Of a DNA stretch of 64,000 nt, positions 1 to 64,000 are shown piece after piece. Position numbers and translations under genes: made by a program. The notes under the pieces are model-generated. The model was not told the DNA's origin. It saw only the letters and a list, made by a program, of their open reading frames with translations, and did not search any database. Source of the DNA: Actinomycetota bacterium (GTDB lineage: Bacteria; Actinomycetota; Actinomycetes; Mycobacteriales; Mycobacteriaceae); contig JAFDWN010000030.1 of NCBI GenBank assembly GCA_018268465.1, positions 148,626 through 212,625 on the forward strand, written 5' to 3'. The first letter of the stretch is position 1, and every line of letters begins with the position of its first letter.

Positions 1-2
1 AC

Positions 3-1181
3 GACTACCTGGGTCACACCGCGGGCGATTGGTTCATCCGGATCCTCGCCGAACGGCTGCAGCAGGGTCAGGACGGCCCCAACCTGATCGCCCGGCTCGG
101 CGGCGACGAGTTCGTGGTCGTGCCGCCGGCGCCGCTGTCCACGGCCGCCACCGAGGAAATGGCGCTGAAACTGCAGTCGGTGTTGCGGGAGCGGGTGTCC
201 ATCGACGGCGAGATGCTGACCCGGACTGTCAGTATCGGCGTTGCGCAGGGGATGCCGGGTACCGACACCACCTCGGATCTCCTCAGCCGGGCCGACCAGG
301 CGGTCCTGGCGGCGAAGGCGTCCGGCGGGAACCAGGTGGCGGTGTTCTCCGACGAGATGTCGTTGGAAAGCGAGTTCCGCAACGACATCGAACTGCACCT
401 GCAAAGCGTGATCGAGAACGGCGCGCTCATCCTGCACTACCTGCCCGAGATCGACATGCGTACCGGTGAGGTCCTGGCCTGCGAAGCGCTGGTGCGCTGG
501 CAGCATCCCACCCGGGGCCTGCTGTCACCCGATTCGTTCATCGGTGTCGCCGAATCCATCAACCTGGCCGGCGAACTCGGCCGCTGGGTGATGCGCACCG
601 CGTGTGGAGAGTTCGCCCGGTGGCGCGCCAGCGGGGTCGGCCGTGACACGGTGCTGCGCATCAACGTGTCGCCGGTGCAGCTGGTGACCGACGGATTCGT
701 CGAATCGGTCGCCGACATCATCGACGAGTTCGGTCTCGACGGCGGGTCGGTGTGCCTGGAGATCACCGAGAGCGTCGTCGTCCAGGACATCGAGACCACC
801 CGGATCACCCTGGCCGGGCTGCATGACGCGGGTGTCCAGGTCGCGATCGACGATTTCGGCACCGGCTACAGCGTGCTGTCGCTGCTGAAGTCGCTACCGG
901 TGGACACCCTCAAGATCGACCGTGGGTTCGTGCGTGACCTCGGTTCGAGTCCGGGCGATCTCGCCATCGTGCGCGCGATCATCGCGCTGGCCGAGGCTTT
1001 CGGTCTGGGGCTGGTCGCCGAGGGCGTGGAAACCGAGGAGGCCGCCGTCACCTTGCTGCGTCACGGATGCCATCGGGCGCAGGGCTTCCTGCTGTCGCGG
1101 CCGATTCCGGGACCGGATATGGAGGCCCTACTGACCAAGGGGCGGATTCCCGTGCACTTTTCCCCCGCGCCGAGTCTGTGA
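3..1181 (+). CDS. GGDEF-EAL cyclic-di-GMP turnover protein (5' truncated by window edge)
   Basis: The reading frame is open from base 3, so the N-terminus lies outside the window; 392 residues are visible. The frame first shows the end of a GGDEF domain with an intact GGDEF signature (bases 99-113). An EAL phosphodiesterase domain follows, beginning near residue 161 (CEALVRW). The EAL domain keeps the residues expected of an active enzyme: the Asn of INVSPVQL, the Glu of LEITES, the DDFGTG loop near residue 282, VAEGVE and the AQGFLLSRP loop. The family makes (GGDEF) or hydrolyses (EAL) c-di-GMP, and both halves look catalytically competent here. Sensory domains that set the balance would be in the missing part. 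Its last 54 bases overlap the convergent FAD protein gene. Confidence 0.93.
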   Translation, partial: DYLGHTAGDWFIRILAERLQQGQDGPNLIARLGGDEFVVVPPAPLSTAATEEMALKLQSVLRERVSIDGEMLTRTVSIGVAQGMPGTDTTSDLLSRADQAVLAAKASGGNQVAVFSDEMSLESEFRNDIELHLQSVIENGALILHYLPEIDMRTGEVLACEALVRWQHPTRGLLSPDSFIGVAESINLAGELGRWVMRTACGEFARWRASGVGRDTVLRINVSPVQLVTDGFVESVADIIDEFGLDGGSVCLEITESVVVQDIETTRITLAGLHDAGVQVAIDDFGTGYSVLSLLKSLPVDTLKIDRGFVRDLGSSPGDLAIVRAIIALAEAFGLGLVAEGVETEEAAVTLLRHGCHRAQGFLLSRPIPGPDMEALLTKGRIPVHFSPAPSL

Positions 1182-2060
1182 GCGTGCGGGCCGGTTCTCC
1201 TGCACAGGGTCGCGCCACGGGTGGTTGGGCGCGAAGACGCCCGTCGCGGGCAGGGCTGCGGCCGGTTCGCGCCGGAGCAGTTCGACCCTGCCGAATCGGC
1301 TGGCGCTCTGGCTGACCAGACAGACATCGACGCCGTCGAGGTCGGGGATGGTGGACATGGGCCGGCTGGCCGGCACGTCGACGGGCACCCCGCCGGCAGC
1401 CACGGTGATCCCGCGGCGCGCTTGCACCGCCAGCGGACCGCCGGGCGTTGCGAACACCGCACCGACCACGTCGCCCTCTTCGAAGACGATGCGCTGCAAC
1501 GGGGTGTCATCGGACACCGTGACGCCCTGCCCGCGAACCCGGGTGCCGAGCCAATCGCACAGCGCCGCCGGCACGTCCGAACCGCTTCCCGGTGCGAACG
1601 CACCGACCACGGTCACCTCGAGCGCCTCCCCGCTACGGGTCCGCATGGTGGTGGTGTCGGGGCCCGCGACGCGGCTGTCGAGGTACCCGAACGGCGAGAC
1701 CAGGCACCGGGTGGCCCAGTCCCGCAGCCGCGCACCGAAGAAGGGTTCGATGGAGCGCTTTCTGTTGGCCGGTGGCTGATCGTGCACCACCCGGAAGCAC
1801 ACGTCGCCGTCACGCGCGCCCGGACGCAGCGGGCCCACGTCGCACGACAGGGCCATGAAGTAATCGTTGGTCTCCGGATCGGGGATCTCGGCGTCCAGCC
1901 AGGCGTGCGTGCGGGGATACGCCTGACGACCGATATCCGGGTGCTGGACTCCCGGGGTGGCCATGAAGACGTCCAGACCCTGGTCCGCTGCCGCGACGGC
2001 ACTCGCCAATGCGCCCGCGCCCGCTCCGACGCAGATGATGTCGACTTCGACGTCCCACAT
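1128..2060 (-). CDS. FAD-dependent oxidoreductase / flavoprotein, fumarate-reductase-like N-terminus
   Basis: A 310-residue protein that opens with a Rossmann dinucleotide fold (VDIICVGAGAGALASAVAAA, residues 7-26), the glycine-rich motif seen in FAD proteins of the fumarate reductase/3-ketosteroid dehydrogenase superfamily. It is short for that superfamily (usually 450-560 residues) and no catalytic motif of a specific enzyme is visible, so the substrate is unknown. It ends inside the 3' end of the convergent GGDEF-EAL gene. The start at 2060 is the first ATG before the Rossmann fold. The region upstream, shared with the divergent TetR gene, carries a long inverted repeat. Confidence 0.75.
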   Translation of the reverse strand: MWDVEVDIICVGAGAGALASAVAAADQGLDVFMATPGVQHPDIGRQAYPRTHAWLDAEIPDPETNDYFMALSCDVGPLRPGARDGDVCFRVVHDQPPANRKRSIEPFFGARLRDWATRCLVSPFGYLDSRVAGPDTTTMRTRSGEALEVTVVGAFAPGSGSDVPAALCDWLGTRVRGQGVTVSDDTPLQRIVFEEGDVVGAVFATPGGPLAVQARRGITVAAGGVPVDVPASRPMSTIPDLDGVDVCLVSQSASRFGRVELLRREPAAALPATGVFAPNHPWRDPVQENRPARSQTRRGGKVHGNPPLGQ

Positions 2061-2527
2061 TGTCGTTAACTATCTCGATATTGCCCATGGCGACCAGGCG
2101 CCAACTTCATGCCGACCAACACCACACACCCCCTAGCGAAACCGGGTTGCCATAGCCTGTGCAGGGATTCGAGGGGGTTTGCCAGCGCAGGCTATGGCAA
2201 CGGCATGACGATACCACTGGTCGATGGTTTCCGAGCGTGCGCCAGAGCCGGACGCGCGATTGCCGCCGCATCCGTCGCCCCCCGCGGCACGGCCCGGCCG
2301 CCACGAACCGAGAGTCATCACAAATCGCACCCTACATACCTTTCGAATGATTTGCAGCAACTTCAATGACTTCGGGTATTTCGTGTCGGATCCGGGCCGG
2401 CAGCAACGTTCCACCCCACTGCGCCTGCGGCCGGACGCGCCGGATGCGAGAATCGCGTCGTTGATTCCGGCGCGGCGGTAGCGTCTCACCGATTCGCACA
2501 GCCGTTGTACAGATCCGAGGTTCACTG
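2061..2527. other. Divergent intergenic region without a supported gene
   Basis: Between the FAD protein (minus) and the TetR gene (plus) no reading frame here has recognisable protein features. The stretch holds a 17-bp inverted repeat (2146-2201) and a locally A/T-richer tract around 2330-2395 that could contain promoter elements; no clear -35/-10 pair stands out. Confidence 0.5.
2146..2201. repeat. 17-bp inverted repeat with 22-nt spacer
   Basis: The left arm at 2146-2162 (GTTGCCATAGCCTGTGC) and the right arm at 2185-2201 pair over all 17 positions, with one G-U wobble in RNA. No T-tract follows on either strand, so it does not look like an intrinsic terminator. It sits in a divergent promoter region and could be a regulator site or an RNA hairpin. 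Confidence 0.7.
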
Positions 2528-3202
2528 GTGACCGAACAGCTCGACCGGCGAGCGGACACCACGCGGCTGCAGATCCTGCGCGCCGCCTCACACCAGTTCG
2601 CGCGCAAGCCCTACAGCCTGGTGAGCCTGGATGACATCCTCGCCGACGCCGAGGTGACCAAGGGTGCGATGTACTTCCATTTCCGCTCGAAGCACGCGCT
2701 GGCCTCCGAGATCATCGAACGCGGGGCCCAGCGGGGCCGCGCCACGGTCGATGAGGTGCTCTCCCGCGGCCTGTCCGGGATGGAGACACTGATCGACGCG
2801 ATGTACCTGGTGGCGATCGAGGACCTCGACGACGAGACGGCCCGCGCGGGTTTCAACCTGCTCGAATCGATCGGGCGCTCCGAGGGACTGCAGGCCCGCG
2901 TCGCAGCATCCTGGATCGACGGTTTCACCGTGATCACCCGGCGGGCCATCCGCGAGAACGACGTCATCGAGGGGCGCGAACCCGCGGATATCGCCAGATT
3001 GCTGGTTTCGATGTATCTGGGCATCCGGCAGACGAGCGATCTGGACGATCCGGCCCGCTTCCTCGGTGATCTCGAGATGGCGTGGACGATGGCACTACCC
3101 GGATTCGCCAATCCGGAACGGCTCAGCTACCTGACCCAATTCATCGGTCGGCGCACCGCGTTGGCCATCCGGAAGACCACCGGTCCGGCCGACGGCCGTT
3201 GA
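2528..3202 (+). CDS. TetR/AcrR family transcriptional regulator
   Basis: A 224-residue protein with a GTG start. The N-terminal TetR helix-turn-helix is clear: residues about 17-60 include the recognition-helix region EVTKGAMYFHFRSKHAL, typical of TetR proteins related to the gamma-butyrolactone receptor branch. The C-terminal two thirds is the usual variable ligand-binding and dimerisation region. A second TetR gene of similar size and similar HTH (EMTKGALYYHFDSKAAL) follows directly downstream on the same strand, suggesting an ancestral tandem duplication. Target genes are not evident; the divergent FAD protein is the obvious candidate. Confidence 0.9.
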   Translation: MTEQLDRRADTTRLQILRAASHQFARKPYSLVSLDDILADAEVTKGAMYFHFRSKHALASEIIERGAQRGRATVDEVLSRGLSGMETLIDAMYLVAIEDLDDETARAGFNLLESIGRSEGLQARVAASWIDGFTVITRRAIRENDVIEGREPADIARLLVSMYLGIRQTSDLDDPARFLGDLEMAWTMALPGFANPERLSYLTQFIGRRTALAIRKTTGPADGR

Positions 3203-3266
3203 TCTATCATCGTGTTTCGGGCTCGTCGATCCGCCCGGCATGACGGAACACCGGAGGAGCGCGGAC

Positions 3267-3920
3267 ATGGTGCGCCAGGCCCGATCCGAGCTCACTCGCC
3301 GCAAGATCATCGCTTCCGCCGTCGATCTCTTCAGTGAAATTGGTTATCCCGCTGCGGGATTGGGCGATGTCATCGATCGGGCCGAGATGACCAAAGGGGC
3401 CCTGTACTACCACTTCGACTCCAAAGCGGCGCTGGCGACGGCAATCATCGTCGAGGGCGGCACCGACGTGCTCGACACGTTCCGAACGATCAGCGAATCT
3501 TCTTCCCCGGCACTGGAAAACATCATCCACGGCGCATTCGTCGTCGCCGATTTCCTCGCTGCAGATAAGCGGGCACGCGTGAGCGTGCAGCTCCTCCGGG
3601 CGTTCGGGGGGTTCAACGAGGCAGCGGGCAGCATCTACGCCGCCTGGATCGACGAGTTGGCCGTGACGGCTGCCCGCGCGCGAGCCGAAGGCGACATCCG
3701 TCCCGACCTCGACCCGGCATGCGTCGCCGAGGTGATCCTGGGCGTGCTGCTGGGGGCGGAGTTGCTCTCGCACGCCAGGTCGGCCGATCTGCGCGAAGGG
3801 ATGACCCGCGCGTGGGAAACCCTCCTGCCGGCCATCGCCAGCGACGATTCGCTGGACTACTTCCGCGAGTTCCTGTCGCGCGAGGCGCTGCGCCGATCCC
3901 CCGCGCTGCGCAGCGAGTGA
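3267..3920 (+). CDS. TetR/AcrR family transcriptional regulator (tandem copy)
   Basis: A 217-residue TetR repressor-type protein. The DNA-binding region ends with EMTKGALYYHFDSKAAL; the remainder is an alpha-helical ligand domain. I place the start at the ATG at 3267 because a strong Shine-Dalgarno (GGAGGA, 3253-3258) lies 8 nt before it. An in-frame ATG at 3240 would add nine residues but has no such site. It resembles the preceding TetR gene closely in its HTH, and 64 bp separate the two. The convergent PAS gene begins just after its stop. Confidence 0.9.
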   Translation: MVRQARSELTRRKIIASAVDLFSEIGYPAAGLGDVIDRAEMTKGALYYHFDSKAALATAIIVEGGTDVLDTFRTISESSSPALENIIHGAFVVADFLAADKRARVSVQLLRAFGGFNEAAGSIYAAWIDELAVTAARARAEGDIRPDLDPACVAEVILGVLLGAELLSHARSADLREGMTRAWETLLPAIASDDSLDYFREFLSREALRRSPALRSE

Positions 3921-3931
3921 CAGTTACGCGG

Positions 3932-4294
3932 TCAGACCTCGTCCACCCACAACTGTTCGGTCAGGTCGTGAAATGCCGCCAGCGCGACCGGGTCGTCGCC
4001 GCGCAGTAACGCCGACTTGCTCATCTTGGCCCGCACGATGGACGAATCCTCGTGCACCAGCTCGACCACAACATCGGCGTTGGCACGCACCACAGACACC
4101 GCCGATTCGTCGGCGGGCAGCGCGTGGAATATCTGCGCGAACTTGAGCGACTGCACCACTTCGGCGGAGTAGCCGAGCATGTCCGCGAAGGCGGCGTTGG
4201 CGAACAGAATCGCGCCGTCCTTACCGATGGCCAGAACCGGCACGGGCAATCTCTCGAGCACGACCAGCGCAGGCAGTTGCTCGAGCAAGGCCAT
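3932..4294 (-). CDS. Small PAS-domain protein
   Basis: A 120-residue protein made almost entirely of one PAS domain: the core is VPVLAIGKDGAILFANAAFA followed by DMLGY, the classic PAS entry (I..A.. G.I...N.A...). PAS domains sense small ligands, redox state or mediate protein contact; here there is no attached kinase, cyclase or HTH, so any output must go through a partner. I prefer the ATG at 4294. An upstream in-frame start at 4399 would give 155 residues but adds low-complexity sequence that overlaps the divergent transporter's promoter region. Confidence 0.72.
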   Translation of the reverse strand: MALLEQLPALVVLERLPVPVLAIGKDGAILFANAAFADMLGYSAEVVQSLKFAQIFHALPADESAVSVVRANADVVVELVHEDSSIVRAKMSKSALLRGDDPVALAAFHDLTEQLWVDEV

Positions 4295-4440
4295 CGGTGT
4301 GAGGCCGTCCTGAGGGTTCTGGCGCCGCTCCACGCCAGCGATTATCCCCCCTGCGCCGGTGTCGTGGACGACAGTCAGTGCAGCCGGGACGCACGCCACG
4401 TCACTGCGGCTGTGAGGAGCTGTCAGCCAGGGCGCCTAGT

Positions 4441-5382
4441 GTGACCTGCGTGAGTTCACGCGGCTGGGTTCTGTTCGCCGCGATGGGCGTCATCTGGGGC
4501 ATCCCCTACCTGATGATCAAGGTCGCGGTCGAGGGTGTGTCGGTGCCCGTGCTGGTGCTTGCCAGGACCGCGATCGGCGTGCTGGTCCTGCTTCCGCTGG
4601 CGTTGTCACGGCAGGCGTGGATACCGGTGCTGCGGCATTGGAAACCGGTGCTGGTGTTCGCGTTCTTCGAGGTCATCGCCGCCTGGGTGCTGCTGTCGGA
4701 CGCCGAACGCTTCCTGACGAGCTCGTTGACGGGACTTCTCATCGCGGCGTCTCCGATCATCGCCACCGTGCTCGACCGCGTCACCGGCGGTGAACGGCGG
4801 CTGGGCCTCGCCCGCGGCGCCGGACTGGGCGTCGGGCTCGCCGGCGTGGCGGTACTGGCGGGGCCCGAACTGACCGGCGGCAGCGCCTGGCCGGTGACCG
4901 AGGTGCTGCTGGTGGCAACGTGTTACGCCATCGCCCCGCTGGTCGCCGCGCGTTACCTCGCCGACGTGCCAGCATTGCCGCTGACGACGGCCTGCCTCGG
5001 TGTGGCGGCACTGATATACGCCATTCCGGCGGCGCTCACCTGGCCGGACGCGCTGCCGTCGGCGCGTGTGCTCGCGGCGCTGGCCGGGCTCGCGGTGGTG
5101 TGCACGGCGATCGCCTTCATCGTGTTCTTCGCCTTGATCCGGGAGGTCGGCGCCACCCGGGCGCTGGTCTTCACCTACGTCAACCCGGCGGTCGCGCTGG
5201 CCGCTGGCGTGCTCGTGCTGGGTGAACCGCTCACCCCGTGGAACATCGCGGGGCTGATCCTCATCCTCGCCGGGTCGGTGCTGGCCACCCGGCGCACGAT
5301 CGAGCACGCGCCGCCAACACCGACCGGGGACGCGGACGCCGGCCGGCCGATCGGCGGACCCGCATCGGAACGCCCTCGATGA
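4441..5382 (+). CDS. EamA/DMT-superfamily permease
   Basis: A drug/metabolite transporter of about 313 residues with ten predicted hydrophobic segments in two five-helix repeats, the EamA layout. The second repeat contains FFALIREVGATRALVFTYVN and ends with VLGEPLTPWNIAGLILILAG, characteristic of EamA domains. Such proteins export small metabolites such as amino acids or nucleobases across the inner membrane; the substrate cannot be read from sequence. The start is taken at GTG 4441, directly before the first helix; GTG 4450 is an alternative. The hydrophilic tail after residue 290 is not conserved in the family. Confidence 0.88.
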   Translation: MTCVSSRGWVLFAAMGVIWGIPYLMIKVAVEGVSVPVLVLARTAIGVLVLLPLALSRQAWIPVLRHWKPVLVFAFFEVIAAWVLLSDAERFLTSSLTGLLIAASPIIATVLDRVTGGERRLGLARGAGLGVGLAGVAVLAGPELTGGSAWPVTEVLLVATCYAIAPLVAARYLADVPALPLTTACLGVAALIYAIPAALTWPDALPSARVLAALAGLAVVCTAIAFIVFFALIREVGATRALVFTYVNPAVALAAGVLVLGEPLTPWNIAGLILILAGSVLATRRTIEHAPPTPTGDADAGRPIGGPASERPR

Positions 5383-5568
5383 TGACGAGCAGCTCCTGGT
5401 AGGTCAGCGCCATGACTCAGTGGGCGGTGCGTCGGCCAGGACCGCACTGCGTTCCTTCACGCCCGTGCATCTGCCGGTTGGTGGGGGATCCTCGACGCCA
5501 CGGGTCACCACCTACGCTGGGCACAGCGCCGCCCCGCACCGGCGAATCCTGACCCCCGGAGACGGTCC

Positions 5569-6930
5569 ATGACGAACCTCGACGCGCTGCGCCGGCGGGT
5601 GCCGCCCGGTGTCGTGCTCACCGACGCCGACCGAATCGAGCCATACCGGCGCGATATGACCGACCTCGTCGTCGCGGGAATGCCGATCGCAGTGCTGCGG
5701 CCGGCGAGCACCGCGGAGGTGTCGGCGATCTTGACCTGGGCCAACGAAACTCGCACGCCGGTGGTGGCGCGCGGCGCGGGCACCGGGCTGTCCGGCGGCG
5801 CCGCGGCGCTCGACGGATGTGTCGTCGTGTGCCTGGAGCGCATGCGCGCGATCCGCGCGATCGACCCCGCCAACCAGACCGTCGTCGTCGAGGCCGGTGT
5901 GATCAACGCCGACGTGAGCAAGGCCGCGGCGGGGTCGGGCCTGTTCTACCCGCCGGATCCGGGAAGCTACGAAATGTCCACCATCGGGGGCAATCTCGCG
6001 ACCAATGCCGGCGGGATGCGATGCGTCAAATACGGCGTCACCCGCCACAGTGTGCTCGGCCTGGAAGTCGTTCTCGCCGATGGCCGGATCTTGCACACCG
6101 GCGGTGCGACCATCAAAGACGTCGCGGGCCTGGATCTGACCCAGTTGTTCGTCGGGTCGGAGGGCACGCTGGGCGTCATGACCGCCGCGACACTGCGGCT
6201 GCGTCCCCTGCCGACGGAGACAGCGACGTTCGCGGCGACATTCGCGTCGCTGGAGCAGGCCGGCCGCGCGCTGGAGGCGATCCACGCCGACGGCGTCACC
6301 CCCAGCATGCTCGAGATCATGGACAACGCCACGATCAACGCCGTCGAGGACTATCAGCGGATGGACCTCGACAGGTCCACGGCGCTGCTGCTGGTCGGCC
6401 AGGCCGACGGCCCCGGCGCCCACGGTCAGGTGGACCGGATGCTGGCGTCTTGCACGGCGGCAGGGGCGGAGCTCACGGTGGCCGCCGACGACCCCGCGGA
6501 GGCCGACCTGCTGCTGCGGGCGCGCCGGGCCGCCGGTTGGGCGTTGACGCAGCAGGGTCCGACCGTCGTCGAGGACGTCGCGGTGCCCCGTAGCGCGCTG
6601 GGTGACCTGCTCACCGCGATCCCGCGGATCGGGGCCGAGTTCGGCGTACGCATAGCCACGGTGGGTCATGCCGGGGACGGCAACGTGCACCCGATCCTGT
6701 TGCTACCCGATCTCACCGATGGCAGCCGCACGGTGGCCATGCGGGCCGCCGACCGGATCTGCACGACGGCGATCGCGCTGGGCGGCACCATCACCGGTGA
6801 GCACGGCGTCGGCGAGTTGAAACGCCAGTGGCTGTCCGGCCAGCTCGATGCCACCGCCCTGGACGTGCAGGCGTCGATCCGACGTGCACTCGATCCGAAC
6901 GGCATTCTCAACCCGGGTCGCGGCTACTGA
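5569..6930 (+). CDS. FAD-binding oxidase, GlcD / D-2-hydroxy-acid dehydrogenase type
   Basis: A 453-residue protein with the FAD_binding_4 (PCMH) fold: RPASTAEVSAILTWANE, then VVARGAGTGLSGGAA (pyrophosphate loop) and PPDPGSYEMSTIGGNLATNA, a GlcD hallmark. The C-terminal FAD-oxidase domain keeps GHAGDGNVHP and TGEHGVGELK, which in GlcD and D-lactate dehydrogenase form the substrate/metal site. Length and motifs fit glycolate oxidase subunit D or a D-lactate dehydrogenase acting alone; no GlcE or GlcF genes are adjacent. It probably oxidises a D-2-hydroxy acid. The start is supported by a purine-rich stretch before ATG 5569. Confidence 0.92.
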   Translation: MTNLDALRRRVPPGVVLTDADRIEPYRRDMTDLVVAGMPIAVLRPASTAEVSAILTWANETRTPVVARGAGTGLSGGAAALDGCVVVCLERMRAIRAIDPANQTVVVEAGVINADVSKAAAGSGLFYPPDPGSYEMSTIGGNLATNAGGMRCVKYGVTRHSVLGLEVVLADGRILHTGGATIKDVAGLDLTQLFVGSEGTLGVMTAATLRLRPLPTETATFAATFASLEQAGRALEAIHADGVTPSMLEIMDNATINAVEDYQRMDLDRSTALLLVGQADGPGAHGQVDRMLASCTAAGAELTVAADDPAEADLLLRARRAAGWALTQQGPTVVEDVAVPRSALGDLLTAIPRIGAEFGVRIATVGHAGDGNVHPILLLPDLTDGSRTVAMRAADRICTTAIALGGTITGEHGVGELKRQWLSGQLDATALDVQASIRRALDPNGILNPGRGY

Positions 6931-6946
6931 CGGCGAGATCCGCCGA

Positions 6947-7357
6947 TCACTGAAGGTGGCGCGCCCGGCGCGGGGGCAGCCGTTGGGGTCCGCGCACCGT
7001 CAGCGGCAAGGAGATGGCCGAATCCCCGGAGCTGATGCCGAAGGTGTAGCGGCCGTCGAACGGCAGCACCTCGTCGAGGCGGAAGTAGGCGAACCCGGCT
7101 TCGGCGTCGATGACGGAGTCGGGAACCCGGAACACCAGGTCGGCGGGTTCGGCGTCACCGGCATCGGAGGGAACTCCGATGGCGACCCGGACGGCCGGGT
7201 CGGCGGTGCCGTGGTCGGGCGCGGTCAGCACCACCAGGGTGACGTTCAACCGTCGTCCCGCCCCGAGGGTGTACGTCGCCAGCACGCCTCCCCAGACATG
7301 CAGCTTGTCGTCCACCGCCACCGCCGCCTCGGCGAGGAACGCACCCGTGATCCTCAT
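6947..7357 (-). CDS. Conserved hypothetical protein (DUF6941-like)
   Basis: 136 residues from the ATG at 7357, the start that places ITGAFLAEAAVAVDDKLHVW at the N-terminus. The pattern LAEAA...DDKLHVWGG resembles the small actinobacterial DUF6941 family, of unknown function. The rest is beta-rich with FRVPDSVIDAE and a proline/arginine-rich tail. It lies 47 nt downstream of the PTH2-like gene on the same strand, so the two may be cotranscribed. No catalytic motif is visible. Confidence 0.7.
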   Translation of the reverse strand: MRITGAFLAEAAVAVDDKLHVWGGVLATYTLGAGRRLNVTLVVLTAPDHGTADPAVRVAIGVPSDAGDAEPADLVFRVPDSVIDAEAGFAYFRLDEVLPFDGRYTFGISSGDSAISLPLTVRGPQRLPPRRARHLQ

Positions 7358-7404
7358 CGCGGACGCGGTCCCGCGGCGGGGCGACCGTTGCCGTGGCGGG
7401 CCAC

Positions 7405-7650
7405 CTACTTCCACTCCCAGCTCGCACCGGCGGTCAGGGTGCCGGGCTCCAATTCGGTGCGGCCGGCGTCGCGCACGTGCACCTGCTGCGCCAGGATCTC
7501 GTCGGGCTTACCGCCCAGGACGATGACCGGGTGGTCGTGGTCGATTCCGTACAACTTCAGGGCCGCGTGCACCGCGTGCGCCGCCGCCTTGCCGCGCGAC
7601 ATCGTGATGTTGGTGTTGACGCGCACGACGAGGCGCTTCTCGGGCTCCAT
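7405..7650 (-). CDS. Minimal PTH2-like (peptidyl-tRNA hydrolase II family) protein
   Basis: An 81-residue protein that matches the PTH2 fold at both ends: LVVRVNTNITMSRGKAAAHA at the N-terminus (PTH2: R.DL.MG.GK.AAQ..HA) and VHVRDAGRTELEPGTLTAG at the C-terminus (PTH2: V.DAGRT...PGT). The central helix and strand present in the usual 115-120-residue enzymes are mostly gone. The family releases tRNA from peptidyl-tRNA in archaea and eukaryotes; bacterial members of this type are poorly characterised. The helix Lys is kept; the catalytic role is uncertain given the deletion. It begins a short minus-strand unit with the DUF6941-like gene. Confidence 0.75.
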   Translation of the reverse strand: MEPEKRLVVRVNTNITMSRGKAAAHAVHAALKLYGIDHDHPVIVLGGKPDEILAQQVHVRDAGRTELEPGTLTAGASWEWK

Positions 7651-7725
7651 GCAGACACCGTAGCCACGGCGGCCGCGCCGCGGGAAGCGGTCGACGACCT
7701 CGCGGCATCAGCGCGGTAGGCCCGA

Positions 7726-8034
7726 TCAGCCGGGTTCCGCCGATGTCGGCGTGGTGGTGATCTCCGGGGTGGCGACCGGCACGCTGGGCTCGGGTGGGGC
7801 GGCGCAGGTGGTTGAGGTCGCCGCGGCTTCGGCAGGAGCGACCGAGGTGTCGGTCAACGCGCACTCTGTCGATGTTTGCCCGGTAGTCGCCTCTGGAACG
7901 GTCGGTGACGGCACCGGTTCGGTTTCCGGTTGGGCCAGGCCAACGCCGCTGGACGCCACGCCGAGGCCGCCCATGGCGATCAATGCGCCAGCACCGATGC
8001 TCGCGGACACCAGTTTGAATTTCTGTGTTCTCAC
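7726..8034 (-). CDS. Small secreted Pro/Thr-rich protein
   Basis: A 102-residue protein with a GTG start and a Shine-Dalgarno GGGAG just upstream. It begins with a Sec signal peptide (KFKLVSASIGAGALIAMGG, cleavage probably near GLA-QP around residue 35). The mature part is a low-complexity Pro/Thr/Glu-rich chain with two cysteines (ECALT, TTCAAP) that may form a disulphide. It probably sits in the cell envelope or medium. No family is recognised; composition is similar to other short mycobacterial exported proteins. Confidence 0.7.
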   Translation of the reverse strand: MRTQKFKLVSASIGAGALIAMGGLGVASSGVGLAQPETEPVPSPTVPEATTGQTSTECALTDTSVAPAEAAATSTTCAAPPEPSVPVATPEITTTPTSAEPG

Positions 8035-8324
8035 GTCTCAACTCCCATTCCCCTTGGGTGAGTCACGCAGTAGCGCGGACCCCACGCCCGTCGGTTTGCC
8101 GACTGCGAGGTGGCTCCGCCCTTCGGGTAGCCGAGGCGGACCGAGGTCAAACACGGGACCGGTTCCGCGACACCGCCGACGGTGGGGCCATGTACGTCAG
8201 GAGCGGCATGCAGATAATCGACAGCGCATGCCCAGGCAGAGATGATTGACACCTGCGCCAATTTGCTGCGAAGCTGCCTGGACCGTGCGCCAGACGTGCT
8301 GCGGACGTTGAGCGGAAGTGCGTG

Positions 8325-10133
8325 ATGAGGCGACGCCAGTTTCTCGCCGGAGCAGTCGCCGTGCCGGTTGTCCTCAGCGGCTGCTCGCACCCCGCGAAAC
8401 CAGCCGAGAATTCGGGTGCTGGACCGATGTCGCGGGTCCGCCCCGGACAGCCGGGGTGGCCGTCGCCACAAGACTGGAAATCGTTGTCGGATGGCCTCGA
8501 CGGACGGCTTATCGAGGTGACGTCGCCGCTGTCGGCGTGTCCCGCCGACCCTGACGGATGCGCTCAGGTCTTTCGCGACCTGAAGAACCCGTACTACATC
8601 GGCGACACCGTCGCACTCACTCAGACGTCGGGCTGGCTCGACGCATGGTCGTCGACACCCAGCGTGTACGCGGTTGCCGCCGCCAGCACAGCGGATATCG
8701 TCCGCGCCGTCGACTTCGCCCGTGAACACCGTCTGCGGCTGGTGATTCGAGGTGGCGCGCACAGTTATCTCGGTACATCCAATGCTCCTGACTCGCTTCT
8801 TATTTGGACACGTCACCTCAATACCGTGGCGGTGCACGATTCGTTCACGCCGCAAGGTTGCACCGGCACGGTCGCGGCACAGCCCGCTGTCACTGTGGGG
8901 TCCGGCGCGATGTGGATCGATGTCTACGATGCGGTGACGACCAAAGCCGGCAGGTACGCCCAGGGCGGCGGATGCGCGACGGTCGGGGTGTCGGGATTCC
9001 TGCTCGGCGGCGGCTTCGGCAGCTTCTCGAAGAACTACGGCCTCGGCGCGGCCGGTTTGCTGGAGGCCGAAGTCGTCACCGCCGACGGCCAGGTCCGAAT
9101 CGCCAACGCGTGCACCAACCCCGACCTGTTCTGGGCCCTCAAGGGCGGTGGCGGCGGGACGTTCGGCGTGGTTACCACGCTGACGCTGCGCACCCTCGAA
9201 CTACCCCCCTACTTCGGTTCCGTCACCGGAACGGTGAAGGCACACTCCGACGACGCCTATCACCGGCTGATCACCACGATCCTCGCCTTCTACCAGCAGC
9301 GGTTATTCAACCCGCACTGGGGCGAACAGATCCAATTCAACGCCGACAACACCGTCGAGTTCAAGATGTCCGTCCAGGGACTCGACAGCGCCCAAGCCCG
9401 GGCCGCCTGGCAGCCCTTCCTCGACACCATCGCCGCCGCCCACGACTTCACCACCCCGGAGCCGGTGTCCATCCATCTCATCGCAGCCCAACATTATTGG
9501 GATGCAACCTATCTGCAGGCGAATCACCCGCAGGCAATCATCCACGACGACCGGCCCGGCAGCCCTCCCGGCAACATCTACTGGACCGGAAACCGCGAGG
9601 AGGCCGGGATCTTCCTCTACGGCTACCAGTCGACGTGGCTGCCCGCTGCGTTGCTGACCGCGCCTCGACAGCGGGCGCTGGCCGACGCCCTGTTCGCCGC
9701 GACTCGCCACCACCGGACCACTCTGCACCTCAACAAGGGCCTCGCCGGTGCACCCGATGCAGCTCGAGTCGAGATCGCCGACACTGCTATCAATCCCGCT
9801 GTCAGCGATGCGTTCGCCTTGGCGATCGTCGCCGATGGTCAGCAGCCTGCCTTTCCCGATATCGCGAGCCATACACCTGACGTGACCGCCGGCCGAGCAG
9901 TGGCGGCGAAGATCACCCGGGCGATGGCCGAGCTACGCAAGGTGGCGCCGGACGCGGGCTCCTATCTCAACGAGACCGACTTCTTCGAAACCAACTGGCA
10001 GCAGTCTTTCTGGGGACCCAACTACCAGCGGCTGGCCGGCGTCAAGAACCGGTACGACCCCGACGGGCTGTTCTTCGTTCACCACGGAGTGGGTAGCGAC
10101 CGGTGGAGTTCTGACGGCTTCACCCACCGGTAG
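8325..10133 (+). CDS. Tat-exported lipoprotein FAD oxidase, berberine-bridge-enzyme type
   Basis: A 602-residue protein. The N-terminus is a twin-arginine lipoprotein signal: MRRRQFLAGAVAVPVVLSGC, with the lipobox Cys at residue 20. The FAD_binding_4 domain contains RGGAHSYLG (His146) and GGGCATVGVSG (Cys217). These correspond to the His and Cys that attach FAD at two points in bicovalent BBE-like enzymes. The C-terminus (YLNETDF...WGPNYQRLAGVKNRYDP) is the BBE domain. Expected role: membrane-anchored oxidation of an alcohol, sugar or similar substrate outside the cytoplasm, with H2O2 production. The start is at ATG 8325, with GTG 8322 as alternative. It lies two genes away from a second Tat lipoprotein redox enzyme. 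Confidence 0.92.
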   Translation: MRRRQFLAGAVAVPVVLSGCSHPAKPAENSGAGPMSRVRPGQPGWPSPQDWKSLSDGLDGRLIEVTSPLSACPADPDGCAQVFRDLKNPYYIGDTVALTQTSGWLDAWSSTPSVYAVAAASTADIVRAVDFAREHRLRLVIRGGAHSYLGTSNAPDSLLIWTRHLNTVAVHDSFTPQGCTGTVAAQPAVTVGSGAMWIDVYDAVTTKAGRYAQGGGCATVGVSGFLLGGGFGSFSKNYGLGAAGLLEAEVVTADGQVRIANACTNPDLFWALKGGGGGTFGVVTTLTLRTLELPPYFGSVTGTVKAHSDDAYHRLITTILAFYQQRLFNPHWGEQIQFNADNTVEFKMSVQGLDSAQARAAWQPFLDTIAAAHDFTTPEPVSIHLIAAQHYWDATYLQANHPQAIIHDDRPGSPPGNIYWTGNREEAGIFLYGYQSTWLPAALLTAPRQRALADALFAATRHHRTTLHLNKGLAGAPDAARVEIADTAINPAVSDAFALAIVADGQQPAFPDIASHTPDVTAGRAVAAKITRAMAELRKVAPDAGSYLNETDFFETNWQQSFWGPNYQRLAGVKNRYDPDGLFFVHHGVGSDRWSSDGFTHR

Positions 10134-10193
10134 GCCCGAGATTGAGCGGTAATTGACCAGACGTACTCGATAAGCGGTGACACGATATGCGAG

Positions 10194-13100
10194 GTGGGAG
10201 TCAGCCGGGAAGGTGACGGTGGACGGACGGCCACAGAGCTGATCTGCCGTACCTGCGGCGCGCATGCCAGTTCGACGGGCAGGTTCTGCAGCGAGTGCGG
10301 TGCTCGGCACGTCCAGGCGACCCGCACAGCCGCCGAGTACAAGCAGGTGACGGTGCTGTTCGCCGATTTGGTGCGGTCCATGGAGCTTGCGGCGGTCCTC
10401 GACATGGAGCGGCTGCGCGAGGTCATCACCGAGCTGGTGGAACGGTGCGCGAGGGTAGCGCAGCGCTACGGCGGGACCGTGGAGTACACCGGCGACGGGG
10501 TGATGGTGTTGTTCGGCGCGCCGGTCGCAGTGGAGGATCACGCGTTCGACGCATGCCATGCCGCCCTGGCGATTCAGCAGGAGGCTGGCGGGCTGGCTAA
10601 CGAGGTTCGCCGCCGCGACGGCGTGATGCTGCAGGTGCGGATCGGCCTGAACTCCGGTCGGGTGATCGCCGGTGAGGTCGGTGCGGGGTCGTCCAGATAC
10701 GCCGCGACGGGAGAGACGGTCGGGTTTGCGCACCGGATGGAATCGGCCGCTCCGCCGGGCGGGGTGATGGTGTCCGAGTCGACCGCGCGACTCGTCGAGC
10801 ACAGGGTGGTTCTGGCTGAACCGGAATGGGTGCACATCAAGGGCACCGAAGAACCCGTGCGCGCTCAACGGCTGCTGTCGATCGTCCCGCGTGATGACGT
10901 GGCCGGACGCACCGAGGCGAGCCTCGTCGGCCGGCGCTGGGAAATGGCGGCTCTCGACGCACTCATGGAGCGCGCCATCGGCCGGCGCGGGGGTGTGGTG
11001 AATCTCGTGGGTGCACCGGGCATCGGCAAGAGCCGGTTGGCCCGGGAGTCCGCGGCGCTGGCAGCCGGTCGCGGAGCGGACGTGTTTTGGGCATTCTGCG
11101 AATCGCACGCTCGCGACATCCCGTTCTCCGCCGTCACCAGTCTGCTGCGGGCAGGTAATGAAGTGGCCGACCTCAGCGGCCACGCCGCCCGTGTGAGAAT
11201 GCGCCAGCAGATCCCGGACGCCGACCCGCAAGATCTGCTCCTGCTCGATGACCTCCTCGGTATCTTCGACCCGGATGCGCTTCTCCCCCAATTGGATCCG
11301 GACGATCGTCGGCGCCGGTTGACCGCACTGATCACCATGCGCGCGCTGGCCCGAAGTACACCGGCGCTGTTCATCATCGAGGATGCGCACTGGGTTGATC
11401 CGGTCAGCGAGTCGATGCTGTCCGACTTGATGCCAGTGATCCCGCGGACGTCATCGATGGTGCTGATCACCTCCCGACCCGAGTATGGGGGCGCGTTGCT
11501 GCGGGTCGCTGGCGCGCATACGATAACCATTGGCCCACTGGGTGATTCGGACATCACCGCGCTGCTCGGCGAGCTGCTCGGGTCGGATCCCTCGATCGGC
11601 GAGTTGGCGGCGGTCATCACCGAGCGGGCGGCCGGCAACCCGTTCTTCGCCGAGGAGATGGTGCGCGAGTTGGTCCAGCGCGGCGTGCTGGCGGGTGGAC
11701 GCGGCGGCTATACGTGTCGCGCCGATGCCGCCGAGGTGAGCGTTCCTGCCACGGTGGCCGCTGCCATCGGCGCGCGCATCGACCGGTTGAGCGTCCCGGC
11801 ACGGCGGACGTTGACCGCGGCGTCGGTGATCGGCGCCCGTTTCGAGGTGGAACTGTTGTCCGCGTTGGGTATCGACGCCGCATTCGACGAGCTGCTCGGC
11901 GCGGAGCTGATCGATCAGGTGCGGGCGAGCCCCAGCGCCGAGTACGGGTTCCGGCATCCGCTCATCCGCGCGGTGGCCTACGAATCGCAGCTGAAATCCG
12001 ATCGCGCCGAATGGCACCGACGCCTTGCCGCGGCCATCGAAAAGCGCACGCCGGCGTCGACGGACGACAACGCGGCGCTGATCGCGGAACATCTGCAGTC
12101 CGGTGGCGACCTGCGCGCGGCGTACGGGTGGCATATGCGTGCCGGCGCGTGGTCGGCGAACCGCGATCTCAATGCCGCACGGCTGAGCTGGGAGCGCGCT
12201 CGCGAGATCGCCGACCAGCTGCCCGCCCCGGATTTTCCCCACCCAGCTTCGCCCGCCCCGGACCTCGACGTCCTGTCGATGCGCATCGCCCCCCGCACCA
12301 TGCTGTGTGCCACCGACTGGCAAGCCCGTGAGGTTCGGGAAAGCCGGGCCCGCTTCGCAGAGCTGCGCGAGTTGTGCACGGCAACCGGGGACAAGGCCTC
12401 GCTGGCAATCGCCATGACCGCGTTGGCCACCGAACTGCTGTACGCCGGGCGCGCGGTCGAGGCGGCGGACATGTCATCCCAACAAGTGGCGCTGTTCGAG
12501 TCGATGGACGATCCCACCTCGGCCATGGGGTTGGCTGCCATAAGCTTCGTCAGCTGGAACGGTGTCCTCGACTTCGGTGCAGTGTTGCGGTGGTCGCAGA
12601 GGATCACCGACCTGGCCGCCGGCGACCCCGCCAAAGGCGCCGGTTACGGTGTCGGATCACCGTTGGCCGTCGCGTTGGCATGGCGTGGGACTGCCCGGTG
12701 GTGCCTGGGCCGTCCCGGATGGCGCCAGGACCTCGACGACGCGGTCGCGATTGCCCGATGCTGCAATGCGGAAACCTTCTCCGGTGCCGTCGCCTGGACC
12801 TACGGTTTCGCAGTGCAGTACGGGGTGCTTCGGGCCGACGACTCCCTGATCAGCACCTGCGAGGACGCGGTGCAGACTGCCCGCAATGCCAGCAGCGATC
12901 GGGCATTGGGCTTGGCCGGGTACACGTTGGCAGTCGGACTGCTGAATCAGGACGACGCGGGCGACCGCCAGCGCGGGCTGGAACTGATGATGCAGACCCG
13001 CGATATCTGGCTGCGCAAGCGGGGTCTGTTCCTCATCCCGGTTACCGACGTGTGGGCCGCCCGGGAACAGGCCAGGCGCGGCGACCGCGACATGGCCATC

Positions 13101-13439
13101 CGCGCAGTGCGCCAAGCCCTTACAGAACTGCGCACGGGATACCCCTTCTATACCGTCTGGGCTACCGGCGTTCTGGTGGAGGCGCTGGTGGATCGCGCCG
13201 CCGACGGCGATCTGGCCGAAGCTCAAGAGGCGACCGACCAGTTGGCGAACGTGTCGGCGGACGTCAGTTCGGCGATGCTCGAGATCACGCTTCTGCGACT
13301 GCGCACGCTCATATCCCGCGCCGGCGGCGACAAGGCCGGTCACCGGCACCTGTTGAGTCGGTACCGCGCCATGGCTGAATCGCTTGGCTTCGAAGGACAT
13401 ATCGCGTGGGCCGCGGCGATGGTCGACCGGCTTCTGTAG
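10194..13439 (+). CDS. Class III cyclase-like domain fused to AAA ATPase and TPR-like region (signalling protein)
   Basis: A 1081-residue multidomain protein. Residues 18-36 form a zinc ribbon (Cys18, Cys21, Cys32, Cys35). Residues about 48-225 are a class III nucleotide cyclase domain with both metal-binding Asp motifs (LFADLV; TGDGVMVLF). The usual transition-state Asn is absent: TGETVGFAHRMES stands where D.VN.AAR.E is expected. An ATPase module follows, with Walker A GAPGIGKSRL from residue 273 and Walker B LFIIEDAHW. The C-terminal 500 residues are helical repeats. Unlike several mycobacterial relatives it has no C-terminal LuxR HTH. It is likely a sensor/STAND-type regulator; cyclase activity is doubtful. 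Confidence 0.9.
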   Translation: MGVSREGDGGRTATELICRTCGAHASSTGRFCSECGARHVQATRTAAEYKQVTVLFADLVRSMELAAVLDMERLREVITELVERCARVAQRYGGTVEYTGDGVMVLFGAPVAVEDHAFDACHAALAIQQEAGGLANEVRRRDGVMLQVRIGLNSGRVIAGEVGAGSSRYAATGETVGFAHRMESAAPPGGVMVSESTARLVEHRVVLAEPEWVHIKGTEEPVRAQRLLSIVPRDDVAGRTEASLVGRRWEMAALDALMERAIGRRGGVVNLVGAPGIGKSRLARESAALAAGRGADVFWAFCESHARDIPFSAVTSLLRAGNEVADLSGHAARVRMRQQIPDADPQDLLLLDDLLGIFDPDALLPQLDPDDRRRRLTALITMRALARSTPALFIIEDAHWVDPVSESMLSDLMPVIPRTSSMVLITSRPEYGGALLRVAGAHTITIGPLGDSDITALLGELLGSDPSIGELAAVITERAAGNPFFAEEMVRELVQRGVLAGGRGGYTCRADAAEVSVPATVAAAIGARIDRLSVPARRTLTAASVIGARFEVELLSALGIDAAFDELLGAELIDQVRASPSAEYGFRHPLIRAVAYESQLKSDRAEWHRRLAAAIEKRTPASTDDNAALIAEHLQSGGDLRAAYGWHMRAGAWSANRDLNAARLSWERAREIADQLPAPDFPHPASPAPDLDVLSMRIAPRTMLCATDWQAREVRESRARFAELRELCTATGDKASLAIAMTALATELLYAGRAVEAADMSSQQVALFESMDDPTSAMGLAAISFVSWNGVLDFGAVLRWSQRITDLAAGDPAKGAGYGVGSPLAVALAWRGTARWCLGRPGWRQDLDDAVAIARCCNAETFSGAVAWTYGFAVQYGVLRADDSLISTCEDAVQTARNASSDRALGLAGYTLAVGLLNQDDAGDRQRGLELMMQTRDIWLRKRGLFLIPVTDVWAAREQARRGDRDMAIRAVRQALTELRTGYPFYTVWATGVLVEALVDRAADGDLAEAQEATDQLANVSADVSSAMLEITLLRLRTLISRAGGDKAGHRHLLSRYRAMAESLGFEGHIAWAAAMVDRLL

Positions 13440-13466
13440 ATCACTCGGGATTGCAGTCGGGCGGCG

Positions 13467-15026
13467 CTACGTACGGCGCTCGAACCCGATGTCATCGCCG
13501 ATCACGGTGGATGGGCCAATCGGCAACGCCTCTGGATCATCGCCACCCACCGGGATGAATGCCAGCCGATCCCGCCAGACCTTACGCAGCAGATCCTCGA
13601 ACGCCATGATCGTGAGTTGCTCACCGGGGCAACGCCGATAGCCGAATCCAAAGGGTGCGAAGCCCGCGTAATCACATACCGGCAGTGGCCGGTCGTCGAC
13701 GACGCCGAACACCGTTCCGAAGGCGCTGTTCGCAAGGGCCGCCTTGCGCCCGTCCTTCACGTCGAATGTGGTGAGATCGAAAGGACAGTTGGCCAAACCC
13801 ATCTGACGAATCTGCGCCTCGTCGATATCCGCACTGGTGGGCACTCGCCCGTATCGGGACGGATCGAACTCGTCCGGGTTGGTCCATTGGACCCGGTCGT
13901 GGCTGGTCGCGGTGTGCGGGCTCACCATGTAGGTGTGTCGTTCGAACGGTGCCGGGGTGGTCTCCTCCAGCGCCGAGATGCTGCCGCCGTTGGGTGAAAT
14001 AGTCCGGAACAGTTCCATCACGAACCGTTCCAGCGGGGGGAATCCGCCATCCGCCGCGGTGTCGAAGTCACCGCTCATCGTCGTGGCGAATACCTCCCGC
14101 GCCTGCGGATTCCCGCCTGCCTCTTTGAGTGTCGCCATGATGTTGTAGAGGCTGTTGCCCCATTGGCTGAACGCCACGAAGTTATGGAAGCACTCGAACA
14201 CGACATCCTTGTGGTTGAAGTGCTCACTCTCTTCGCCGTTTTTGAGCCAGTACCAAGCGAACGTCCGCTCCGGGCTGGGCGTCCTGCCGGAGCTGATGTC
14301 GGCGAGTCGGTCGTCGATCCACGACTTGAGAAACGCCAGGTTCTTCCGCACCGTCAGATAATTGTCGTACACCACCTGCTGGGTGGGATCTCGGTAAGCC
14401 AGCACGGCGTTGAAGCTTGCACCGATTTGGCGTACCTGCTCGGGTAGCTGGTCACCCCTGACACCGAGATGCAGATCCCAATAGAGATCCCAGAACGTAT
14501 CAAGATAGATACGCATCAACGGTTTACCAGCGTTGGCGGGGGCCAGCAACGCATTGAAGTACCCAACGACCTTCTGCTGGTACATCTTTCGATACAAGTC
14601 GGGCGTGACAGCAGACATGTAGATGCGCTTTCGCCGATTGTCGGGCCCGCGTTTCTCCAGACCCTGAAGAAACACCGTGACCCCTTCTTCCGGATCGGGC
14701 TGCCAGCTCTCACTGAGCAACCCCCACAGGTCGTAGGGCAGCGCGTTCTCTTTGGTCAGCGGCAGGTCGATCATCGGTAGCACCGGCCGCTCACCCGCCG
14801 TGACCCGGTTCATGACATTCGCGACGATGACGTTGTCGACATACGCGGTGTCGAACTTCGCGAGATACTGCTCTCGAAGTTTGGCCACCTCCTCCGGTAA
14901 TCCCATGGCCCCCGACGTGCTTTGTCCCTCTTGCGCCGCAGGCGAGCACGCGATCAACGTCTGTGCGGACACCGCTGCCACCGCACCCGCCCCACCGGCG
15001 AGAAAGTGCCGTCGCTTCACTGTCAT
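13467..15026 (-). CDS. Cytochrome P450-like haem protein with Tat lipoprotein signal
   Basis: 519 residues from ATG 15026, which has a Shine-Dalgarno AAGGGA 6 nt upstream. The N-terminus is a twin-arginine lipoprotein signal (VKRRHFLAGGAGAV, lipobox LIAC, Cys27). The body carries P450 signatures: the K-helix ExxR as ELFR (residues 338-341), EFDPSRYG, and the haem-thiolate loop FGFGYRRCPGEQL with Cys466. The I-helix region (FECFHNFVAFSQWGNSLYN) lacks the usual (A/G)GxxT oxygen-activation motif. That pattern is known in P450s that rearrange peroxides, such as CYP74, without needing electron transfer. No cognate ferredoxin is adjacent. A P450 sent through Tat would be unusual. Confidence 0.85.
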   Translation of the reverse strand: MTVKRRHFLAGGAGAVAAVSAQTLIACSPAAQEGQSTSGAMGLPEEVAKLREQYLAKFDTAYVDNVIVANVMNRVTAGERPVLPMIDLPLTKENALPYDLWGLLSESWQPDPEEGVTVFLQGLEKRGPDNRRKRIYMSAVTPDLYRKMYQQKVVGYFNALLAPANAGKPLMRIYLDTFWDLYWDLHLGVRGDQLPEQVRQIGASFNAVLAYRDPTQQVVYDNYLTVRKNLAFLKSWIDDRLADISSGRTPSPERTFAWYWLKNGEESEHFNHKDVVFECFHNFVAFSQWGNSLYNIMATLKEAGGNPQAREVFATTMSGDFDTAADGGFPPLERFVMELFRTISPNGGSISALEETTPAPFERHTYMVSPHTATSHDRVQWTNPDEFDPSRYGRVPTSADIDEAQIRQMGLANCPFDLTTFDVKDGRKAALANSAFGTVFGVVDDRPLPVCDYAGFAPFGFGYRRCPGEQLTIMAFEDLLRKVWRDRLAFIPVGGDDPEALPIGPSTVIGDDIGFERRT

Positions 15027-15064
15027 GTGTTCCCTTACCAAGTCTGTCGGTGGTTTGACCTGTG

Positions 15065-15454
15065 TCACCGCGTGTTCAGCGCGGCGGCCTTGAGTTGTTC
15101 GAATTCGGTCGGCGTGATGGCGCCGGCATCAAGCAGATCCCTGGCACTGGCGATGTCCTGGGTCGGGGATCGGCCTGCGACCCTGCGGATGTATTCATCG
15201 GTGTGTCGCCGCACCGCTTCGGCGTCTTCGTTGGCGCGCTCGGCCATACCCTTGCCGCGGGCGACGAGGTAGACCAGTGCGGTCAGATAGGGCAGCACCA
15301 CCAGCAGAACCACCCAAATCGCCTTGACAACACCCGATGTCGACCGATCCCGCCAGAACAGGTCGGTCAAGATGTTGAACAGGATGATCAGGTAAGCGAC
15401 GAAGGCGAAGATCAGGATCGTCGACCACAGGAAACTCCAGAACGTTCCCCACAT
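15065..15454 (-). CDS. Membrane protein with PLDc_N-like and SHOCT domains
   Basis: 129 residues. Two hydrophobic helices come first (STILIFAFVAYLIILFNILT; AIWVVLLVVLPYLTALVYLV), separated by the WRD linker typical of the phospholipase-D-nuclease N-terminal (PLDc_N) region. The tail (IASARDLLDAGAITPTEFEQ) is a SHOCT motif, a short domain often found at the ends of actinobacterial membrane proteins. Its stop lies 38 nt before the Tat-P450 start on the same strand, so the two are probably cotranscribed. Function unknown; a role in envelope stress or protein assembly is possible for this type. Confidence 0.88.
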   Translation of the reverse strand: MWGTFWSFLWSTILIFAFVAYLIILFNILTDLFWRDRSTSGVVKAIWVVLLVVLPYLTALVYLVARGKGMAERANEDAEAVRRHTDEYIRRVAGRSPTQDIASARDLLDAGAITPTEFEQLKAAALNTR

Positions 15455-15562
15455 TGGCAGTTTCTCTCCTCAATAGATGACGCGGTGATGACCAGGCCGG
15501 TGCGGGCCAGGCGGCATCGACAGCCGATGGTCGATCGGATGCCACTCAGATGGCGCCTGGTG

Positions 15563-15811
15563 TCAGTGCGTCACTGACTTCGCCTGGCCGCCGGTCGGGG
15601 AAAGGGGCACCCCGCAGCTGTGCCAGCGCACATGCATGGCGTGTTGCCTGATCCCACAGTGCCGACAGTAGAGCGGATTTCGGTGCCCCAGCCGTCCCGC
15701 GGGCGCGAAACCATCCCCCGAGCCCATCCCCGGGCGGCGATGGTGCGCAGTCTCGTATTCTTGGGCGGATTCCACGACCACATACCCCGACAGGGACGGA
15801 GCAGTCGCCAT
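15563..15811 (-). CDS. Possible small zinc-finger-like protein
   Basis: An 82-residue frame from ATG 15811. It contains YCRHCGIRQHAMHVRWHSCG, a CxxC followed by His residues and another Cys, as in small zinc-binding domains. Codons are the G/C-ending ones usual here. Against it: no clear Shine-Dalgarno, and it runs antisense to the leader of the LuxR-type gene. If real it would lie upstream of the SHOCT/P450 genes on the same strand. I know of no family to assign. Confidence 0.35.
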   Translation of the reverse strand: MATAPSLSGYVVVESAQEYETAHHRRPGMGSGDGFAPAGRLGHRNPLYCRHCGIRQHAMHVRWHSCGVPLSPTGGQAKSVTH

Positions 15812-15872
15812 AGTCAGCAATACGCAGACCGCGCGGACCGACCGTCGCTTCCGTCGAACACCGGTCACCGTC

Positions 15873-18326
15873 GTGGTGGCCGCCGCGGGTTGGGGTAAGA
15901 CAACGCTGTTGCGGTCCTGGCGCGCTGTGGAGACCGACGCGACCGCCCACGTGTCCTTCGATCGCGAGCACCGCTCCAGCGCCTTGGACGCCGGAGTGGT
16001 GCTCGTGTCGGCGGCCGAACAACTCGGGATCGGCGACGATCGACTGCGCACCACCGTCTCGTTGATCCCCGCCGACGGTGCCTCCTTGGGCTCCGCCTTC
16101 ATCGGCGCGTTCGCCGACATGTTGCAGGACATGGTTACACCGTTCGTGGTGTTCCTCGACGATCTGCACACCCTCGGCGCGGCGACCACCGCGGATGTCG
16201 GACAACTGGTCCGAACGGTCGCCGACCGACACCACCGATTCGTCATCTCGTCGCGACGCAATCCGAGCTGGGCCGTACACCGTTGGCGGGTGAACGGATT
16301 CGCCGACATACTCACCGCTGACGATCTGCGGCTCGGTGAGCCCGAGATCGCCGCGCTGCTCGGCACCGACCACGCTGCGCTGGCACCGCGGGTGGCATCG
16401 ATCACCGCCGGCTGGCCCGCGGCGGTGCAGGCCGTCCTGTGGCGGGTGCGGTTGGCCCCCGACGCGGACCTGGAACATGCGATGCTCGATCTGGTCGACT
16501 ACGTGGAATCCGAGATTTTTCCCGGCCTCGGTCGAGCCGATCTGGACGTGCTCTGCCGAACCAGCATCCTGGGCACCTTTCCCCTGGACGTGGCGACACG
16601 GGTGACCGGGGATCCGCAGACACCGCGAATCCTGCGGGAGACGATGCGGAGCACCGCACTACTGACGATCCTGCCCGACGGCCGCGTCGCCTTTGACGAC
16701 GCGCTGCGTACCGCGCTACGTCATCGGCTGGCGACCGTCGTCGACGACCACGGATTGAAACTGCTGCAGAAGAAGGCAGCGGCAGCCTGGTTGGACCAAC
16801 CGGATTCGTTCGACGGATTGGCCACGGCGATGGACCACCTGTTGGACGGGCACTGCTGGGTGCGGGCTCGTGAATTACTGCGACGCCGCTGGCCCGAGGT
16901 CGACCGGCACTCGCGGTTGGACGCCGTGGTCGGCTGGTTCGAGGCGATTCCCAGTCGATGGTGGCGTGACGATCTGGATCTGACACTGCTCTACGGCTGG
17001 GCCAATCTGCGTGTCGGACACGACGAGCGGGCGCTGGAACTGCTGCACGATCCTGTCGTCCTTGCCCATCCGGCGGGCGGTGCGATCGCAACGGTCGGGT
17101 ACGCCTGGTCGGTGGGTTGGTCAACCGACCCTCGTGAAGCAGTGACGATAATCGACGATGCCCTGGGGACTTCGGCCGGCGTGGGGCAGGACGTGCAGCG
17201 CTATCTCGCGGTCCTCGGCGTGGCCGACTACCGCCTCGCCGGCGAAGTCGCCTCAGCCCAGGCGAACGCGATCGCGGGTCGCTGGTCCACAGCCGCCGGC
17301 CACCTCGAACGCGTACTGACACCGACCGTTGCGCTGGCACCGGCTACCAGGATTTCAGCGCTCGGCGCCGACGCCTGGGTGAAGTCGATGCAGGGTGACA
17401 TTGGTGCCGCCAGGCGGCAGGCGTCCGAATCGACCCGGTTAGCCGCCAGCTGCGATATGTCTGCACATATTCGGACGGTTCCGGCGCGTATCGCGATGGC
17501 CGTGACTGCGGCCCTGGGCGGCGACCCGGATACCGCCATGGCGTATGTCGACGACGCGGCGCAGTGCGCCCGTCGGGTGCGCGCTGCCAACCTGCTTCGG
17601 ATTGCCGACCTGGTGGCGTCGATGTGCGGTGTGGTCGACGGCTCCTACCTCGACGGCGCCGACCCGCCCCTGTCCCCCGCCCCGCTGCCACTGGTCGACC
17701 AGTTCCTGGCCGCCGCACGCGCCCGCCGGCTGGCAGTGCTGGGCGACATCTCGGGTGCGGCCGCCGAACTGTCCGCGAGCGCACCGCACGAGTTCACGCT
17801 CTCGCATTGGGCTGAGGTGCTGTTGGACGTCCGCGGCCGCCGGGCCACGTCGAAATGGCTATCCGCGCAGCCGCCCGCGACCTGCAACCACGGGCGGGTG
17901 GTGCGCTTGCTCGCCGAAGCGGCAAGCGCTGCCGGGGACCCGGCCGCGCAGACCTTCGCCGCCCAGGCCGCCGAGGTCGCCGCCGCCGAACGGTTGCTCG
18001 GAGTGTTGGCCACCGCCCCGCATCAGCTGTGGCGCCGCCACGGTGTGCGATCCGCACATCCGCTGCTCGCCGAGGCCATCAACACGGCGCCCACCTACCG
18101 CAGCCGTGTGCGCATCCCGGCGCTGACCCGCCGCGAGCTGGACCTCCTACGGATGCTGGTGCAGGGCAGGCGCATCGGCGACATCGCGGACGCGCTGTAC
18201 CTGTCGGTGAACACCGTCAAATGGCATCGCGCGAACCTGTACCGCAAGCTCGGCGTGCCCGACCGTGCCGCGGCGGTGCACCTGGCCGCCGAGATGCGGC
18301 TGTTCGACCTGTCGCAGCCACGGTGA
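15873..18326 (+). CDS. LuxR-family regulator with MalT/STAND-type ATPase domain
   Basis: A protein of at least 817 residues. The P-loop (VAAAGWGKTTLLRSW) stands at the extreme N-terminus from the first canonical start, GTG 15873. The Walker B region is FVVFLDDLHTL. The centre is helical repeats, and the C-terminal LuxR HTH reads LTRRELDLLRMLVQGRRIGD to LYLSVNTVKWHRANLYRKLG. With GTG 15873 the beta-strand before the P-loop is cut short. The open frame continues upstream to 15672 with the plausible sequence TDRRFRRTPVTVV, but contains no ATG, GTG or TTG there. An ATA at 15810, 8 nt after a purine-rich GGACGGAG, may be the true start. It probably activates transcription after binding an inducer and ATP. 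Its stop overlaps a 26-codon frame leading to vapC. Confidence 0.9.
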   Translation: MVAAAGWGKTTLLRSWRAVETDATAHVSFDREHRSSALDAGVVLVSAAEQLGIGDDRLRTTVSLIPADGASLGSAFIGAFADMLQDMVTPFVVFLDDLHTLGAATTADVGQLVRTVADRHHRFVISSRRNPSWAVHRWRVNGFADILTADDLRLGEPEIAALLGTDHAALAPRVASITAGWPAAVQAVLWRVRLAPDADLEHAMLDLVDYVESEIFPGLGRADLDVLCRTSILGTFPLDVATRVTGDPQTPRILRETMRSTALLTILPDGRVAFDDALRTALRHRLATVVDDHGLKLLQKKAAAAWLDQPDSFDGLATAMDHLLDGHCWVRARELLRRRWPEVDRHSRLDAVVGWFEAIPSRWWRDDLDLTLLYGWANLRVGHDERALELLHDPVVLAHPAGGAIATVGYAWSVGWSTDPREAVTIIDDALGTSAGVGQDVQRYLAVLGVADYRLAGEVASAQANAIAGRWSTAAGHLERVLTPTVALAPATRISALGADAWVKSMQGDIGAARRQASESTRLAASCDMSAHIRTVPARIAMAVTAALGGDPDTAMAYVDDAAQCARRVRAANLLRIADLVASMCGVVDGSYLDGADPPLSPAPLPLVDQFLAAARARRLAVLGDISGAAAELSASAPHEFTLSHWAEVLLDVRGRRATSKWLSAQPPATCNHGRVVRLLAEAASAAGDPAAQTFAAQAAEVAAAERLLGVLATAPHQLWRRHGVRSAHPLLAEAINTAPTYRSRVRIPALTRRELDLLRMLVQGRRIGDIADALYLSVNTVKWHRANLYRKLGVPDRAAAVHLAAEMRLFDLSQPR

Positions 18327-18403
18327 GGGCGGCGGGTGCCCGATACGAGGCCCCGACCGAGTCCCGACGAGCCTTCGCCGCCGAGGACGACGACCGTCGG
18401 TGA
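18323..18403 (+). CDS. 26-residue frame bridging the LuxR gene and vapC
   Basis: A GTG at 18323 overlaps the LuxR-family stop codon (GTGA), and the frame ends in a TGA that overlaps the GTG of vapC (GTGA again). The peptide is short and charged (RYEAPTESRRAFAAEDDDRR). An antitoxin normally occupies this position, and VapB C-termini are likewise charged, so this could be a remnant antitoxin tail or a coupling peptide. Whether it is translated is unknown. Confidence 0.3.
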   Translation: MRAAGARYEAPTESRRAFAAEDDDRR

Positions 18404-18828
18404 GTGAATCCATCGTCTGCGACGCCTCGGCCGTCGTCGCGGTACTGCTCGATTCCGGCCCCGACGGCCAATGGGCCACCGAAAGACTCACCGGCGCCGA
18501 GCTTTACGCGCCGACGCTGCTCCCCTACGAATGCGCCAATATCGTGCGCCGACATGAACTGGCCGGCACCATCAGCGCTGACCAGTCCGCGCAAGCGCAC
18601 ACCGACCTCCTCGATCTGCCGGTGACCCTGTGGCCGTACGAGCTCCTGGCAGGCCGAGGCTGGCAACTACGCAAGAGCCTCTCCATCTACGACGCGGCAT
18701 ACGTGGCACTCGCCGAGTCCTTGGAGGCACCCCTGGTCACATTGGATCGACGGCTGCAGCGCTCGCCGGCACTGAGGTGCAGTGTGCAGTGCCCGGGCCC
18801 ATCCCAAACTGACACGCGGCCGCAGTGA
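18400..18828 (+). CDS. vapC: VapC-type PIN-domain ribonuclease (orphan toxin)
   Basis: 142 residues from GTG 18400. All four acidic active-site residues of PIN-domain RNases are present: Asp8 (VCDASAVV), Glu44 (PYECANIV), Asp98 (SIYDAAYVALAE) and Asp116 (VTLDRRL). Length is normal for VapC. These toxins cleave tRNA or rRNA and are usually paired with a VapB antitoxin encoded just upstream. No VapB-like gene is visible; only a 26-codon frame separates vapC from the LuxR gene, with overlapping stop/start codons, so vapC is likely translated from the LuxR transcript. An unpaired intact toxin may have a distant antitoxin or a changed role. Confidence 0.85.
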   Translation: MSESIVCDASAVVAVLLDSGPDGQWATERLTGAELYAPTLLPYECANIVRRHELAGTISADQSAQAHTDLLDLPVTLWPYELLAGRGWQLRKSLSIYDAAYVALAESLEAPLVTLDRRLQRSPALRCSVQCPGPSQTDTRPQ

Positions 18829-18980
18829 ACCGCTGACCACATCGCCTCGGTGATCGGCAAACCCACCAGGCCGCGACGATGCGGCGCTTCGAGCGAGAAG
18901 CCTCGGGTACCCCCTGAGTGCAGCCGACAGCGCGGCCAACTAGTGGAGCGTCGGGTGGCCGCCGGGGCGCGGCGGCCGGG

Positions 18981-19481
18981 TCAATCCTGGTCGATCTTGG
19001 CGCCGGCCGGTGTGAGCACGTACCACTTCGCCCCGAAGGCACTTTCGCCTTGACCCTTCGTCGTCCCCGGGTCGTGGTCGTCGTCGTAGTAGTACAGCGG
19101 GTGACCGTTGTAGGTGACCTGCAGGGTACCGTCGGGCCGCGGGCTGGCGTTCAGCAGCGCCGCATCCACCCCGGTGCCGGCGGTCGGGGCGCCGACCGTG
19201 GTCAACGGTGGCCAGTGGCTGGCGCATTCGCCCACGCAGGCCGAGGTCGTGCCGGTGTCGCCCTCGAACAGGTACAGCACGCGGCCGTGGGCGTCGGTCA
19301 GGATCTGGCCCAGCGGGTTCTGGGCCACCGCGACGCCCGCCGGGCCGGACGCGGCCACCACCGGCGTCGCCGCAGCCGGGGCACTGCCATAGGACTCCGG
19401 CTTCTGAGTCGAGTTCGACGTGCACGCGCTGGCCAGCAGTATCCCGACCGCGCAGAGGGTGATTTTCAGGGTTCTGGTCAT
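18981..19481 (-). CDS. Lipoprotein with COG4315-type repeats
   Basis: 166 residues from ATG 19481 (GAGGAC ribosome site upstream). The signal peptide ends in the lipobox LLASAC (residues about 15-20), so the protein is lipid-anchored outside the membrane. The mature part has the two secreted-lipoprotein repeats of the COG4315 family: LGQILTDAHGRVLYLFEGDT with CVGECASHWPPL, and LQVTYNGHPLYYYDDDHDPG. The function of this family is not established; members are common in actinobacteria, often near redox or respiratory genes. An upstream ATG at 19514 is possible but weaker. Confidence 0.88.
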   Translation of the reverse strand: MTRTLKITLCAVGILLASACTSNSTQKPESYGSAPAAATPVVAASGPAGVAVAQNPLGQILTDAHGRVLYLFEGDTGTTSACVGECASHWPPLTTVGAPTAGTGVDAALLNASPRPDGTLQVTYNGHPLYYYDDDHDPGTTKGQGESAFGAKWYVLTPAGAKIDQD

Positions 19482-19628
19482 GTCGCCGTCCTCGTGACGA
19501 TGGGGGTGGCGCACTCGCCGGAGACGAGTGCGCCCACCGACGTGGGCGTGCGAGGGCCTGCGCCGGCGCTACCCATGACACGCGCGTGACCGCCACGGGG
19601 TTCAACTGCCCGACGAACTGCGTCGGCA

Positions 19629-19651
19629 AAAATTGCGCCCCCACGCATTTT
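19629..19651. promoter_or_regulatory. Imperfect inverted repeat upstream of Lrp-like gene
   Basis: AAAATTGCG (19629-19637) faces CGCATTTT (19644-19651) across a C-rich spacer, about 30 bp before the start of the Lrp-type regulator. A/T-rich dyads of this kind are typical Lrp/AsnC sites, so autoregulation is plausible. Confidence 0.4.
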
Positions 19652-19679
19652 CTCGTCCCGATCAATAGGCTCGTGAACC

Positions 19680-20687
19680 GTGAGGCGGCGGGCGGTCGAA
19701 TCTGTTTCGAGGGAACAGAAGTACCGCGCCGACGACCTCGACCGGGCGATTCTGCGCTTGTTGCAGGTCGACGCCCGTCGACCGTTTGCGGCGATGGCGG
19801 CTGACCTGGGCGTTTCCGACCAGACCGTGGCGCGAAGGTATCAGCGACTGCGGGCGCGGGCGGGCGTGCGGGTGGTTGCGCTGGCGCAGCCCAATGTCAA
19901 CACCGCCGACCTGTGGCTGCTGCGGGTCCGCGCTGGGCCACATCTCGACACAATTGCGGCCAATCTGGCCAGGCGCAGCGACACCGCGTGGATACACAGC
20001 GTGTGCGGCCCCGGCGGACTGGAGGTCGTCGGCATGGTGTACCGAGATCGTGGCGAGGCGGGGAGTTTCGCTTTGCTCGAACAGCTTTCGGCGTCACCGA
20101 GCGTAACGTCGGCGACCGCTCAGGCGTGTTTGCACATGTTCTTCGGTGGTCCGGACAGTCTGCTGACGAAGTCCACGGCACCGCCCGACGAGCGCAGCGC
20201 CGGGCCGGACGACCGACAGCCACATCGGCACGGCTCCGACACGACCGAGGCCGATCGGCGCCTGCTGACGGCGTTGGGGCTCGATGGCCGCGCCAGCGTG
20301 AAGCAATTGAGCCAGGTCAGCGGGTTGGCCCCGGAAACCGTCACGCACCGGATCGGGCAGCTCAAGGCCTCCGGCACCCTCTACTTCGACGTCGACTTCG
20401 ACCCCGGGCTGCTGGGATTGCGTTGCGGCGTCAGCCTGTGGCTGACCGTGACGCCGGCCCGTCTCGAGGACGCCGGGCGGCTGATGGCCGCCCACCAGGA
20501 GATCAGCTTCGCGACGGCGACCACTGGGACGACGAATATCTACGCGGTGGCCCACTGTGTCGACACCGGCGCGATGTACCGGTATCTCAGCGGGCCGGTG
20601 GCCGAGCTGCCTGGGCTGAACGCCGTTGAGGCGGCTCCCCACATCCGCGACATGAAGAAGGCCCAAGGCGACCCGGCGACACCGTGA
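19680..20687 (+). CDS. Lrp/AsnC-family regulator with two HTH domains
   Basis: 335 residues, GTG start. The first AsnC HTH is LDRAILRLLQVDARRPFAAM followed by DLGVSDQTVARRYQRLR; a second is DRRLLTALGLDGRASVKQLS with VSGLAPETVTHRIGQLKASG. Each is followed by ligand-sensing Lrp sequence. The tandem HTH form (twice the normal 150-residue Lrp) occurs in actinobacteria. Regulators of this type respond to amino acids or related metabolites. The neighbouring ene-reductase gene downstream on the same strand, 150 bp away, is a possible target. An A/T-rich dyad just upstream may be its own operator. Confidence 0.88.
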   Translation: MRRRAVESVSREQKYRADDLDRAILRLLQVDARRPFAAMAADLGVSDQTVARRYQRLRARAGVRVVALAQPNVNTADLWLLRVRAGPHLDTIAANLARRSDTAWIHSVCGPGGLEVVGMVYRDRGEAGSFALLEQLSASPSVTSATAQACLHMFFGGPDSLLTKSTAPPDERSAGPDDRQPHRHGSDTTEADRRLLTALGLDGRASVKQLSQVSGLAPETVTHRIGQLKASGTLYFDVDFDPGLLGLRCGVSLWLTVTPARLEDAGRLMAAHQEISFATATTGTTNIYAVAHCVDTGAMYRYLSGPVAELPGLNAVEAAPHIRDMKKAQGDPATP

Positions 20688-20837
20688 CCCGTCCGCCGGG
20701 GGCGCACGTCGGATTCGTCGTCCCAGGGCAATCACCAAGTCGGAAATGCGGGAACTACGCCGCTGCGGCTGGCCGGGTGAGTGCGCACGCCAGCACCATG
20801 CGTGCATCCAGCACTTGACTCGACAGGGGGAGAAATC

Positions 20838-21938
20838 ATGCCCAGTGCCTTTGATCCGATCAGGATCGCCGATCGGACCTTGAAGAACCGAATCGCCATG
20901 GCCGCACTGACACGACGCCGCGCGTACGGACCGGAACTCTCCGCAACCCAGCTGATGGCCCGGTACTACCGACAACGGGCGTCGGCCGGGCTGATCATCA
21001 GCGAAGCCCTTCAACCCAACCGCGTCGGACAGGGCTACACCTGCACGCCCGGCATTCACACCCAGACCCAGGTCGACTCCTGGAAGCCGGTCACCAGCGG
21101 GGTCCACGACGCGGGCGGCACCATCTTCGCCCAATTGCAGCACGCGGGACGCAACAGCCACCCGGAGCTGCTCGGCGAGGGCCGGTACCCGGTGGGCCCG
21201 TCGGCCGTTGCCGCCGAGGGAATGGTCCGAGTCAACATTGGCGAACCCGCCGTCCGCAAACCGTACCCGACACCGAAAGCGTTGACTCTCAGTGAAATAC
21301 ACGACACCATCGCCGACTTCGCCGACGCCGCCGAGAACTGCATCAGCGCAGGCTTCGACGGGGTGGAACTGCACGGCGCCTACGGCTATCTCATCCAGCA
21401 GTTCCTGTCCTCCAACGCCAACCTGCGATGCGACGGGTACGGCACCAGCGTGGCGGGCCGTATCCGCTTCCCGTTGGAACTGGTGCGCGCCGTCGCCGAC
21501 CGAATCGGGTCCGACCGGCTCGCCTTAAGGATTTCGCCGGGATGTACCGCCTTCGGGATCGAAGAAGACGACCTGGACACGGTCTACCTGGCATTGGTAT
21601 CCGAGTTGCCCAGCGATCTGGCGTTTCTCGACGTTTTCGAATTCCCCGGCCACCGCGCCCTGACCCGGGCGATTCGCCGGAAGTGGTCAGGTGTGTTGAT
21701 GCTCAACCCGCACGGCGCCGCCCAGGATTTCCCGGCCGGTCCGCATCAACTCGCCGTCGTCGAGGACGGCCTGGCCGACATCGTCGCTTTCGGCACCCAC
21801 TACATCGCCAATCCCGATCTGGCCGAACGGCTCAAGACCGGCGCCGCGCTGGCGCCTGCCGACACGTCCACCTACTACCTGGGCGACGAGCAGGGATACA
21901 CCGACTATCCGGCCCTCGCCAGCGTCGAGGTGGGCTGA
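20838..21938 (+). CDS. Old Yellow Enzyme-family ene-reductase (NADH:flavin oxidoreductase)
   Basis: 366 residues from ATG 20838, preceded by AGGGGGAG. The FMN TIM barrel of the OYE family is complete. It contains RIAMAALTRRRA near the N-terminus, FAQLQHAGRNSHPE (flavin-binding Gln and substrate-loop region), GFDGVELHGAYGYLIQQFLS, then IADFADAA..., and ends with VAFGTHYIANPDLAERL, the C-terminal phosphate site. Such enzymes reduce activated C=C bonds, nitro groups or nitrate esters with NAD(P)H. In this subfamily (NemA-like) the physiological substrate is often unknown. It may be controlled by the Lrp-like regulator upstream. Confidence 0.93.
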   Translation: MPSAFDPIRIADRTLKNRIAMAALTRRRAYGPELSATQLMARYYRQRASAGLIISEALQPNRVGQGYTCTPGIHTQTQVDSWKPVTSGVHDAGGTIFAQLQHAGRNSHPELLGEGRYPVGPSAVAAEGMVRVNIGEPAVRKPYPTPKALTLSEIHDTIADFADAAENCISAGFDGVELHGAYGYLIQQFLSSNANLRCDGYGTSVAGRIRFPLELVRAVADRIGSDRLALRISPGCTAFGIEEDDLDTVYLALVSELPSDLAFLDVFEFPGHRALTRAIRRKWSGVLMLNPHGAAQDFPAGPHQLAVVEDGLADIVAFGTHYIANPDLAERLKTGAALAPADTSTYYLGDEQGYTDYPALASVEVG

Positions 21939-22398
21939 CGACCCTGCGACTGGGGGACGGTGTCGTCGGGGGGCCCTGTCCCAAACCGCCGACGTCGAAG
22001 TGCGGGGCAGCGGGGTTGACCGGTCGTCACGTACGCTCCGCCGCCAACCCGTGCAGCGCGCTGACGATGACATCCTGCCGAGCCGGTTCCGGCCTGTCAG
22101 ATTTGCCCCTGACCTGCCGCTTTCCTGGTGGTCCTGATGGGACAACTGTCGAACCCGACTGTCACTGGGCTATTGCGACGTTTGGTCAGTTCAGGATTGT
22201 GATTAGGCCGCAGCGTGGTCTGGTTGAGCGTGGCCACGTCCGATTGGTCTCGTACCTCATACGGCTACACGTGACCGACCCGTGCGGGGCCGGACGAAAA
22301 GCCTCGCAGAGATGCCTGACAGACCAGTTCCATCACTTGTGACATCAGCCGCGCCACCCAGGGCTTCGTGCGCTTGCGCTTGCCGCGCGGCGCCATGC
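21939..22398. other. Intergenic region, no supported gene
   Basis: About 460 bp between the ene-reductase and the convergent TetR gene. Frames on both strands lack recognisable motifs and look like out-of-frame high-G+C sequence. I see no repeat, RNA gene or clear terminator; it may be decayed coding sequence. Confidence 0.4.
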
Positions 22399-23070
22399 TC
22401 AGGCGGTCGCCCCGTCGGTGGCCGCGCCCTCGGCGCCCGGTCCGGGCGTGATGCGGGCAAGTGCGGTGACGTAATAGGTCACGAGTGCGCTTTCCGACGG
22501 CCAGGCGAAAGTGGGCTTTTGGGCCTTGACGAGTGCATAGCCGTGTGTGGCCACCATGATGGCCGTGGCAGCGAGATGGGGTTCGGTGCAGCTGGACAAT
22601 CCCTGGTCGATGCAGTCATCGATTGCATCGACCATCAACTGGAAGGAGACGGTGGCCGGATCGTCGGCGCCGCGATGGGGTTCCGGGTCGGTGAATCCGG
22701 GGCGTCCGAGCATGACGGCGAAGCGCGCCGGCCGAGCCCAGGCGAAATGCAACACGGCGCGCACACCAGCTTCGAGTCGCGCCACGGGCTGGATTTCGCC
22801 ATCGCTGGCGACCCTGATCGCCTTGACGAGTTCGGCGAAGCCATCGTCGATCACCGCTTGCACAATCTCCGAGCGATCCGAGAAATGCGCGTAGATCGAC
22901 GGCGCGGCCACTCCGACTTCGCGAGCCACCGCCCGCAGGGTAACGGCGTCGGCGCTGCCATCTCGATCTAGCAAATGGCAAGCCGCCGCGACGATTTCCG
23001 TCCGCAATCGCGTCCCTTGACCTCGTACGTTGCGCGTTCGCGATTGCTTCGTGGTCGACACCGACGCCAT
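22399..23070 (-). CDS. TetR/AcrR family transcriptional regulator
   Basis: 223 residues. The HTH lies at residues about 22-68 (TLRAVAREVGVAAPSIYAHF is the recognition segment), followed by a TetR_C-type ligand domain. It is divergent from the metallo-hydrolase gene, and the 190-bp gap contains three regularly spaced half-sites (23090-23136) that look like its operator. The pair therefore resembles a classic TetR repressor with an adjacent detoxifying or degradative enzyme under its control. Confidence 0.9.
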   Translation of the reverse strand: MASVSTTKQSRTRNVRGQGTRLRTEIVAAACHLLDRDGSADAVTLRAVAREVGVAAPSIYAHFSDRSEIVQAVIDDGFAELVKAIRVASDGEIQPVARLEAGVRAVLHFAWARPARFAVMLGRPGFTDPEPHRGADDPATVSFQLMVDAIDDCIDQGLSSCTEPHLAATAIMVATHGYALVKAQKPTFAWPSESALVTYYVTALARITPGPGAEGAATDGATA

Positions 23071-23089
23071 TCTACGGCTACTATCGCAC

Positions 23090-23136
23090 CCGTAAGCTAA
23101 CAGTAGTAATCTTACGGTTGTTAATTAATTCGTAAG
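23090..23136. promoter_or_regulatory. Probable TetR operator: three alternating half-sites
   Basis: Three copies of the half-site CGTAAG alternate in direction: CCGTAAG (23090-23096), CTTACGG (23111-23117) and CGTAAGG (23131-23137). They form two overlapping dyads, each with a 14-nt spacer and centres 20 bp apart, about two helical turns. This fits two TetR dimers side by side in the divergent promoter. Confidence 0.65.
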
Positions 23137-23261
23137 GCCGTCCACGTCTCTGGTCACTTCGCATCGCAAGGACGCGTCTACGACGGTTGCGACCGTGTTT
23201 CACCCGCCGGACCGGCGGCGCCGGGGATCCGGCGCCACGCACTCGTCAACGAGGAGAAGTC

Positions 23262-23954
23262 ATGAAGACCCGTATCGTGCCGTTGGCGCTCTCGATCAGC
23301 AACGCCTACCTGATCCTCGGCGATCGGCCCGTGCTCGTCGATGCCGGCAGTCCTGGCGAGGAGGACCAGCTGGTCGCCGCGCTACGCCAGCACGGCGTAA
23401 CCCCCGCCGACCTCAGCCTGGCGATACTCACCCACGGCCACACCGACCACACCGGGGCCGTCAATGCCCTCGTGCGTACAGACATACCGATTGCCATCGG
23501 GGCCCAAGACGCCGACTTACTTACCAGGGGCGCCAACGGCCCACTCCCGGCCACCGGACTCGCCGGGACAGCGATACGACCGCTGGTCGCCCGCATGACG
23601 TTCACCGGCGCGGAGCCGCAGATCTTGATCACCGAGCCGCTGCGCCTCGATGCTTACGGGGTCGGCGCCACGGTTGTACCGGTCGCCGGTCACACCGCCG
23701 GGTCGTGCGTCGTGATGCTCGACGGTGGCGACGCCATTGTCGGCGACCTCGTTCGAGGAGGGTTCGCCTACGGGCGAATCAGGCCGCACCATCCCTTGCG
23801 GCACTTCTTCGCCGAAGACGTCGCCGGTGTGCGCCGCGCGCTTGATCACGTCCTTCAACACGAGCCTCAACGCCTCTACGTCGGCCACGGCGGACCGAAC
23901 GTGGCCACCGCCGACGTTCGCCATCACATCGACCGCATCGCCCCGCGCCGCTGA
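23262..23954 (+). CDS. Metallo-beta-lactamase-fold hydrolase
   Basis: 230 residues from ATG 23262, with GAGGAG 5 nt upstream. The metal-binding motif HGHTDH (His58, His60, Asp62, His63) is intact. Further ligands are the His of GHTAGS and the Asp of IVGDLV, and VGHGGPN is the last His region. The class covers glyoxalase II, lactonases and other hydrolases; the exact substrate cannot be told. It has no signal peptide, so it is cytoplasmic. Divergent from its probable TetR regulator. Confidence 0.92.
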   Translation: MKTRIVPLALSISNAYLILGDRPVLVDAGSPGEEDQLVAALRQHGVTPADLSLAILTHGHTDHTGAVNALVRTDIPIAIGAQDADLLTRGANGPLPATGLAGTAIRPLVARMTFTGAEPQILITEPLRLDAYGVGATVVPVAGHTAGSCVVMLDGGDAIVGDLVRGGFAYGRIRPHHPLRHFFAEDVAGVRRALDHVLQHEPQRLYVGHGGPNVATADVRHHIDRIAPRR

Positions 23955-23999
23955 CGACTAGCACCAACCTCAGTCGCCACCGGAGCCACAACGAAACAA

Positions 24000-24017
24000 G
24001 GCCCCCTCACGGGAGCC
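24000..24017 (-). terminator. Intrinsic terminator of the original tRNA-Ala transcript
   Basis: Read on the minus strand, a 7-bp stem (GGCTCCC / GGGGGCC, one G-U) with loop GTGA is followed by a T-rich run (TTGTTTCG). It lies about 90 nt beyond the displaced tRNA-Ala 3' end at 24109, which fits the terminator of the tRNA before the insertion sequence arrived. Confidence 0.55.
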
Positions 24018-24107
24018 TCGCATCGAGCAATTAACCAAGATTCATCCCCGGGATTGACCTTCGCCCTCGCCAGCATCCATTCGGACGCGGGTTCGACTAA
24101 GACCTCT

Positions 24108-24123
24108 CTGGTGGAGCTAAGGG
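24108..24123. repeat. Left 16-bp direct repeat flanking the IS (displaced tRNA-Ala 3' end)
   Basis: CTGGTGGAGCTAAGGG here is identical to 25445-25460, which is the CCA end and acceptor strand of the intact tRNA-Ala. It directly abuts the TGT end of the insertion sequence. It can be read as a target-site duplication. Confidence 0.8.
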
Positions 24124-24220
24124 TGTATGAGTTCACGACATAGGTGACACATGAGTCGCGTCATGGGTGACATCTGCGAAGACCATTAATGAGTCGCGTC
24201 ATAGGTGACAGTCGTGGTTC

Positions 24221-25423
24221 ATGTCGAAAGCCCGTGTCGTGGTCTTGGAAGTCGCCTCGGGGAACCTCAGCGTCAGTGCGGCCGCCCGGGCCTACGGACT
24301 CTCCCGACAACACGTCCACCGCCTCCTGGCGCGCTACCGAGAAGGCGGGCTCGAAGCAGTCGATCCTCGCTCGCGACGACCCAGCAGCAACCCACGCGCT
24401 GTCAACGACGACGTCATACGCGCCATCGTGCACCTACGAGAACAACTCACCGCCGACGGCCTCGACGCCGGCCCGATCACCCTACAAACACACCTGGCCC
24501 GACAAGGCCTGCCCGTGCCCTCCACCTCGACGATCCGCCGCATCCTGCACCACCACGGCCTGATCACCCCACAACCACACAAACGCCCCAAAAGCTCCTA
24601 CACCCGATTCGCCGCAGAACAACCCAACGAATGCTGGCAATCGGACTTCACCCACTGGACACTGGCCGACGGCACCGACATCGAAATCCTCAACTGGCTC
24701 GATGACCACTCCCGATACCTCCTGGCCTGCACCGCCCACCGACGCGTCACCGGGCCCGACGTCGTGACCAGCTTCACCGACACCGCCCAACGCCACGGCC
24801 TGCCAGCATCCACGCTCACCGACAACGGAACCGTCTACACATCACGATTCACCCACGGCCACAACGACTTCGAACGACTACTCGCTCACCTCGGCATCAC
24901 CCAGAAAAACGGCAGCCCCGGCCATCCCCAAACCCAGGGCAAGATCGAACGCTTCCACCAGACCCTCAAACGCTGGCTCAAAGCCCGCCCACACCCCACC
25001 ACAATCACCGACGCACAACGCCTTCTCGACGAATTCGCCATCGTCTACAACACCCAACGCCCACACCGCGCACTACCAGCCACAACCACCCCAGCCCAGG
25101 CCTACCAAGCCCGCCCCAAAGCCACACCCACCAACAACCCCACCCAGCACTTCCGCATCCGCCACGACACCGTCGACCAGTTCGGCAAACTGACCCTGCG
25201 CTACGGCAGCCGGCTACACCACCTCGGCATCGGCAAGACCCACGCCCACACCCCCGTGCTCATCTACGCCACCAACACCACCGTGACCGTCCTGAGCAAA
25301 AACACCAACAAACTGATCTCCAGCCACACTGTCGACCACACCCGCAACTACTGGCGCAACCAACAGAAAAGCCCCGGCCGATGGCCGGGGCGATCTGTAA
25401 CCAGTGACGCGACTCAGGTGTAA
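24221..25423 (+). CDS. IS481-family DDE transposase
   Basis: A 400-residue transposase. N-terminal HTH: VSAAARAYGLSRQHVHRLLA (residues about 18-37). The DDE integrase core has Asp in CWQSDFTHW, Asp in LTDNGTVYTS and Glu in TQGKIERFHQTLKRWL, with the terminal QRPHRALP motif typical of IS481/IS3 relatives. The coding sequence is complete, without frameshift, so the element may be active. The last codons run through the inner copy of the right terminal repeat. Codon choice is rich in CAC, ACC and AAC, unlike the GCG/GTC-rich neighbours, consistent with its foreign origin. Confidence 0.95.
   Translation: MSKARVVVLEVASGNLSVSAAARAYGLSRQHVHRLLARYREGGLEAVDPRSRRPSSNPRAVNDDVIRAIVHLREQLTADGLDAGPITLQTHLARQGLPVPSTSTIRRILHHHGLITPQPHKRPKSSYTRFAAEQPNECWQSDFTHWTLADGTDIEILNWLDDHSRYLLACTAHRRVTGPDVVTSFTDTAQRHGLPASTLTDNGTVYTSRFTHGHNDFERLLAHLGITQKNGSPGHPQTQGKIERFHQTLKRWLKARPHPTTITDAQRLLDEFAIVYNTQRPHRALPATTTPAQAYQARPKATPTNNPTQHFRIRHDTVDQFGKLTLRYGSRLHHLGIGKTHAHTPVLIYATNTTVTVLSKNTNKLISSHTVDHTRNYWRNQQKSPGRWPGRSVTSDATQV
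25371..25391 (-). terminator. Intrinsic terminator at the right end of the IS (leftward transcripts)
   Basis: A perfect 9-bp stem (GCCCCGGCC / GGCCGGGGC) with a 3-nt loop, followed on the minus strand by TTTTCTG. It lies within the last codons of the transposase and 55 nt beyond the mature tRNA-Ala 3' end, so it can terminate the tRNA transcript that now reads into the IS. Confidence 0.7.
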
Positions 25424-25445
25424 CCCATGACTCGACTCATCACAC

Positions 25446-25521
25446 TGGTGGAGCTAAGGGGATTCGAACCCCTGACCCCCACACTGCCAGTGTGGTGCGC
25501 TACCAACTGCGCCATAGCCCC
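25446..25521 (-). tRNA. tRNA-Ala (anticodon GGC)
   Basis: A 76-nt gene with encoded CCA. On the minus strand: acceptor GGGGCTA/TAGCTCC with one G-U pair, D-arm GCGC/GCGC, anticodon stem CCACA/TGTGG with loop CTGGCAG (anticodon GGC, reads GCC), and T-arm AGGGG-TTCGAAT-CCCCT. Its last 15 nt coincide with the right-hand copy of the 16-bp repeat flanking the IS, so the tRNA is complete despite the insertion. Confidence 0.97.
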
Positions 25522-25576
25522 GTGAACGTGCTCATCGAAGCTACACCACCGGACACCTGTGGTTCAAAGTCGCTGG

Positions 25577-26854
25577 TCATGGCACCTCCCCGCCGGCTTC
25601 GGGACCCAATGCGCGGGCAGGCGTGGGCTCAGACGGCGATCGGGGGCGGGTCTCCGGCGCGAACACCCAACCCAGCGCCGCGACCAGCAGGATGACGCCG
25701 CTGATGACGAATGCCGCCCCGAAGCTCAGGTGCTGGGCGATCTGCCCGACGGCCATCGACCCGATGATCGCGCCGACATCGGACATCATCTGGTAGGTCG
25801 CCACCGCGGTGCCGCCGCGCGCCCTGTTGCCGATGATGTCGGCCACGGCGGCCTGTTGCGGTGAGCTGAAGATGCCCGCCGCCGCACCCGCGACGAAAGC
25901 GGCCGCCAAGAACAGCGTCAGCGACGAGGCGAGCCCCACCAGCAGCGTCGCCAGACCCGACACCGTCAGACCGATGATCAGCAGCACCCGCCTGCCGATG
26001 CGGTCCGAGAGATATCCGCTGGGGATGACCGCGGCGACATTGCCGACGGCGAACGTCGTCAGCGCCACGCCGGCCATGCTGGGCCCGCGGTGCAGCACTT
26101 CGGTCACGAACAGCGGCACGAGCGCGATCCGCAGCCCGAACACCGACCAGCCCGTCGCGAAGTTCGAGAACAGCGCCGAGCGGTAGGCGCGGTTTCGCAG
26201 CGCCGTCGCCAGCGTCATCGTCGCGGTGTCGTGCTCGGTGGGTGCGGCCAACGCCGAGTGACGCAGGCTGACGAACACCACCAGCACGGCGATGAGCAGC
26301 GCGATGCCGTAGATCAGGAACGGCGCCGAGAGCCCCAGCCCGGCGGTCAGAGTGCCCAGAACAGGGCCGCCCACCGAGCCGATCAGGAACGCACTGGAGA
26401 ACATGCCCGCCACGCGTCCGCGTGCGTCCGGCGGGGAGATGCGGATCATCAGGCCCAGCGACGACACGGTGAACATCGCCGAACCGATGCCGCCCAGCGA
26501 GCGGAACGCCAGCAGCTGCCAGTACGTGTGCGCGAACGCGCATGCCGTGGTCGACAGCGCCACGATCAGCAGACCGGTGAGGTAGATCCGCCGCTCCCCC
26601 AGCTTCTGCACCAGCACGCCCGTCGGCGGTGCGAAACACAGCCGCATCACCGCGAACGCGGTGATGACGAAGGTCGCGGCGCTGATGCTGACACCGAAGT
26701 CGCGCGCATACTGCGGCAGCACCGGCGCGACGACCCCGTAACCGAGAGCGATCACCGCATTCGCGGTGATCAGCACCCAGACTTCGCGGGGCAGCCGCCG
26801 TCGGTCGGCTGGGGTCGCCGGACTCGAACAGTCGCCCTCCACGGACGAACTCAC
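25577..26854 (-). CDS. MFS transporter
   Basis: 425 residues with 12 predicted membrane helices. The MFS loop 2-3 motif is present as GVLVQKLGERRIYL, and its repeat in the second half as SGYLSDRIGRRVLL. The helix-5 region GPVLGTLTAGLG fits motif C, associated with export in drug/H+ antiporters. Likely an efflux pump; substrate unknown. It starts 10 nt after the pgm stop on the same strand and is probably cotranscribed. Confidence 0.92.
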   Translation of the reverse strand: MSSSVEGDCSSPATPADRRRLPREVWVLITANAVIALGYGVVAPVLPQYARDFGVSISAATFVITAFAVMRLCFAPPTGVLVQKLGERRIYLTGLLIVALSTTACAFAHTYWQLLAFRSLGGIGSAMFTVSSLGLMIRISPPDARGRVAGMFSSAFLIGSVGGPVLGTLTAGLGLSAPFLIYGIALLIAVLVVFVSLRHSALAAPTEHDTATMTLATALRNRAYRSALFSNFATGWSVFGLRIALVPLFVTEVLHRGPSMAGVALTTFAVGNVAAVIPSGYLSDRIGRRVLLIIGLTVSGLATLLVGLASSLTLFLAAAFVAGAAAGIFSSPQQAAVADIIGNRARGGTAVATYQMMSDVGAIIGSMAVGQIAQHLSFGAAFVISGVILLVAALGWVFAPETRPRSPSEPTPARALGPEAGGEVP

Positions 26855-26864
26855 ACAGGCTCCT

Positions 26865-28511
26865 CTACCGGATGACCGAATTCACCACATCGCGAGCGGC
26901 ATCCTGGACTTCGGCCAGATGCTCTGCGCCCAGGAATGATTCGGCGTAGATCTTGTACACATCCTCGGTGCCCGACGGCCGGGCGGCGAACCAGGCATTG
27001 GCTGTGGTCACCTTCAACCCGCCGAGCGGGGCGCCGTTGCCCGGCGCGGTGGTCAGCTTGGCGGTGATCTCCTCACCGGCCAGCTCGGTCGCGCTCACCT
27101 GCTCGGGAGACAGTTTGGCCAGCCGCGCCTTCTGTTCCCGGTCGGCAGGCGCGTCGATCCGCGCATACGTTGGCGCACCGTACCTCTCGGCCAGCGCGCC
27201 GTAGCGTTGCGACGGCGTCGACCCGGTGACCGCGAGGATCTCCGAGGCGAGCAGGGCCAGGATGATGCCGTCCTTGTCGGTGGTCCAGGTGGTGGCGTCG
27301 CGGCGCAGGAACGACGCGCCCGCACTCTCCTCGCCGCCGAAACCGATGGTGCCGCTGACCAACCCGTCGACGAACCACTTGAAGCCGACGGGAACTTCCA
27401 GCAGTTTGCGGCCGAGGCCGTCGACCACCCGGTCGATGATCGAGGAGCTGACCGCCGTTTTGCCCACCGCCGTCGAACCGGGCCAGGAGGGCCGGTGGGT
27501 GTAGAGGTACTCGATCGCCACCGCAAGGAAGTGGTTCGGATTGAGCAGTCCACCGTCGGGTGTGACAATGCCGTGCCGGTCGGAGTCGGCGTCGTTGCCG
27601 GTCGCGATCTGGTAAGTGCCGGGGTTGGCCTTCATCGCCCCGAGGAGCCCTGCCATCGCGTTGGGCGAACTGCAGTCCATCCGGATCTTGCCGTCCGTGT
27701 CGAGCGTCATGAACCGCCACGTCGCGTCGACCAGCGGGTTGACCACCGTCAGGTCGAGTTGGTGGCGCTCGGCGATCGCCTCCCAGTAGTCGACACTGGC
27801 GCCGCCCAGCGGGTCGGCGCCGATGCGGATCCCTTCGGCGCGGATCGCGTGCACGTCGACCACGTTGGGCAGATCCGCGACGTAGGCGTCCAGGTAGTCG
27901 TGACGCTGGGCGGTGCCCAGCGCGCGCGCCAGGGGCACCCTTTTGACGGCCCTGAGGCCGTCGCGCAGGATCTCGTTGGCGCGTTTGGCGATCACTGCCG
28001 TGGCGTCGGTGTCGGCGGGTCCGCCGTTGGGCGGGTTGTATTTGAACCCGCCGTCGCGTGGGGGGTTGTGCGACGGGGTGACCACGATGCCGTCGGCCAG
28101 ATCGGCGTCGCGGCCTCGGTTGAAGCTCAGGATCGCATGGCTGACCGCCGGGGTCGGCGTGTAGCGGTCGGCCGAATCGATCATGGCCACAACGTCATTG
28201 GCGGCAAGCACTTCCAGCGCCGAGACCCACGCCGGCTCGGACAGCGCGTGGGTGTCACGGCCGATGAACAGCGGTCCGGTGGTCCCCTGGGCGGCCCGGT
28301 ATTCGACGATCGCCTGGGTGGTCGCCAGGATGTGGGCCTCGTTGAAGGCGGCGTCCAGGCTGGAACCGCGGTGACCGGATGTGCCGAACGCGACCTGTTG
28401 GTCGACGTTGTCAGGGTCGGGCTGGGTGGTGTAGTAGGCGGTCACCACGTGCGCGACGTCGATCAGATCCTCGGGTTGCGCCGGCTGCCCGGCGCGGGGG
28501 TTGGCAGCCAT
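26865..28511 (-). CDS. pgm: Phosphoglucomutase (alpha-D-glucose phosphate-specific)
   Basis: 548 residues, the normal length for the bacterial Pgm type. It interconverts glucose-1-phosphate and glucose-6-phosphate, feeding glycogen, trehalose and cell-wall sugar nucleotide synthesis. The phosphoserine loop is TPSHNPP (Ser147), the metal loop is [10 protein letters not shown] (expected DGDxDR-type), and the sugar-binding loop is GGEESAG. The phosphate-binding loop near the C-terminus is [15 protein letters not shown]. The N-terminal [10 protein letters not shown] is diagnostic. It is divergent from the crcB operon and followed by the MFS gene. Confidence 0.97.
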
Positions 28512-28583
28512 GGTTACCGATTCTGCTCCAGTGGCCTGTGCCGCTGCCTGTCGGTCGGGTTAATTGCCGTCATACTTTGGCCC

Positions 28584-28982
28584 ATGCCCCGTCCCGACAG
28601 CCGCGAACTCGCGGCGATATTCGTCGGCGGGGCGCTGGGAACGCTGGCCCGCGCCGGACTCGAAGAACTGGCGGTCCCGGATCCGGCGCGCTGGCCGTGG
28701 CCGACGTTCACCGCGAACATCGTCGGCGCGTTCCTGCTGGGGTACTTCACCACCCGGCTGCTGGAGCGGCTGCCGGTGTCGAGTTATCGGCGCCCGCTGC
28801 TGGGGACCGGCTTCTGCGGGGGCCTGACGACGTTCTCGACCATGCATGTCGAGACGGTCAGAATGCTCGAGCACGGACACTACGGGCTGGCCGTCGGCTA
28901 CACCGCCGCCAGTGTGGTGGCCGGGTTGTTCGCGGTGTACGTCGCCACCGCGATGGTGCGACGGGTGAGGCTGCACCGGTGA
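28584..28982 (+). CDS. crcB: Fluoride ion channel CrcB (first of pair)
   Basis: 132 residues with four membrane helices. The Fluc/CrcB signatures are present: [13 protein letters not shown] (N-terminal GGxxGaxxRy), [15 protein letters not shown] (pore Asn region) and [18 protein letters not shown] (GfcGgfTTFSTf with the phenylalanine box). CrcB dimers export F-. Actinobacteria often have two unequal genes that form a heterodimer, as here. The next gene starts inside its stop codon (GTGA). No fluoride riboswitch is recognisable in the 72-bp gap to pgm. Confidence 0.95.
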
Positions 28983-29344
28983 CGGCCGCGGTGTGGGCCG
29001 GTGTGGTCCTGCTCGGCGGCGCGGGCGCGGTCACCCGATTTCTGGTGGACAGGGCGGTGTCGAGCCGTCTGTCCAGGCCGTTTCCCTTCGGCACGCTGAT
29101 CGTGAACCTCAGCGGGGCGGCGCTGCTGGGATTCCTCGGCGGGTTGGCGCTGAGCCCGCATGTCGCGCTGCTCGCCGGCACCGCGTTCGTGGGTTCGTAT
29201 ACGACCTTCTCCACGTGGATGCTGGAGACGCATCGCCTCGGTGAGGAGCGCCGGGTGTGGCCCGCGCTGGCCAACATCGTCGTCAGCGTCGTCCTCGGGT
29301 TGGCCGCGGTGTGGTTGGGCCAGACGGTCGCGGTCCGGCTGTGA
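28979..29344 (+). CDS. crcB: Fluoride ion channel CrcB (second of pair)
   Basis: 121 residues, GTG start overlapping the stop of the first crcB. Four hydrophobic helices and the CrcB motifs [28 protein letters not shown] and [18 protein letters not shown]. Together with the first copy it probably forms a heterodimeric Fluc channel. Translation is coupled to both neighbours: the DUF190 gene begins in its own stop codon. Confidence 0.95.
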
Positions 29345-30423
29345 ACCGCGACTATCTGAAACTCACCGCCTACTTCGGCGAGCGGCTGCGCACCCACGCC
29401 GGCGGAGCGGGCCGCTTCACCGCCGACGCGCTGCTGGATCTGTACGGCAGCGAATCGGTGGCCACCAGCATCATGCTGCGCGGTATCGCGAGTTTCGGCC
29501 CCCACGACGTCCTGCGCAGCGACGTCACCTTGAGCATGTCGGAGGATCCGCCGGTCGCCGTGATCGCCGTCGACACCGCCGAGCGGATCGCCGGACTGGC
29601 CGATCAGGCCGTCGCGATGACGGCGCGTGGGTTGATCACCCTCGAACGTGCGCAGCTCGTCACCCCGCCGGCGGTGCCATCGCTGCCGGGCACCACCCGG
29701 CTCACCGTCTACGTGGGGCGCCGGCACCGGGTGGGGGGCCGTCCGGCCCATCAGGTGGTGTGCGACATCCTGCACCGCCACGGATTCTTCGGCGCCACAG
29801 TCTTTCTCGGGGTCGACGGGACCGTGCACGGACAGCGCCGTCGCGCGGAGTTCTTCAGCCGCAACGCCGACGTCCCGGTGATGATCGTCGCGGTCGGGAC
29901 GGGTGAGTGTGTGGAGCGCGCGCTGCCGGAGTTGCGCGCGCTGCCGGACGGGCCGCTGTACACCGTGGAGCGGGCGCAGCTGTGCAAGAACGGCGGCCGG
30001 TTGATCGCGCCTCCGGTGGCGCTGCCCGCGACCGACGCCCATGGCCTGACGCTGTGGCAGAAGCTCATGGTCCACACCTCAGAAGCCGACCGGCACCACG
30101 GACAGCCGATCCACCGCGCCATCGTCGCGCGTCTGCGCGAGTCCCGCGCCGCCGGCGGCGCCACCGTTCTGCGGGGGGTGTGGGGTTTCCGCGACAGCGG
30201 CCCGCCGCACGGCGACGAACTCGTCCAGCTCGGCAGGCAGGTGCCGGTGACGACGGTGGTCATCGACACACCGGAGCGTATCGCCGCCAGCTTCGAGATC
30301 GTGGACCAGCTCACCGAGCGCCACAGCCTGGTCACCTGCGAGATGGTGCCGGCTTTGACGGCGATCGACGACGCACCCGCGCGACGCCGCGGCGGCATGC
30401 GGTTGGCCAGCCACGACTACTGA
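29341..30423 (+). CDS. Triple DUF190 (PII-like) protein
   Basis: A 360-residue protein built from three consecutive DUF190 units of about 110 residues. Each has the pattern L..Y.GE/R...G...A......G...ATV.RG..G (YLKLTAYFGERLRTHAGG; LTVYVGRRHRVGGRPAH; LTLWQKLMVHTSEADRH) and ends near the VTxExVxxL-type strand. DUF190 proteins have a PII-like fold and occur next to crcB, suggesting a regulatory or partner role in fluoride export. Single-domain forms are usual; a three-domain chain could mimic a trimeric PII ring in one polypeptide. GTG start overlaps the crcB stop. Confidence 0.88.
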   Translation: MNRDYLKLTAYFGERLRTHAGGAGRFTADALLDLYGSESVATSIMLRGIASFGPHDVLRSDVTLSMSEDPPVAVIAVDTAERIAGLADQAVAMTARGLITLERAQLVTPPAVPSLPGTTRLTVYVGRRHRVGGRPAHQVVCDILHRHGFFGATVFLGVDGTVHGQRRRAEFFSRNADVPVMIVAVGTGECVERALPELRALPDGPLYTVERAQLCKNGGRLIAPPVALPATDAHGLTLWQKLMVHTSEADRHHGQPIHRAIVARLRESRAAGGATVLRGVWGFRDSGPPHGDELVQLGRQVPVTTVVIDTPERIAASFEIVDQLTERHSLVTCEMVPALTAIDDAPARRRGGMRLASHDY

Positions 30424-30469
30424 CGACCGGCGCCCCGCCGGGCAGGCGCGGACGGCGCGCCCGAACGGC

Positions 30470-30829
30470 TCAGGACAACAGCCGACGCAGCACGGCCGCA
30501 TGACTCTCGACCAGATCGCGGGTGGCCGTGACAAGGGTGACCGGGCCCGCCGCGGCAAGGCTGCGCAACTCCGCCAGGGCGGCGGCGCGGTCGGGCGCGG
30601 CCAATTCGGCCTCGTATCGGGTACAGAACTCCCCGAAGAGCTGCGGTTGGTGCGAATACCATTGGCGCAGCGCGGTTGACGGGGCCACCGCAGGCAGCCA
30701 CCGGCCGATGCGTGGGTCGGTCTTGCGAAGACCACGCGGCCACAGCCGATCGACGAGCACCCGCTGCCCCTCGTCAGGGGCCGGATCCTGGTAGACCCGT
30801 GCCACCCCGATGGCGAACGTTCCCGGCAT
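30470..30829 (-). CDS. DUF488 family protein
   Basis: 119 residues from ATG 30829. It carries the DUF488 (YeaO-like) signature VLVDRLWPRGLRKTDPRIGR followed by WLPAVAPSTALRQWYSH and a C-terminal GPVTLVTATRD. Length is as usual for the family, whose function is not known. Longer frames upstream add low-complexity sequence with no conservation. It lies 46 bp from the end of the DUF190 gene, convergent. Confidence 0.9.
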   Translation of the reverse strand: MPGTFAIGVARVYQDPAPDEGQRVLVDRLWPRGLRKTDPRIGRWLPAVAPSTALRQWYSHQPQLFGEFCTRYEAELAAPDRAAALAELRSLAAAGPVTLVTATRDLVESHAAVLRRLLS

Positions 30830-30931
30830 AGGGGGATGGTAAAAGCGTGACGGTCGATCGGGCAGCCGAACTACGGCGATGGCAGGACACCGGCGCAACG
30901 CAGCAGCGCGATCGCCGGGACAGCGCGATGT

Positions 30932-31681
30932 TCAGTCGGCGCGGCGCGGCGGCCACACCGGTGCGCCCAGTTCGCGCGACACCGTGCGCGCGGTGTCCCG
31001 CAGGGCGTCGATCGCGTCGGCGTCCAGCGGCCAGCGGCCCGCGGGAACGACCAGGCCGATCGCGCCGGTGGCATCGCCGGATGAATCGAAAACTGCTGCG
31101 GCGGCAGCACATTCGCCGATCACCGCCTCTTCGACCTCGGTGGCGATCCCGGTGGAGCGGATGAGTTCGAGCTGCTCGGCGAACCTGACGGGGTCGGTGA
31201 TCGTCTCGCCGGTCATGCTGCGCAGCGAGCCTTCGGGCTTGTAGTCGGCCTGGAACGCGAGCAGGGTCTTACCCAATGCGCTGGCATGGGCCGGGATGAC
31301 GATCCCCACCTCGGGCATCTGCCGCGTGCCGTCGGGGCGCGGCTCGTGGGCGACCACAACCACTTCGTCGAACAGCAGCACCGCCGTACGCACCGCACAC
31401 CCGGTGCGCCGGGCCAGGCTCTCGGCCCAGATCGCCACTCTCGAGCGCAGTTCCAGCGCCTCCAGATACACGTTGCCCAGCCGCAACGTGGCCGGTCCGA
31501 GCCGGTAGCGCCCGGAGTCGAGTTCCTGCTGCACCATGCCGTGCGCCAACAGGGTGCGCACCAGACCGTGCACCGTCGAGGGCGCCAGGTCGATGGCGGC
31601 CGCGATCTCGCCGAGACTCATCCGCCTGCCGCCCTGCAGCACCATGAGGATGCGCAGCGCACGATCGACGGCCTGGATCAC
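30932..31681 (-). CDS. IclR-family transcriptional regulator
   Basis: 249 residues with GTG start. N-terminal winged HTH: RRMSLGEIAAAIDLAPSTVHGLVRTL (residues about 19-44). The C-terminal IclR effector domain contains GNVYLEALELRSRV and AHASALGKTLLAF. It is divergent from the aquaglyceroporin-dhaKLM operon and its only plausible local target is that operon. Relatives repress glycerol and DHA genes and are released by a pathway metabolite. A 7-5-7 palindrome in the shared promoter (31772-31790) is the likely binding site. Confidence 0.92.
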   Translation of the reverse strand: MIQAVDRALRILMVLQGGRRMSLGEIAAAIDLAPSTVHGLVRTLLAHGMVQQELDSGRYRLGPATLRLGNVYLEALELRSRVAIWAESLARRTGCAVRTAVLLFDEVVVVAHEPRPDGTRQMPEVGIVIPAHASALGKTLLAFQADYKPEGSLRSMTGETITDPVRFAEQLELIRSTGIATEVEEAVIGECAAAAAVFDSSGDATGAIGLVVPAGRWPLDADAIDALRDTARTVSRELGAPVWPPRRAD

Positions 31682-31771
31682 CGCACCGCTCCGATCGCCC
31701 GAATCATGGCATCACCTTCCCGGAGATCTGATCCTTGTGCCGACCGAAGCATAAGCGTATGGTCCAGATCA

Positions 31772-31790
31772 CATTCGATATTGTCGAATG
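31772..31790. promoter_or_regulatory. Palindromic operator candidate for IclR
   Basis: CATTCGA-TATTG-TCGAATG is a perfect 7-bp dyad with a 5-nt centre, 65 bp before the aquaglyceroporin start. A similar A/T-rich half-site (ATACGAAATAGTCGA) follows at once. The position suits repression of the operon and autorepression of the regulator. Confidence 0.6.
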
Positions 31791-31854
31791 CAATACGAAA
31801 TAGTCGACCACCACACGGCAGCCGATTTCTCCGCACACACCCCCAGGAGACCTC

Positions 31855-32628
31855 ATGGATGAGCCTTCGATCACCCAGAAACTCGTCGCCGAAGCACTTG
31901 GCACCGCGTTTCTGGTGTTCATAGGTGTCGGTTCGGTACCCGCGACGATCATCGTCAACGGCGACGCCCCGTTCACGATGGCCGACCTCGGCATGATCTC
32001 GTTCGCGTTCGCGACCGTGGTGGTGGCGACCGTCTACGCCCTCGGCCACATCTCGGGAAACCACATCAACCCGGCCGTCACCCTCGGCCTCGCGGTCACC
32101 GGGAAGTTCCCGTGGTCGCGGGTGCCCGCCTACATCGCCGCGCAGACCGTCGGCGCGATCGCCGGCGCCGGCGCGATCATCGGCGTCCTGGGGATGGCCG
32201 CCAGCGACGCCGGGCTTGGCGTGGCGGCGTACTCCGGTGACGTGAGCGCGGCACAGGCCTTCTTCGCCGAGTTCGTCGGTACGTTCATCCTCGTGTTCAC
32301 CGTCTTCGGCGTGATACATCGCAAGGCGTCCGCCGGTTTCGCCGGCGTGGCGATCGGTCTGGTCGTCTTCGCCGCGATCATCCCGGTCGCACCCACAACC
32401 GGCGCGTCGATCAACCCGGCCCGCACCTTCGGCCCCATGCTCGTCCAGCAGATCGCGGGCGGCTCCGTCTCGTGGAGCCAGCTGCCGGTCTACCTCGCCG
32501 CCGAATTCCTCGCCGGCGCGCTGGCCGCGCTGACCTACGTGGCGATCTCACGCACCCGCGCCGACGCCCACCCACCCGCCGTCACCGTCACCGTCACCGA
32601 AAGCCCCCAGCCCACCACCGCAGCCTGA
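31855..32628 (+). CDS. MIP-family channel (glycerol facilitator / aquaglyceroporin)
   Basis: 257 residues, six membrane helices and the two half-helices with NPA boxes: GNHINPAVT (loop B) and GASINPARTFGP (loop E), as in all aquaporins. The genomic position ahead of dihydroxyacetone kinase genes, rather than the sequence, suggests it passes glycerol or dihydroxyacetone. The tail after residue 235 is a hydrophilic Thr/Val-rich extension. First gene of the operon, 12 nt before dhaK. Confidence 0.92.
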   Translation: MDEPSITQKLVAEALGTAFLVFIGVGSVPATIIVNGDAPFTMADLGMISFAFATVVVATVYALGHISGNHINPAVTLGLAVTGKFPWSRVPAYIAAQTVGAIAGAGAIIGVLGMAASDAGLGVAAYSGDVSAAQAFFAEFVGTFILVFTVFGVIHRKASAGFAGVAIGLVVFAAIIPVAPTTGASINPARTFGPMLVQQIAGGSVSWSQLPVYLAAEFLAGALAALTYVAISRTRADAHPPAVTVTVTESPQPTTAA

Positions 32629-32640
32629 GGAGTAGCCACG

Positions 32641-33639
32641 ATGAAGAAACTCATCAACGACGCCGCCGACGTCGTCAGCGAAGCGTTGCGCGGTATGGCC
32701 ATTGCGCACCCCGACCTGCGCATCGACCACACCAACCGCATCGTCTACCGCGGCGACGCACCCGTCCCCGGAAAGGTCGGGCTGATCTCCGGCGGCGGTT
32801 CCGGGCACGAACCCCTGCACGGCGGATTCGTCGGACGCGGCATGCTCGACGCGGCGTGCGCGGGCGAGATCTTCACCTCGCCGGTACCCGACCAGATGCT
32901 CGAAGCCACCAAGAACGTCGACGGCGGCGCCGGCGTGCTGCACATCGTGAAGAACTACACCGGCGACGTGATGAACTTCGAGATGGCCGCCGAACTCGCC
33001 GACGCCGAGGGTGTCGCCGTCGAGTCGGTGATCGTCGACGACGACGTCGCCGTGCAGGACAGCACCTACACCGCGGGGCGGCGCGGTGTCGGCGCCACCG
33101 TGCTGGTCGAGAAGATCGCCGGCGCGGCCGCCGACCAGGGCCGCCCGCTGGCCGATGTCGCGGCGGTGGCCCGCCGTGTCAACGCGGCGTCGCGGAGTAT
33201 GGGCGTGGCGCTGACGTCGTGCACGGTCCCGGCGGTCGGACATCCCACATTCGACCTGCCGGACAACGAAATCGAAGTCGGCATCGGCATCCACGGCGAA
33301 CCGGGCCGGCAGCGCATGGGTCTGCAACCCGCCCGCGCGGTCGCCGAACTCATGCTCGACCCGGTGCTCGCCGACCTCGACTTCGCCGGCGAGGACGGGG
33401 TGATCCTCTTCGCCAACAGCATGGGCGCGACCCCGTTGATCGAGCTCTACGTGATGTACGCGGAGTTCGCCGCCATCCTGGACAAGGCCGGTGTGCGCAT
33501 CGCCCGATCGCTGGTGGGCCCCTACATCACCAGCCTGGACATGGCGGGCTGTTCGGTCACCCTGCTGCGCGCCGACGACGAATTGCTACGGCTGTGGGAT
33601 CACCCGGTCGACACCCCCGCACTGCGGAGAGGATGCTGA
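32641..33639 (+). CDS. dhaK: Dihydroxyacetone kinase subunit DhaK
   Basis: 332 residues, the DHA-binding subunit. The substrate loop GGGSGHEPLHGGFVG (residues about 50-64) and the His that forms a hemiaminal with DHA (GIGIHGEPGR, near residue 222) are present. The length matches PTS-type DhaK. It binds DHA; the phosphoryl group comes from DhaL-ADP. dhaL begins at the base after its stop. Part of the porin-dhaK-dhaL-dhaM operon. Confidence 0.97.
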   Translation: MKKLINDAADVVSEALRGMAIAHPDLRIDHTNRIVYRGDAPVPGKVGLISGGGSGHEPLHGGFVGRGMLDAACAGEIFTSPVPDQMLEATKNVDGGAGVLHIVKNYTGDVMNFEMAAELADAEGVAVESVIVDDDVAVQDSTYTAGRRGVGATVLVEKIAGAAADQGRPLADVAAVARRVNAASRSMGVALTSCTVPAVGHPTFDLPDNEIEVGIGIHGEPGRQRMGLQPARAVAELMLDPVLADLDFAGEDGVILFANSMGATPLIELYVMYAEFAAILDKAGVRIARSLVGPYITSLDMAGCSVTLLRADDELLRLWDHPVDTPALRRGC

Positions 33640-34302
33640 ATGGCCGACGAATCAGGCCGGGAGAGCGTCGATCTGGCGCTTCTGGACGGATGGGTAAGGC
33701 AGTTCGCCCGGGTGGTCGGTGAGAACGCCCAGTCGCTCACCGACCTCGACGCCGCCATCGGGGACGCCGACCACGGCATCAACATGGAGCGCGGTATGAC
33801 CGCGGTGGTCGCCGCCCTCGACGAGGCCGCGCCGTCCGATATGGCCGGGCTCTGCAAGCAGGTCGGGATGACGCTGGTCAAATCCGTCGGCGGCGCCAGC
33901 GGCCCGCTGTACGGCACGTTCTTCCTGCGGATGGCCGCGGCGCTCGGATCGAACGAGACGGTCGACGCCCAGGGCTTCGCCAAGGCGCTACGCGCAGGTG
34001 TCGAAGGCATCGTGGCGCGGGGCCGCGCCGAGGCGGGTGACAAGACCATGTTCGACGCGCTGGCGCCGGCCGTGGACGCCGTCGACGCCGCGCTGGCCGC
34101 AGGCGCCGGGCTGGACGCCGCACTGGCCGATGCCACCGCCGCCGCCGAGAAGGGACGCCAGGACACCGAAGCGATGGTCGCCCGCAAGGGCCGGGCGAGC
34201 TATCTGGGGCAACGCAGCGTCGGTCACCAGGATCCGGGCGCCACGTCGGCGGCGATGCTGGTCGCCGCGGCGGCCACCGTCTTCGCCACCGCGGGCGGGT
34301 GA
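33640..34302 (+). CDS. dhaL: Dihydroxyacetone kinase subunit DhaL (ADP-binding)
   Basis: 220 residues. The nucleotide/Mg-binding motif LDAAIGDADHGINMERGM (residues about 37-54) contains the acidic residues that hold two Mg ions and ADP. The lid motif SVGGASGPLYGT and the late GRASYLGQRSVGHQDPGA complete the DhaL fold. In PTS-linked systems the tightly bound ADP is rephosphorylated by DhaM rather than exchanged for ATP. It follows dhaK without a gap and precedes dhaM by 4 nt. Confidence 0.96.
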   Translation: MADESGRESVDLALLDGWVRQFARVVGENAQSLTDLDAAIGDADHGINMERGMTAVVAALDEAAPSDMAGLCKQVGMTLVKSVGGASGPLYGTFFLRMAAALGSNETVDAQGFAKALRAGVEGIVARGRAEAGDKTMFDALAPAVDAVDAALAAGAGLDAALADATAAAEKGRQDTEAMVARKGRASYLGQRSVGHQDPGATSAAMLVAAAATVFATAGG

Positions 34303-34306
34303 GACC

Positions 34307-36745
34307 GTGACCGTCGGACTCGTCGTCGTGTCACACAGCCGGGCGCTCGCCCGTGCCGCGGTGGCGCTGGCGCAGGAAATGGTGCACGGCAAGCAGATTC
34401 GTATGTCGCTGGCCGCCGGGCTGGACGACACCACCTTCGGCACGGACGCAGCCGCCATCGTCGACGCGGTCTCCGCGGCCGACAGCGGCGACGGCGTCGT
34501 GGTGCTGATGGACCTGGGCAGCGCGGTCCTCTCGGCAGAGCTGGCGCTCGAACTGCTCGACGACGACGCCCGCAGTCGGGTTCTGCTGTGCCCCGCGCCA
34601 CTGGTCGAGGGCTTGGTGGTGGCCGCGGTGGCCGCGGCCGGGGGCGCCACCCGCGACGAGGTCGCCGCCGAGGCCGCTGGTGCGCTGGCCGGCAAGATCG
34701 GGCACCTCGGGGCGCCCGCCGCAGTCGGGGGTGCCGACGTATCCCCCGCGGCGAGCGAACTCACGGGCCGCTTCACCGTCGCCAACCCGCACGGCCTGCA
34801 CGCCCGACCCGCAGCGCGGCTGGTGCACGAGGTGCGCCGCCGCGACGCGCAGGTCCGGATCCGCAACCGCAGCACCGACTCGGGATGGGTTGACGCCGGC
34901 AGCCTTTCGAAGATCGCGACGCTGGGGGTGCGGTCGGGCGACGAGGTCGAGGTCGGGGTGTCCGGCAGCCAGGCCGCCGAATCCCTCGACCACATCCTGG
35001 CGCTGGCCGCGCGGAGCTTCGACGAATCCCCGGCCGGCGTCCCCGCGGTCGCCCCGCCACCGGCCCAGCAGATGCCGATCGGCGCCAGCCCCGGTCTGGG
35101 AATCGGCCCCGCGCGCTCGGCGCGGCTGGGTCCGGTGACCGTCCCCGACGTCCCCGGTGAGGATCCGGCAGTGGAATGGCGACGGCTCGGCAAGGCGATT
35201 GCCGCGGTCCGGCGCACCATCAGTCAGTTGCGCATCCGCACCGCACGCGACGTGGGCGAGACGGAAGCGGCCATCTTCGACGCCCACCAGCTGCTCCTCG
35301 ACGACACCGCACTGCTCGACGGCGCCCGCACCCGGATCGACGCCGGTCAATCCGCGCCGGTGGCGTGGTCGGCGGCGGTGCGCGAGGTGGCCGCGATGTT
35401 CGCCGCCCTCGCCGATCCGTACCTGCGCGCCCGCGCCGAGGACGTCACCGCGGTCGGCGACCAGGTGCTGCGGGCGATGCTCGGCGACTCGGCCGCACCC
35501 GGCACGACGGCCGGTGTGCTCGTCGCGGCCGACCTGACACCGGCCGAGGCCGCCGAGCTCGATCCCGCCACCGTGACCGCCGTACTCCTGGCCTACGGCA
35601 GCCCACACGCGCACAACGTTATTTTGTTGCGCGCCAAGGGAATACCGGCCGTTGTCGGCGCCGGTCCGACGGTGCTGTCCATCGTCGACGGCACCACGGT
35701 GGCGCTCGACGGCACCAGCGGCGAGGTCGTCATCGACCCGTCCGCCGACATCCGCGCGGATATCGAAACCCGGGTGACGGCATTGGCGAACCGCAGGCGC
35801 GAGGCACACATGCGCGCACACGAGGCCGCACTGACCCGCGACGGCGTCGCGGTCCCGGTCGGGGCGAACATCGGTTCGGTGGACGACGCCAGGGCCGCCG
35901 CGTCACACGGCGCGGACTTCGCCGGCTTGATCCGCACCGAGTTCCTGTTCCTCGGCCGCCACGAGGCGCCGGACGCCGAAGAGCAGCTGGCCGTCTACCG
36001 CAAGATCGCCGAATCGCTCGACGGGCGCAGGATCACGCTGCGAACGCTGGATGTCGGCGGCGACAAACCGCTCAGCTTCCTGCCCGCGCCCGCCGAGGTC
36101 AATCCCTACCTGGGGGTGCGGGGCATCCGACTCTCGCTGGCACATCCGGACCTGCTGACCGAACAGCTCCTGGCGATGGTCAGGCTGGCCCAGCAGACAC
36201 CGATCAGCATCATGTTCCCGATGATCAGCACCGTCGACGAGATGCTGACGGCGCGCCGGCTGCTCGACGAGGCGATCACGCGCGCCGGTGGGCCACGGCC
36301 CGCCGAGCTGCAGGTGGGCATGATGGTCGAGGTGCCCGCCGCGGCGCTCAAAGCCGCGGCATTCGCCCGCCACGTCGACTTCCTGTCGATCGGCACCAAC
36401 GACCTCACGCAGTACGCACTGGCGGCCGACCGCAACAACGAGGCCGTCGCCGCCATCGGCGACACGTTCGATCCGGGTCTGCTGGCGCTGATCCGCGCCA
36501 CCTGCGCGGGTGCCGCCGGGCAGGCGGCGGTGTCGGTGTGCGGCGAGTTCGCCGCCGACGAACGCGCGGTCGGCCTGCTCCTCGGGATGGGCGTCGAATC
36601 GCTGTCGGTCACTCCCCCGGCCGTACCGGCGACCAAAGCGGCCGTCCGCGCGGTGGACACCATCGCTGCCGCGGCGCTCGCCCGCGACGTGCTGGCCGCC
36701 GACAGCGCCGCCGCGGTCCGGGAGCGGCTCAGCGTGGGCGGCTAA
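34307..36745 (+). CDS. dhaM: DhaM-HPr-Enzyme I fusion phosphotransferase
   Basis: 812 residues from GTG 34307. Residues 1-130: EIIA-Man-like DhaM domain with phosphohistidine His10 (LVVVSHSRALA). Residues about 152-240: HPr with NPHGLHARPAA (His165). Residues about 265-812: PTS Enzyme I, with its phospho-His at His436 (GSPHAHNVILLRAKGIPAVV), then GLIRTEFLFL, RTLDVGGDKP, and the PEP-binding end FLSIGTNDLTQYALAADRNN and SVCGEFAAD. PEP phosphate can thus pass EI to HPr to DhaM to DhaL within one operon. In the EI loop the usual TSH reads HAH, still keeping the catalytic His. The full chain is intact. Confidence 0.95.
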   Translation: MTVGLVVVSHSRALARAAVALAQEMVHGKQIRMSLAAGLDDTTFGTDAAAIVDAVSAADSGDGVVVLMDLGSAVLSAELALELLDDDARSRVLLCPAPLVEGLVVAAVAAAGGATRDEVAAEAAGALAGKIGHLGAPAAVGGADVSPAASELTGRFTVANPHGLHARPAARLVHEVRRRDAQVRIRNRSTDSGWVDAGSLSKIATLGVRSGDEVEVGVSGSQAAESLDHILALAARSFDESPAGVPAVAPPPAQQMPIGASPGLGIGPARSARLGPVTVPDVPGEDPAVEWRRLGKAIAAVRRTISQLRIRTARDVGETEAAIFDAHQLLLDDTALLDGARTRIDAGQSAPVAWSAAVREVAAMFAALADPYLRARAEDVTAVGDQVLRAMLGDSAAPGTTAGVLVAADLTPAEAAELDPATVTAVLLAYGSPHAHNVILLRAKGIPAVVGAGPTVLSIVDGTTVALDGTSGEVVIDPSADIRADIETRVTALANRRREAHMRAHEAALTRDGVAVPVGANIGSVDDARAAASHGADFAGLIRTEFLFLGRHEAPDAEEQLAVYRKIAESLDGRRITLRTLDVGGDKPLSFLPAPAEVNPYLGVRGIRLSLAHPDLLTEQLLAMVRLAQQTPISIMFPMISTVDEMLTARRLLDEAITRAGGPRPAELQVGMMVEVPAAALKAAAFARHVDFLSIGTNDLTQYALAADRNNEAVAAIGDTFDPGLLALIRATCAGAAGQAAVSVCGEFAADERAVGLLLGMGVESLSVTPPAVPATKAAVRAVDTIAAAALARDVLAADSAAAVRERLSVGG

Positions 36746-36857
36746 CCGGGCCGGATCTCCCCCGAACCGCAGCGACGGCGTTCGGTCGCGGCGCTAGCCT
36801 CGTGGGAGTCCGCTGACCCGCGGACGACTGCGTGACCGGCATCCGACAGGGGGCGAC

Positions 36858-38159
36858 GTGGATCAGGCCGACACGACCGTGACCGCCCGCGACCGAGCGC
36901 TCGACTTCTGCCGGGTCGTCGCGGTGGTTCTGGTGGTCTTCGGACACTGGCTGGCCGCGGCGCTGACGTACCGCAACGGCACCTTCGGCAGGGAGAACGC
37001 GCTGTTGGAGATGCCGTGGACGCAGTGGCTGACGTGGATCTTCCAGGTGGTGCCGGTGTTCTTCGTAGTGGCGGGCTACGCCAGCGCGGTGTCGTGGAGC
37101 CGGTGGCAGAGCACGGCGAACACGCGGCGCGACACGTGGTTTCGTCACCGGCTGTCCCGGATTGCCGGCGCGACCGGGGTGTACGTCGCCGTAGTCCTGA
37201 TCACGGTCGCCGTCCTCGGACGGCTCGGGGTGGACCGTTCGGCGCTGGCGTTCGGCGGCTGGGCCGTCGCCCTGCACCTGTGGTTCCTGGCGGTGTATCT
37301 GGTGGTGGTGGCGCTGACGCCGATACTGGTGGCGGCCCAACGACGTTGGGGTCTGGCCGTGCCCGCCGCGCTGGGGGCCGGGGTGGTGGCCGTCGACGCA
37401 CTGACCATCGGTCTCGGGGTGCCCCACATCGGCTGGCTGAACTACGTGCTGGCGTGGGCGGCGGTCTATCAACTCGGAATCGCCTGGCAGGGCGGACTGT
37501 TGCGGGGCCGACGGCCGGTGGCGCTGGGTGTGTGCGCGGCGCTCCTGCTGATCCTACTGGTCACCCTGGGCCCCTACCCGGTCAGCATGATCGGTGTGCC
37601 CGGCGACGCCGTGCAGAACACCACTCCGCCGTCGCTGGCGCTGCTCGCGTTCGCCGCCGCGCAGGCCGGACTGCTGCTGACGGCCGTGCCGCTGCTGAAT
37701 CGCGCGCTGCGTTCGCCGCGCTGGCGACGTCCGCTGGAGCTGGCCAACCAGAACGTCATGGCGCTCTACCTGTGGCATATGGTGCCGGTCGTCGTGGTGA
37801 CGATCGTCGGGTATCCGAGCGGGTTGCTGCCGCAGCCGCCGCTCGGTTCGGGCGACTGGTGGCTGGCCCGCCTGCTGTGGCTCTCCGTCCTCGCACTGGT
37901 GACCGCCGTCGAGTTGGCGTTCCTCTGGTGGCGCCGCGCCTGGTTCGCACCGGCACTGCCCGTCGTCGAGGTTCGGCTGCCCGGCCGGTTGGCCGAACCG
38001 CTGTTTTTCACCGGTGCCGGCGCGATCGCAATCGCGTTGTCCGCCTTCGCCGCCCGTGGATTCGCCCCGGGCGGGAGTTTTCCCGTGCTGACAGCCCTGC
38101 TGTTCGCCGTCGGCATCGCCCTGATGGCGCTGACACCCCGACACGCCGATCGGGCGTGA
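36858..38159 (+). CDS. Acyltransferase family 3 membrane protein
   Basis: 433 residues, about ten membrane helices, GTG start after AGGGGG. The N-terminal ALDFCRVVAVVLVVFGHWLA contains the His of the acyltransferase-3 (R.....H) motif; the ANQNVMALYLWHM helix carries the second conserved segment. The family O-acylates sugars and lipids of the envelope, using a cytoplasmic acyl donor. Its substrate is unknown. The stop abuts the stop of the convergent secreted protein. Confidence 0.88.
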   Translation: MDQADTTVTARDRALDFCRVVAVVLVVFGHWLAAALTYRNGTFGRENALLEMPWTQWLTWIFQVVPVFFVVAGYASAVSWSRWQSTANTRRDTWFRHRLSRIAGATGVYVAVVLITVAVLGRLGVDRSALAFGGWAVALHLWFLAVYLVVVALTPILVAAQRRWGLAVPAALGAGVVAVDALTIGLGVPHIGWLNYVLAWAAVYQLGIAWQGGLLRGRRPVALGVCAALLLILLVTLGPYPVSMIGVPGDAVQNTTPPSLALLAFAAAQAGLLLTAVPLLNRALRSPRWRRPLELANQNVMALYLWHMVPVVVVTIVGYPSGLLPQPPLGSGDWWLARLLWLSVLALVTAVELAFLWWRRAWFAPALPVVEVRLPGRLAEPLFFTGAGAIAIALSAFAARGFAPGGSFPVLTALLFAVGIALMALTPRHADRA

Positions 38160-38663
38160 TCAGTACAGGCCGTCGACGACGTTGGTGACCTGCCACCGGC
38201 TGACACCGTCGGGGTCGACGAACCGCACCTTCGCGAAGATCTCGTCCACTCCGTCGGCGTCCTCGTCGAGCACCGACTTCGCCACCGTGAACTGGCGAAA
38301 GTACTCCAGCCCCTGCGGCGTCGCCTTGAGGTATCCCTCCCGGTCCTGCGAGGCGCCCCGATAGAAGGAGTCGACGAGGTACTGCTCCTTGCCGCCGTCG
38401 TCGCCCCATACGAGGTAGTGCATTCCCGAACCCACGCTCCGGTCGAGGTGGCTCAGGACGCTGACCGCGTCGGCCTCCTGCATCGGATACAGACCCTTGA
38501 GCGAGACGCGCCATTTCGTCGGGTCGGCGTCCGGGAACACGGCGAACTGCGCCCCCGTTGTCGGGGCAGGTGCCGCGGCGGCCGGTACGGCGCCGACGGC
38601 CAGCGCCGCCAGCGCGGCCGTCGCGGCACCGACCCGGGGTGCGAAGCCCGCGCGCGGGATCAT
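38160..38663 (-). CDS. Secreted hypothetical protein
   Basis: 167 residues. A Sec signal peptide with hydrophobic core AATAALAALAVGAVPAAAA ends near residue 31. The mature protein has YLVWGDDGGKEQYLVDSFYR and a DEDADGVDEIFAKVRFVDPD segment rich in acidic residues that could bind calcium. No family recognised. Its start ATGA overlaps the stop of the upstream DUF4242 gene, so the two are translationally coupled. Confidence 0.8.
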   Translation of the reverse strand: MIPRAGFAPRVGAATAALAALAVGAVPAAAAPAPTTGAQFAVFPDADPTKWRVSLKGLYPMQEADAVSVLSHLDRSVGSGMHYLVWGDDGGKEQYLVDSFYRGASQDREGYLKATPQGLEYFRQFTVAKSVLDEDADGVDEIFAKVRFVDPDGVSRWQVTNVVDGLY

Positions 38664-38959
38664 CGCGCGTCGGCCTCCTCCCGTGCGGGAACCGCGCTGT
38701 GCGGCCCGAATTCGGCGGCCACGGCGGTCACCCCGGTGACGGGGAAGCCGCCGCGGCGGGAATGCTCGCGGATCGTCTCCTCGTCGTCGGCCTCGTGGAT
38801 GCAGTAGAGCTTGTCGCCTGCGACGTAGGTGGTGACCCAGCGGTAGGGCACGCCGAGCGTTTCGATGGTGGCGTTGGACTTCTGGGCGATACCGGCCAGC
38901 TGGGCCTGGGTCAGCTCGGCGGCGCCGGGGATGTCGCGCTCGATGATGAAGCGTTGCAT
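38660..38959 (-). CDS. DUF4242 (SCO4226-like, putative nickel-binding) protein
   Basis: 99 residues with the DUF4242 pattern FIIERDIPGAAELTQAQLAG, VPYRWVTTYVAGDKLYCIHE and REHSRRGGFPV. The relative SCO4226 of Streptomyces binds nickel through His/Cys residues; equivalents here may be CIH and EHS. Translation is coupled to the secreted protein downstream. The promoter region carries CTTCTCCCGATGT 85 nt before the start, the same element and spacing as before the methyltransferase gene, so both are probably controlled by the LuxR-family ATPase between them. Confidence 0.88.
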   Translation of the reverse strand: MQRFIIERDIPGAAELTQAQLAGIAQKSNATIETLGVPYRWVTTYVAGDKLYCIHEADDEETIREHSRRGGFPVTGVTAVAAEFGPHSAVPAREEADAR

Positions 38960-39044
38960 CGGCTACTCCTCACACTCTGTGATTCATGGGCCCGTCGCGG
39001 TCGCGCCGGGTGATGTCCAGACTCGCCGCGCCCCCGGGTCCCGG

Positions 39045-39057
39045 ACATCGGGAGAAG
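39045..39057 (-). promoter_or_regulatory. Shared 13-bp element upstream of the DUF4242 gene
   Basis: CTTCTCCCGATGT on the minus strand, ending 85 nt before the DUF4242 ATG. An identical copy in the same relative orientation ends 84 nt before the methyltransferase ATG (41808-41820). A candidate activator site for the LuxR-type regulator. Confidence 0.6.
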
Positions 39058-39159
39058 CCCCCCATTTCGGGGAACCCGACCGCCGGCGGTTACCCAATTC
39101 CCCGACTCAACCGGCGTCTTCCCTGGTGACAAGTGTCTTGTGTCCGATAGCATCGGCCC

Positions 39160-41775
39160 GTGAGGCTCACCGAGCGCGAGCACGAGCTCGACCAACTCAC
39201 AACCCGAGCGGCCGCGGCCCGCGGGGGACGTGGCGGCGCGGTGCTGGTGTCCGGTGAGTCGGGCGCGGGCAAGACGTCGTTCGTCGAAGCGTTCGTCGAC
39301 CGGGTGGGCCGGCAGGACAGCGACGACCTCCGAGTGTTGTGGGGGGCGTGCGACCCGCTGTCCACGCCGAGACCGTTGGGTCCGCTGCACGACCTGGCGC
39401 ACGAATTCGGCTCCCGGACACGCGAACTGCTCGGCACCAGCGATCAGCCCTACGACATCTTCGCGGCCGTGTACGACGAGCTCAGAATCCGACGGACCGT
39501 CCTCGTCCTCGACGATCTGCACTGGGCCGACCAGGGCACCATCGACCTGTTCCGGTTCCTGCTGCGCCGCGCACCCCAGATGCCGTTGTTGGCGATCGGC
39601 ATCCTGCGTGACGACGAAGTGAGCGTCACGCATCCGCTGCGGGGTTTGCTCGGTGACGTCGCCCGGTCGCCGCACGCCCAGTCACTGGTCCTGCCGCCGC
39701 TGAGCATCGACGCGATCACCACCCTGGTCGGGACCCGGGACGTCGACCCGGCCTGGCTGCACCAGGTGACCGGCGGCAACGCCTTCTTCGTCTGCGAGAT
39801 GCTCGACCACCACGGTGCGGACCTGCCGACCACCGTGCGCGACGCGATTCTGGCCCGCACCGCCGACCTGGACGTCCAAGCATGGGACCTGCTCAACCTG
39901 CTGACCTGTGCGCCCGGATCGATACCCGATCACCTTCTGAGTGCACTGGGCGTCACCCTGCCCGCGCTGCGGTCACTCGACGAGGCCAAACTCATCAAAC
40001 GCGACGCCCGCGGTGTCGCGTTCCGGCACGATCTGTGCCGGCGTGCGGTCGCCAGCGTCATCCCGCCGGGCGCCGAACCCAGCCTGCACCGCCGGTTCAT
40101 CGACGCGCACCGGGTGGCGGCGCACTCCGATCCCGCGGTGCTCACCCACCACGCCCTCGGCGCCGGCGACAAAGCCCTGATCACGTCGGCGGCAGTGGAA
40201 GCGGGGTGCACCGCGGCCCGCTCGGGAGCACACACACAGGCCACCGAATTCTTCGAAATCGCGATGGAACACAGCGGACTTCTGGCCGACGCCACCGAAG
40301 CCGAACTCCTGGAACTGCTCGCCGAGGAGTACTACCTCACCGACTGTCTCGGCGAGGCGATCGGCGCGTGCCGGCGTGCGCTGCGGATCCGGGAACGCAT
40401 GGGCATGCCCGTGGCGATGAGCGCCGACCACCATTCGCTGGCCGTGTACGAGTGGTACAACGGCAACCGCACCACCGCCGACAACCACGTCGCCGAGGCC
40501 ATCGCGATACTCGACGATGCCGAGGCCCAACAGGATCCGTCTCGGCTCGTGCAATTGGGGCATGCGCTCGCGATGCAGGCGTTCCTGTCCATCCAGTCGA
40601 CCCAGGTCGACGGGGCCGCGCACACGCTGCGCCGCGCCCGTGAAATATCCAGTGAGACAGACGATCCCAGCCTAGCCGTGCAGGTTCGCCTGATCGGATA
40701 CTACTGCGACATCCTCACCGGCAGAGCCGCGGTGGCACGCGACCAGCTGCTGTCGGTGCTGGACTCGGGCCCCCGGCACGTCGACGAAACCTATTCGGGC
40801 GGCTACACCAATCTCACCTACTTCGACGTGGAACAGCGCCGCCTGTACGCCGCGTCGGATCTGCTCGACCGCAGCATCCCGCTGATGGTCGAACATGACC
40901 TGCCGATATGCCAGATGGTTCAGCTCGGATCACGCAGCCGCCTCAAGCTGCTCGTCGGCGACTGGGACGATGCGCTGGCCGACGCGGACTCGGTACTGGA
41001 CAGCCCCAGTGCACCGCTGGCGCGCACCTGGCCCCTGCTGATCCGCGGCGTGGTGTCCCTGCGCCGCACCGGCGACGACGCCGGCGGCCTCGAAGACGCG
41101 TGGCGACTGGCCTGCCGATTCGGCGAGTTGGTGCGAATGCTGCCGGTGGCGGCGGCCATCGTCGAACGGGCCTGGCTGACCGGATGCGCAGATCCGCGCC
41201 TCGACCAGTGCCGAGCGCTGTTGGACACCGCGCCGCGCAGCGGGCTGGAATGGTCGCGCGGCGAGTTGGCGATGTGGCTGCGGAGACTCGACGCAACCGT
41301 CGCGGTCGACGTCAGCGCCGAAGCGGTCGCCGAACCGTACCGACTGCTCTTCGACGGGCGGTTCGAGGCGGCCGCAGAGGCGTTCCACGAACTGTCGACA
41401 CCGTACGACGCGGCGCTGGCGCTGGTCGACTCCGGTGACGCCGAACTGGCCCGGCGCGCGCTGGATGTGCTCGACCGCCTCGGTGCGGACGCCGTGGCGG
41501 CCAAGGTCCGCCTTGATCTGCGCGCCAAGGGAGTGCGGACGGTTCCCGCGCCCCGGCGCGGCACGACGCTGGCCAACCCGGCAGGTCTGACGACCCGTCA
41601 GGTCGAGGTGCTGCGCCTGCTCGAGAACGGACTCACCAACGCCGAACTGGCCGAACGGCTGTTCCTCTCGGTCAAAACCGTCGACCACCACGTCTCGGCG
41701 ATCCTGACCAAACTCGACGTCACCAAGCGGCGGGACGCCGTGCGCCGCGCCAGGGAAGTCGGCATTCTCAGCTGA
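39160..41775 (+). CDS. LAL-type LuxR regulator (large ATP-binding)
   Basis: 871 residues, GTG start. N-terminal AAA/STAND ATPase: Walker A VSGESGAGKTSFVEAF (residues about 28-43), Walker B RTVLVLDDLHWADQGT. Middle: helical repeats that usually sense an inducer. C-terminus: LuxR HTH LTTRQVEVLRLLENGLTNAE followed by LAERLFLSVKTVDHHVSAIL. Large ATP-binding LuxR proteins activate neighbouring operons after ligand binding. Candidate targets are the divergent DUF4242 gene and the downstream methyltransferase. Both carry CTTCTCCCGATGT at the same distance. No clear ribosome-binding site precedes the GTG. Confidence 0.93.
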   Translation: MRLTEREHELDQLTTRAAAARGGRGGAVLVSGESGAGKTSFVEAFVDRVGRQDSDDLRVLWGACDPLSTPRPLGPLHDLAHEFGSRTRELLGTSDQPYDIFAAVYDELRIRRTVLVLDDLHWADQGTIDLFRFLLRRAPQMPLLAIGILRDDEVSVTHPLRGLLGDVARSPHAQSLVLPPLSIDAITTLVGTRDVDPAWLHQVTGGNAFFVCEMLDHHGADLPTTVRDAILARTADLDVQAWDLLNLLTCAPGSIPDHLLSALGVTLPALRSLDEAKLIKRDARGVAFRHDLCRRAVASVIPPGAEPSLHRRFIDAHRVAAHSDPAVLTHHALGAGDKALITSAAVEAGCTAARSGAHTQATEFFEIAMEHSGLLADATEAELLELLAEEYYLTDCLGEAIGACRRALRIRERMGMPVAMSADHHSLAVYEWYNGNRTTADNHVAEAIAILDDAEAQQDPSRLVQLGHALAMQAFLSIQSTQVDGAAHTLRRAREISSETDDPSLAVQVRLIGYYCDILTGRAAVARDQLLSVLDSGPRHVDETYSGGYTNLTYFDVEQRRLYAASDLLDRSIPLMVEHDLPICQMVQLGSRSRLKLLVGDWDDALADADSVLDSPSAPLARTWPLLIRGVVSLRRTGDDAGGLEDAWRLACRFGELVRMLPVAAAIVERAWLTGCADPRLDQCRALLDTAPRSGLEWSRGELAMWLRRLDATVAVDVSAEAVAEPYRLLFDGRFEAAAEAFHELSTPYDAALALVDSGDAELARRALDVLDRLGADAVAAKVRLDLRAKGVRTVPAPRRGTTLANPAGLTTRQVEVLRLLENGLTNAELAERLFLSVKTVDHHVSAILTKLDVTKRRDAVRRAREVGILS

Positions 41776-41807
41776 CAGGGCCCTCGGGCCGGCCGGAATA
41801 TAGGGAT

Positions 41808-41820
41808 CTTCTCCCGATGT
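41808..41820 (+). promoter_or_regulatory. Shared 13-bp element upstream of the methyltransferase gene
   Basis: CTTCTCCCGATGT, 84 nt before the methyltransferase ATG; a GGGAT just upstream makes a loose dyad (GGGATCTTCTCCC). It pairs with the copy at 39045-39057 in the DUF4242 promoter. Confidence 0.6.
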
Positions 41821-41904
41821 GAGGCATCCCCCGCCTCGCCGAAGGTTGGTGCAGCCGGGCGATCGCCCGTCGAGAGCACCGACGAGAAACAGGGGACGAC
41901 AACG

Positions 41905-42765
41905 ATGAGTACCGCGGAGACCGGTGTCCTGCCACCGGCCGAACAGGACGCCGACCGGCAGCTCAAGGCGAAACACCGGGCGCTGTGGGCGTCGGGTGAC
42001 TACCCCGCGGTGGCCGCGGAGTTGATACCCGCGCTCGGCCCCCGGTTGGTGGCGGCATGCGGCCTGCGCTCCGGACAGCGGGTGCTTGACGTCGCCGCCG
42101 GTTCCGGCAACGCCGCCATCCCCGCGGCCGCGGCGGGCGCGACCGTCACCGCCAGCGATCTGACGCCCGAGCTGTTCGAGGCCGGACGCGCGATCGCCGC
42201 GCAGCGAGGTGTGGAACTGGACTGGGTCGAAGCCGATGCGGAGGCACTGCCGTTCGGCGACAACAATTTCGACGCCGTCGTCTCGTGTGTGGGTGCGATG
42301 TTCGCGCCGCACCATCAGACCACCGCCGACGAGCTCGTCCGGGTGCTGCGCCCCGGCGGCACCCTGGGCATGATCAACTGGACACCAGGCGGGTTCATCG
42401 GCCAGCTGTTCGCCACGATGAAGCCGTACGCACCGCCGCCACCGGCCGGCGCCAGCCCCCCGCCGCTGTGGGGAGACGAGCATCATGTCCGAAAGCTGTT
42501 CGGCGACAGGTTGTCCGACCTGGAGATCAGGCGCGAAACGGTGCTGATCGACCATTGCTCCAGCCCGCTGGAGTTCCGCGAGTACTGGAAGCGCAACTAC
42601 GGGCCGACCATCGCCGTGTACCGGTTCAACGCCGACCACCCCGACCGGGTCGCCGCGCTGGACCGTGATTTCCTGACCCTGCTGGAGAATTGGAACACCG
42701 CCACCGAACCCGGACGCACCGGTTACGCCGCCGAGTACCTGCTGGTGACCGCCACCAAGCGGTAG
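41905..42765 (+). CDS. SAM-dependent class I methyltransferase
   Basis: 286 residues. Motif I VLDVAAGSGNAAIPAA (residues about 60-75), motif II VTASDLTPELFEAG, the acidic EADAEALPFGDNNFDAVVSC (motif II/III of UbiE-type enzymes) and VLRPGGTLGMINW. Most like small-molecule C- or O-methyltransferases of the UbiE/Methyltransf_11 group; the acceptor is unknown. It follows the LAL regulator and has the regulator's candidate element upstream. Its stop is 9 bp from the convergent TAXI gene's stop. Confidence 0.92.
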   Translation: MSTAETGVLPPAEQDADRQLKAKHRALWASGDYPAVAAELIPALGPRLVAACGLRSGQRVLDVAAGSGNAAIPAAAAGATVTASDLTPELFEAGRAIAAQRGVELDWVEADAEALPFGDNNFDAVVSCVGAMFAPHHQTTADELVRVLRPGGTLGMINWTPGGFIGQLFATMKPYAPPPPAGASPPPLWGDEHHVRKLFGDRLSDLEIRRETVLIDHCSSPLEFREYWKRNYGPTIAVYRFNADHPDRVAALDRDFLTLLENWNTATEPGRTGYAAEYLLVTATKR

Positions 42766-42774
42766 CCGGTCTGG

Positions 42775-43785
42775 CTACTCGGCGGCCCCTAGTTCGTCGA
42801 GTGCCTGCTGCGCACCGCGATTCAGCGGCACCGGATCGGTGTCCCTGGCGTCGTCGAGGGAAATGCCCTTGGCCGCACCGACCACCTGCTGCAACTGCGG
42901 CAGACGGTCGAAGAGCGTCTTGGTGAGCACACAGGCCAGGTTGGCGTCGAGGCCGTCGCGGACCAGCAACAGGTTGGGCACCACGATGGTCTTGACGTCG
43001 GCGGGCAGCTCGTAGGTGGCAGACGGGATGACACCCTCCTCGTATGCCGGGCTGAGCTCCTGCATCGTGGCCAACTGCGGCATGATGTCGACGAATGCGA
43101 CGTCGTTGCGCGCCGTGGTGATGAGGTCGGTGATCCCCGGCGTCGGCAGCCCGCCCGACCAGAACAGCGCGTCGATCGAGCCGTCCTTGATACCGTCGAC
43201 CGTCTTGGTCAGGTCGAGCCGTTGGGCGGCCAGGTCCGAAGCGGGATCCAGGCCGGCGGATTCCAACAGGCGGTGGGCGATGACCTCGGTGCCCGACCCG
43301 GGTGAGCCGGTGGACACCCGCTTGCCGCGCATGTCGGCGATGGAGGCGATCCCACTGTCGGTGCGGGCGATAACCTGGGTGTAGTTGGGGTAGATCCGCG
43401 AAAGGGCCTGCACAGGTTGCCTTTTCCCGTCGAAGCTACCCTTCCCCTCGACGGCGTCGGCGGCGCTGTCGGCGAGGGAGAAGGCCACCTCGTAGGTGCC
43501 GGCGACCAACTGCTGGATGTTCTGCACCGAGGCGCCCGTCTCGGCGGCGGTAGCCTTCACCGTTCCGTTGGTCGCCGCCGAGATCTGTTCGGCGAACGCG
43601 TTGCCCAGCGAGAAGTAGACGCCCGTCGCGTTGCCGGTGGCAATGCTCACGCGGGTGTCGGTGCCGACGTCGCAGGTGATGTCGCCACCCGAATCGGCGC
43701 TCGGGGCATCCTGTCTGCCGCCGCACCCGGTGGCCGCCACCCCGGTGAGGATCAGCGCGGCGACCACCGTCGTCATACGTCTCAT
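42775..43785 (-). CDS. TAXI-family TRAP transporter solute-binding lipoprotein
   Basis: 336 residues from ATG 43785 (AGGGGAGA upstream). The signal peptide ends in the lipobox GVAATGC (Cys21), so the protein is anchored outside the membrane. The TAXI fold is marked by VSIATGNATGVYFSLGNAFA, TAAETGASVQNIQQLVAGTY, GKRVSTGSPGSGTEVIA and GLPTPGITDL. It captures an organic acid or amino acid such as glutamate for the TRAP permease encoded just upstream, whose stop overlaps its ATG. Confidence 0.95.
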   Translation of the reverse strand: MRRMTTVVAALILTGVAATGCGGRQDAPSADSGGDITCDVGTDTRVSIATGNATGVYFSLGNAFAEQISAATNGTVKATAAETGASVQNIQQLVAGTYEVAFSLADSAADAVEGKGSFDGKRQPVQALSRIYPNYTQVIARTDSGIASIADMRGKRVSTGSPGSGTEVIAHRLLESAGLDPASDLAAQRLDLTKTVDGIKDGSIDALFWSGGLPTPGITDLITTARNDVAFVDIMPQLATMQELSPAYEEGVIPSATYELPADVKTIVVPNLLLVRDGLDANLACVLTKTLFDRLPQLQQVVGAAKGISLDDARDTDPVPLNRGAQQALDELGAAE

Positions 43786-45842
43786 ATTCGTCTCCCCTTG
43801 TCGATGAACGTCAGCGCGACCGCGATCAGCAGGCACGCCGAACCCGCCGCGATGGCGACGGGATTGAGGAACAACAGCAACAGGGCGCCCAGCGCCGCGA
43901 GCACGCGCGGAACCGCACCCGCCGCACCGACACCCAGCACCCACCCACCCGCGGCGAAGGACAGCGCGAGGATCCCGGCGCACGCCGCGGCCGAGGCCCA
44001 CAACACCCCGACGAGCGGGCCGCGTCCGAGCAGGTATTCGCCGGGTTCGGTCAGCACGAACGCGATGGGCACCAGGAACGCCGGCGCGGCGTAGCGCAGC
44101 GCATGCCACATGGTGGGGATCGGGCGGCCCCCGGTCACCGCCGAGGCGCCGACGGCGGCCAACGCGGTCGGCGGGGTGACCTCGGACAGCACGGAGTAGT
44201 AGAAGACGAACATGGCGGCGGCGGGCGCGGGGACGTCCAGGGCGAGCAGCGCAGGCCCGATGATGACCCATCCGATCACGAACGACGCGGTCACCGGGAT
44301 GGCCAGGCCCAGCAGCGCCAGCGCCACCGCGGCGAACACGGCGGTCAGCGCCAGCGTGACGGTCCGGTTGTCGGTGATGGCATCCACTCCCCCGACCAGC
44401 ACCGACGAGAACTGGGCACCCAGACCGGTTTTGGTTGTCATCGCGGTGATCACCCCCGCGGCCGCACAGACCGCGACGACCGGCAGCACGCCCCGCACCC
44501 CCGTGCTGAGTGCCCGGTACAGGCGTGGCGGCGTCAGCCGGTGCCGGCGGTCCAGAAAGGACAATGCGAAGGCCAGCGCGGTGGCGTACACCACCGCCCG
44601 TGTGGCCGACATGCCCAGCGCCAGCAATACCACGATCGCGATCAGCGAGGAGAAATGATATCCGAAGCGCGCCAACAGCTTCCATGGCGACTCGGCGTCG
44701 AGGTGGGCGGGTTTCATCCCATATCGGCGGGCGTCGATCTCCACGGCCAGCAGGATCCCCAAGTAGTAGAGGAGCGTCGGGATCATCGCCCAGCCCAGCA
44801 CCGTGAGGTAGGAGACCTCGAGGTACTCCGCGACGATGAACGCGGCGGCGCCCAGCGTGGGCGGGGACAGCAGGGCACCGACGCCGGCCGCTGCCAGCAC
44901 GCCGCCGGCGCGCTCGGGTGTGTAGCCCGCGCGGCGCATGATCGGCCAGGTGACGGCTCCGACACTGACCGCCGTCGCCGTCCCCGAACCCGATACGGTG
45001 CCCAGCAGGAATCCCGACGCCACCGCGGTGCGACCCGCCGCGCTGCGCGAACGGCGGAACGCGGCCACCGAGAGGCTCACGAAAAACCGTGCTCCCCCTG
45101 ACAGTTCGAGCACCGCACCGTAGATGGTGAACAGCACGATGTAGGTGGCGGCGACGTCGAGGGGCGTGCCGAAGAACCCACTGCCCGAGTTGTAGAGGGC
45201 ATCGACGATCTGATCGAAGTCCAGGCCGGCGTGGGCGATGGACCAGCTCTGCGGGAGCAGCCCGCCGTAATAACCGTAGGCCAGGAACAGTCCGCACACG
45301 ATGGTCAGCGCCCACCCGGTGGTGCGGCGGCACGCCTCCAGGATGAGCACCAGCAGCAGGGCACCCATCGCGATATCGGTGGGTTCGAGCAGTCCTTGCC
45401 GGTCCAGGAAAGCGTTGTATCCGCCGCCACCGGACCCGATTCGTACGGGCACGATCGGGTACAGGCAGACCGCCAGGGTGAGCACCGCCAGTGTCCAGTC
45501 CAGCAGCCCGGGCCGGTCGGCCCGGTCCAGCCGACCCAGTCCGGACCGGTAGACCAGGAACACCAGCGGGAGCGAGCCGGCCAGAAAGACGACCAGGTAG
45601 TACTGGCTGCCCTGGGACAGCGGGCGGAACACCTGCCAGATCACCAGGATCGCCACGGCGAACGCGACGACGGAGACGATCCGGTCGGGCCAGCCGGAGA
45701 GTTCGCGACCCGGCCGCTCCTGGTCGTCGACCTGCGCGAGGGTCTGGGGGTCCACGGCGGTCCCGGGCGGGTCACCTCCGTCGTGCCGCGCGGCAACCAC
45801 CGCCGGCGAGTCGCCGGGATCCGTCGACGGGCTGCGGGACAT
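43782..45842 (-). CDS. Fused TRAP transporter permease (DctQM type)
   Basis: 686 residues with about 17-18 membrane helices: the small (DctQ) and large (DctM) subunits are fused, as in most TAXI-TRAP systems. The large part has the repeats AGVGALLSPPTLGAAAFIVA and VLSEVTPPTALAAVGASAVT, which are hallmark TRAP motifs. It uses a cation gradient rather than ATP to import the ligand of the TAXI protein. No Shine-Dalgarno is evident before ATG 45842. The two genes overlap by 4 bp (ATGA). Confidence 0.94.
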   Translation of the reverse strand: MSRSPSTDPGDSPAVVAARHDGGDPPGTAVDPQTLAQVDDQERPGRELSGWPDRIVSVVAFAVAILVIWQVFRPLSQGSQYYLVVFLAGSLPLVFLVYRSGLGRLDRADRPGLLDWTLAVLTLAVCLYPIVPVRIGSGGGGYNAFLDRQGLLEPTDIAMGALLLVLILEACRRTTGWALTIVCGLFLAYGYYGGLLPQSWSIAHAGLDFDQIVDALYNSGSGFFGTPLDVAATYIVLFTIYGAVLELSGGARFFVSLSVAAFRRSRSAAGRTAVASGFLLGTVSGSGTATAVSVGAVTWPIMRRAGYTPERAGGVLAAAGVGALLSPPTLGAAAFIVAEYLEVSYLTVLGWAMIPTLLYYLGILLAVEIDARRYGMKPAHLDAESPWKLLARFGYHFSSLIAIVVLLALGMSATRAVVYATALAFALSFLDRRHRLTPPRLYRALSTGVRGVLPVVAVCAAAGVITAMTTKTGLGAQFSSVLVGGVDAITDNRTVTLALTAVFAAVALALLGLAIPVTASFVIGWVIIGPALLALDVPAPAAAMFVFYYSVLSEVTPPTALAAVGASAVTGGRPIPTMWHALRYAAPAFLVPIAFVLTEPGEYLLGRGPLVGVLWASAAACAGILALSFAAGGWVLGVGAAGAVPRVLAALGALLLLFLNPVAIAAGSACLLIAVALTFIDKGRRI

Positions 45843-46029
45843 TACGTCGCACGTTAAGCCGCGGCGTGGACGGTTCGCGGTGAATTGCCGACTTCCGGGG
45901 TGGACCCGCGATCAGCGGGTGACGGTCGGCCTGCCGCGGGCTGGTGACGGCCTCAGCACACCGCCGGATTCCTGGACGCCGTCGTCGAGCTCGGCGGCGG
46001 ACAGGAAGACCCGGGTGTGCATCACACAC

Positions 46030-47115
46030 CTATATCAGGAAGCGTCCGGCGAATCCGCGCAGCGGCAGGTCGGCACTGGTGAGCAGACCGGGAGGCGCCT
46101 CGACCACCGACCGCACCGCGCTCAGTGCCGGCATACCGGTGACCGTCATGCCGATCGAGGCAAAGCTGCCCGGGTCGGACAGGTCGACTCCGGGTTTGGG
46201 GAAGATCATGTGCTTGTTGTAGATGCAGGGGTCACCCTTGATATGAGTGATGTAGCAGCCCTTGATATCCCAGCTCGGATCGGTGTGCGGCGTCATCTGC
46301 CATTCCAGATGGGTCTCGATCCTCGGCACCCCTCCCACCATTCCCTGGTACCTGATGTGGCTGCCGCCCAGCGACCCCTTCGGCAGCTGGTACCAGCCCA
46401 GGTCCACGTCCTTGGTGCACGCGCCCAGGTCGCAGCTGAACGTCACCTCGTCGAGTTCCAGGTCGAAGCAGTCTGCCATCATCAGGATGCTGTCGGCGAA
46501 GACACCGGTGTACTTCGCCAGCTTGGCGGGGAGGGCGGGATCGTCGGCGGGCAGGCCGTAACCGACCTCGATCCAGGTGTCACGCGAGTGATGGCAGGAC
46601 ACGTCCACGGATTCGATGGTCACGATGTTCTCGATGTCGGCCACGTCGGCAGAGCAGACCACCCCGAGGATCTGGTTCACCCCGGGATTCATGCCAGTGC
46701 CGTAGAACGTCGCGCCGCCCTCGTGGCAGGCCTCCGCCAACAGGTCGGTGACTGCGCGGCCCGTGCGGTGCGGGTGGTGGCGATCGCGGTGCCAGCCGGT
46801 GATCCAGTCGGCGGTGGTGACGACATTGATCCCGGCCTGCAGGACTCTGACGTACAGGTCCTCGTCGGGGAACACGCCGTGGAACGTCACGACGTCGGGT
46901 CCGGCGGCGATGATCTCCTCGATGGTGCCGGTGGCCTTGACACCGTTGGGCGCCACGCCGGCCAGTACGCCCGTGTCCGTGCCGATCTTCTCCGGGGAGT
47001 AGCAGTGCACGCCGACCAGTTCCAGGTCGGGCCGGGTGGCGATGCGCCGGATCATCTCGGTACCCACGTTTCCGGTGGCGATCTGAAAAACCTTGAGCGG
47101 CAGCGAAACAGCCAT
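46030..47115 (-). CDS. 2,4-diaminopentanoate dehydrogenase-like NAD(P)-dependent oxidoreductase
   Basis: 361 residues from ATG 47115 (AAGAAGGG upstream). N-terminal Rossmann domain: KVFQIATGNVGTEMIRRIAT. Then GTGMNPGVNQIL and IENIVTIESVDVS, found in diaminopentanoate dehydrogenase and dihydrodipicolinate-reductase relatives. The known member acts in ornithine fermentation; in mycobacteria the substrate is unknown and may be another amino acid or amine. It lies upstream of the TRAP genes on the same strand, separated by 190 bp with no supported gene, so a functional link to the imported solute is possible. Confidence 0.87.
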   Translation of the reverse strand: MAVSLPLKVFQIATGNVGTEMIRRIATRPDLELVGVHCYSPEKIGTDTGVLAGVAPNGVKATGTIEEIIAAGPDVVTFHGVFPDEDLYVRVLQAGINVVTTADWITGWHRDRHHPHRTGRAVTDLLAEACHEGGATFYGTGMNPGVNQILGVVCSADVADIENIVTIESVDVSCHHSRDTWIEVGYGLPADDPALPAKLAKYTGVFADSILMMADCFDLELDEVTFSCDLGACTKDVDLGWYQLPKGSLGGSHIRYQGMVGGVPRIETHLEWQMTPHTDPSWDIKGCYITHIKGDPCIYNKHMIFPKPGVDLSDPGSFASIGMTVTGMPALSAVRSVVEAPPGLLTSADLPLRGFAGRFLI

Positions 47116-47262
47116 TGGTTCGCACCCTTCTTGCCGGGTCGGGGGTGGCGGTCGCCCGTCCCCTTCCGCGGCGGTGTCGACCGCGACGATCATAGGCCCG
47201 CCGCGCACCGGAAGCCGCCGGGTTCACGCGGACCCGCCCACTGAGCGGGAACCTCGAAACGA

Positions 47263-47293
47263 CAACGGGCACCCCTGCTCGGGGTGCCCGTTG
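47263..47293 (-). terminator. Strong intrinsic terminator
   Basis: A perfect 13-bp stem (CAACGGGCACCCC / GGGGTGCCCGTTG) with a 5-nt loop. It lies 13 bp beyond the stop of the small secreted protein and is followed on the minus strand by TCGTTTCG. It separates that gene from the dehydrogenase-like gene. Confidence 0.85.
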
Positions 47294-47306
47294 TGGTGCT
47301 CGGGTG

Positions 47307-47510
47307 TCAGCGGCCGCTGTGGCGCACGGTGTTGTCGACCTGAGGAACCTTCACGTCCTGCTGGATGTCATTGATCCAGCCGAGGTGGTCGGTGCCCGCC
47401 GAGATCGTGGTCACCGGCTCCAGCACAGTGGCCTGGGCGGGGGCGGCGAATCCGAACAGGCCCGCGGCCAGTCCGGCGGCGGCGATGGTGGCGAATCCGA
47501 ACTTCTTCAT
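47307..47510 (-). CDS. Small secreted protein
   Basis: 67 residues from ATG 47510, with AGGAG upstream. The signal peptide (KKFGFATIAAAGLAAGLFGF, cleavage after AQA near residue 27) leaves a 40-residue mature chain LEPVTTISAGTDHLGWINDI...VKVPQVDN. Very short exported proteins of this shape occur repeatedly in mycobacteria; function is unknown. Terminated by the perfect hairpin at 47263-47293. Confidence 0.8.
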   Translation of the reverse strand: MKKFGFATIAAAGLAAGLFGFAAPAQATVLEPVTTISAGTDHLGWINDIQQDVKVPQVDNTVRHSGR

Positions 47511-47693
47511 CTCGATCACTCCTGTGGTGTCGGTATCGGCTCCGAGGGTTTCGTGCCGGTCTGATTGGTTGAACCAGCAGGTCAAGGTATTAATTCCGCT
47601 GGCAGATATTGACCGCTGCATGGCAGGAATCGGTCGGCTTCCGGGGGGTGAGTTGTGCACCGGGGTGGCGCAGCAACTCAGGTATGGGGCGAC

Positions 47694-48416
47694 TCAGAAG
47701 AACGTCGTCGCGGTGGTACTGGTGCCGTTGTCGCAGTTGATCGTCACGGTCCAGTTCCGGAACTGCGGGACCGCCGGGACGATCCGCAGGTCGTAGGCGG
47801 AGTTGGCCGGCAGGGCGAAACTGCGGTTGAGGTTGTCCGTCGCATACGTGCACTGCGACGAGACTCCGCTGCGGTCGGCGATGTGGGCCACGAGACCACC
47901 GACGACCGTGTCGAACGAAACCGTCGGACCCAGCTTCGGCGCGGGCGGTGGGGGCGGCTCATTGGGCGGCGGTGGCGGGGTGGCCCCGCTCGAGCAGCCC
48001 GACACGATGATCTTGGCGCCCTGCTGGTTCTGCAACAGACTCTTGGCCTTGCTCTGAGCCACAGCCAACGACGGGTCCGACGCTCCTGTCATCTCGCCGT
48101 AGTCATTCGAGGCGGCCGCCGCGCATTCGTTTTTCGCGATGACCTGAGTCACGCAGTGGTTGGCGCCGTTCCCCGAGCAGTTCGTCAGGGCCCCCTGGCC
48201 GGCCTGCTCCTGACCGGCACTGATCGCCGAGCCACCGGCCATCGTGACCGGCGGATTCTCGTTGACATATCCGATGGCCAGTGCGATGTACTGGTCGGCT
48301 GCGTGCGCCGGCGCCGGTGCGCCGACCATGCCGACGGCGGTGGCGGCCGAGGCCAGCAGGACGGCGGATATGGTTCGGCCACGCCAGCGGGCGTGGCTCT
48401 CGTAGGTAATCGTCAT
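47694..48416 (-). CDS. Secreted DUF4189-domain protein
   Basis: 240 residues from ATG 48416 (AGGAGC upstream). Signal peptide ISAVLLASAATAVGMVGAPA, cleavage near AHA-AD. The DUF4189 part has A...C...G...C....I..N.CAA, seen as LTNCSGNGANHCVTQVIAKN. A proline-rich linker (PPPPPNEPPPPP) joins it to a C-terminal beta domain with two cysteines (QCTYATDN, TINCDNG). Probably a cell-surface or secreted protein; DUF4189 has no assigned activity. Confidence 0.85.
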   Translation of the reverse strand: MTITYESHARWRGRTISAVLLASAATAVGMVGAPAPAHAADQYIALAIGYVNENPPVTMAGGSAISAGQEQAGQGALTNCSGNGANHCVTQVIAKNECAAAASNDYGEMTGASDPSLAVAQSKAKSLLQNQQGAKIIVSGCSSGATPPPPPNEPPPPPAPKLGPTVSFDTVVGGLVAHIADRSGVSSQCTYATDNLNRSFALPANSAYDLRIVPAVPQFRNWTVTINCDNGTSTTATTFF

Positions 48417-48598
48417 GGATGCTCCTGTGAAGTGGTCGCTGCCCCAAGGCCGCTCGTTTTCCGTCATGGCAATACTCGCCGTCGACAAACGGCCTGGTAA
48501 TCGCCGGAAAGCCAGAATCTGCTGGCTCGAGGGAAGGGTTTTCTATCCGCCGGGTAAGCAACCACTGAGGTGAACACACCCCGAGAGCGGGCCGTGGA

Positions 48599-50032
48599 CT
48601 ACGGCAGGACGGTCCGCATCAGCATCACGTTGTAGGCCGACCACAGCGACAGGTTGTAGTAGAGCTCCTTGCCCGTCGACCAGGGATGCAGATACGGCGC
48701 GTACACGCCACCGGGCATCTCGGCCGCCGTGACGAGTCGCTGTTCGGGACCCCACGGCCCTTGGGGCGCAGGCGCTGTGCGTGCCACGACGTCGTTGGCG
48801 CCGTTGCAGTACAGCACCAGATACTGGTTGAGGTAGGTGTTGAACTGCACCGACAGTTCGCCCACCGGACCCGGGATCACCGGGGTCGCGGCCGCCGGAT
48901 CGCCGGGGACCCATGTCTGGCGATCGGCGTTCCAGTACTCGTATCTGGTGAGGTCGGGCAGGTAGCCCTGCAGTACCCGCGCCACGTACGCCGATCCGCT
49001 GCGCCCCGACGGGGTTCCGAACGAATACACGTACGGGTCGCCCGGTCCGGGCCGCAGGAACGCACCCTGCTGGAAGTTCTCGTTCCCCGGAACATGGCGC
49101 ACGCCGGGGATCCTGTCGGGTCCTGCCGTGCGAACGGTTCCCGGGTAGATGCCCCAGTGTTCACCGTTGTCGGGCGACACTGCCAGTGCGGAGTAGTTCG
49201 TGGTCCACTGGCCGTTGCTGTCCCAGCTCTTGATGGACATGTAGTTCAGAAACTGGCGCCCGCCCGCGGCGATGCCCGCGGTCGGGATGACGCCCGTCTC
49301 CGACGGCGCCCACTTGGTGCTGTTGACAATCTGCTTGGCCACCCCGGGCGCCCAGAGCGGTGCACCCGAGAATCTATTGGCGACAACGCCATTCGGCACA
49401 CCGACCGTCTTCGCCAGCGACCCGTCGTTGCTGCGGAACAGGACGTTGTACCGCCACTGCTTGCCGGGGACACTGCAGTAGCCGTACGTGTCGCCGAATG
49501 CCATGAGTACCTGGCTGTTGCCGGGATCGCCGTTGTCCCACATGATTCCGAGATCGGTGCCGGTGACCGCGAAGCGCCCGATGGTGTCGTTCGGACTGTC
49601 GGGCCCGGTCACCCAGCCGACGAGCGAAGTGCCCGGCGGCGCCGGCGGCGGGGCGGGCGCCGCAGCGGGCGCCGGTGCGGCAGGTGCCGGTTGCGGGCTA
49701 GGCGGAGTCGGCGCGGGGACCACCGCGGCCTCCTGACGCACCGTCGCCGAACGCGGGGACAGCGAGTCGAGGATGGCCAACGGCAACCGACCCAGTTTCG
49801 GCAGTAAGGCCCGTTCGTTCGCGCCGACGGGCCGGTGACCGATCGGTGGACCGCCCGCGCCGGGCAGCGCCGGGGTGGCCGCGGCGTTCGGTGCGGCAGG
49901 CGGCTGGGCCGCGGCGGCGGCACCCGTACATGGCTCGGCGGCCGCCGGCGGCGCGATGCCGAGGGCCATGCACAGTCCGATCACGGCTGCGCCGGCCACC
50001 GACATCGATGCGATTCGAGGACGCGGCGACAT
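48599..50032 (-). CDS. Secreted DUF4185-domain protein (possible D-arabinan-active glycosidase)
   Basis: 477 residues. Signal peptide AGAAVIGLCMALGIAPPAAA, then a long Ala/Pro-rich linker (to about residue 135) and a five-bladed beta-propeller-like DUF4185 domain (TDLGIMWDNGDPGNSQVLMA, FGDTYG, WSTGKELYYNLSLWSAYNVM). DUF4185 proteins have been linked to endo-D-arabinanase activity (GH183); mycobacterial members could remodel the arabinan of their own cell wall. Whether this protein is active is inference from the domain. Monocistronic by spacing. Confidence 0.85.
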   Translation of the reverse strand: MSPRPRIASMSVAGAAVIGLCMALGIAPPAAAEPCTGAAAAAQPPAAPNAAATPALPGAGGPPIGHRPVGANERALLPKLGRLPLAILDSLSPRSATVRQEAAVVPAPTPPSPQPAPAAPAPAAAPAPPPAPPGTSLVGWVTGPDSPNDTIGRFAVTGTDLGIMWDNGDPGNSQVLMAFGDTYGYCSVPGKQWRYNVLFRSNDGSLAKTVGVPNGVVANRFSGAPLWAPGVAKQIVNSTKWAPSETGVIPTAGIAAGGRQFLNYMSIKSWDSNGQWTTNYSALAVSPDNGEHWGIYPGTVRTAGPDRIPGVRHVPGNENFQQGAFLRPGPGDPYVYSFGTPSGRSGSAYVARVLQGYLPDLTRYEYWNADRQTWVPGDPAAATPVIPGPVGELSVQFNTYLNQYLVLYCNGANDVVARTAPAPQGPWGPEQRLVTAAEMPGGVYAPYLHPWSTGKELYYNLSLWSAYNVMLMRTVLP

Positions 50033-50170
50033 GTCAGACCTTTCCCGGGCACACCACCAATGTGAGCGGTGAGGCTTGTGTGACGATAGTGATCCGTGTG
50101 CTGCCTGTGACCACTAGTGTGCGGGATAGATACTGATCCGTGACCGTGTCGCAACCGGTTTGAATGACAG

Positions 50171-50998
50171 CTATGTGATTACATGCCGCGCGGCCGCGCG
50201 GTTTCGCGCCGCCGGAACACCCTGCCGCGATTGCTCCGCCGCCGCGACGAATGCGGCGAACAGCCGCAGCCGGTCGACCGCCGAACCGTCGTCATCCTCG
50301 GGATGCCATTGCACGCCGAGATACCACCGCAGCGGGTCCTCGATGCTTTCGACGATGCCGTCCAGCGCCCGCGCAGCCACGACAAGGCCCTCCCCCACCC
50401 GGTCCACCGCCTGATGGTGCCCCGACCGCCCGACGATCCGGTCCGCTCCGAGGATCGACCGCAACCGCGTGCCAGGGGCGACGTCGACGGGCTCGTCGAC
50501 GAACTCCGGCCCGCCGGGCGCGCCGTGGTGCAGTGCGTAGTCGACGATGTCGCCGATGATCGTCCCGCCGCGTGCCACGTTGAGCAGCTGGGAGCCCCGG
50601 CAGATGCCGAACACCGGCCGTCCGGCAGCCTCGGCCGCCGAGATCGCCGTGAACGCGTCGCGGTCGGCCCGCGCGTCGACGCCGTACGCCTTCGGGTTGG
50701 GGGTGGTGACGCCGTAGCACGAGCCGTCGATATCGCCCCCGCCGAGGAGCAGCAGACCGTCGAAGTCGCCCGCTCCCCCGGGATTGTCCAGCGCCGCGGA
50801 GGTGTCCCACAGTTCGTAGGACGCACCGAGTTCGACCAAGGTGCTCAATGCGACCCGGGTGAACCGTCTGACCAGCGCGGCGTCGGCGGCGCTGATGTCG
50901 GGGAAGTTCAGCGAGGCCAGGACACAGACCCGAGCCCGGGGGGTTTCCGGCATCGGCAGGTCGGGAAGAACGTCCTCCCTGCGCACCCGGTCGATCAT
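50171..50998 (-). CDS. Class I glutamine-amidotransferase-like hydrolase (PuuD type)
   Basis: 275 residues from ATG 50998, which overlaps the stop of the upstream paralogue (ATGA). The nucleophile elbow is VFGICRGSQLLNVARGG (Cys near residue 131). The His/Glu dyad is in WYLGVQWHPEDDDGSA. These make a gamma-glutamyl hydrolase of the PuuD group, which removes glutamate from gamma-glutamylated amines or GABA. It ends the operon that starts with the P450. Together with the GS-like ligase it could complete a gamma-glutamylation pathway. Confidence 0.92.
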   Translation of the reverse strand: MIDRVRREDVLPDLPMPETPRARVCVLASLNFPDISAADAALVRRFTRVALSTLVELGASYELWDTSAALDNPGGAGDFDGLLLLGGGDIDGSCYGVTTPNPKAYGVDARADRDAFTAISAAEAAGRPVFGICRGSQLLNVARGGTIIGDIVDYALHHGAPGGPEFVDEPVDVAPGTRLRSILGADRIVGRSGHHQAVDRVGEGLVVAARALDGIVESIEDPLRWYLGVQWHPEDDDGSAVDRLRLFAAFVAAAEQSRQGVPAARNRAAARHVIT

Positions 50999-51702
50999 TG
51001 AGAGTCCTTTCGTTTGCGGGCCCGGTCGACGAGGTCGGCGAACAGTGCCGCGTCGGTGTCCGAGCTGGTGTGGCGGTCCTCGGGATGCCATTGGACCGCG
51101 ACGATGTCGGCGTCGCGGTGTTCGACCGCTTCCACGACACCGTCGGCGGCGAGCGCGGTGACCACGAGACCCGATCCCAGCCGGTCGATCGCCTGGTGGT
51201 GATACGAGGACACGTCGATCCTCTCCGAGCCCACGGCGGCGTGCAGCCGGGAGCCCGCCATCACCGTGACGTGGTGGATGCCGTTGTGGTGCGGCGTATC
51301 CGCCACGTGTTGCACCAGCGTGCCCCCCAGCGCGACGTTGAATACCTGCATACCTCGGCAGATCGCCAGGGCGGGCAGCTCCACGTCGAGGACCGCCCGG
51401 GTGACGCCCAGGTCGAACTCGTCCTGGAAGGCCACGACGTCATGGGTCTGCGGCGCCGGGTCGGCACCGTAGCGGGCGGGGTCCACGTCGGCACCGCCCG
51501 GTACCAGTACTCCGCCGAAACCGGCTAGGCGAGACGGTAATTCGGCGAGGGGGTCGGCGGCGGGGCCGTGCAGGACGACAGGCTCGCCACCTGCCACCCA
51601 CAGCGCCTCGCAGATGGCCTCCGCGGCCACCGTCGCCGAGAAGCGCAGGATCGGCACCTGCGCGGCCCGCCGGCCGACCACCGCGATCAGCGGCCGGGTC
51701 AC
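50995..51702 (-). CDS. Class I glutamine-amidotransferase-like hydrolase (PuuD type, paralogue)
   Basis: 235 residues from GTG 51702, which overlaps the stop of the binding-protein gene (GTGA). Oxyanion region FGGVLVPGGADVDPARYG, nucleophile LPALAICRGMQVFNVALGG, and the His/Glu pair in IVAVQWHPEDRHT. A second PuuD-like gamma-glutamyl hydrolase in tandem with the next gene. The two share only the family scaffold, so they may act on different gamma-glutamyl intermediates or form a heteromer. Confidence 0.92.
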   Translation of the reverse strand: MTRPLIAVVGRRAAQVPILRFSATVAAEAICEALWVAGGEPVVLHGPAADPLAELPSRLAGFGGVLVPGGADVDPARYGADPAPQTHDVVAFQDEFDLGVTRAVLDVELPALAICRGMQVFNVALGGTLVQHVADTPHHNGIHHVTVMAGSRLHAAVGSERIDVSSYHHQAIDRLGSGLVVTALAADGVVEAVEHRDADIVAVQWHPEDRHTSSDTDAALFADLVDRARKRKDSQ

Positions 51703-52412
51703 TCGCCGAACGGGTAGTCGAGTGTCGGCAGCCATTCCTTCCACACCGCGCCGAGGCGCCCGGACTCGATGAGACGGCCGAGCGCACCGTCGATCTCGGC
51801 CAGGGTGTCGGGGCGGTCTTTGGACACCGCGATCCCCCACTTGTTGGCGGTCTGGACGGTGAAGGCGAGTTCGTAGTCGGGATGGGTCGCGCCGAGCGGG
51901 ACGAAGACCACGTCGTCGTCGACGACGGCGTCCACCTCACCGGCCAGCAAAGCGGCCAACATGTCCGCGTACACGTCGTCCGATCCTGCACCGAAGGCCA
52001 CCGGCACTGCGCCGGTGAAGGTTTCGACCAGCGCCATATTCGTGCTGTTCTCGATGGCCGCGACGTTGCGCCCGACGAGATCCTGCGGCGTGTGGATGCC
52101 CGCGCCGCGCCGCACCAGTACACCTTCATGGAAAACGGCGTAGGGCCGGGTGAAGTCGACCTGGGCGAGCCGTTCGGCCGTGATGCCCTGGCCGCACAGC
52201 ACGGCATCGGCCTCGCCGCGCCGGACCGCGGGAATCATGTCCACCCAGGGCACGCGGACCCATTCGACGGGCCGTCCGAGTTCGGCGCCCAGCGCTTCGG
52301 CGACGCCGGGCTCGTAGCCCTGCCGTCCGTTCTCGGGCGTCCACTGTGAGAACAGTGGCGGCGCCTCGGCATCCAGGCAGGCCAGGCGCAGCGCCTTCGC
52401 GGTGCCGGTCAC
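51699..52412 (-). CDS. Extracellular-type solute-binding protein family 3, without signal peptide
   Basis: 237 residues, GTG start overlapping the GS-like gene (GTGA). It has the type-3 binding-protein fold used for amino acids: LRLACLDAEAPPLF, GYEPGVAEALGAELGRPVEW, GEADAVLCGQGITAERLAQV and AALLAGEVDAVVDDDV. The N-terminus (MTGTAKALRLACL) has no hydrophobic signal and no lipobox, so it should stay in the cytoplasm. No ABC permease genes are adjacent. It may serve as an intracellular ligand sensor or carrier for the pathway, or be an enzyme-like member of the fold. Confidence 0.85.
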   Translation of the reverse strand: MTGTAKALRLACLDAEAPPLFSQWTPENGRQGYEPGVAEALGAELGRPVEWVRVPWVDMIPAVRRGEADAVLCGQGITAERLAQVDFTRPYAVFHEGVLVRRGAGIHTPQDLVGRNVAAIENSTNMALVETFTGAVPVAFGAGSDDVYADMLAALLAGEVDAVVDDDVVFVPLGATHPDYELAFTVQTANKWGIAVSKDRPDTLAEIDGALGRLIESGRLGAVWKEWLPTLDYPFGE

Positions 52413-53794
52413 GGGATGTCATTCCAGTACATATCGCGCTCCCAATTGGTTACGTATCCGCAGAAACGGGCCCATTCGTCGGTGTGGTAGTCGACGAGCA
52501 ACGCCGACAGTTCCGGTCCCAACGCCTGGGTGAGCACATCGTCGGCGCGGAAGGCGCCGATCGCGTCGCCGAGCGTCAGCGGCAGCGCCGGGAACCGGGT
52601 GTCGGGCTGCGCGTCATAGGACGACCCCTGCGTCGGTTCGCCGGGGTCGGTCGCATTCTTCATGCCGTCCTCACACGCCGCGAGGATCACCGCATGCGAC
52701 AGGTACGGGTTGACCGCCGCGTCGGGCAGCTTGTACTCAAGACGGCCGACGGCGGACAACCGGACGGTGCATGTCTTGTTGTCCAGCCCCCAGTTGATCC
52801 GCGACGGCGCGAATTGTCCTGCATCCCAGTAGCGTTTGTACGAGTTCACGGTGGAGCCGTTGACCAGCATGGCACCGGCCGAATGGGATAGCAGGCCGCC
52901 GAGCGCATGCCTGCCGATCTCGGAGAGATGCAGTGCGGTGACGCCGGGGTCGGCCAGCACATTGACGCCGTCGCGCCACAAGCTGAAGTTGTGGTGGCAG
53001 CCGTTGCCCATCATGCCCGTCGCGGGTTTGGGCATGAAGCTGGCCTCGATGCCCAGCTCCCGCGCGACTTGTTTGCAGATCTGGCGGTAGGTGGTCAGCC
53101 GGTCGGCCGTGAGATCGGCATGGTCGTACATGAAGTTGAGCTCCACCTGGAACTCGTCCTCGTAGTCGCCTTCCACCATGTCGAGCCCGAGCGCCTGCGC
53201 GTATTCGACGACCTTCTTGACGATCGGGCGGTTCCGTTCGAGGTGCTCGATGTGGTAGGCCGGACTCGACCCGGGCCGGAATTGAGCCTGGAGCCCCTCA
53301 CCCTGCCACGTCATCTCGGGCTCGCACCCGGTGCGCAGCTCCAGTCCGGTCCGGTCGGTGAAGCCGGCGTGCAGGCGGCGCAGCAGACCCCTGGTGTCGC
53401 AGGCGAATTCGGCCCCTGCTCCCTCCAGCAGATGGTCCGGCTCGTACAGCCGGCAGAACACCCTGGCGAAGCTGGTGTCCCACGGCAGCACCGCGAAGGT
53501 CTCCAGGTCGGGGACGGCGGTGTACTCGGGCGCGTTCACACCGCCGGCGAGCAGCACACCCTCGCGGGTGCCCTGCAGATTGGCGACCGCGGTCTGGTGC
53601 TGCTGCACCCCCTTGACTGCGAGGCGTTCGAAATGGCCTGCCGGGGCGACCTTGCCGACCACCCGGCCGGTGATCGTGACCGCCTGGAAGTACACGAATT
53701 CCACGCCACGGTCGGCGATGAGCGACAGCGCGGCGGCCAGCTCAGGACTGGTCGCGTTGATCTGACGATGGCGGTCGAGAGGACTAGTCGTCAT
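52409..53794 (-). CDS. Glutamine-synthetase-like gamma-glutamyl-amine ligase
   Basis: 461 residues, normal for GS type I and GlnA-like ligases. ATP/Glu site elements: CEPEMTWQGEGL, GDYEDEFQVELNFMYDHADL, NGCHHNFSLW (the NGsGmHxH region is changed), NSYKRYWD and RINWGLDNKTCTVRL. Changes at the ammonia pocket, and an operon with PuuD-like hydrolases, suggest gamma-glutamylation of an amine as in PuuA, not nitrogen assimilation. Similar genes accompany the pip/mor secondary-amine clusters of mycobacteria. ATG 53794 is 6 bp after the reductase stop. Confidence 0.9.
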   Translation of the reverse strand: MTTSPLDRHRQINATSPELAAALSLIADRGVEFVYFQAVTITGRVVGKVAPAGHFERLAVKGVQQHQTAVANLQGTREGVLLAGGVNAPEYTAVPDLETFAVLPWDTSFARVFCRLYEPDHLLEGAGAEFACDTRGLLRRLHAGFTDRTGLELRTGCEPEMTWQGEGLQAQFRPGSSPAYHIEHLERNRPIVKKVVEYAQALGLDMVEGDYEDEFQVELNFMYDHADLTADRLTTYRQICKQVARELGIEASFMPKPATGMMGNGCHHNFSLWRDGVNVLADPGVTALHLSEIGRHALGGLLSHSAGAMLVNGSTVNSYKRYWDAGQFAPSRINWGLDNKTCTVRLSAVGRLEYKLPDAAVNPYLSHAVILAACEDGMKNATDPGEPTQGSSYDAQPDTRFPALPLTLGDAIGAFRADDVLTQALGPELSALLVDYHTDEWARFCGYVTNWERDMYWNDIP

Positions 53795-53800
53795 CGGTGG

Positions 53801-55042
53801 TCACCTTTGCGTAGACGGTTCGGATGAGACGAGCGAGAGGGTGAATGCCTCGCGCAGAACGCGATGCCGAGCGGGGCTGAGATTGACCGCGACCGTGCCG
53901 ACGTGGTTGCCGCCGCGGTGATATGTCACCAGCACGCCGCCGGTGAGATCACCGAGATCGCCCTCCTCGACGCGGATCTCGTCGGCGAGGGCCGGTGAAC
54001 CGTAACTCTGGAGACGCAGGTCGAGCTGATCGCTCCAGAAGGCGGGTATGGGCGCGAACGGCGTGGCGTCGTCGGGTTCCCCGGAGAACCGGCGGCACAG
54101 TGTCGCCGCCGCCCGCTTGGCCGTGTCGGTGGGGATGGACCAGTGCTCGACGCGGCGCGCCACACCGTCGAAGAGCGGATTGGGGAAGCGAGCCAGATCG
54201 CCGACGGCGACGACGTCGTCGGCACCGACGACGGCGAGATGGTTGTCGGTGAGCACCCCGTCACCGAGATCCAGCCCCTGCCCGGCGAGCCATTCGACGT
54301 TGCAGGCCGATCCGACGGCTTCGACCACCAGCTCGGCGTCCAGGGTCTCCCCCGTGCCCAGTTGCACACCCGCCACCGCGCCGGCACCGGTGAATGCGCT
54401 GACTCCCGTGCCGATGACGAAGCCGATGCCGTGGCCGGCGTGGTGGCGTTGCACCGAGTTCGACAGATCCGCGCCGAGGACGCGCTGCATCGGCGCACCC
54501 GCGGGTTCGACGACGGTCACGTCGTGTCCGAGCGTGCGCAGCGTGCCCGCGACCTCACACCCGATGAACCCGCCGCCGACGACGACGACCCGGCTGCGCG
54601 GTCGCAACGCGGCACGCACACCCGCGCAGTCCTCGACGGTGCGCAGCACGTGCCGCCCGTGTTCGGGTCCCGGCACGGACAGCCGTCGCGGCCGCAGCCC
54701 GGTGGCGGCGACGAGCCCGTCGTAGGTCACGACCTCTCCGGTATCCAGCGTCAGTTCCCGGCGTGCGAGGTCGGCGGTCGCCACCCGCGCGCCGAGCCGG
54801 AACTCGACGTCGGCCACGCTCGCGCGGCGCCGGAAGGCCAGCCGGGCGGCGAGGTCCTGCGGCTCCGCCGAAACCTGCCCGCCGAGGGCCTCTTTCGACA
54901 GCGGCGGGCGGTTGTACGGGAGGTGCGGCTCGGCGGAGAATACGGTGATCGACCCACTGTGGCCGTGCGCGCGGAGTTGCTCGGCGGCGCGCAGACCGGC
55001 CAGCGAACCTCCGACCACCGCGACGCGGGGCTGGGCGGGCAT
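53801..55042 (-). CDS. Ferredoxin reductase, FAD/NAD(P)-dependent
   Basis: 413 residues from ATG 55042, 1 bp after the ferredoxin gene. Two dinucleotide folds: FAD site VAVVGGSLAGLRAAEQLRAH at the start, NAD(P)H site VVVVGGGFIGCEVAGTLRTL near residue 145. NRPPLSKEAL and DDVVAVGDLARF are hallmarks of oxygenase-coupled (BphA4/PdR-like) reductases. It passes electrons from NAD(P)H to the neighbouring ferredoxin and thence the P450. Confidence 0.93.
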   Translation of the reverse strand: MPAQPRVAVVGGSLAGLRAAEQLRAHGHSGSITVFSAEPHLPYNRPPLSKEALGGQVSAEPQDLAARLAFRRRASVADVEFRLGARVATADLARRELTLDTGEVVTYDGLVAATGLRPRRLSVPGPEHGRHVLRTVEDCAGVRAALRPRSRVVVVGGGFIGCEVAGTLRTLGHDVTVVEPAGAPMQRVLGADLSNSVQRHHAGHGIGFVIGTGVSAFTGAGAVAGVQLGTGETLDAELVVEAVGSACNVEWLAGQGLDLGDGVLTDNHLAVVGADDVVAVGDLARFPNPLFDGVARRVEHWSIPTDTAKRAAATLCRRFSGEPDDATPFAPIPAFWSDQLDLRLQSYGSPALADEIRVEEGDLGDLTGGVLVTYHRGGNHVGTVAVNLSPARHRVLREAFTLSLVSSEPSTQR

Positions 55043-55043
55043 G

Positions 55044-55232
55044 TCAGTCCTCGATGAAGATGGCCTGGACGGGGCAGACGTCGGCCGCCTCCTCGACGTG
55101 GTCGCGTTCCGAATCGTCGGGATTGCCGTCGTATTCGAGCTTTCCATCGTCGTTGATGGTGAACACCTGCGGCGCGGCGATGGCGCACTGGCCGTGGTCC
55201 TGGCACACCGCGAGATCTACTGTGACACGCAT
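55044..55232 (-). CDS. 3Fe-4S ferredoxin for the P450
   Basis: 62 residues. Three Cys ligands (Cys10, Cys16, Cys53) in the pattern C-QDHGQ-C ... ADVCPVQAI, with His where a fourth Cys would be, giving a 3Fe-4S cluster. This is the standard small ferredoxin of mycobacterial and Streptomyces P450s. It sits between the P450 (28 bp upstream) and its reductase (1 bp downstream). Confidence 0.95.
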   Translation of the reverse strand: MRVTVDLAVCQDHGQCAIAAPQVFTINDDGKLEYDGNPDDSERDHVEEAADVCPVQAIFIED

Positions 55233-55259
55233 GGGGATCCTCTCTGGCTGGGGCTGTGG

Positions 55260-56477
55260 TCAGGGGGAGGGAGTGAATCCGATGGGGAGCCGGATCGGTC
55301 CGGTGTTGCCCGAGTCGGGCAGCCAGGTGGCGCCGGGCAGTTCGTGCGGGTCGTGCAGCCGGCGGGCCAGCAGCGGCAGCGCCTCACTCATGTCGGAGCG
55401 GGCGACGAAATGACCCAGGCAGTGGTGGGCACCGCCACCGAACCCGAAGTGCGGCTTGCGATCTGCGGTGATGTCGAACCCCGGTTCGAAGACTCTGGGG
55501 TCGGTACCCGCCGATTCGCTGTAGAGGTGCACGGTGGTCCCTGCTCTCAGCGGCACCCCGTCGTATTCGAAGTCCTCGAGGACCTCGCGGGTCACCCACC
55601 GCACGGTGGGGTTCACCCGCATCACTTCCTCCACGGCTTTCCCGCCGAGTTCGGGGCGCTGCGCGAGCAGGCGCCACTGATCGGGGTGTGCCATGAAGGT
55701 CTGCATGGCCAGCCCCAGCTGGTTGCGGGTGGTGTCGAAACCGCCGAAGATCAGCAGCACCATGCCGTCGCGCAGTTCGATGTCACTGAGTCGGCCGTCT
55801 TCCGGTCGCGACGCGTTCACCAGGGCGGTGACGAAATCGTCGCGGGGATTCGCGCGCCGGTCGGCGATGAGGTCGTCGCAGTATTCGTAGAGCCGCTGCA
55901 GGGCGGCCTCGATCTTGGGCAGGTCCTGACGCAACGTCACCCCCATCGCCAGCCCGACGGTCGTGGACTCGGTGGCGATGACCTTCCATTCGTCTTCCGG
56001 TATCCCGAGCATGATGGCGATGACGCGGGCCGCGTAGGGTTCGGCGAATTCGCTGACGAACTCGCAGCGGCCCGGTTCGGCGAAGTTGTCGACGAGTTCG
56101 TTGCCCAGTGCCTGGAATCGCGGGACCAGCCCGCCGATCAGTTTGGGCGAGAACGCCGGATTCATCAGGCGGCGCAGCCGGTGGTGCTCCTCGCCTTCCT
56201 TGTTGAGGATCCAGCTGGCGAACCAGTCGGCGAACGGTCCCTCGGTGACGCCGTTGTGCGCGGGCCAGGCCACGCTGCCCTGACGCAGCTTGGGATGTTT
56301 GAGCAACCGGCTGACCTGCTCGTACCGCAGGACGGCGATCCCGTACGGCGTGGTCGCGTACCAGCTGCGCTCGCGGGCGTCGTGCACTTCGGCGGAGGTG
56401 ATGGAGAAGGCCGGATCGGCCACGTCGAACGCGGGGACGTCGACCGCTGGGGCCGAACCGGGTGGGACAGACGACAT
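55260..56477 (-). CDS. Cytochrome P450 (class I; possible CYP151/PipA-MorA-like)
   Basis: 405 residues, cytoplasmic bacterial P450. I-helix LLIFGGFDTTRN with the acid/Thr pair, K-helix EEVMRVNP (ExxR), and the haem loop FGFGGGAHHCLG with Cys353. ATG 56477 has GGAGG upstream, and a good promoter (56520-56547) precedes it. The P450/3Fe-4S ferredoxin/reductase/GS-like order resembles the piperidine/pyrrolidine (pipA) and morpholine (mor) loci of mycobacteria, in which the P450 opens cyclic secondary amines. The substrate here is inferred from context only. Confidence 0.93.
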   Translation of the reverse strand: MSSVPPGSAPAVDVPAFDVADPAFSITSAEVHDARERSWYATTPYGIAVLRYEQVSRLLKHPKLRQGSVAWPAHNGVTEGPFADWFASWILNKEGEEHHRLRRLMNPAFSPKLIGGLVPRFQALGNELVDNFAEPGRCEFVSEFAEPYAARVIAIMLGIPEDEWKVIATESTTVGLAMGVTLRQDLPKIEAALQRLYEYCDDLIADRRANPRDDFVTALVNASRPEDGRLSDIELRDGMVLLIFGGFDTTRNQLGLAMQTFMAHPDQWRLLAQRPELGGKAVEEVMRVNPTVRWVTREVLEDFEYDGVPLRAGTTVHLYSESAGTDPRVFEPGFDITADRKPHFGFGGGAHHCLGHFVARSDMSEALPLLARRLHDPHELPGATWLPDSGNTGPIRLPIGFTPSP

Positions 56478-56519
56478 CAGTGCTACCTCCGAGAGAATCC
56501 GGTAACCGCGTTGCCAAAT

Positions 56520-56547
56520 ACTCTAGAAGCAGACTTTAAATTGTCAA
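56520..56547 (-). promoter_or_regulatory. Promoter of the P450 operon
   Basis: On the minus strand: TTGACA (56547-56542), a 16-nt spacer, then TAGAGT (56525-56520). This places initiation about 36 nt before the P450 start. The A/T-rich core (CAGTTGACAATTTAAAGTCTG) is roughly palindromic and could bind the GntR regulator. The -35 lies at the end of the sensor gene. Confidence 0.65.
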
Positions 56548-57281
56548 CTGCTGGTTTCGAGCGGCGGCCACGCGACGGCTAGCACCCAGCCCGTGCCCAG
56601 CGGCATCTCCGCCACCTCACGAAAAGCCCCTGGCTCCGCCGCGCCACCGGCCTCGGGCGCCGCGGGCAACCGCGCACCTGCCAGCCAGCGCGGCGTGTTG
56701 GCGGCGATGACCCGGCGTTCGGTGCTCACGATGACGGCATCCTCGGACGCCTGGCGAAGGACACTCAGCAGCCGGTGTTCGACCTCGCCGACCACCAGAT
56801 CGGCGCCGGCCACCCCGAGAAACGTGCCGTCCGCGATCACCGGGACGGTGGCGGTGATGGTGTACATATCCGATCCGCTGTAGTCGACGTAGGGGCCGTA
56901 GGCCACCCTCGACTGCCCGTGTTGCGCCAGCCGGTACCAGTCCATCTGCAGGTAGTCGTAGACGTCGATGCTCGTCGGGTCGAAATTCAGACGCAGCCGC
57001 GCGACGCGGTCACCGTGGCGCTGCCACCAGGCCATGTAGCGCTCCATACCGTCGACGACCTTCGGCGCGGCGACGAATCCCATGCCCCACACCGCGGCTT
57101 CCTCGCCCAGCAGATCGGCGAGCAACCGCTGCAGACCGCTGAAGTGCGCCTCGGTCAGCACCGCGCGCACAGGCCGGCACCGCAGCACCTCCTCGGCGAT
57201 GCGGTTGAGCCGCTGGTAGATGGGTTCGAGCGTCTGTGATGCCTGCTCGGCCAGACCGTGCGCCGACATGTCTGGGGTCAT
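56544..57281 (-). CDS. Soluble Cache-domain sensor protein
   Basis: 245 residues. It contains a dCache/PDC-like core: FVAAPKVVDGMERYMAWWQR, then DWYRLAQHGQSRVAYGPYVD, YSGSDMYTITATVPVIADGT and FLGVAGADL. Cache domains bind small amines, amino acids and carboxylates, but usually outside the membrane and attached to signalling modules. Here there is no signal peptide, membrane helix or output domain. Its ATG overlaps the GntR stop (ATGA), so the two are coupled. It may present ligand to GntR. Confidence 0.85.
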   Translation of the reverse strand: MTPDMSAHGLAEQASQTLEPIYQRLNRIAEEVLRCRPVRAVLTEAHFSGLQRLLADLLGEEAAVWGMGFVAAPKVVDGMERYMAWWQRHGDRVARLRLNFDPTSIDVYDYLQMDWYRLAQHGQSRVAYGPYVDYSGSDMYTITATVPVIADGTFLGVAGADLVVGEVEHRLLSVLRQASEDAVIVSTERRVIAANTPRWLAGARLPAAPEAGGAAEPGAFREVAEMPLGTGWVLAVAWPPLETSS

Positions 57282-58009
57282 GATTCCTGAGTGGACAGGT
57301 CGAAGTTGATCCGGGTGAGACGTCCGAGCTGACCCAGCACATGCAGTTCGGCCAGGCGGCGTGCCTCGTGGCCATTCTCCGAAGCGACGGCCGTGGCGAT
57401 CGCGTGCTTCTCCTCGATGTAGGCGGCGATGTCGACTTCCGGACCGACGGGCAGCCAGATCAGCCCGGCGACCTCGGCCTGCAGGTTCGCCGCACGCCGC
57501 GCCAGTCGGGCCGACTGGGACGCGACCGCGACCTGGATGTGGAAGCGACTGTCGGCGCGGATACGGTCACCCAGCGTCGACGCGGACCCCAGCTGGTCGG
57601 TCAGCGCAAAAAGCCGGCGAACCGCGTACGGCGCCGCGCGTTCGGCGGCCAGCCGGGCGGCCTGCCCGGCGACGGCGGTGTGCTCGTCGAAAAGGTCGCG
57701 CAGGTCAGATGCGCTCATGGCGGCCAGGGCGGCCGTCAGTGTGTCGATCGGCGGCCCGGCCGGGCGCCGGACGAACGACCCCCCACTTCGGCCGCGCCTG
57801 GTCTCGACCAACTCCCGGTCGCGCAGCGTCGCCAGCGCCTCGCGCACGGTCATCGGCGCGACACCGAACTGGGCCGCGAGATCCACCTCGGCGGGCAGGC
57901 GCTCGCGGTCGTCCAGCAGTCCCAGATGAATGGCCTCGGTGATGCGCTGGACGATTTCGTCGGCGCGGCCCACCGGGGCCTCCGGCGCGAGGAGCGGCGA
58001 CAACGACAC
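57278..58009 (-). CDS. GntR/FadR-family regulator (FCD domain)
   Basis: 243 residues from GTG 58009, chosen because AGGAGGGAG lies directly upstream; a GTG at 58078 would add an unconserved tail. N-terminal winged HTH: LPAEVDLAAQFGVAPMTVRE with ELVETRRGRSGGSFVRRP (residues about 35-85). C-terminal FCD ligand domain: SRFHIQVAVASQSARLARRA. FCD proteins sense small organic acids or amines. It is divergent from the APC permease and probably controls both the permease and the P450 operon. Confidence 0.92.
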   Translation of the reverse strand: MSLSPLLAPEAPVGRADEIVQRITEAIHLGLLDDRERLPAEVDLAAQFGVAPMTVREALATLRDRELVETRRGRSGGSFVRRPAGPPIDTLTAALAAMSASDLRDLFDEHTAVAGQAARLAAERAAPYAVRRLFALTDQLGSASTLGDRIRADSRFHIQVAVASQSARLARRAANLQAEVAGLIWLPVGPEVDIAAYIEEKHAIATAVASENGHEARRLAELHVLGQLGRLTRINFDLSTQES

Positions 58010-58117
58010 CGGCGTCTCCCTCCTGCGCGCGCCCCGACTTCGGCAATCAGGCACGAAATCTACGCGAGTCCCGACCAATTCTGCCGTTTCCGTTGCGGGT
58101 TAAACAATAGAACTGTA

Positions 58118-58157
58118 GCTTTCCGCTCTACGCCGTTGCTTTCCGCTCCACGGCGGT
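58118..58157. repeat. Two 20-bp direct repeats in the GntR-permease promoter region
   Basis: Positions 58118-58137 and 58138-58157 are tandem copies, both beginning GCTTTCCGCTC, with 17 of 20 bases identical. The period is 20 bp, so a protein bound at each would sit on the same face of the helix. A likely operator for the GntR regulator. Confidence 0.6.
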
Positions 58158-58183
58158 CAGCCCGCACGAACGGAGACCCGCCT

Positions 58184-59692
58184 ATGTCCACCACCAGCGC
58201 CACCGGCTCCGCCGGATCGCCTGACGAGGGGTATTACAACTTCCACGACGAGGACGACGTCCAGCACCTGCACGCGCTCGGCTACAAGTCCGAGTTCAAG
58301 CGCGATATGAGCCCATGGGCGAACTTCTCGCTCGGCTTCACCTACCTCTCGCCGGTCGTCGGCGTCTACACGCTGTTCGCCTTCGCACTGGCCACCGGCG
58401 GGCCACCGATGATCTGGAGCTTCCTCATCGTCGGCGTCGGACAGTTCCTGGTGGCGCTGATCTTCAGCGAGATCGTGGCCCAGTTCCCCGTGGCCGGCGG
58501 GGTGTATCCCTGGGCGCGGCGCCTGTGGGGCCGCCGGTACGCCTGGATGACCGGATGGGTGTACATGGTCGCCCTCCTGGTGACGATCGCGTCGGTCGTG
58601 TACGGCGCCGGCCCCTACATCGCCGCGACATTCGGCGTGGAGGCGACGGTGAACAACACCATCCTGTTCGCTCTCGGATTGCTCGTGGTGGCCACGATCA
58701 TCAACTTCATGGGCACCAAAGTGCTTGCCACGGCGGCGATCATCGGGTTCACCGCCGAGATCATCGGTGCCCTCGTCGTCGGCATCTGGCTGCTCGTCGC
58801 CCACCGCGAACACAATCTCGGCATCATCTTCGACAGCTTCGGCGCCGGCGGTGACGGCAACTACCTGTGGGCCTTCGCCGCCGCGGCGCTCATCGGCGTC
58901 TACCAGTACTACGGCTTCGAGGCCTGCGGTGACGTCGCCGAGGAGGTTCCGAACCCCGGCCGGCTCATCCCCAAGGCCATGCGCCGCACGATCTACGTCG
59001 GCGGTGCCGCGGCGACGTTCGTCTGTCTGGCGCTGGTACTTGCCGTGACCGACATCCCGGCCGTCATCGCCGGGGAGGACACCGATCCCGTGAGCACCCT
59101 GCTCAACGAAGCGTTCGGCAGCGTGGGCGCCACCGCGGTCCTGGTCGTCGTGCTCGTGTCGTTCCTGTCCTGCGCGATGAGCCTGCAGGCCGCCGCCAGC
59201 CGGCTCGCCTACTCCTACGGCCGCGACGACATGATCATGGGCAGCTCGCTGCTCAAGAAGTTCTCCGCCACCCGCCACGTCCCGCCGTATGCGCTGCTGG
59301 TCGCGGCGGCGGTGCCGGCGTTGATCGTGATCGGGTCGAAGTTCTCCACCGACGCCATCACCAAGATCATCAGCTTCGCCGCGTTCGGCATCTACCTGGC
59401 GTTCCAGATGGTCGTGCTGGCCGCGCTGCGCGCGCGGCTCAAGGGTTGGGTGCCCAGCGGCAAATACCGCCTCGGCAAGTGGGGTATCGGTGTCAACATC
59501 GCCGCACTGGTGTACGGCGTCATCGCGATGATCAACATGGCCTGGCCACGGACCCCCGATGCGCCGTGGTTCGACAATTGGATCGTGGCGCTGTCGGCGG
59601 GCGTGGTGGTCATCGTGGGCCTGGTCTACATGACGGTCCATCCGATGCACGATCGCAGCACCGCGCCGTACGGGGACGCGATCCCCAAGTAA
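58184..59692 (+). CDS. APC-family amino acid/amine permease
   Basis: 502 residues, about 12 helices. APC features: SPWANFSLGFTYLSPVVGVY (helix 1 region), FPVAGGVYPWARRLWGRRYA and the FEACGDVAEEVPNPGRLIPKAM loop common to amino acid and GABA/amine transporters. GC-type or polyamine-type APC permeases in mycobacteria are used for amines and amino acids. Divergent from the GntR regulator and likely the uptake system for the operon substrate. Followed by a strong terminator. Confidence 0.93.
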   Translation: MSTTSATGSAGSPDEGYYNFHDEDDVQHLHALGYKSEFKRDMSPWANFSLGFTYLSPVVGVYTLFAFALATGGPPMIWSFLIVGVGQFLVALIFSEIVAQFPVAGGVYPWARRLWGRRYAWMTGWVYMVALLVTIASVVYGAGPYIAATFGVEATVNNTILFALGLLVVATIINFMGTKVLATAAIIGFTAEIIGALVVGIWLLVAHREHNLGIIFDSFGAGGDGNYLWAFAAAALIGVYQYYGFEACGDVAEEVPNPGRLIPKAMRRTIYVGGAAATFVCLALVLAVTDIPAVIAGEDTDPVSTLLNEAFGSVGATAVLVVVLVSFLSCAMSLQAAASRLAYSYGRDDMIMGSSLLKKFSATRHVPPYALLVAAAVPALIVIGSKFSTDAITKIISFAAFGIYLAFQMVVLAALRARLKGWVPSGKYRLGKWGIGVNIAALVYGVIAMINMAWPRTPDAPWFDNWIVALSAGVVVIVGLVYMTVHPMHDRSTAPYGDAIPK

Positions 59693-59709
59693 CCGCATCC
59701 GACAACAAC

Positions 59710-59740
59710 AGAGCCGGTGACCCCGCGGGGCACCGGCTCT
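59710..59740 (+). terminator. Intrinsic terminator after the permease
   Basis: A 10-bp stem AGAGCCGGTG / CACCGGCTCT with a G/C-rich inner hairpin, followed by GATTCTTCGC. It lies between the permease and the convergent 46-residue protein gene and may serve both. Confidence 0.8.
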
Positions 59741-59760
59741 GATTCTTCGCTATTGCCGCG

Positions 59761-59901
59761 TCAGTCGTTCCCGTAATGCCGCTCGGCGATCGCCAGCAAC
59801 TCGTTGCGCATCGTCGAATCGGGCATCGCCGTGATGCGGGCGTAGAGGCGGCGGCGATTGTTGGCCCGCTTGAGGTTTGCGCGGAACTGCGCGATGGACA
59901 T
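59761..59901 (-). CDS. Conserved small basic protein
   Basis: 46 residues from ATG 59901, with AAGGAG upstream. The whole chain reads as an amphipathic, Arg-rich protein (FRANLKRANNRRRLYARITA; MRNELLAIAERHYGND). Short proteins of this pattern occur in actinobacteria; function unknown. Longer frames upstream have no support. Its promoter region contains a 13-bp inverted repeat (59952-59992). Confidence 0.7.
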   Translation of the reverse strand: MSIAQFRANLKRANNRRRLYARITAMPDSTMRNELLAIAERHYGND

Positions 59902-59951
59902 CTGTCTCACTCCTTGTGATCCCCCGGATCCCGGGGTTTGGTTCGTTGCTC

Positions 59952-59992
59952 GGTGTCCGGGACGAACGAGGATCACCCGCGTCCCGGACACC
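59952..59992. repeat. Perfect 13-bp inverted repeat, 15-nt spacer
   Basis: GGTGTCCGGGACG (59952-59964) is exactly repeated in inverted form at 59980-59992. It lies upstream of the 46-residue protein gene and about 160 bp before the lipoprotein start; no T-tract follows. A related TGTCC...GGACA dyad occurs near 39012-39049. Confidence 0.7.
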
Positions 59993-60050
59993 TCCCATGC
60001 TCCTTGTTAACGGCATGTAAATCCAAGTTACGGTCGTGTGAGATTGCAGA

Positions 60051-60068
60051 CACGTGCGGTAGCACGTG
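60051..60068. promoter_or_regulatory. 18-bp palindrome upstream of the SLT-DUF1460 gene
   Basis: CACGTGC-GGTA-GCACGTG, a perfect 7-4-7 dyad about 80 bp before the start of the lipoprotein. Possible operator. Confidence 0.45.
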
Positions 60069-60148
60069 ATCCACACGACGCTCGGCGCCGTGTTGGCGCA
60101 AGAAGTCCTGGCGTCCACGACCATTCGCATGGAGGATCGGGACCAACG

Positions 60149-61852
60149 ATGACCAACCCGTCTCACCTCGACGCGCCTCACGCAGCCCCGCGTTGCGGCA
60201 CCTTCCGTCGCGTCGCGCCGGTCGTCGCGGTGTCCGTCGCGCTCTCACTTGTCGGGTGTTCGGAGCCGCATTCGCCCGCCCCGACGACCACGGCCGGCAC
60301 CCCCGCCACCAGCGCTCTCCCTCCGCCCCCACCGCCGGCGCCCGACGCGTCGCACCGGGAGCTGGCGTCAGACCCGGCGCAGCTCGCCGACGACCTGGTT
60401 GCCGACGAACACGCGCTACGCGACCCCGCATCGCCCGAGGCGGTGCTGGACGCGGCCGCGTACCGCCAGCAGGCGGCCTACCGCATCCTCGGACGCCATC
60501 CGGAGTGGGATCCGATCGCGCGCCCACGAATCCCGCCGTCGCTGTTGACGACCTACGACCGCAATATCGACGCGCGTCGCGAACTCGGCGCACTCGGTGA
60601 AGGCGCCGTGGCCAGAACCACCCTGCCGGCCTGGCGGATCGTCGCGCCGGCTCCGGCCGACGAACTGCTCGGCTACTACCGCGACGCGCAGGAAGCGTCC
60701 GGCGTCGACTGGGCGCATCTGGCGGCGATCAACCTCATCGAGACCCGGTTCGGCCGGATTGCCGGTGTGAGTTCGGCGGGTGCGCAGGGGCCGATGCAGT
60801 TCCTGCCCTCGACGTTCGCCGCCTACGGCGGTGGCGGCGACATCCATTCGCCCCGTGACAGCATCATGGCTGCCGGGCGGTTCCTCGCCGCCCACGGTTT
60901 CGCGCAGAATCGCGAAAACGCCCTGTACCGCTACAACAATTCGTACCACTACGTGCGGGCGGTCAACGACTACGCCGCCGTCCTGACCGCCGATCCCGCC
61001 GCCTTCACCGGCTACTACCGGTGGGGCGTGTACGTCACCACCACCGCCGGTGACGTGCTGCTGCCGATCGGCTACGCCGAGACATCACCCATTCCCGTCG
61101 CGGATTACCTTGCCCGCCAATCGGAATCGTCACCGGCCGTGCGGATCTCGACCGGCAGCGACCAGATTCTGCAGCGTCTGCTGGCCACCAGACGTGCCAC
61201 GGAAGCGGACCCGGCCGCGCTGGCCGAGGTGCTCTCCGGGCAGTTCCTCGGCACACCCTATGGCGCAAACACACTCGTCGGCTCCGAAACGGTGCCCGAA
61301 CAACTCGTCGTCGACCTGGAGAAGGTCGACTGCTTCACCTACGCCGACTACGTCGAAGCTCTCAAACGCGCCGAGGACCGCGACGAATTCATCAAGGCAC
61401 TCATCGCGGTCCGCTACAGGGACGGCGTTGTGGAGTTTTCGACGCGCAAGCACTTCTTCACCGACTGGGCGGCGGCGCCCGCGATTGCCACCGACATCAC
61501 TGCGAGTTTGGGGGCCAACACGATTCGGGTGGAGAAACGGCTCAACGAGCGGGATTCCGGCGGGCTGTATCTCCCCGGGCTGCCGGTGGTGTCGCGGACG
61601 ATCTCCTACATTCCCAGTCAGGACGTCGACGGCAGCGTGCTCAGCCGACTACGCACCGGTGACTACATCGGGGCGTATGCGAAGGACGGCGGCCTCGACG
61701 TCACCCACGTCGGCATCTTCGTCGAGGGGCCGGACGGACCCGTCCTGCGCAACGCGTCATCCCTGAGCGCGAACGACAAGGTGGTCGACAGCCCACTGCG
61801 GGACTATCTGACGACCGTGCCCGGAATCGTGGTGCTGCGGCCGATTCGGTGA
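60149..61852 (+). CDS. Lipoprotein fusing lytic transglycosylase (SLT) and DUF1460 amidase domains
   Basis: 567 residues from ATG 60149. The signal ends in the lipobox LSLVGC (Cys37). Residues about 165-300: SLT-type goose-lysozyme-like domain, catalytic Glu198 in INLIETRFGRIAGVSSAGAQ, then GPMQFLPSTF and YRYNNSYHYV. Residues about 350-565: DUF1460 (NlpC/P60-like) with catalytic Cys395 in KVDCFTYADYVEALKR and His in DVTHVGIFV. One enzyme would cut the glycan, the other a stem peptide or related amide. The gene is convergent with a cupin gene, with 1-bp separation. Confidence 0.92.
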   Translation: MTNPSHLDAPHAAPRCGTFRRVAPVVAVSVALSLVGCSEPHSPAPTTTAGTPATSALPPPPPPAPDASHRELASDPAQLADDLVADEHALRDPASPEAVLDAAAYRQQAAYRILGRHPEWDPIARPRIPPSLLTTYDRNIDARRELGALGEGAVARTTLPAWRIVAPAPADELLGYYRDAQEASGVDWAHLAAINLIETRFGRIAGVSSAGAQGPMQFLPSTFAAYGGGGDIHSPRDSIMAAGRFLAAHGFAQNRENALYRYNNSYHYVRAVNDYAAVLTADPAAFTGYYRWGVYVTTTAGDVLLPIGYAETSPIPVADYLARQSESSPAVRISTGSDQILQRLLATRRATEADPAALAEVLSGQFLGTPYGANTLVGSETVPEQLVVDLEKVDCFTYADYVEALKRAEDRDEFIKALIAVRYRDGVVEFSTRKHFFTDWAAAPAIATDITASLGANTIRVEKRLNERDSGGLYLPGLPVVSRTISYIPSQDVDGSVLSRLRTGDYIGAYAKDGGLDVTHVGIFVEGPDGPVLRNASSLSANDKVVDSPLRDYLTTVPGIVVLRPIR

Positions 61853-62317
61853 TCATCCTCGCGGGGGCCCGACGACCTCCATCTGATACGTCTCGGCCAC
61901 AGCGGTGACCCGTTCGACGAATGTGGCGGCATCGATGTCCTCGTCACCGATGGCGTGCGCGAGGTACTCCTCGATTCCCGGTGGCGACACGATGACGAGC
62001 AGCTTCGCCGGACCGCTTCCGGCATTCCAGAACGTGTGCACGGTACCGCGCGGGATCAGCACGAATGCGCCTGCCGTCCCCGAGACGACCTCGTCGCCCA
62101 CCTGGATGCCGACCTCACCCTCGAGAACGTAGAACGACTCATCCTCGGCGTGGTGAATGTGTTGCGGAGGCCCCTCGCCGGTAATGGTCGCCTCGGCGAG
62201 CGCGTAAGCGCCCCTGGTGTCGTCGGAGCTGGCCTTGACCACAAACGGATGCCCGGGAACCCGCACGGCAGGGCCTTCGCCGGGACCGAGGATCACCGGC
62301 TTCTGGACGAACGACAT
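61853..62317 (-). CDS. Cupin-domain protein
   Basis: 154 residues from ATG 62317, with GGAGAGG upstream. The cupin motif 1 is GPPQHIHHAEDESFYVLEGE (G..H.H..E..Y.L.G) and motif 2 PRGTVHTFWNAG (P.G..H...N), so a metal ion is likely bound by His and Glu residues. Small single-domain cupins act as dioxygenases, isomerases or sensors; which applies here is unknown. Its 3' end meets that of the SLT-DUF1460 gene. Confidence 0.9.
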   Translation of the reverse strand: MSFVQKPVILGPGEGPAVRVPGHPFVVKASSDDTRGAYALAEATITGEGPPQHIHHAEDESFYVLEGEVGIQVGDEVVSGTAGAFVLIPRGTVHTFWNAGSGPAKLLVIVSPPGIEEYLAHAIGDEDIDAATFVERVTAVAETYQMEVVGPPRG

Positions 62318-62532
62318 GATGGAACCTCTCCGTAGGTGTTGGGTCAAGCGAAAAGCTATTTGGCGCAATGCCATTTGACCTTCGGCTCGATCGAATTCAG
62401 CTGGCCGCCCGCCACACCGGCGGGCACCTATTGATGATGCGGACCACGGTCCGTATTCGCTTGGAGGCGGTGGGGAGAAGGTATGGAGAATTCGTGGAGA
62501 TCCCGTCACCGACGGGTGGATGCACAGCAAAA

Positions 62533-62558
62533 CGGGCCAGGACTTTCGTCCTGGCCCG
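62533..62558 (-). terminator. Intrinsic terminator next to displaced tRNA 3' end
   Basis: A perfect 11-bp stem (CGGGCCAGGAC / GTCCTGGCCCG), GAAA loop on the minus strand and TTTTG after it. It starts directly after a tRNA-like CCA end at 62561, as expected of a terminator of a tRNA gene read leftward. Confidence 0.8.
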
Positions 62559-62560
62559 TG

Positions 62561-62572
62561 TGGTGGAGCTAA
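62561..62572. repeat. Displaced tRNA 3'-end fragment (likely attachment site)
   Basis: TGGTGGAGCTAA is identical to the first 12 bases of the tRNA-Ala 3' end at 25446-25457, in the same orientation, but no tRNA body follows on its right. With the adjacent terminator it marks the left junction of an element that should end at an intact tRNA beyond base 64000. Confidence 0.6.
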
Positions 62573-62585
62573 CTGTCATGTTCAC

Positions 62586-62646
62586 AGTGTCTTCCGCGTG
62601 AGCTGTACGCCATCAGGTCGGCGTGGGCAAGAAGGAGTGTCTTCCG
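62586..62646. repeat. Pair of 11-bp direct repeats, 50 bp apart
   Basis: AGTGTCTTCCG occurs at 62586-62596 and 62636-62646. Located just inside the proposed island end; could be integrase arm-type sites or regulatory sites. Confidence 0.45.
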
Positions 62647-62828
62647 GTCGGTTGTCTCCGACCGTCTCCAAGACCCAACCGGGCCTACTGAATGAACAGC
62701 GCCCGGTTGAGTCCAGGCTGGTGGGGAAATTGACGGCCACGGCGGCGTGCCTGCGCACGGCGGGCAGCAAACCGTGCCTACGCTTCGGACGAGAGACCCA
62801 CAGAAGTGTGGCATCGGGAGGCGAAGCG

Positions 62829-63821
62829 GTGAGTGGTCGGGGCTGGGGACCTTGGTCCCGAATCAAGCTGGAAGCGCTCTCGGACTACCTGAACGCGTTC
62901 ACGCGGGCGTCGAAGACGGCGAAGTACACGCTCTACCTCGACCTGTTCGCCGGCGCCCCCGACAACTTCGAACGCGGCACCGGCAACGTCATCCTCGGCT
63001 CAGGCCACAGGGCTCTGTCGACTGAACCCGCCTTCGATCGCGTCGTGCTCTGCGAACTCCAGCAACGCACCGCAGACACCCTGCGCAAGAAGCTGGAGGC
63101 CGCGCACCCAAACCGGGATCTCGTGGTCCTGCCCGGCGACTGCAACGTCGAGATCCCGAAGCACCTCAACACCTACGGCCTTAGCTGGCGACGCGGTGCG
63201 GCTGTGTTCGCGATGGTCGACCAGTACAGCGCCGAAATCACCTGGGACACACTCCGATACCTCGCGAACTGGCGGCAGAACCAGCGCGGATTCAAGATCG
63301 AGCTGTGGCTCTACTTCGGCCACGCGCTACTGCCCCGGGGCCTCCAATTCACCGGCGACGAGCCCGATCCCGAGTACGCACAGCGGGTGGACCGGATGTT
63401 CGGCACGCCCCAGTGGCGTGAACTATGGCAGGCACGCCGGGATCGCATGCTCAACGCCGAACAGTTCCGCAACGAACTGGTAAACCTCATGCGGTGGCGA
63501 CTGGAGAAGGAACTGGGCTACGCGACCACGATCCCGCTCGAGTTCACGAACACGAACGGCCACCCGATCTACACGGTGATCTTCGCGTCGGCGAACGCGA
63601 CTGGTAACAAGATCATGGAATCAGTGTTCGCCAAGCACGGCGTAGCGCTCGAGAAGATGCGCACCACCAGGAAAGTCGAACGACGGGTCGCGAAGGACAG
63701 AGACGAGGGCCTGTTCGGGACAGAGGAGCTCGTCGAGCTGGCGACCAAGGCCCCTGTCCGCGAACCGCTGGCACCACCCGTCGAACCGATGCGGTACGCG
63801 CTGGACGACGATCACGCCTAA
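62829..63821 (+). CDS. tcmP: Three-Cys-motif partner protein TcmP
   Basis: 330 residues from GTG 62829 (GGGAGG upstream). It begins with the family signature GWGPWSRIKLEALSDYLNAF and YTLYLDLFAGAPDNF, followed by TGNVILGSGHRAL. This is the partner of the three-Cys-motif (Gp37/Gp68, DUF5131) protein, found with it in phages and genomic islands; the molecular role is not established. The N-terminal DLFAG region is like methyltransferase motif I. A remnant of the three-Cys partner lies directly downstream on the other strand. Confidence 0.9.
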   Translation: MSGRGWGPWSRIKLEALSDYLNAFTRASKTAKYTLYLDLFAGAPDNFERGTGNVILGSGHRALSTEPAFDRVVLCELQQRTADTLRKKLEAAHPNRDLVVLPGDCNVEIPKHLNTYGLSWRRGAAVFAMVDQYSAEITWDTLRYLANWRQNQRGFKIELWLYFGHALLPRGLQFTGDEPDPEYAQRVDRMFGTPQWRELWQARRDRMLNAEQFRNELVNLMRWRLEKELGYATTIPLEFTNTNGHPIYTVIFASANATGNKIMESVFAKHGVALEKMRTTRKVERRVAKDRDEGLFGTEELVELATKAPVREPLAPPVEPMRYALDDDHA

Positions 63822-63985
63822 CCGGTTGCGGCGGAGGGCATCTCGTCCCAGAGCTGACCGTCGAGTTCGCGGCCGAACGCCTTCGGGGTACGGCCACCCC
63901 ACTGCACCGTTGACTGCACCAACTGACGCGCTCGACTTCGGACGGCCGGTAGTGCGATTGACTGGACCCCGAGAGTTGTCAATGG
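63818..63985 (-). pseudogene. C-terminal remnant of a three-Cys-motif / phage Gp37-Gp68 (DUF5131) gene
   Basis: On the minus strand, 55 codons end with VQWGGRTPKAFGRELDGQLW followed by DEMP, which closely matches the conserved C-terminus of DUF5131 proteins (QWGGRTPKAGGRxLDGRxWDE). The preceding residues fit the family poorly and an in-frame TGA interrupts the frame at 63986-63988, so the gene is either decayed or frameshifted; the window ends before this can be settled. It overlaps the tcmP stop tail-to-tail. Confidence 0.55.
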
Positions 63986-64000
63986 TCAAGTGGAAGTATC

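What the first reader, a model, noticed from the sequence alone, without database searches (positions are those of the whole stretch)
13467..15026. Cytochrome P450 with a twin-arginine lipoprotein signal and no oxygen-activation Thr
ExxR (ELFR) and the haem loop FGFGYRRCPGE are clear, yet the N-terminus reads VKRRHFLAGG...LIAC. P450s are normally cytoplasmic or ER-bound, so export of a folded haem-thiolate protein through Tat would be unusual. The I-helix lacks (A/G)GxxT, as in CYP74-type enzymes that act on peroxides without redox partners. That would suit an extracytoplasmic location.
Basis: partly seen in the sequence, partly recalled or inferred. Interest (0 to 1): 0.7.

Follow-up and report, generated by a model that had tools for sequence, protein, structure and literature searches.

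The report
Exported P450-like haem enzyme in mycobacteria
An environmental mycobacterium encodes an unusual cytochrome P450 that carries the export tag for folded proteins and lacks the usual oxygen-activating motif, so it probably works outside the cytoplasm on peroxides, where bacterial P450s are not normally found.

Summary
Window 13467-15026(-) encodes a 519-residue divergent P450 (Pfam 26.4 bits, cutoff 22.8; P450 fold in two low-confidence models). Its N-terminus is a twin-arginine signal ending in a lipobox (LIAC). That is not chance: all 15 mycobacterial genes found (in 14 of 396 genus genomes) have RR and a Cys there, and three more relatives at 55-58% identity (two proteobacterial plasmids, one IMG/VR contig) have RR without the Cys. 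Two relatives (Calothrix, another actinobacterium) have no signal. The motif [AG]Gx[DE]T is absent; the near-invariant helix reads HNFVA[FL]SQWGN[ST]. Profile alignment puts Q288 in place of the Thr (posterior about 0.3); N291 is the alternative, and position 292 is Ser or Thr, so the register is open. Best reading: a Tat-exported, lipid-anchored P450 using peroxide or a substrate hydroperoxide instead of a redox partner. Five of 15 mycobacterial loci pair it with a two-component system; two plasmid copies precede an outer-membrane barrel gene. CYP74 membership was not shown. Export and activity are predictions; the listings of my open-paper searches showed no exported bacterial P450.

The parts
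13467..15026 (-). divergent cytochrome P450, 519 aa, predicted Tat lipoprotein
   Evidence: P450 fold in two low-confidence models
14949..15026 (-). predicted signal peptide, residues 1-26 (MTVKRRHFLAGGAGAVAAVSAQTLIA)
   Evidence: sequence; RR plus lipobox Cys in 15 of 15 mycobacterial genes; weak PF10518 match, 15 bits, below its cutoff of 22.7
15009..15014 (-). twin arginine R5-R6
   Evidence: Arg-Arg with differing codons across relatives
14946..14957 (-). lipobox LIAC, Cys27
   Evidence: sequence; Cys in all 15 mycobacterial copies, none in the first 40 residues of the Serratia, Paraburkholderia and L065 copies
14127..14213 (-). helix I, residues 272-300, without [AG]Gx[DE]T
14151..14168 (-). 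S287-Q288-W289-G290-N291-S292, the stretch that replaces the oxygen-activation motif
14004..14015 (-). K-helix ExxR (E338-R341, ELFR)
   Evidence: invariant in 15 of 15 rows
13854..13868 (-). PERF-like FDPSR, residues 387-391
   Evidence: alignment to ordinary P450s
13623..13652 (-). haem loop FGFGYRRCPG, ligand Cys466 at 13629-13631
15065..15454 (-). small membrane protein with PLDc_N and SHOCT segments, directly upstream, ends in a GTGA overlap with the alternative GTG start
   Evidence: PLDc_N 23.3 bits at its cutoff, SHOCT 23.1 below its cutoff of 27; same neighbour directly upstream in L067, L070, L072

Best explanation
The gene encodes a member of a small, horizontally scattered bacterial P450 family whose mycobacterial copies are folded with haem in the cytoplasm, exported through Tat, cleaved by the lipoprotein signal peptidase and anchored by Cys27 on the outer face of the cytoplasmic membrane. 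Shown by sequence and models: the P450 motifs and fold, the conserved signal, and the missing canonical acid-alcohol motif. Inferred: haem binding, export, lipidation and activity. With no NAD(P)H-dependent partner known outside the cytoplasm and none recognised among the neighbour genes that I identified, it most likely does not activate O2 by the usual electron relay. It more likely cleaves the O-O bond of H2O2 or of a lipophilic substrate hydroperoxide at the haem-thiolate, perhaps with an amide (Q288 or N291) in the distal helix, giving peroxygenation or isomerisation/lyase chemistry on a hydrophobic substrate in the envelope. My estimates: P450 fold 0.98, export 0.88, partner-free peroxide chemistry given export 0.6.
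Against: No haem, localisation or activity data. Calothrix and G297 have no signal yet keep the same helix I, so the chemistry does not require export. The signal region evolves faster than the rest (11 of 29 residues differ from G099). Neither a lipoxygenase nor a haem dioxygenase was found in the genome, but those searches rang in no control either. Models are of low confidence (pLDDT 53.7 and 61.8), worst around the haem loop; plain Foldseek TM scores are only 0.35-0.49. PF10518 is below its cutoff. The family is rare: 14 of 396 genus genomes, 2 of 397 in the order, 1 of 296 in the phylum, the window's own genome counted each time.
Confidence: 0.52

Rival explanations
1. An exported P450 that still activates O2, fed electrons by an unidentified envelope donor such as the quinone pool or a periplasmic carrier.
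For: Ser/Thr at 292 in all 16 sequences aligned and Asn291 before it could take the acid-alcohol role; an old-yellow-enzyme-type flavoprotein gene lies directly upstream of the G041 copy and about 6 kb from the window copy.
Against: No ferredoxin or P450 reductase recognised among the neighbour genes identified, although most neighbours outside the window were not put through Pfam; NAD(P)H is absent outside the cytoplasm (general knowledge); canonical motif absent.
Confidence: 0.17
2. A haem-thiolate ligand-binding or sensing lipoprotein, not an enzyme, that works with the neighbouring two-component system.
For: Kinase-like and response-regulator genes lie beside the P450 on the same strand in 5 of 15 mycobacterial loci (L067, L070, L072, L009, L071).
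Against: No such pair in the other 10 of 15 loci, the window among them (flanks of about 4 to 10 kb); ExxR, FDPSR-type motif and haem-loop Cys are kept.
Confidence: 0.14
3. A cytoplasmic P450 whose N-terminus only resembles a Tat signal.
For: Calothrix and G297 relatives carry no signal; no SignalP-type predictor was available; PF10518 below cutoff.
Against: RR, hydrophobic stretch and Cys kept in 15 of 15 mycobacterial genes with differing Arg codons, and an Ala-rich end without Cys in Serratia, Paraburkholderia and L065. Of 25 other P450 loci of this genome, 20 gave a reading frame and none shows such a signal, one chance RR.L apart; starts there were set by a length rule and some are probably wrong.
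Confidence: 0.08
4. A true bacterial member of the CYP74 clan, making aldehydes, allene oxides or epoxyalcohols from fatty-acid hydroperoxides.
For: Possible amide residue in the distal helix, as in plant AOS Asn321 and PGIS Asn287 (PMC13049297, passages seen); CYP74-like enzymes are named from proteobacteria (PMC10813956, passages seen).
Against: No CYP74 entry among 24 PDB sequences at E<=10; its helix does not read FATcFNTwGGMKI; ordinary haem loop.
Confidence: 0.07

Closest known systems
Cytochrome P450 superfamily (PF00067)
   Same: ExxR, FDPSR, FGxGxRxCxG with Cys ligand, fold in two low-confidence models
   Different: Predicted to be exported; weak Pfam score; no [AG]Gx[DE]T; long conserved insert between FDPSR and the haem loop (CPF, DGR, NSxFG)
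CYP74 clan (AOS, HPL, EAS), with PGIS (CYP8A1)
   Same: Possibly an amide in the distal helix where other P450s have Thr; clan enzymes need no redox partner (PMC10813956, passages)
   Different: Helix sequence differs from FATcFNTwGGMKI (PMC13049297, passages), no detected sequence match; plant CYP74A and CYP74B are chloroplast-associated (PMC10813956, passages)
CYP152 fatty-acid peroxygenases
   Same: Bacterial P450s that use H2O2; weak NCBIfam match of 12.8 bits at residues 373-393 only (E 0.033, cutoff 600)
   Different: Cytoplasmic and marked by an Arg-Pro pair in helix I (both recalled); that pair is absent here
Bacterial unspecific peroxygenases (PMC13394420, passages seen)
   Same: Exported in part, some as predicted lipoproteins, haem-thiolate, H2O2-driven
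   Different: Unrelated fold with PCP motif; predicted Sec signals in the clades whose passages I saw

Membership tests
Cytochrome P450 superfamily | Profile match and Cys-ligand haem loop FxxGxRxCxG | tested here: met
   26.4 bits over cutoff 22.8; FGFGYRRCPG, Cys466 invariant in 15 of 15 rows
Cytochrome P450 superfamily | P450 fold | tested here: met
Cytochrome P450 superfamily | Binds haem, CO band near 450 nm | not testable with these tools
   needs spectroscopy
Tat lipoproteins | RR motif, hydrophobic stretch, lipobox Cys | tested here: met
   15 of 15 mycobacterial genes; in G170 the signal is in another reading frame than the rest; the profile PF10518 itself is below cutoff
Tat lipoproteins | Export and lipidation | not testable with these tools
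   TatC present; no experiment
CYP74 family or clan | Over 40% identity to CYP74 (family rule quoted in PMC10813956), or clustering with the clan | tested here: inconclusive
   no CYP74 chain among 24 PDB sequences at E<=10; no CYP74 sequences were in hand for a tree
CYP74 family or clan | Helix I groove of the type FATcFNTwGGMKI with Asn over the iron | tested here: inconclusive
   sequence differs; Asn291 or Gln288 may sit there, register unresolved
CYP152 peroxygenases | NCBIfam CypC equivalog score (cutoff 600) | tested here: not met
   12.8 bits
Bacterial unspecific peroxygenases | PCP motif and UPO fold | tested here: not met
   no PCP in the 519 residues; P450 fold

The most novel reading that the evidence does not exclude
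A bacterial P450 family that natively works outside the cytoplasm: exported folded with haem by Tat, lipid-anchored in mycobacteria and soluble in the periplasm of Gram-negative bacteria, driven by peroxide or lipid hydroperoxide with a new distal helix (SQWGN[ST]), and in some lineages run by its own two-component system or paired with an outer-membrane channel for its substrate.
Probability: 0.45. Interest if true: 0.82.

Novelty: new variant of a known kind. Interest (0 to 1): 0.62.

Why it matters
P450s mostly depend on cytoplasmic NAD(P)H-fed partners, so a conserved exported P450 would show that the fold can work where those partners are absent and would be a natural H2O2- or hydroperoxide-driven, self-sufficient enzyme. 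It would give bacteria a P450 counterpart to secreted fungal and bacterial peroxygenases, and make the role of the I-helix Thr directly testable in a family that conserves another solution. The three annotated copies I saw are not recognised as P450s: two are named only by their signal and one is a hypothetical protein.

Tried and rejected
Tried without result: PDB sequence searches gave only short, weak matches, mostly to P450s. Phage records held no match; a plasmid search with the Calothrix protein at E<=10 added only two weak partial rows to the three known plasmids. A viral-contig scan with the Calothrix protein found nothing, and one with L065 found only L065 and L066 again. Searches for An_peroxidase and lipoxygenase in the genome rang in none of the 14 control genomes either, so they say nothing. 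Literature searches for exported or Tat-linked P450s listed no paper on an exported bacterial P450; they cover open-licence PMC only, and I saw listings (20 of 71, 2 of 2, 0, 10 of 54, 8 of 10 papers), not full texts. Neither CYP74 nor CYP152 entries were among the listed fold rows; that is no evidence of absence.

Considered and rejected: that the GTG at 15068 is the start (relatives have a start at the RR); that the RR is chance (15 of 15); that the window's Tat-lipoprotein-like berberine-bridge-type oxidase is a conserved H2O2 supplier (no match at E<=1e-10 in the 19 other loci); that the family is phage-borne (L065 and L066 place one copy between genes that by eye look integrase-like and phage-structural, probably a bacterial gene at an integration site, but no phage record matched).

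Left out of counts: fragments of a broken second copy in G063 (L027-L030) are not among the 15 genes. Two of the 15 (L015 = G170, L026 = G056) are frame-disrupted; they are described, not mended. The G056 gene is not in the alignments or the tree. That some L loci and G genomes are the same genome is inferred from equal contig lengths and identities.

Full report
WHAT IS THERE. The ORF on the minus strand, 13467-15026, encodes 519 residues. The genome is a mycobacterium: the 8 named loci found are Mycolicibacterium/Mycobacterium species at 69-74% identity. Codon composition is that of a coding gene, and against G099 (78%) third positions change more (239) than first (88) or second (54) in 514 aligned codons; in the signal region the figures are 18, 11 and 2 in 29 codons, with 11 residues changed. 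The preferred start is ATG 15026; a GTG at 15068 overlaps the stop of the upstream gene, and both keep the signal.

IS IT EXPORTED. The N-terminus reads K-R-R-H-F-L, a hydrophobic Ala/Gly-rich stretch, then LIAC. Among 396 genus genomes, 14 hold the gene, one of them twice: 15 genes. All 15 have RR and a Cys at the end of the hydrophobic stretch, though the three residues before it vary (two MAGC, one LGAC, one AVAC among them); in G170 the signal is in another frame than the rest, and the G056 gene is disrupted further on. Arg-Arg is encoded by different codons in different copies. Three relatives, on Serratia fonticola and Paraburkholderia ginsengisoli plasmids and on an IMG/VR contig of unknown host that groups with them (L065), have RR and an Ala-rich end without a Cys, which fits a soluble periplasmic protein; the start codon of L065 is not settled. 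Calothrix NIES-4105 (plasmid) and actinobacterium G297 have no signal. In the tree of 19 rows a branch with support 100/98 divides these two from the 17 others, with G297 flagged as a long row of unsure place and the root set at the midpoint, so export changed perhaps once. TatC is in the genome. Of 25 other P450 loci of this genome, 20 gave a reading frame; none shows such a signal, a chance RR.L in L002 apart, but starts were set by a length rule and some are probably wrong. No SignalP-type predictor was available, and PF10518 scores under its cutoff.

HELIX I. The helix reads D(V/I)(V/I)FE(C/V)FHNFVA(F/L)SQWGN(S/T). F277, E278, F280-A285 and S287-N291 are invariant in 15 of 15 aligned rows. 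The motif [AG]Gx[DE]T is absent. hhalign places the Thr of ordinary P450s at Q288 in 14 of 14 choices of master row under default settings, but these share one profile and the posterior is only about 0.3 (0.2-0.3 in global mode); without realignment 10 of 14 gave Q288 and 4 no answer. If the stretch from helix I to helix J is read by eye without gaps against L001, N291 takes the place. Either would put an amide there, as Asn321 of plant AOS and Asn287 of prostacyclin synthase (PMC13049297, passages seen); W289 would be the answer of an ungapped reading from the other end. Position 292 is Ser or Thr in the 16 sequences aligned, so an unusual N-S/T pair is not excluded.

SURROUNDINGS. Directly upstream is a small membrane protein with PLDc_N and SHOCT segments. 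In 15 mycobacterial loci compared, the same gene lies directly upstream of the P450 in four (window, L067, L070, L072); in the last three it is preceded by a kinase-like gene and a response regulator; in L009 and L071 the P450 comes first and the kinase and regulator follow; the other ten have no such pair within the DNA held. The kinase call is weak: HATPase_c 22.4 bits in L011, below cutoff, no family in L009; the regulator of L009 is clear. In Serratia and Paraburkholderia the next annotated gene is an outer-membrane barrel of PF13557; in Calothrix such a barrel is the second annotated gene downstream, after a short one on the other strand. G297 has a formate/nitrite transporter next door. 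I recognised no ferredoxin or P450 reductase beside the copies, but most neighbours outside the window were not run through Pfam.

HOW IT LIKELY WORKS. Tat exports folded, cofactor-loaded proteins (general knowledge), so haem can be inserted before export. Outside the cytoplasm there is no NAD(P)H for a usual redox chain. With the acid-alcohol motif gone, the simplest chemistry is O-O cleavage of H2O2 or of a hydrophobic hydroperoxide at the thiolate haem. The outer-membrane barrels near the Gram-negative copies suggest uptake of a hydrophobic compound; PF13557 is named for phenol degradation, but its members here are untested. I cannot choose between peroxygenation and hydroperoxide isomerisation or lysis.

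NOVELTY. The annotation calls the Serratia and Paraburkholderia copies 'twin-arginine translocation signal domain-containing protein' and Calothrix 'hypothetical protein'. Five literature searches listed no exported bacterial P450 in the rows shown. The nearest published parallel is a 2026 report of bacterial unspecific peroxygenases, some predicted lipoproteins, which are haem-thiolate but structurally unrelated to P450s (PMC13394420, passages seen). I rate this a new variant of a known kind.

Noticed in passing
window 8322-10133 (+): A berberine-bridge-type FAD oxidase (PF01565, PF08031) also begins with a Tat-lipoprotein-like N-terminus (MMRRRQFLAGAVAVPVVLSGC). Such oxidases can release H2O2 (general knowledge), a possible cosubstrate for the P450, but it was not found near the other copies.
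   Followed up: partly
window 10194-13439 (+): Large regulator with class III cyclase and AAA domains; a 46% relative lies about 5 kb from the P450 in L070.
   Followed up: partly
window 20781-21938 (+): Old-yellow-enzyme-type reductase (PF00724); another (37% over the best segment) lies directly upstream of the G041 P450 in L039.
   Followed up: partly
L065 1666-3234 and L066 432-2000: A 55% relative of the P450 lies on IMG/VR contigs between genes that by eye look integrase-like and phage-structural.
   Followed up: partly
L015 (G170), L026 (G056), L027-L030 (G063): Two mycobacterial copies are frame-disrupted and a further one is only fragments, so the gene may be decaying in some lineages, sequencing error not excluded.
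   Followed up: no
window 55368-55925 (-): A second, ordinary P450 with GGFDT in helix I and no signal in the N-terminus read (L064).
   Followed up: partly
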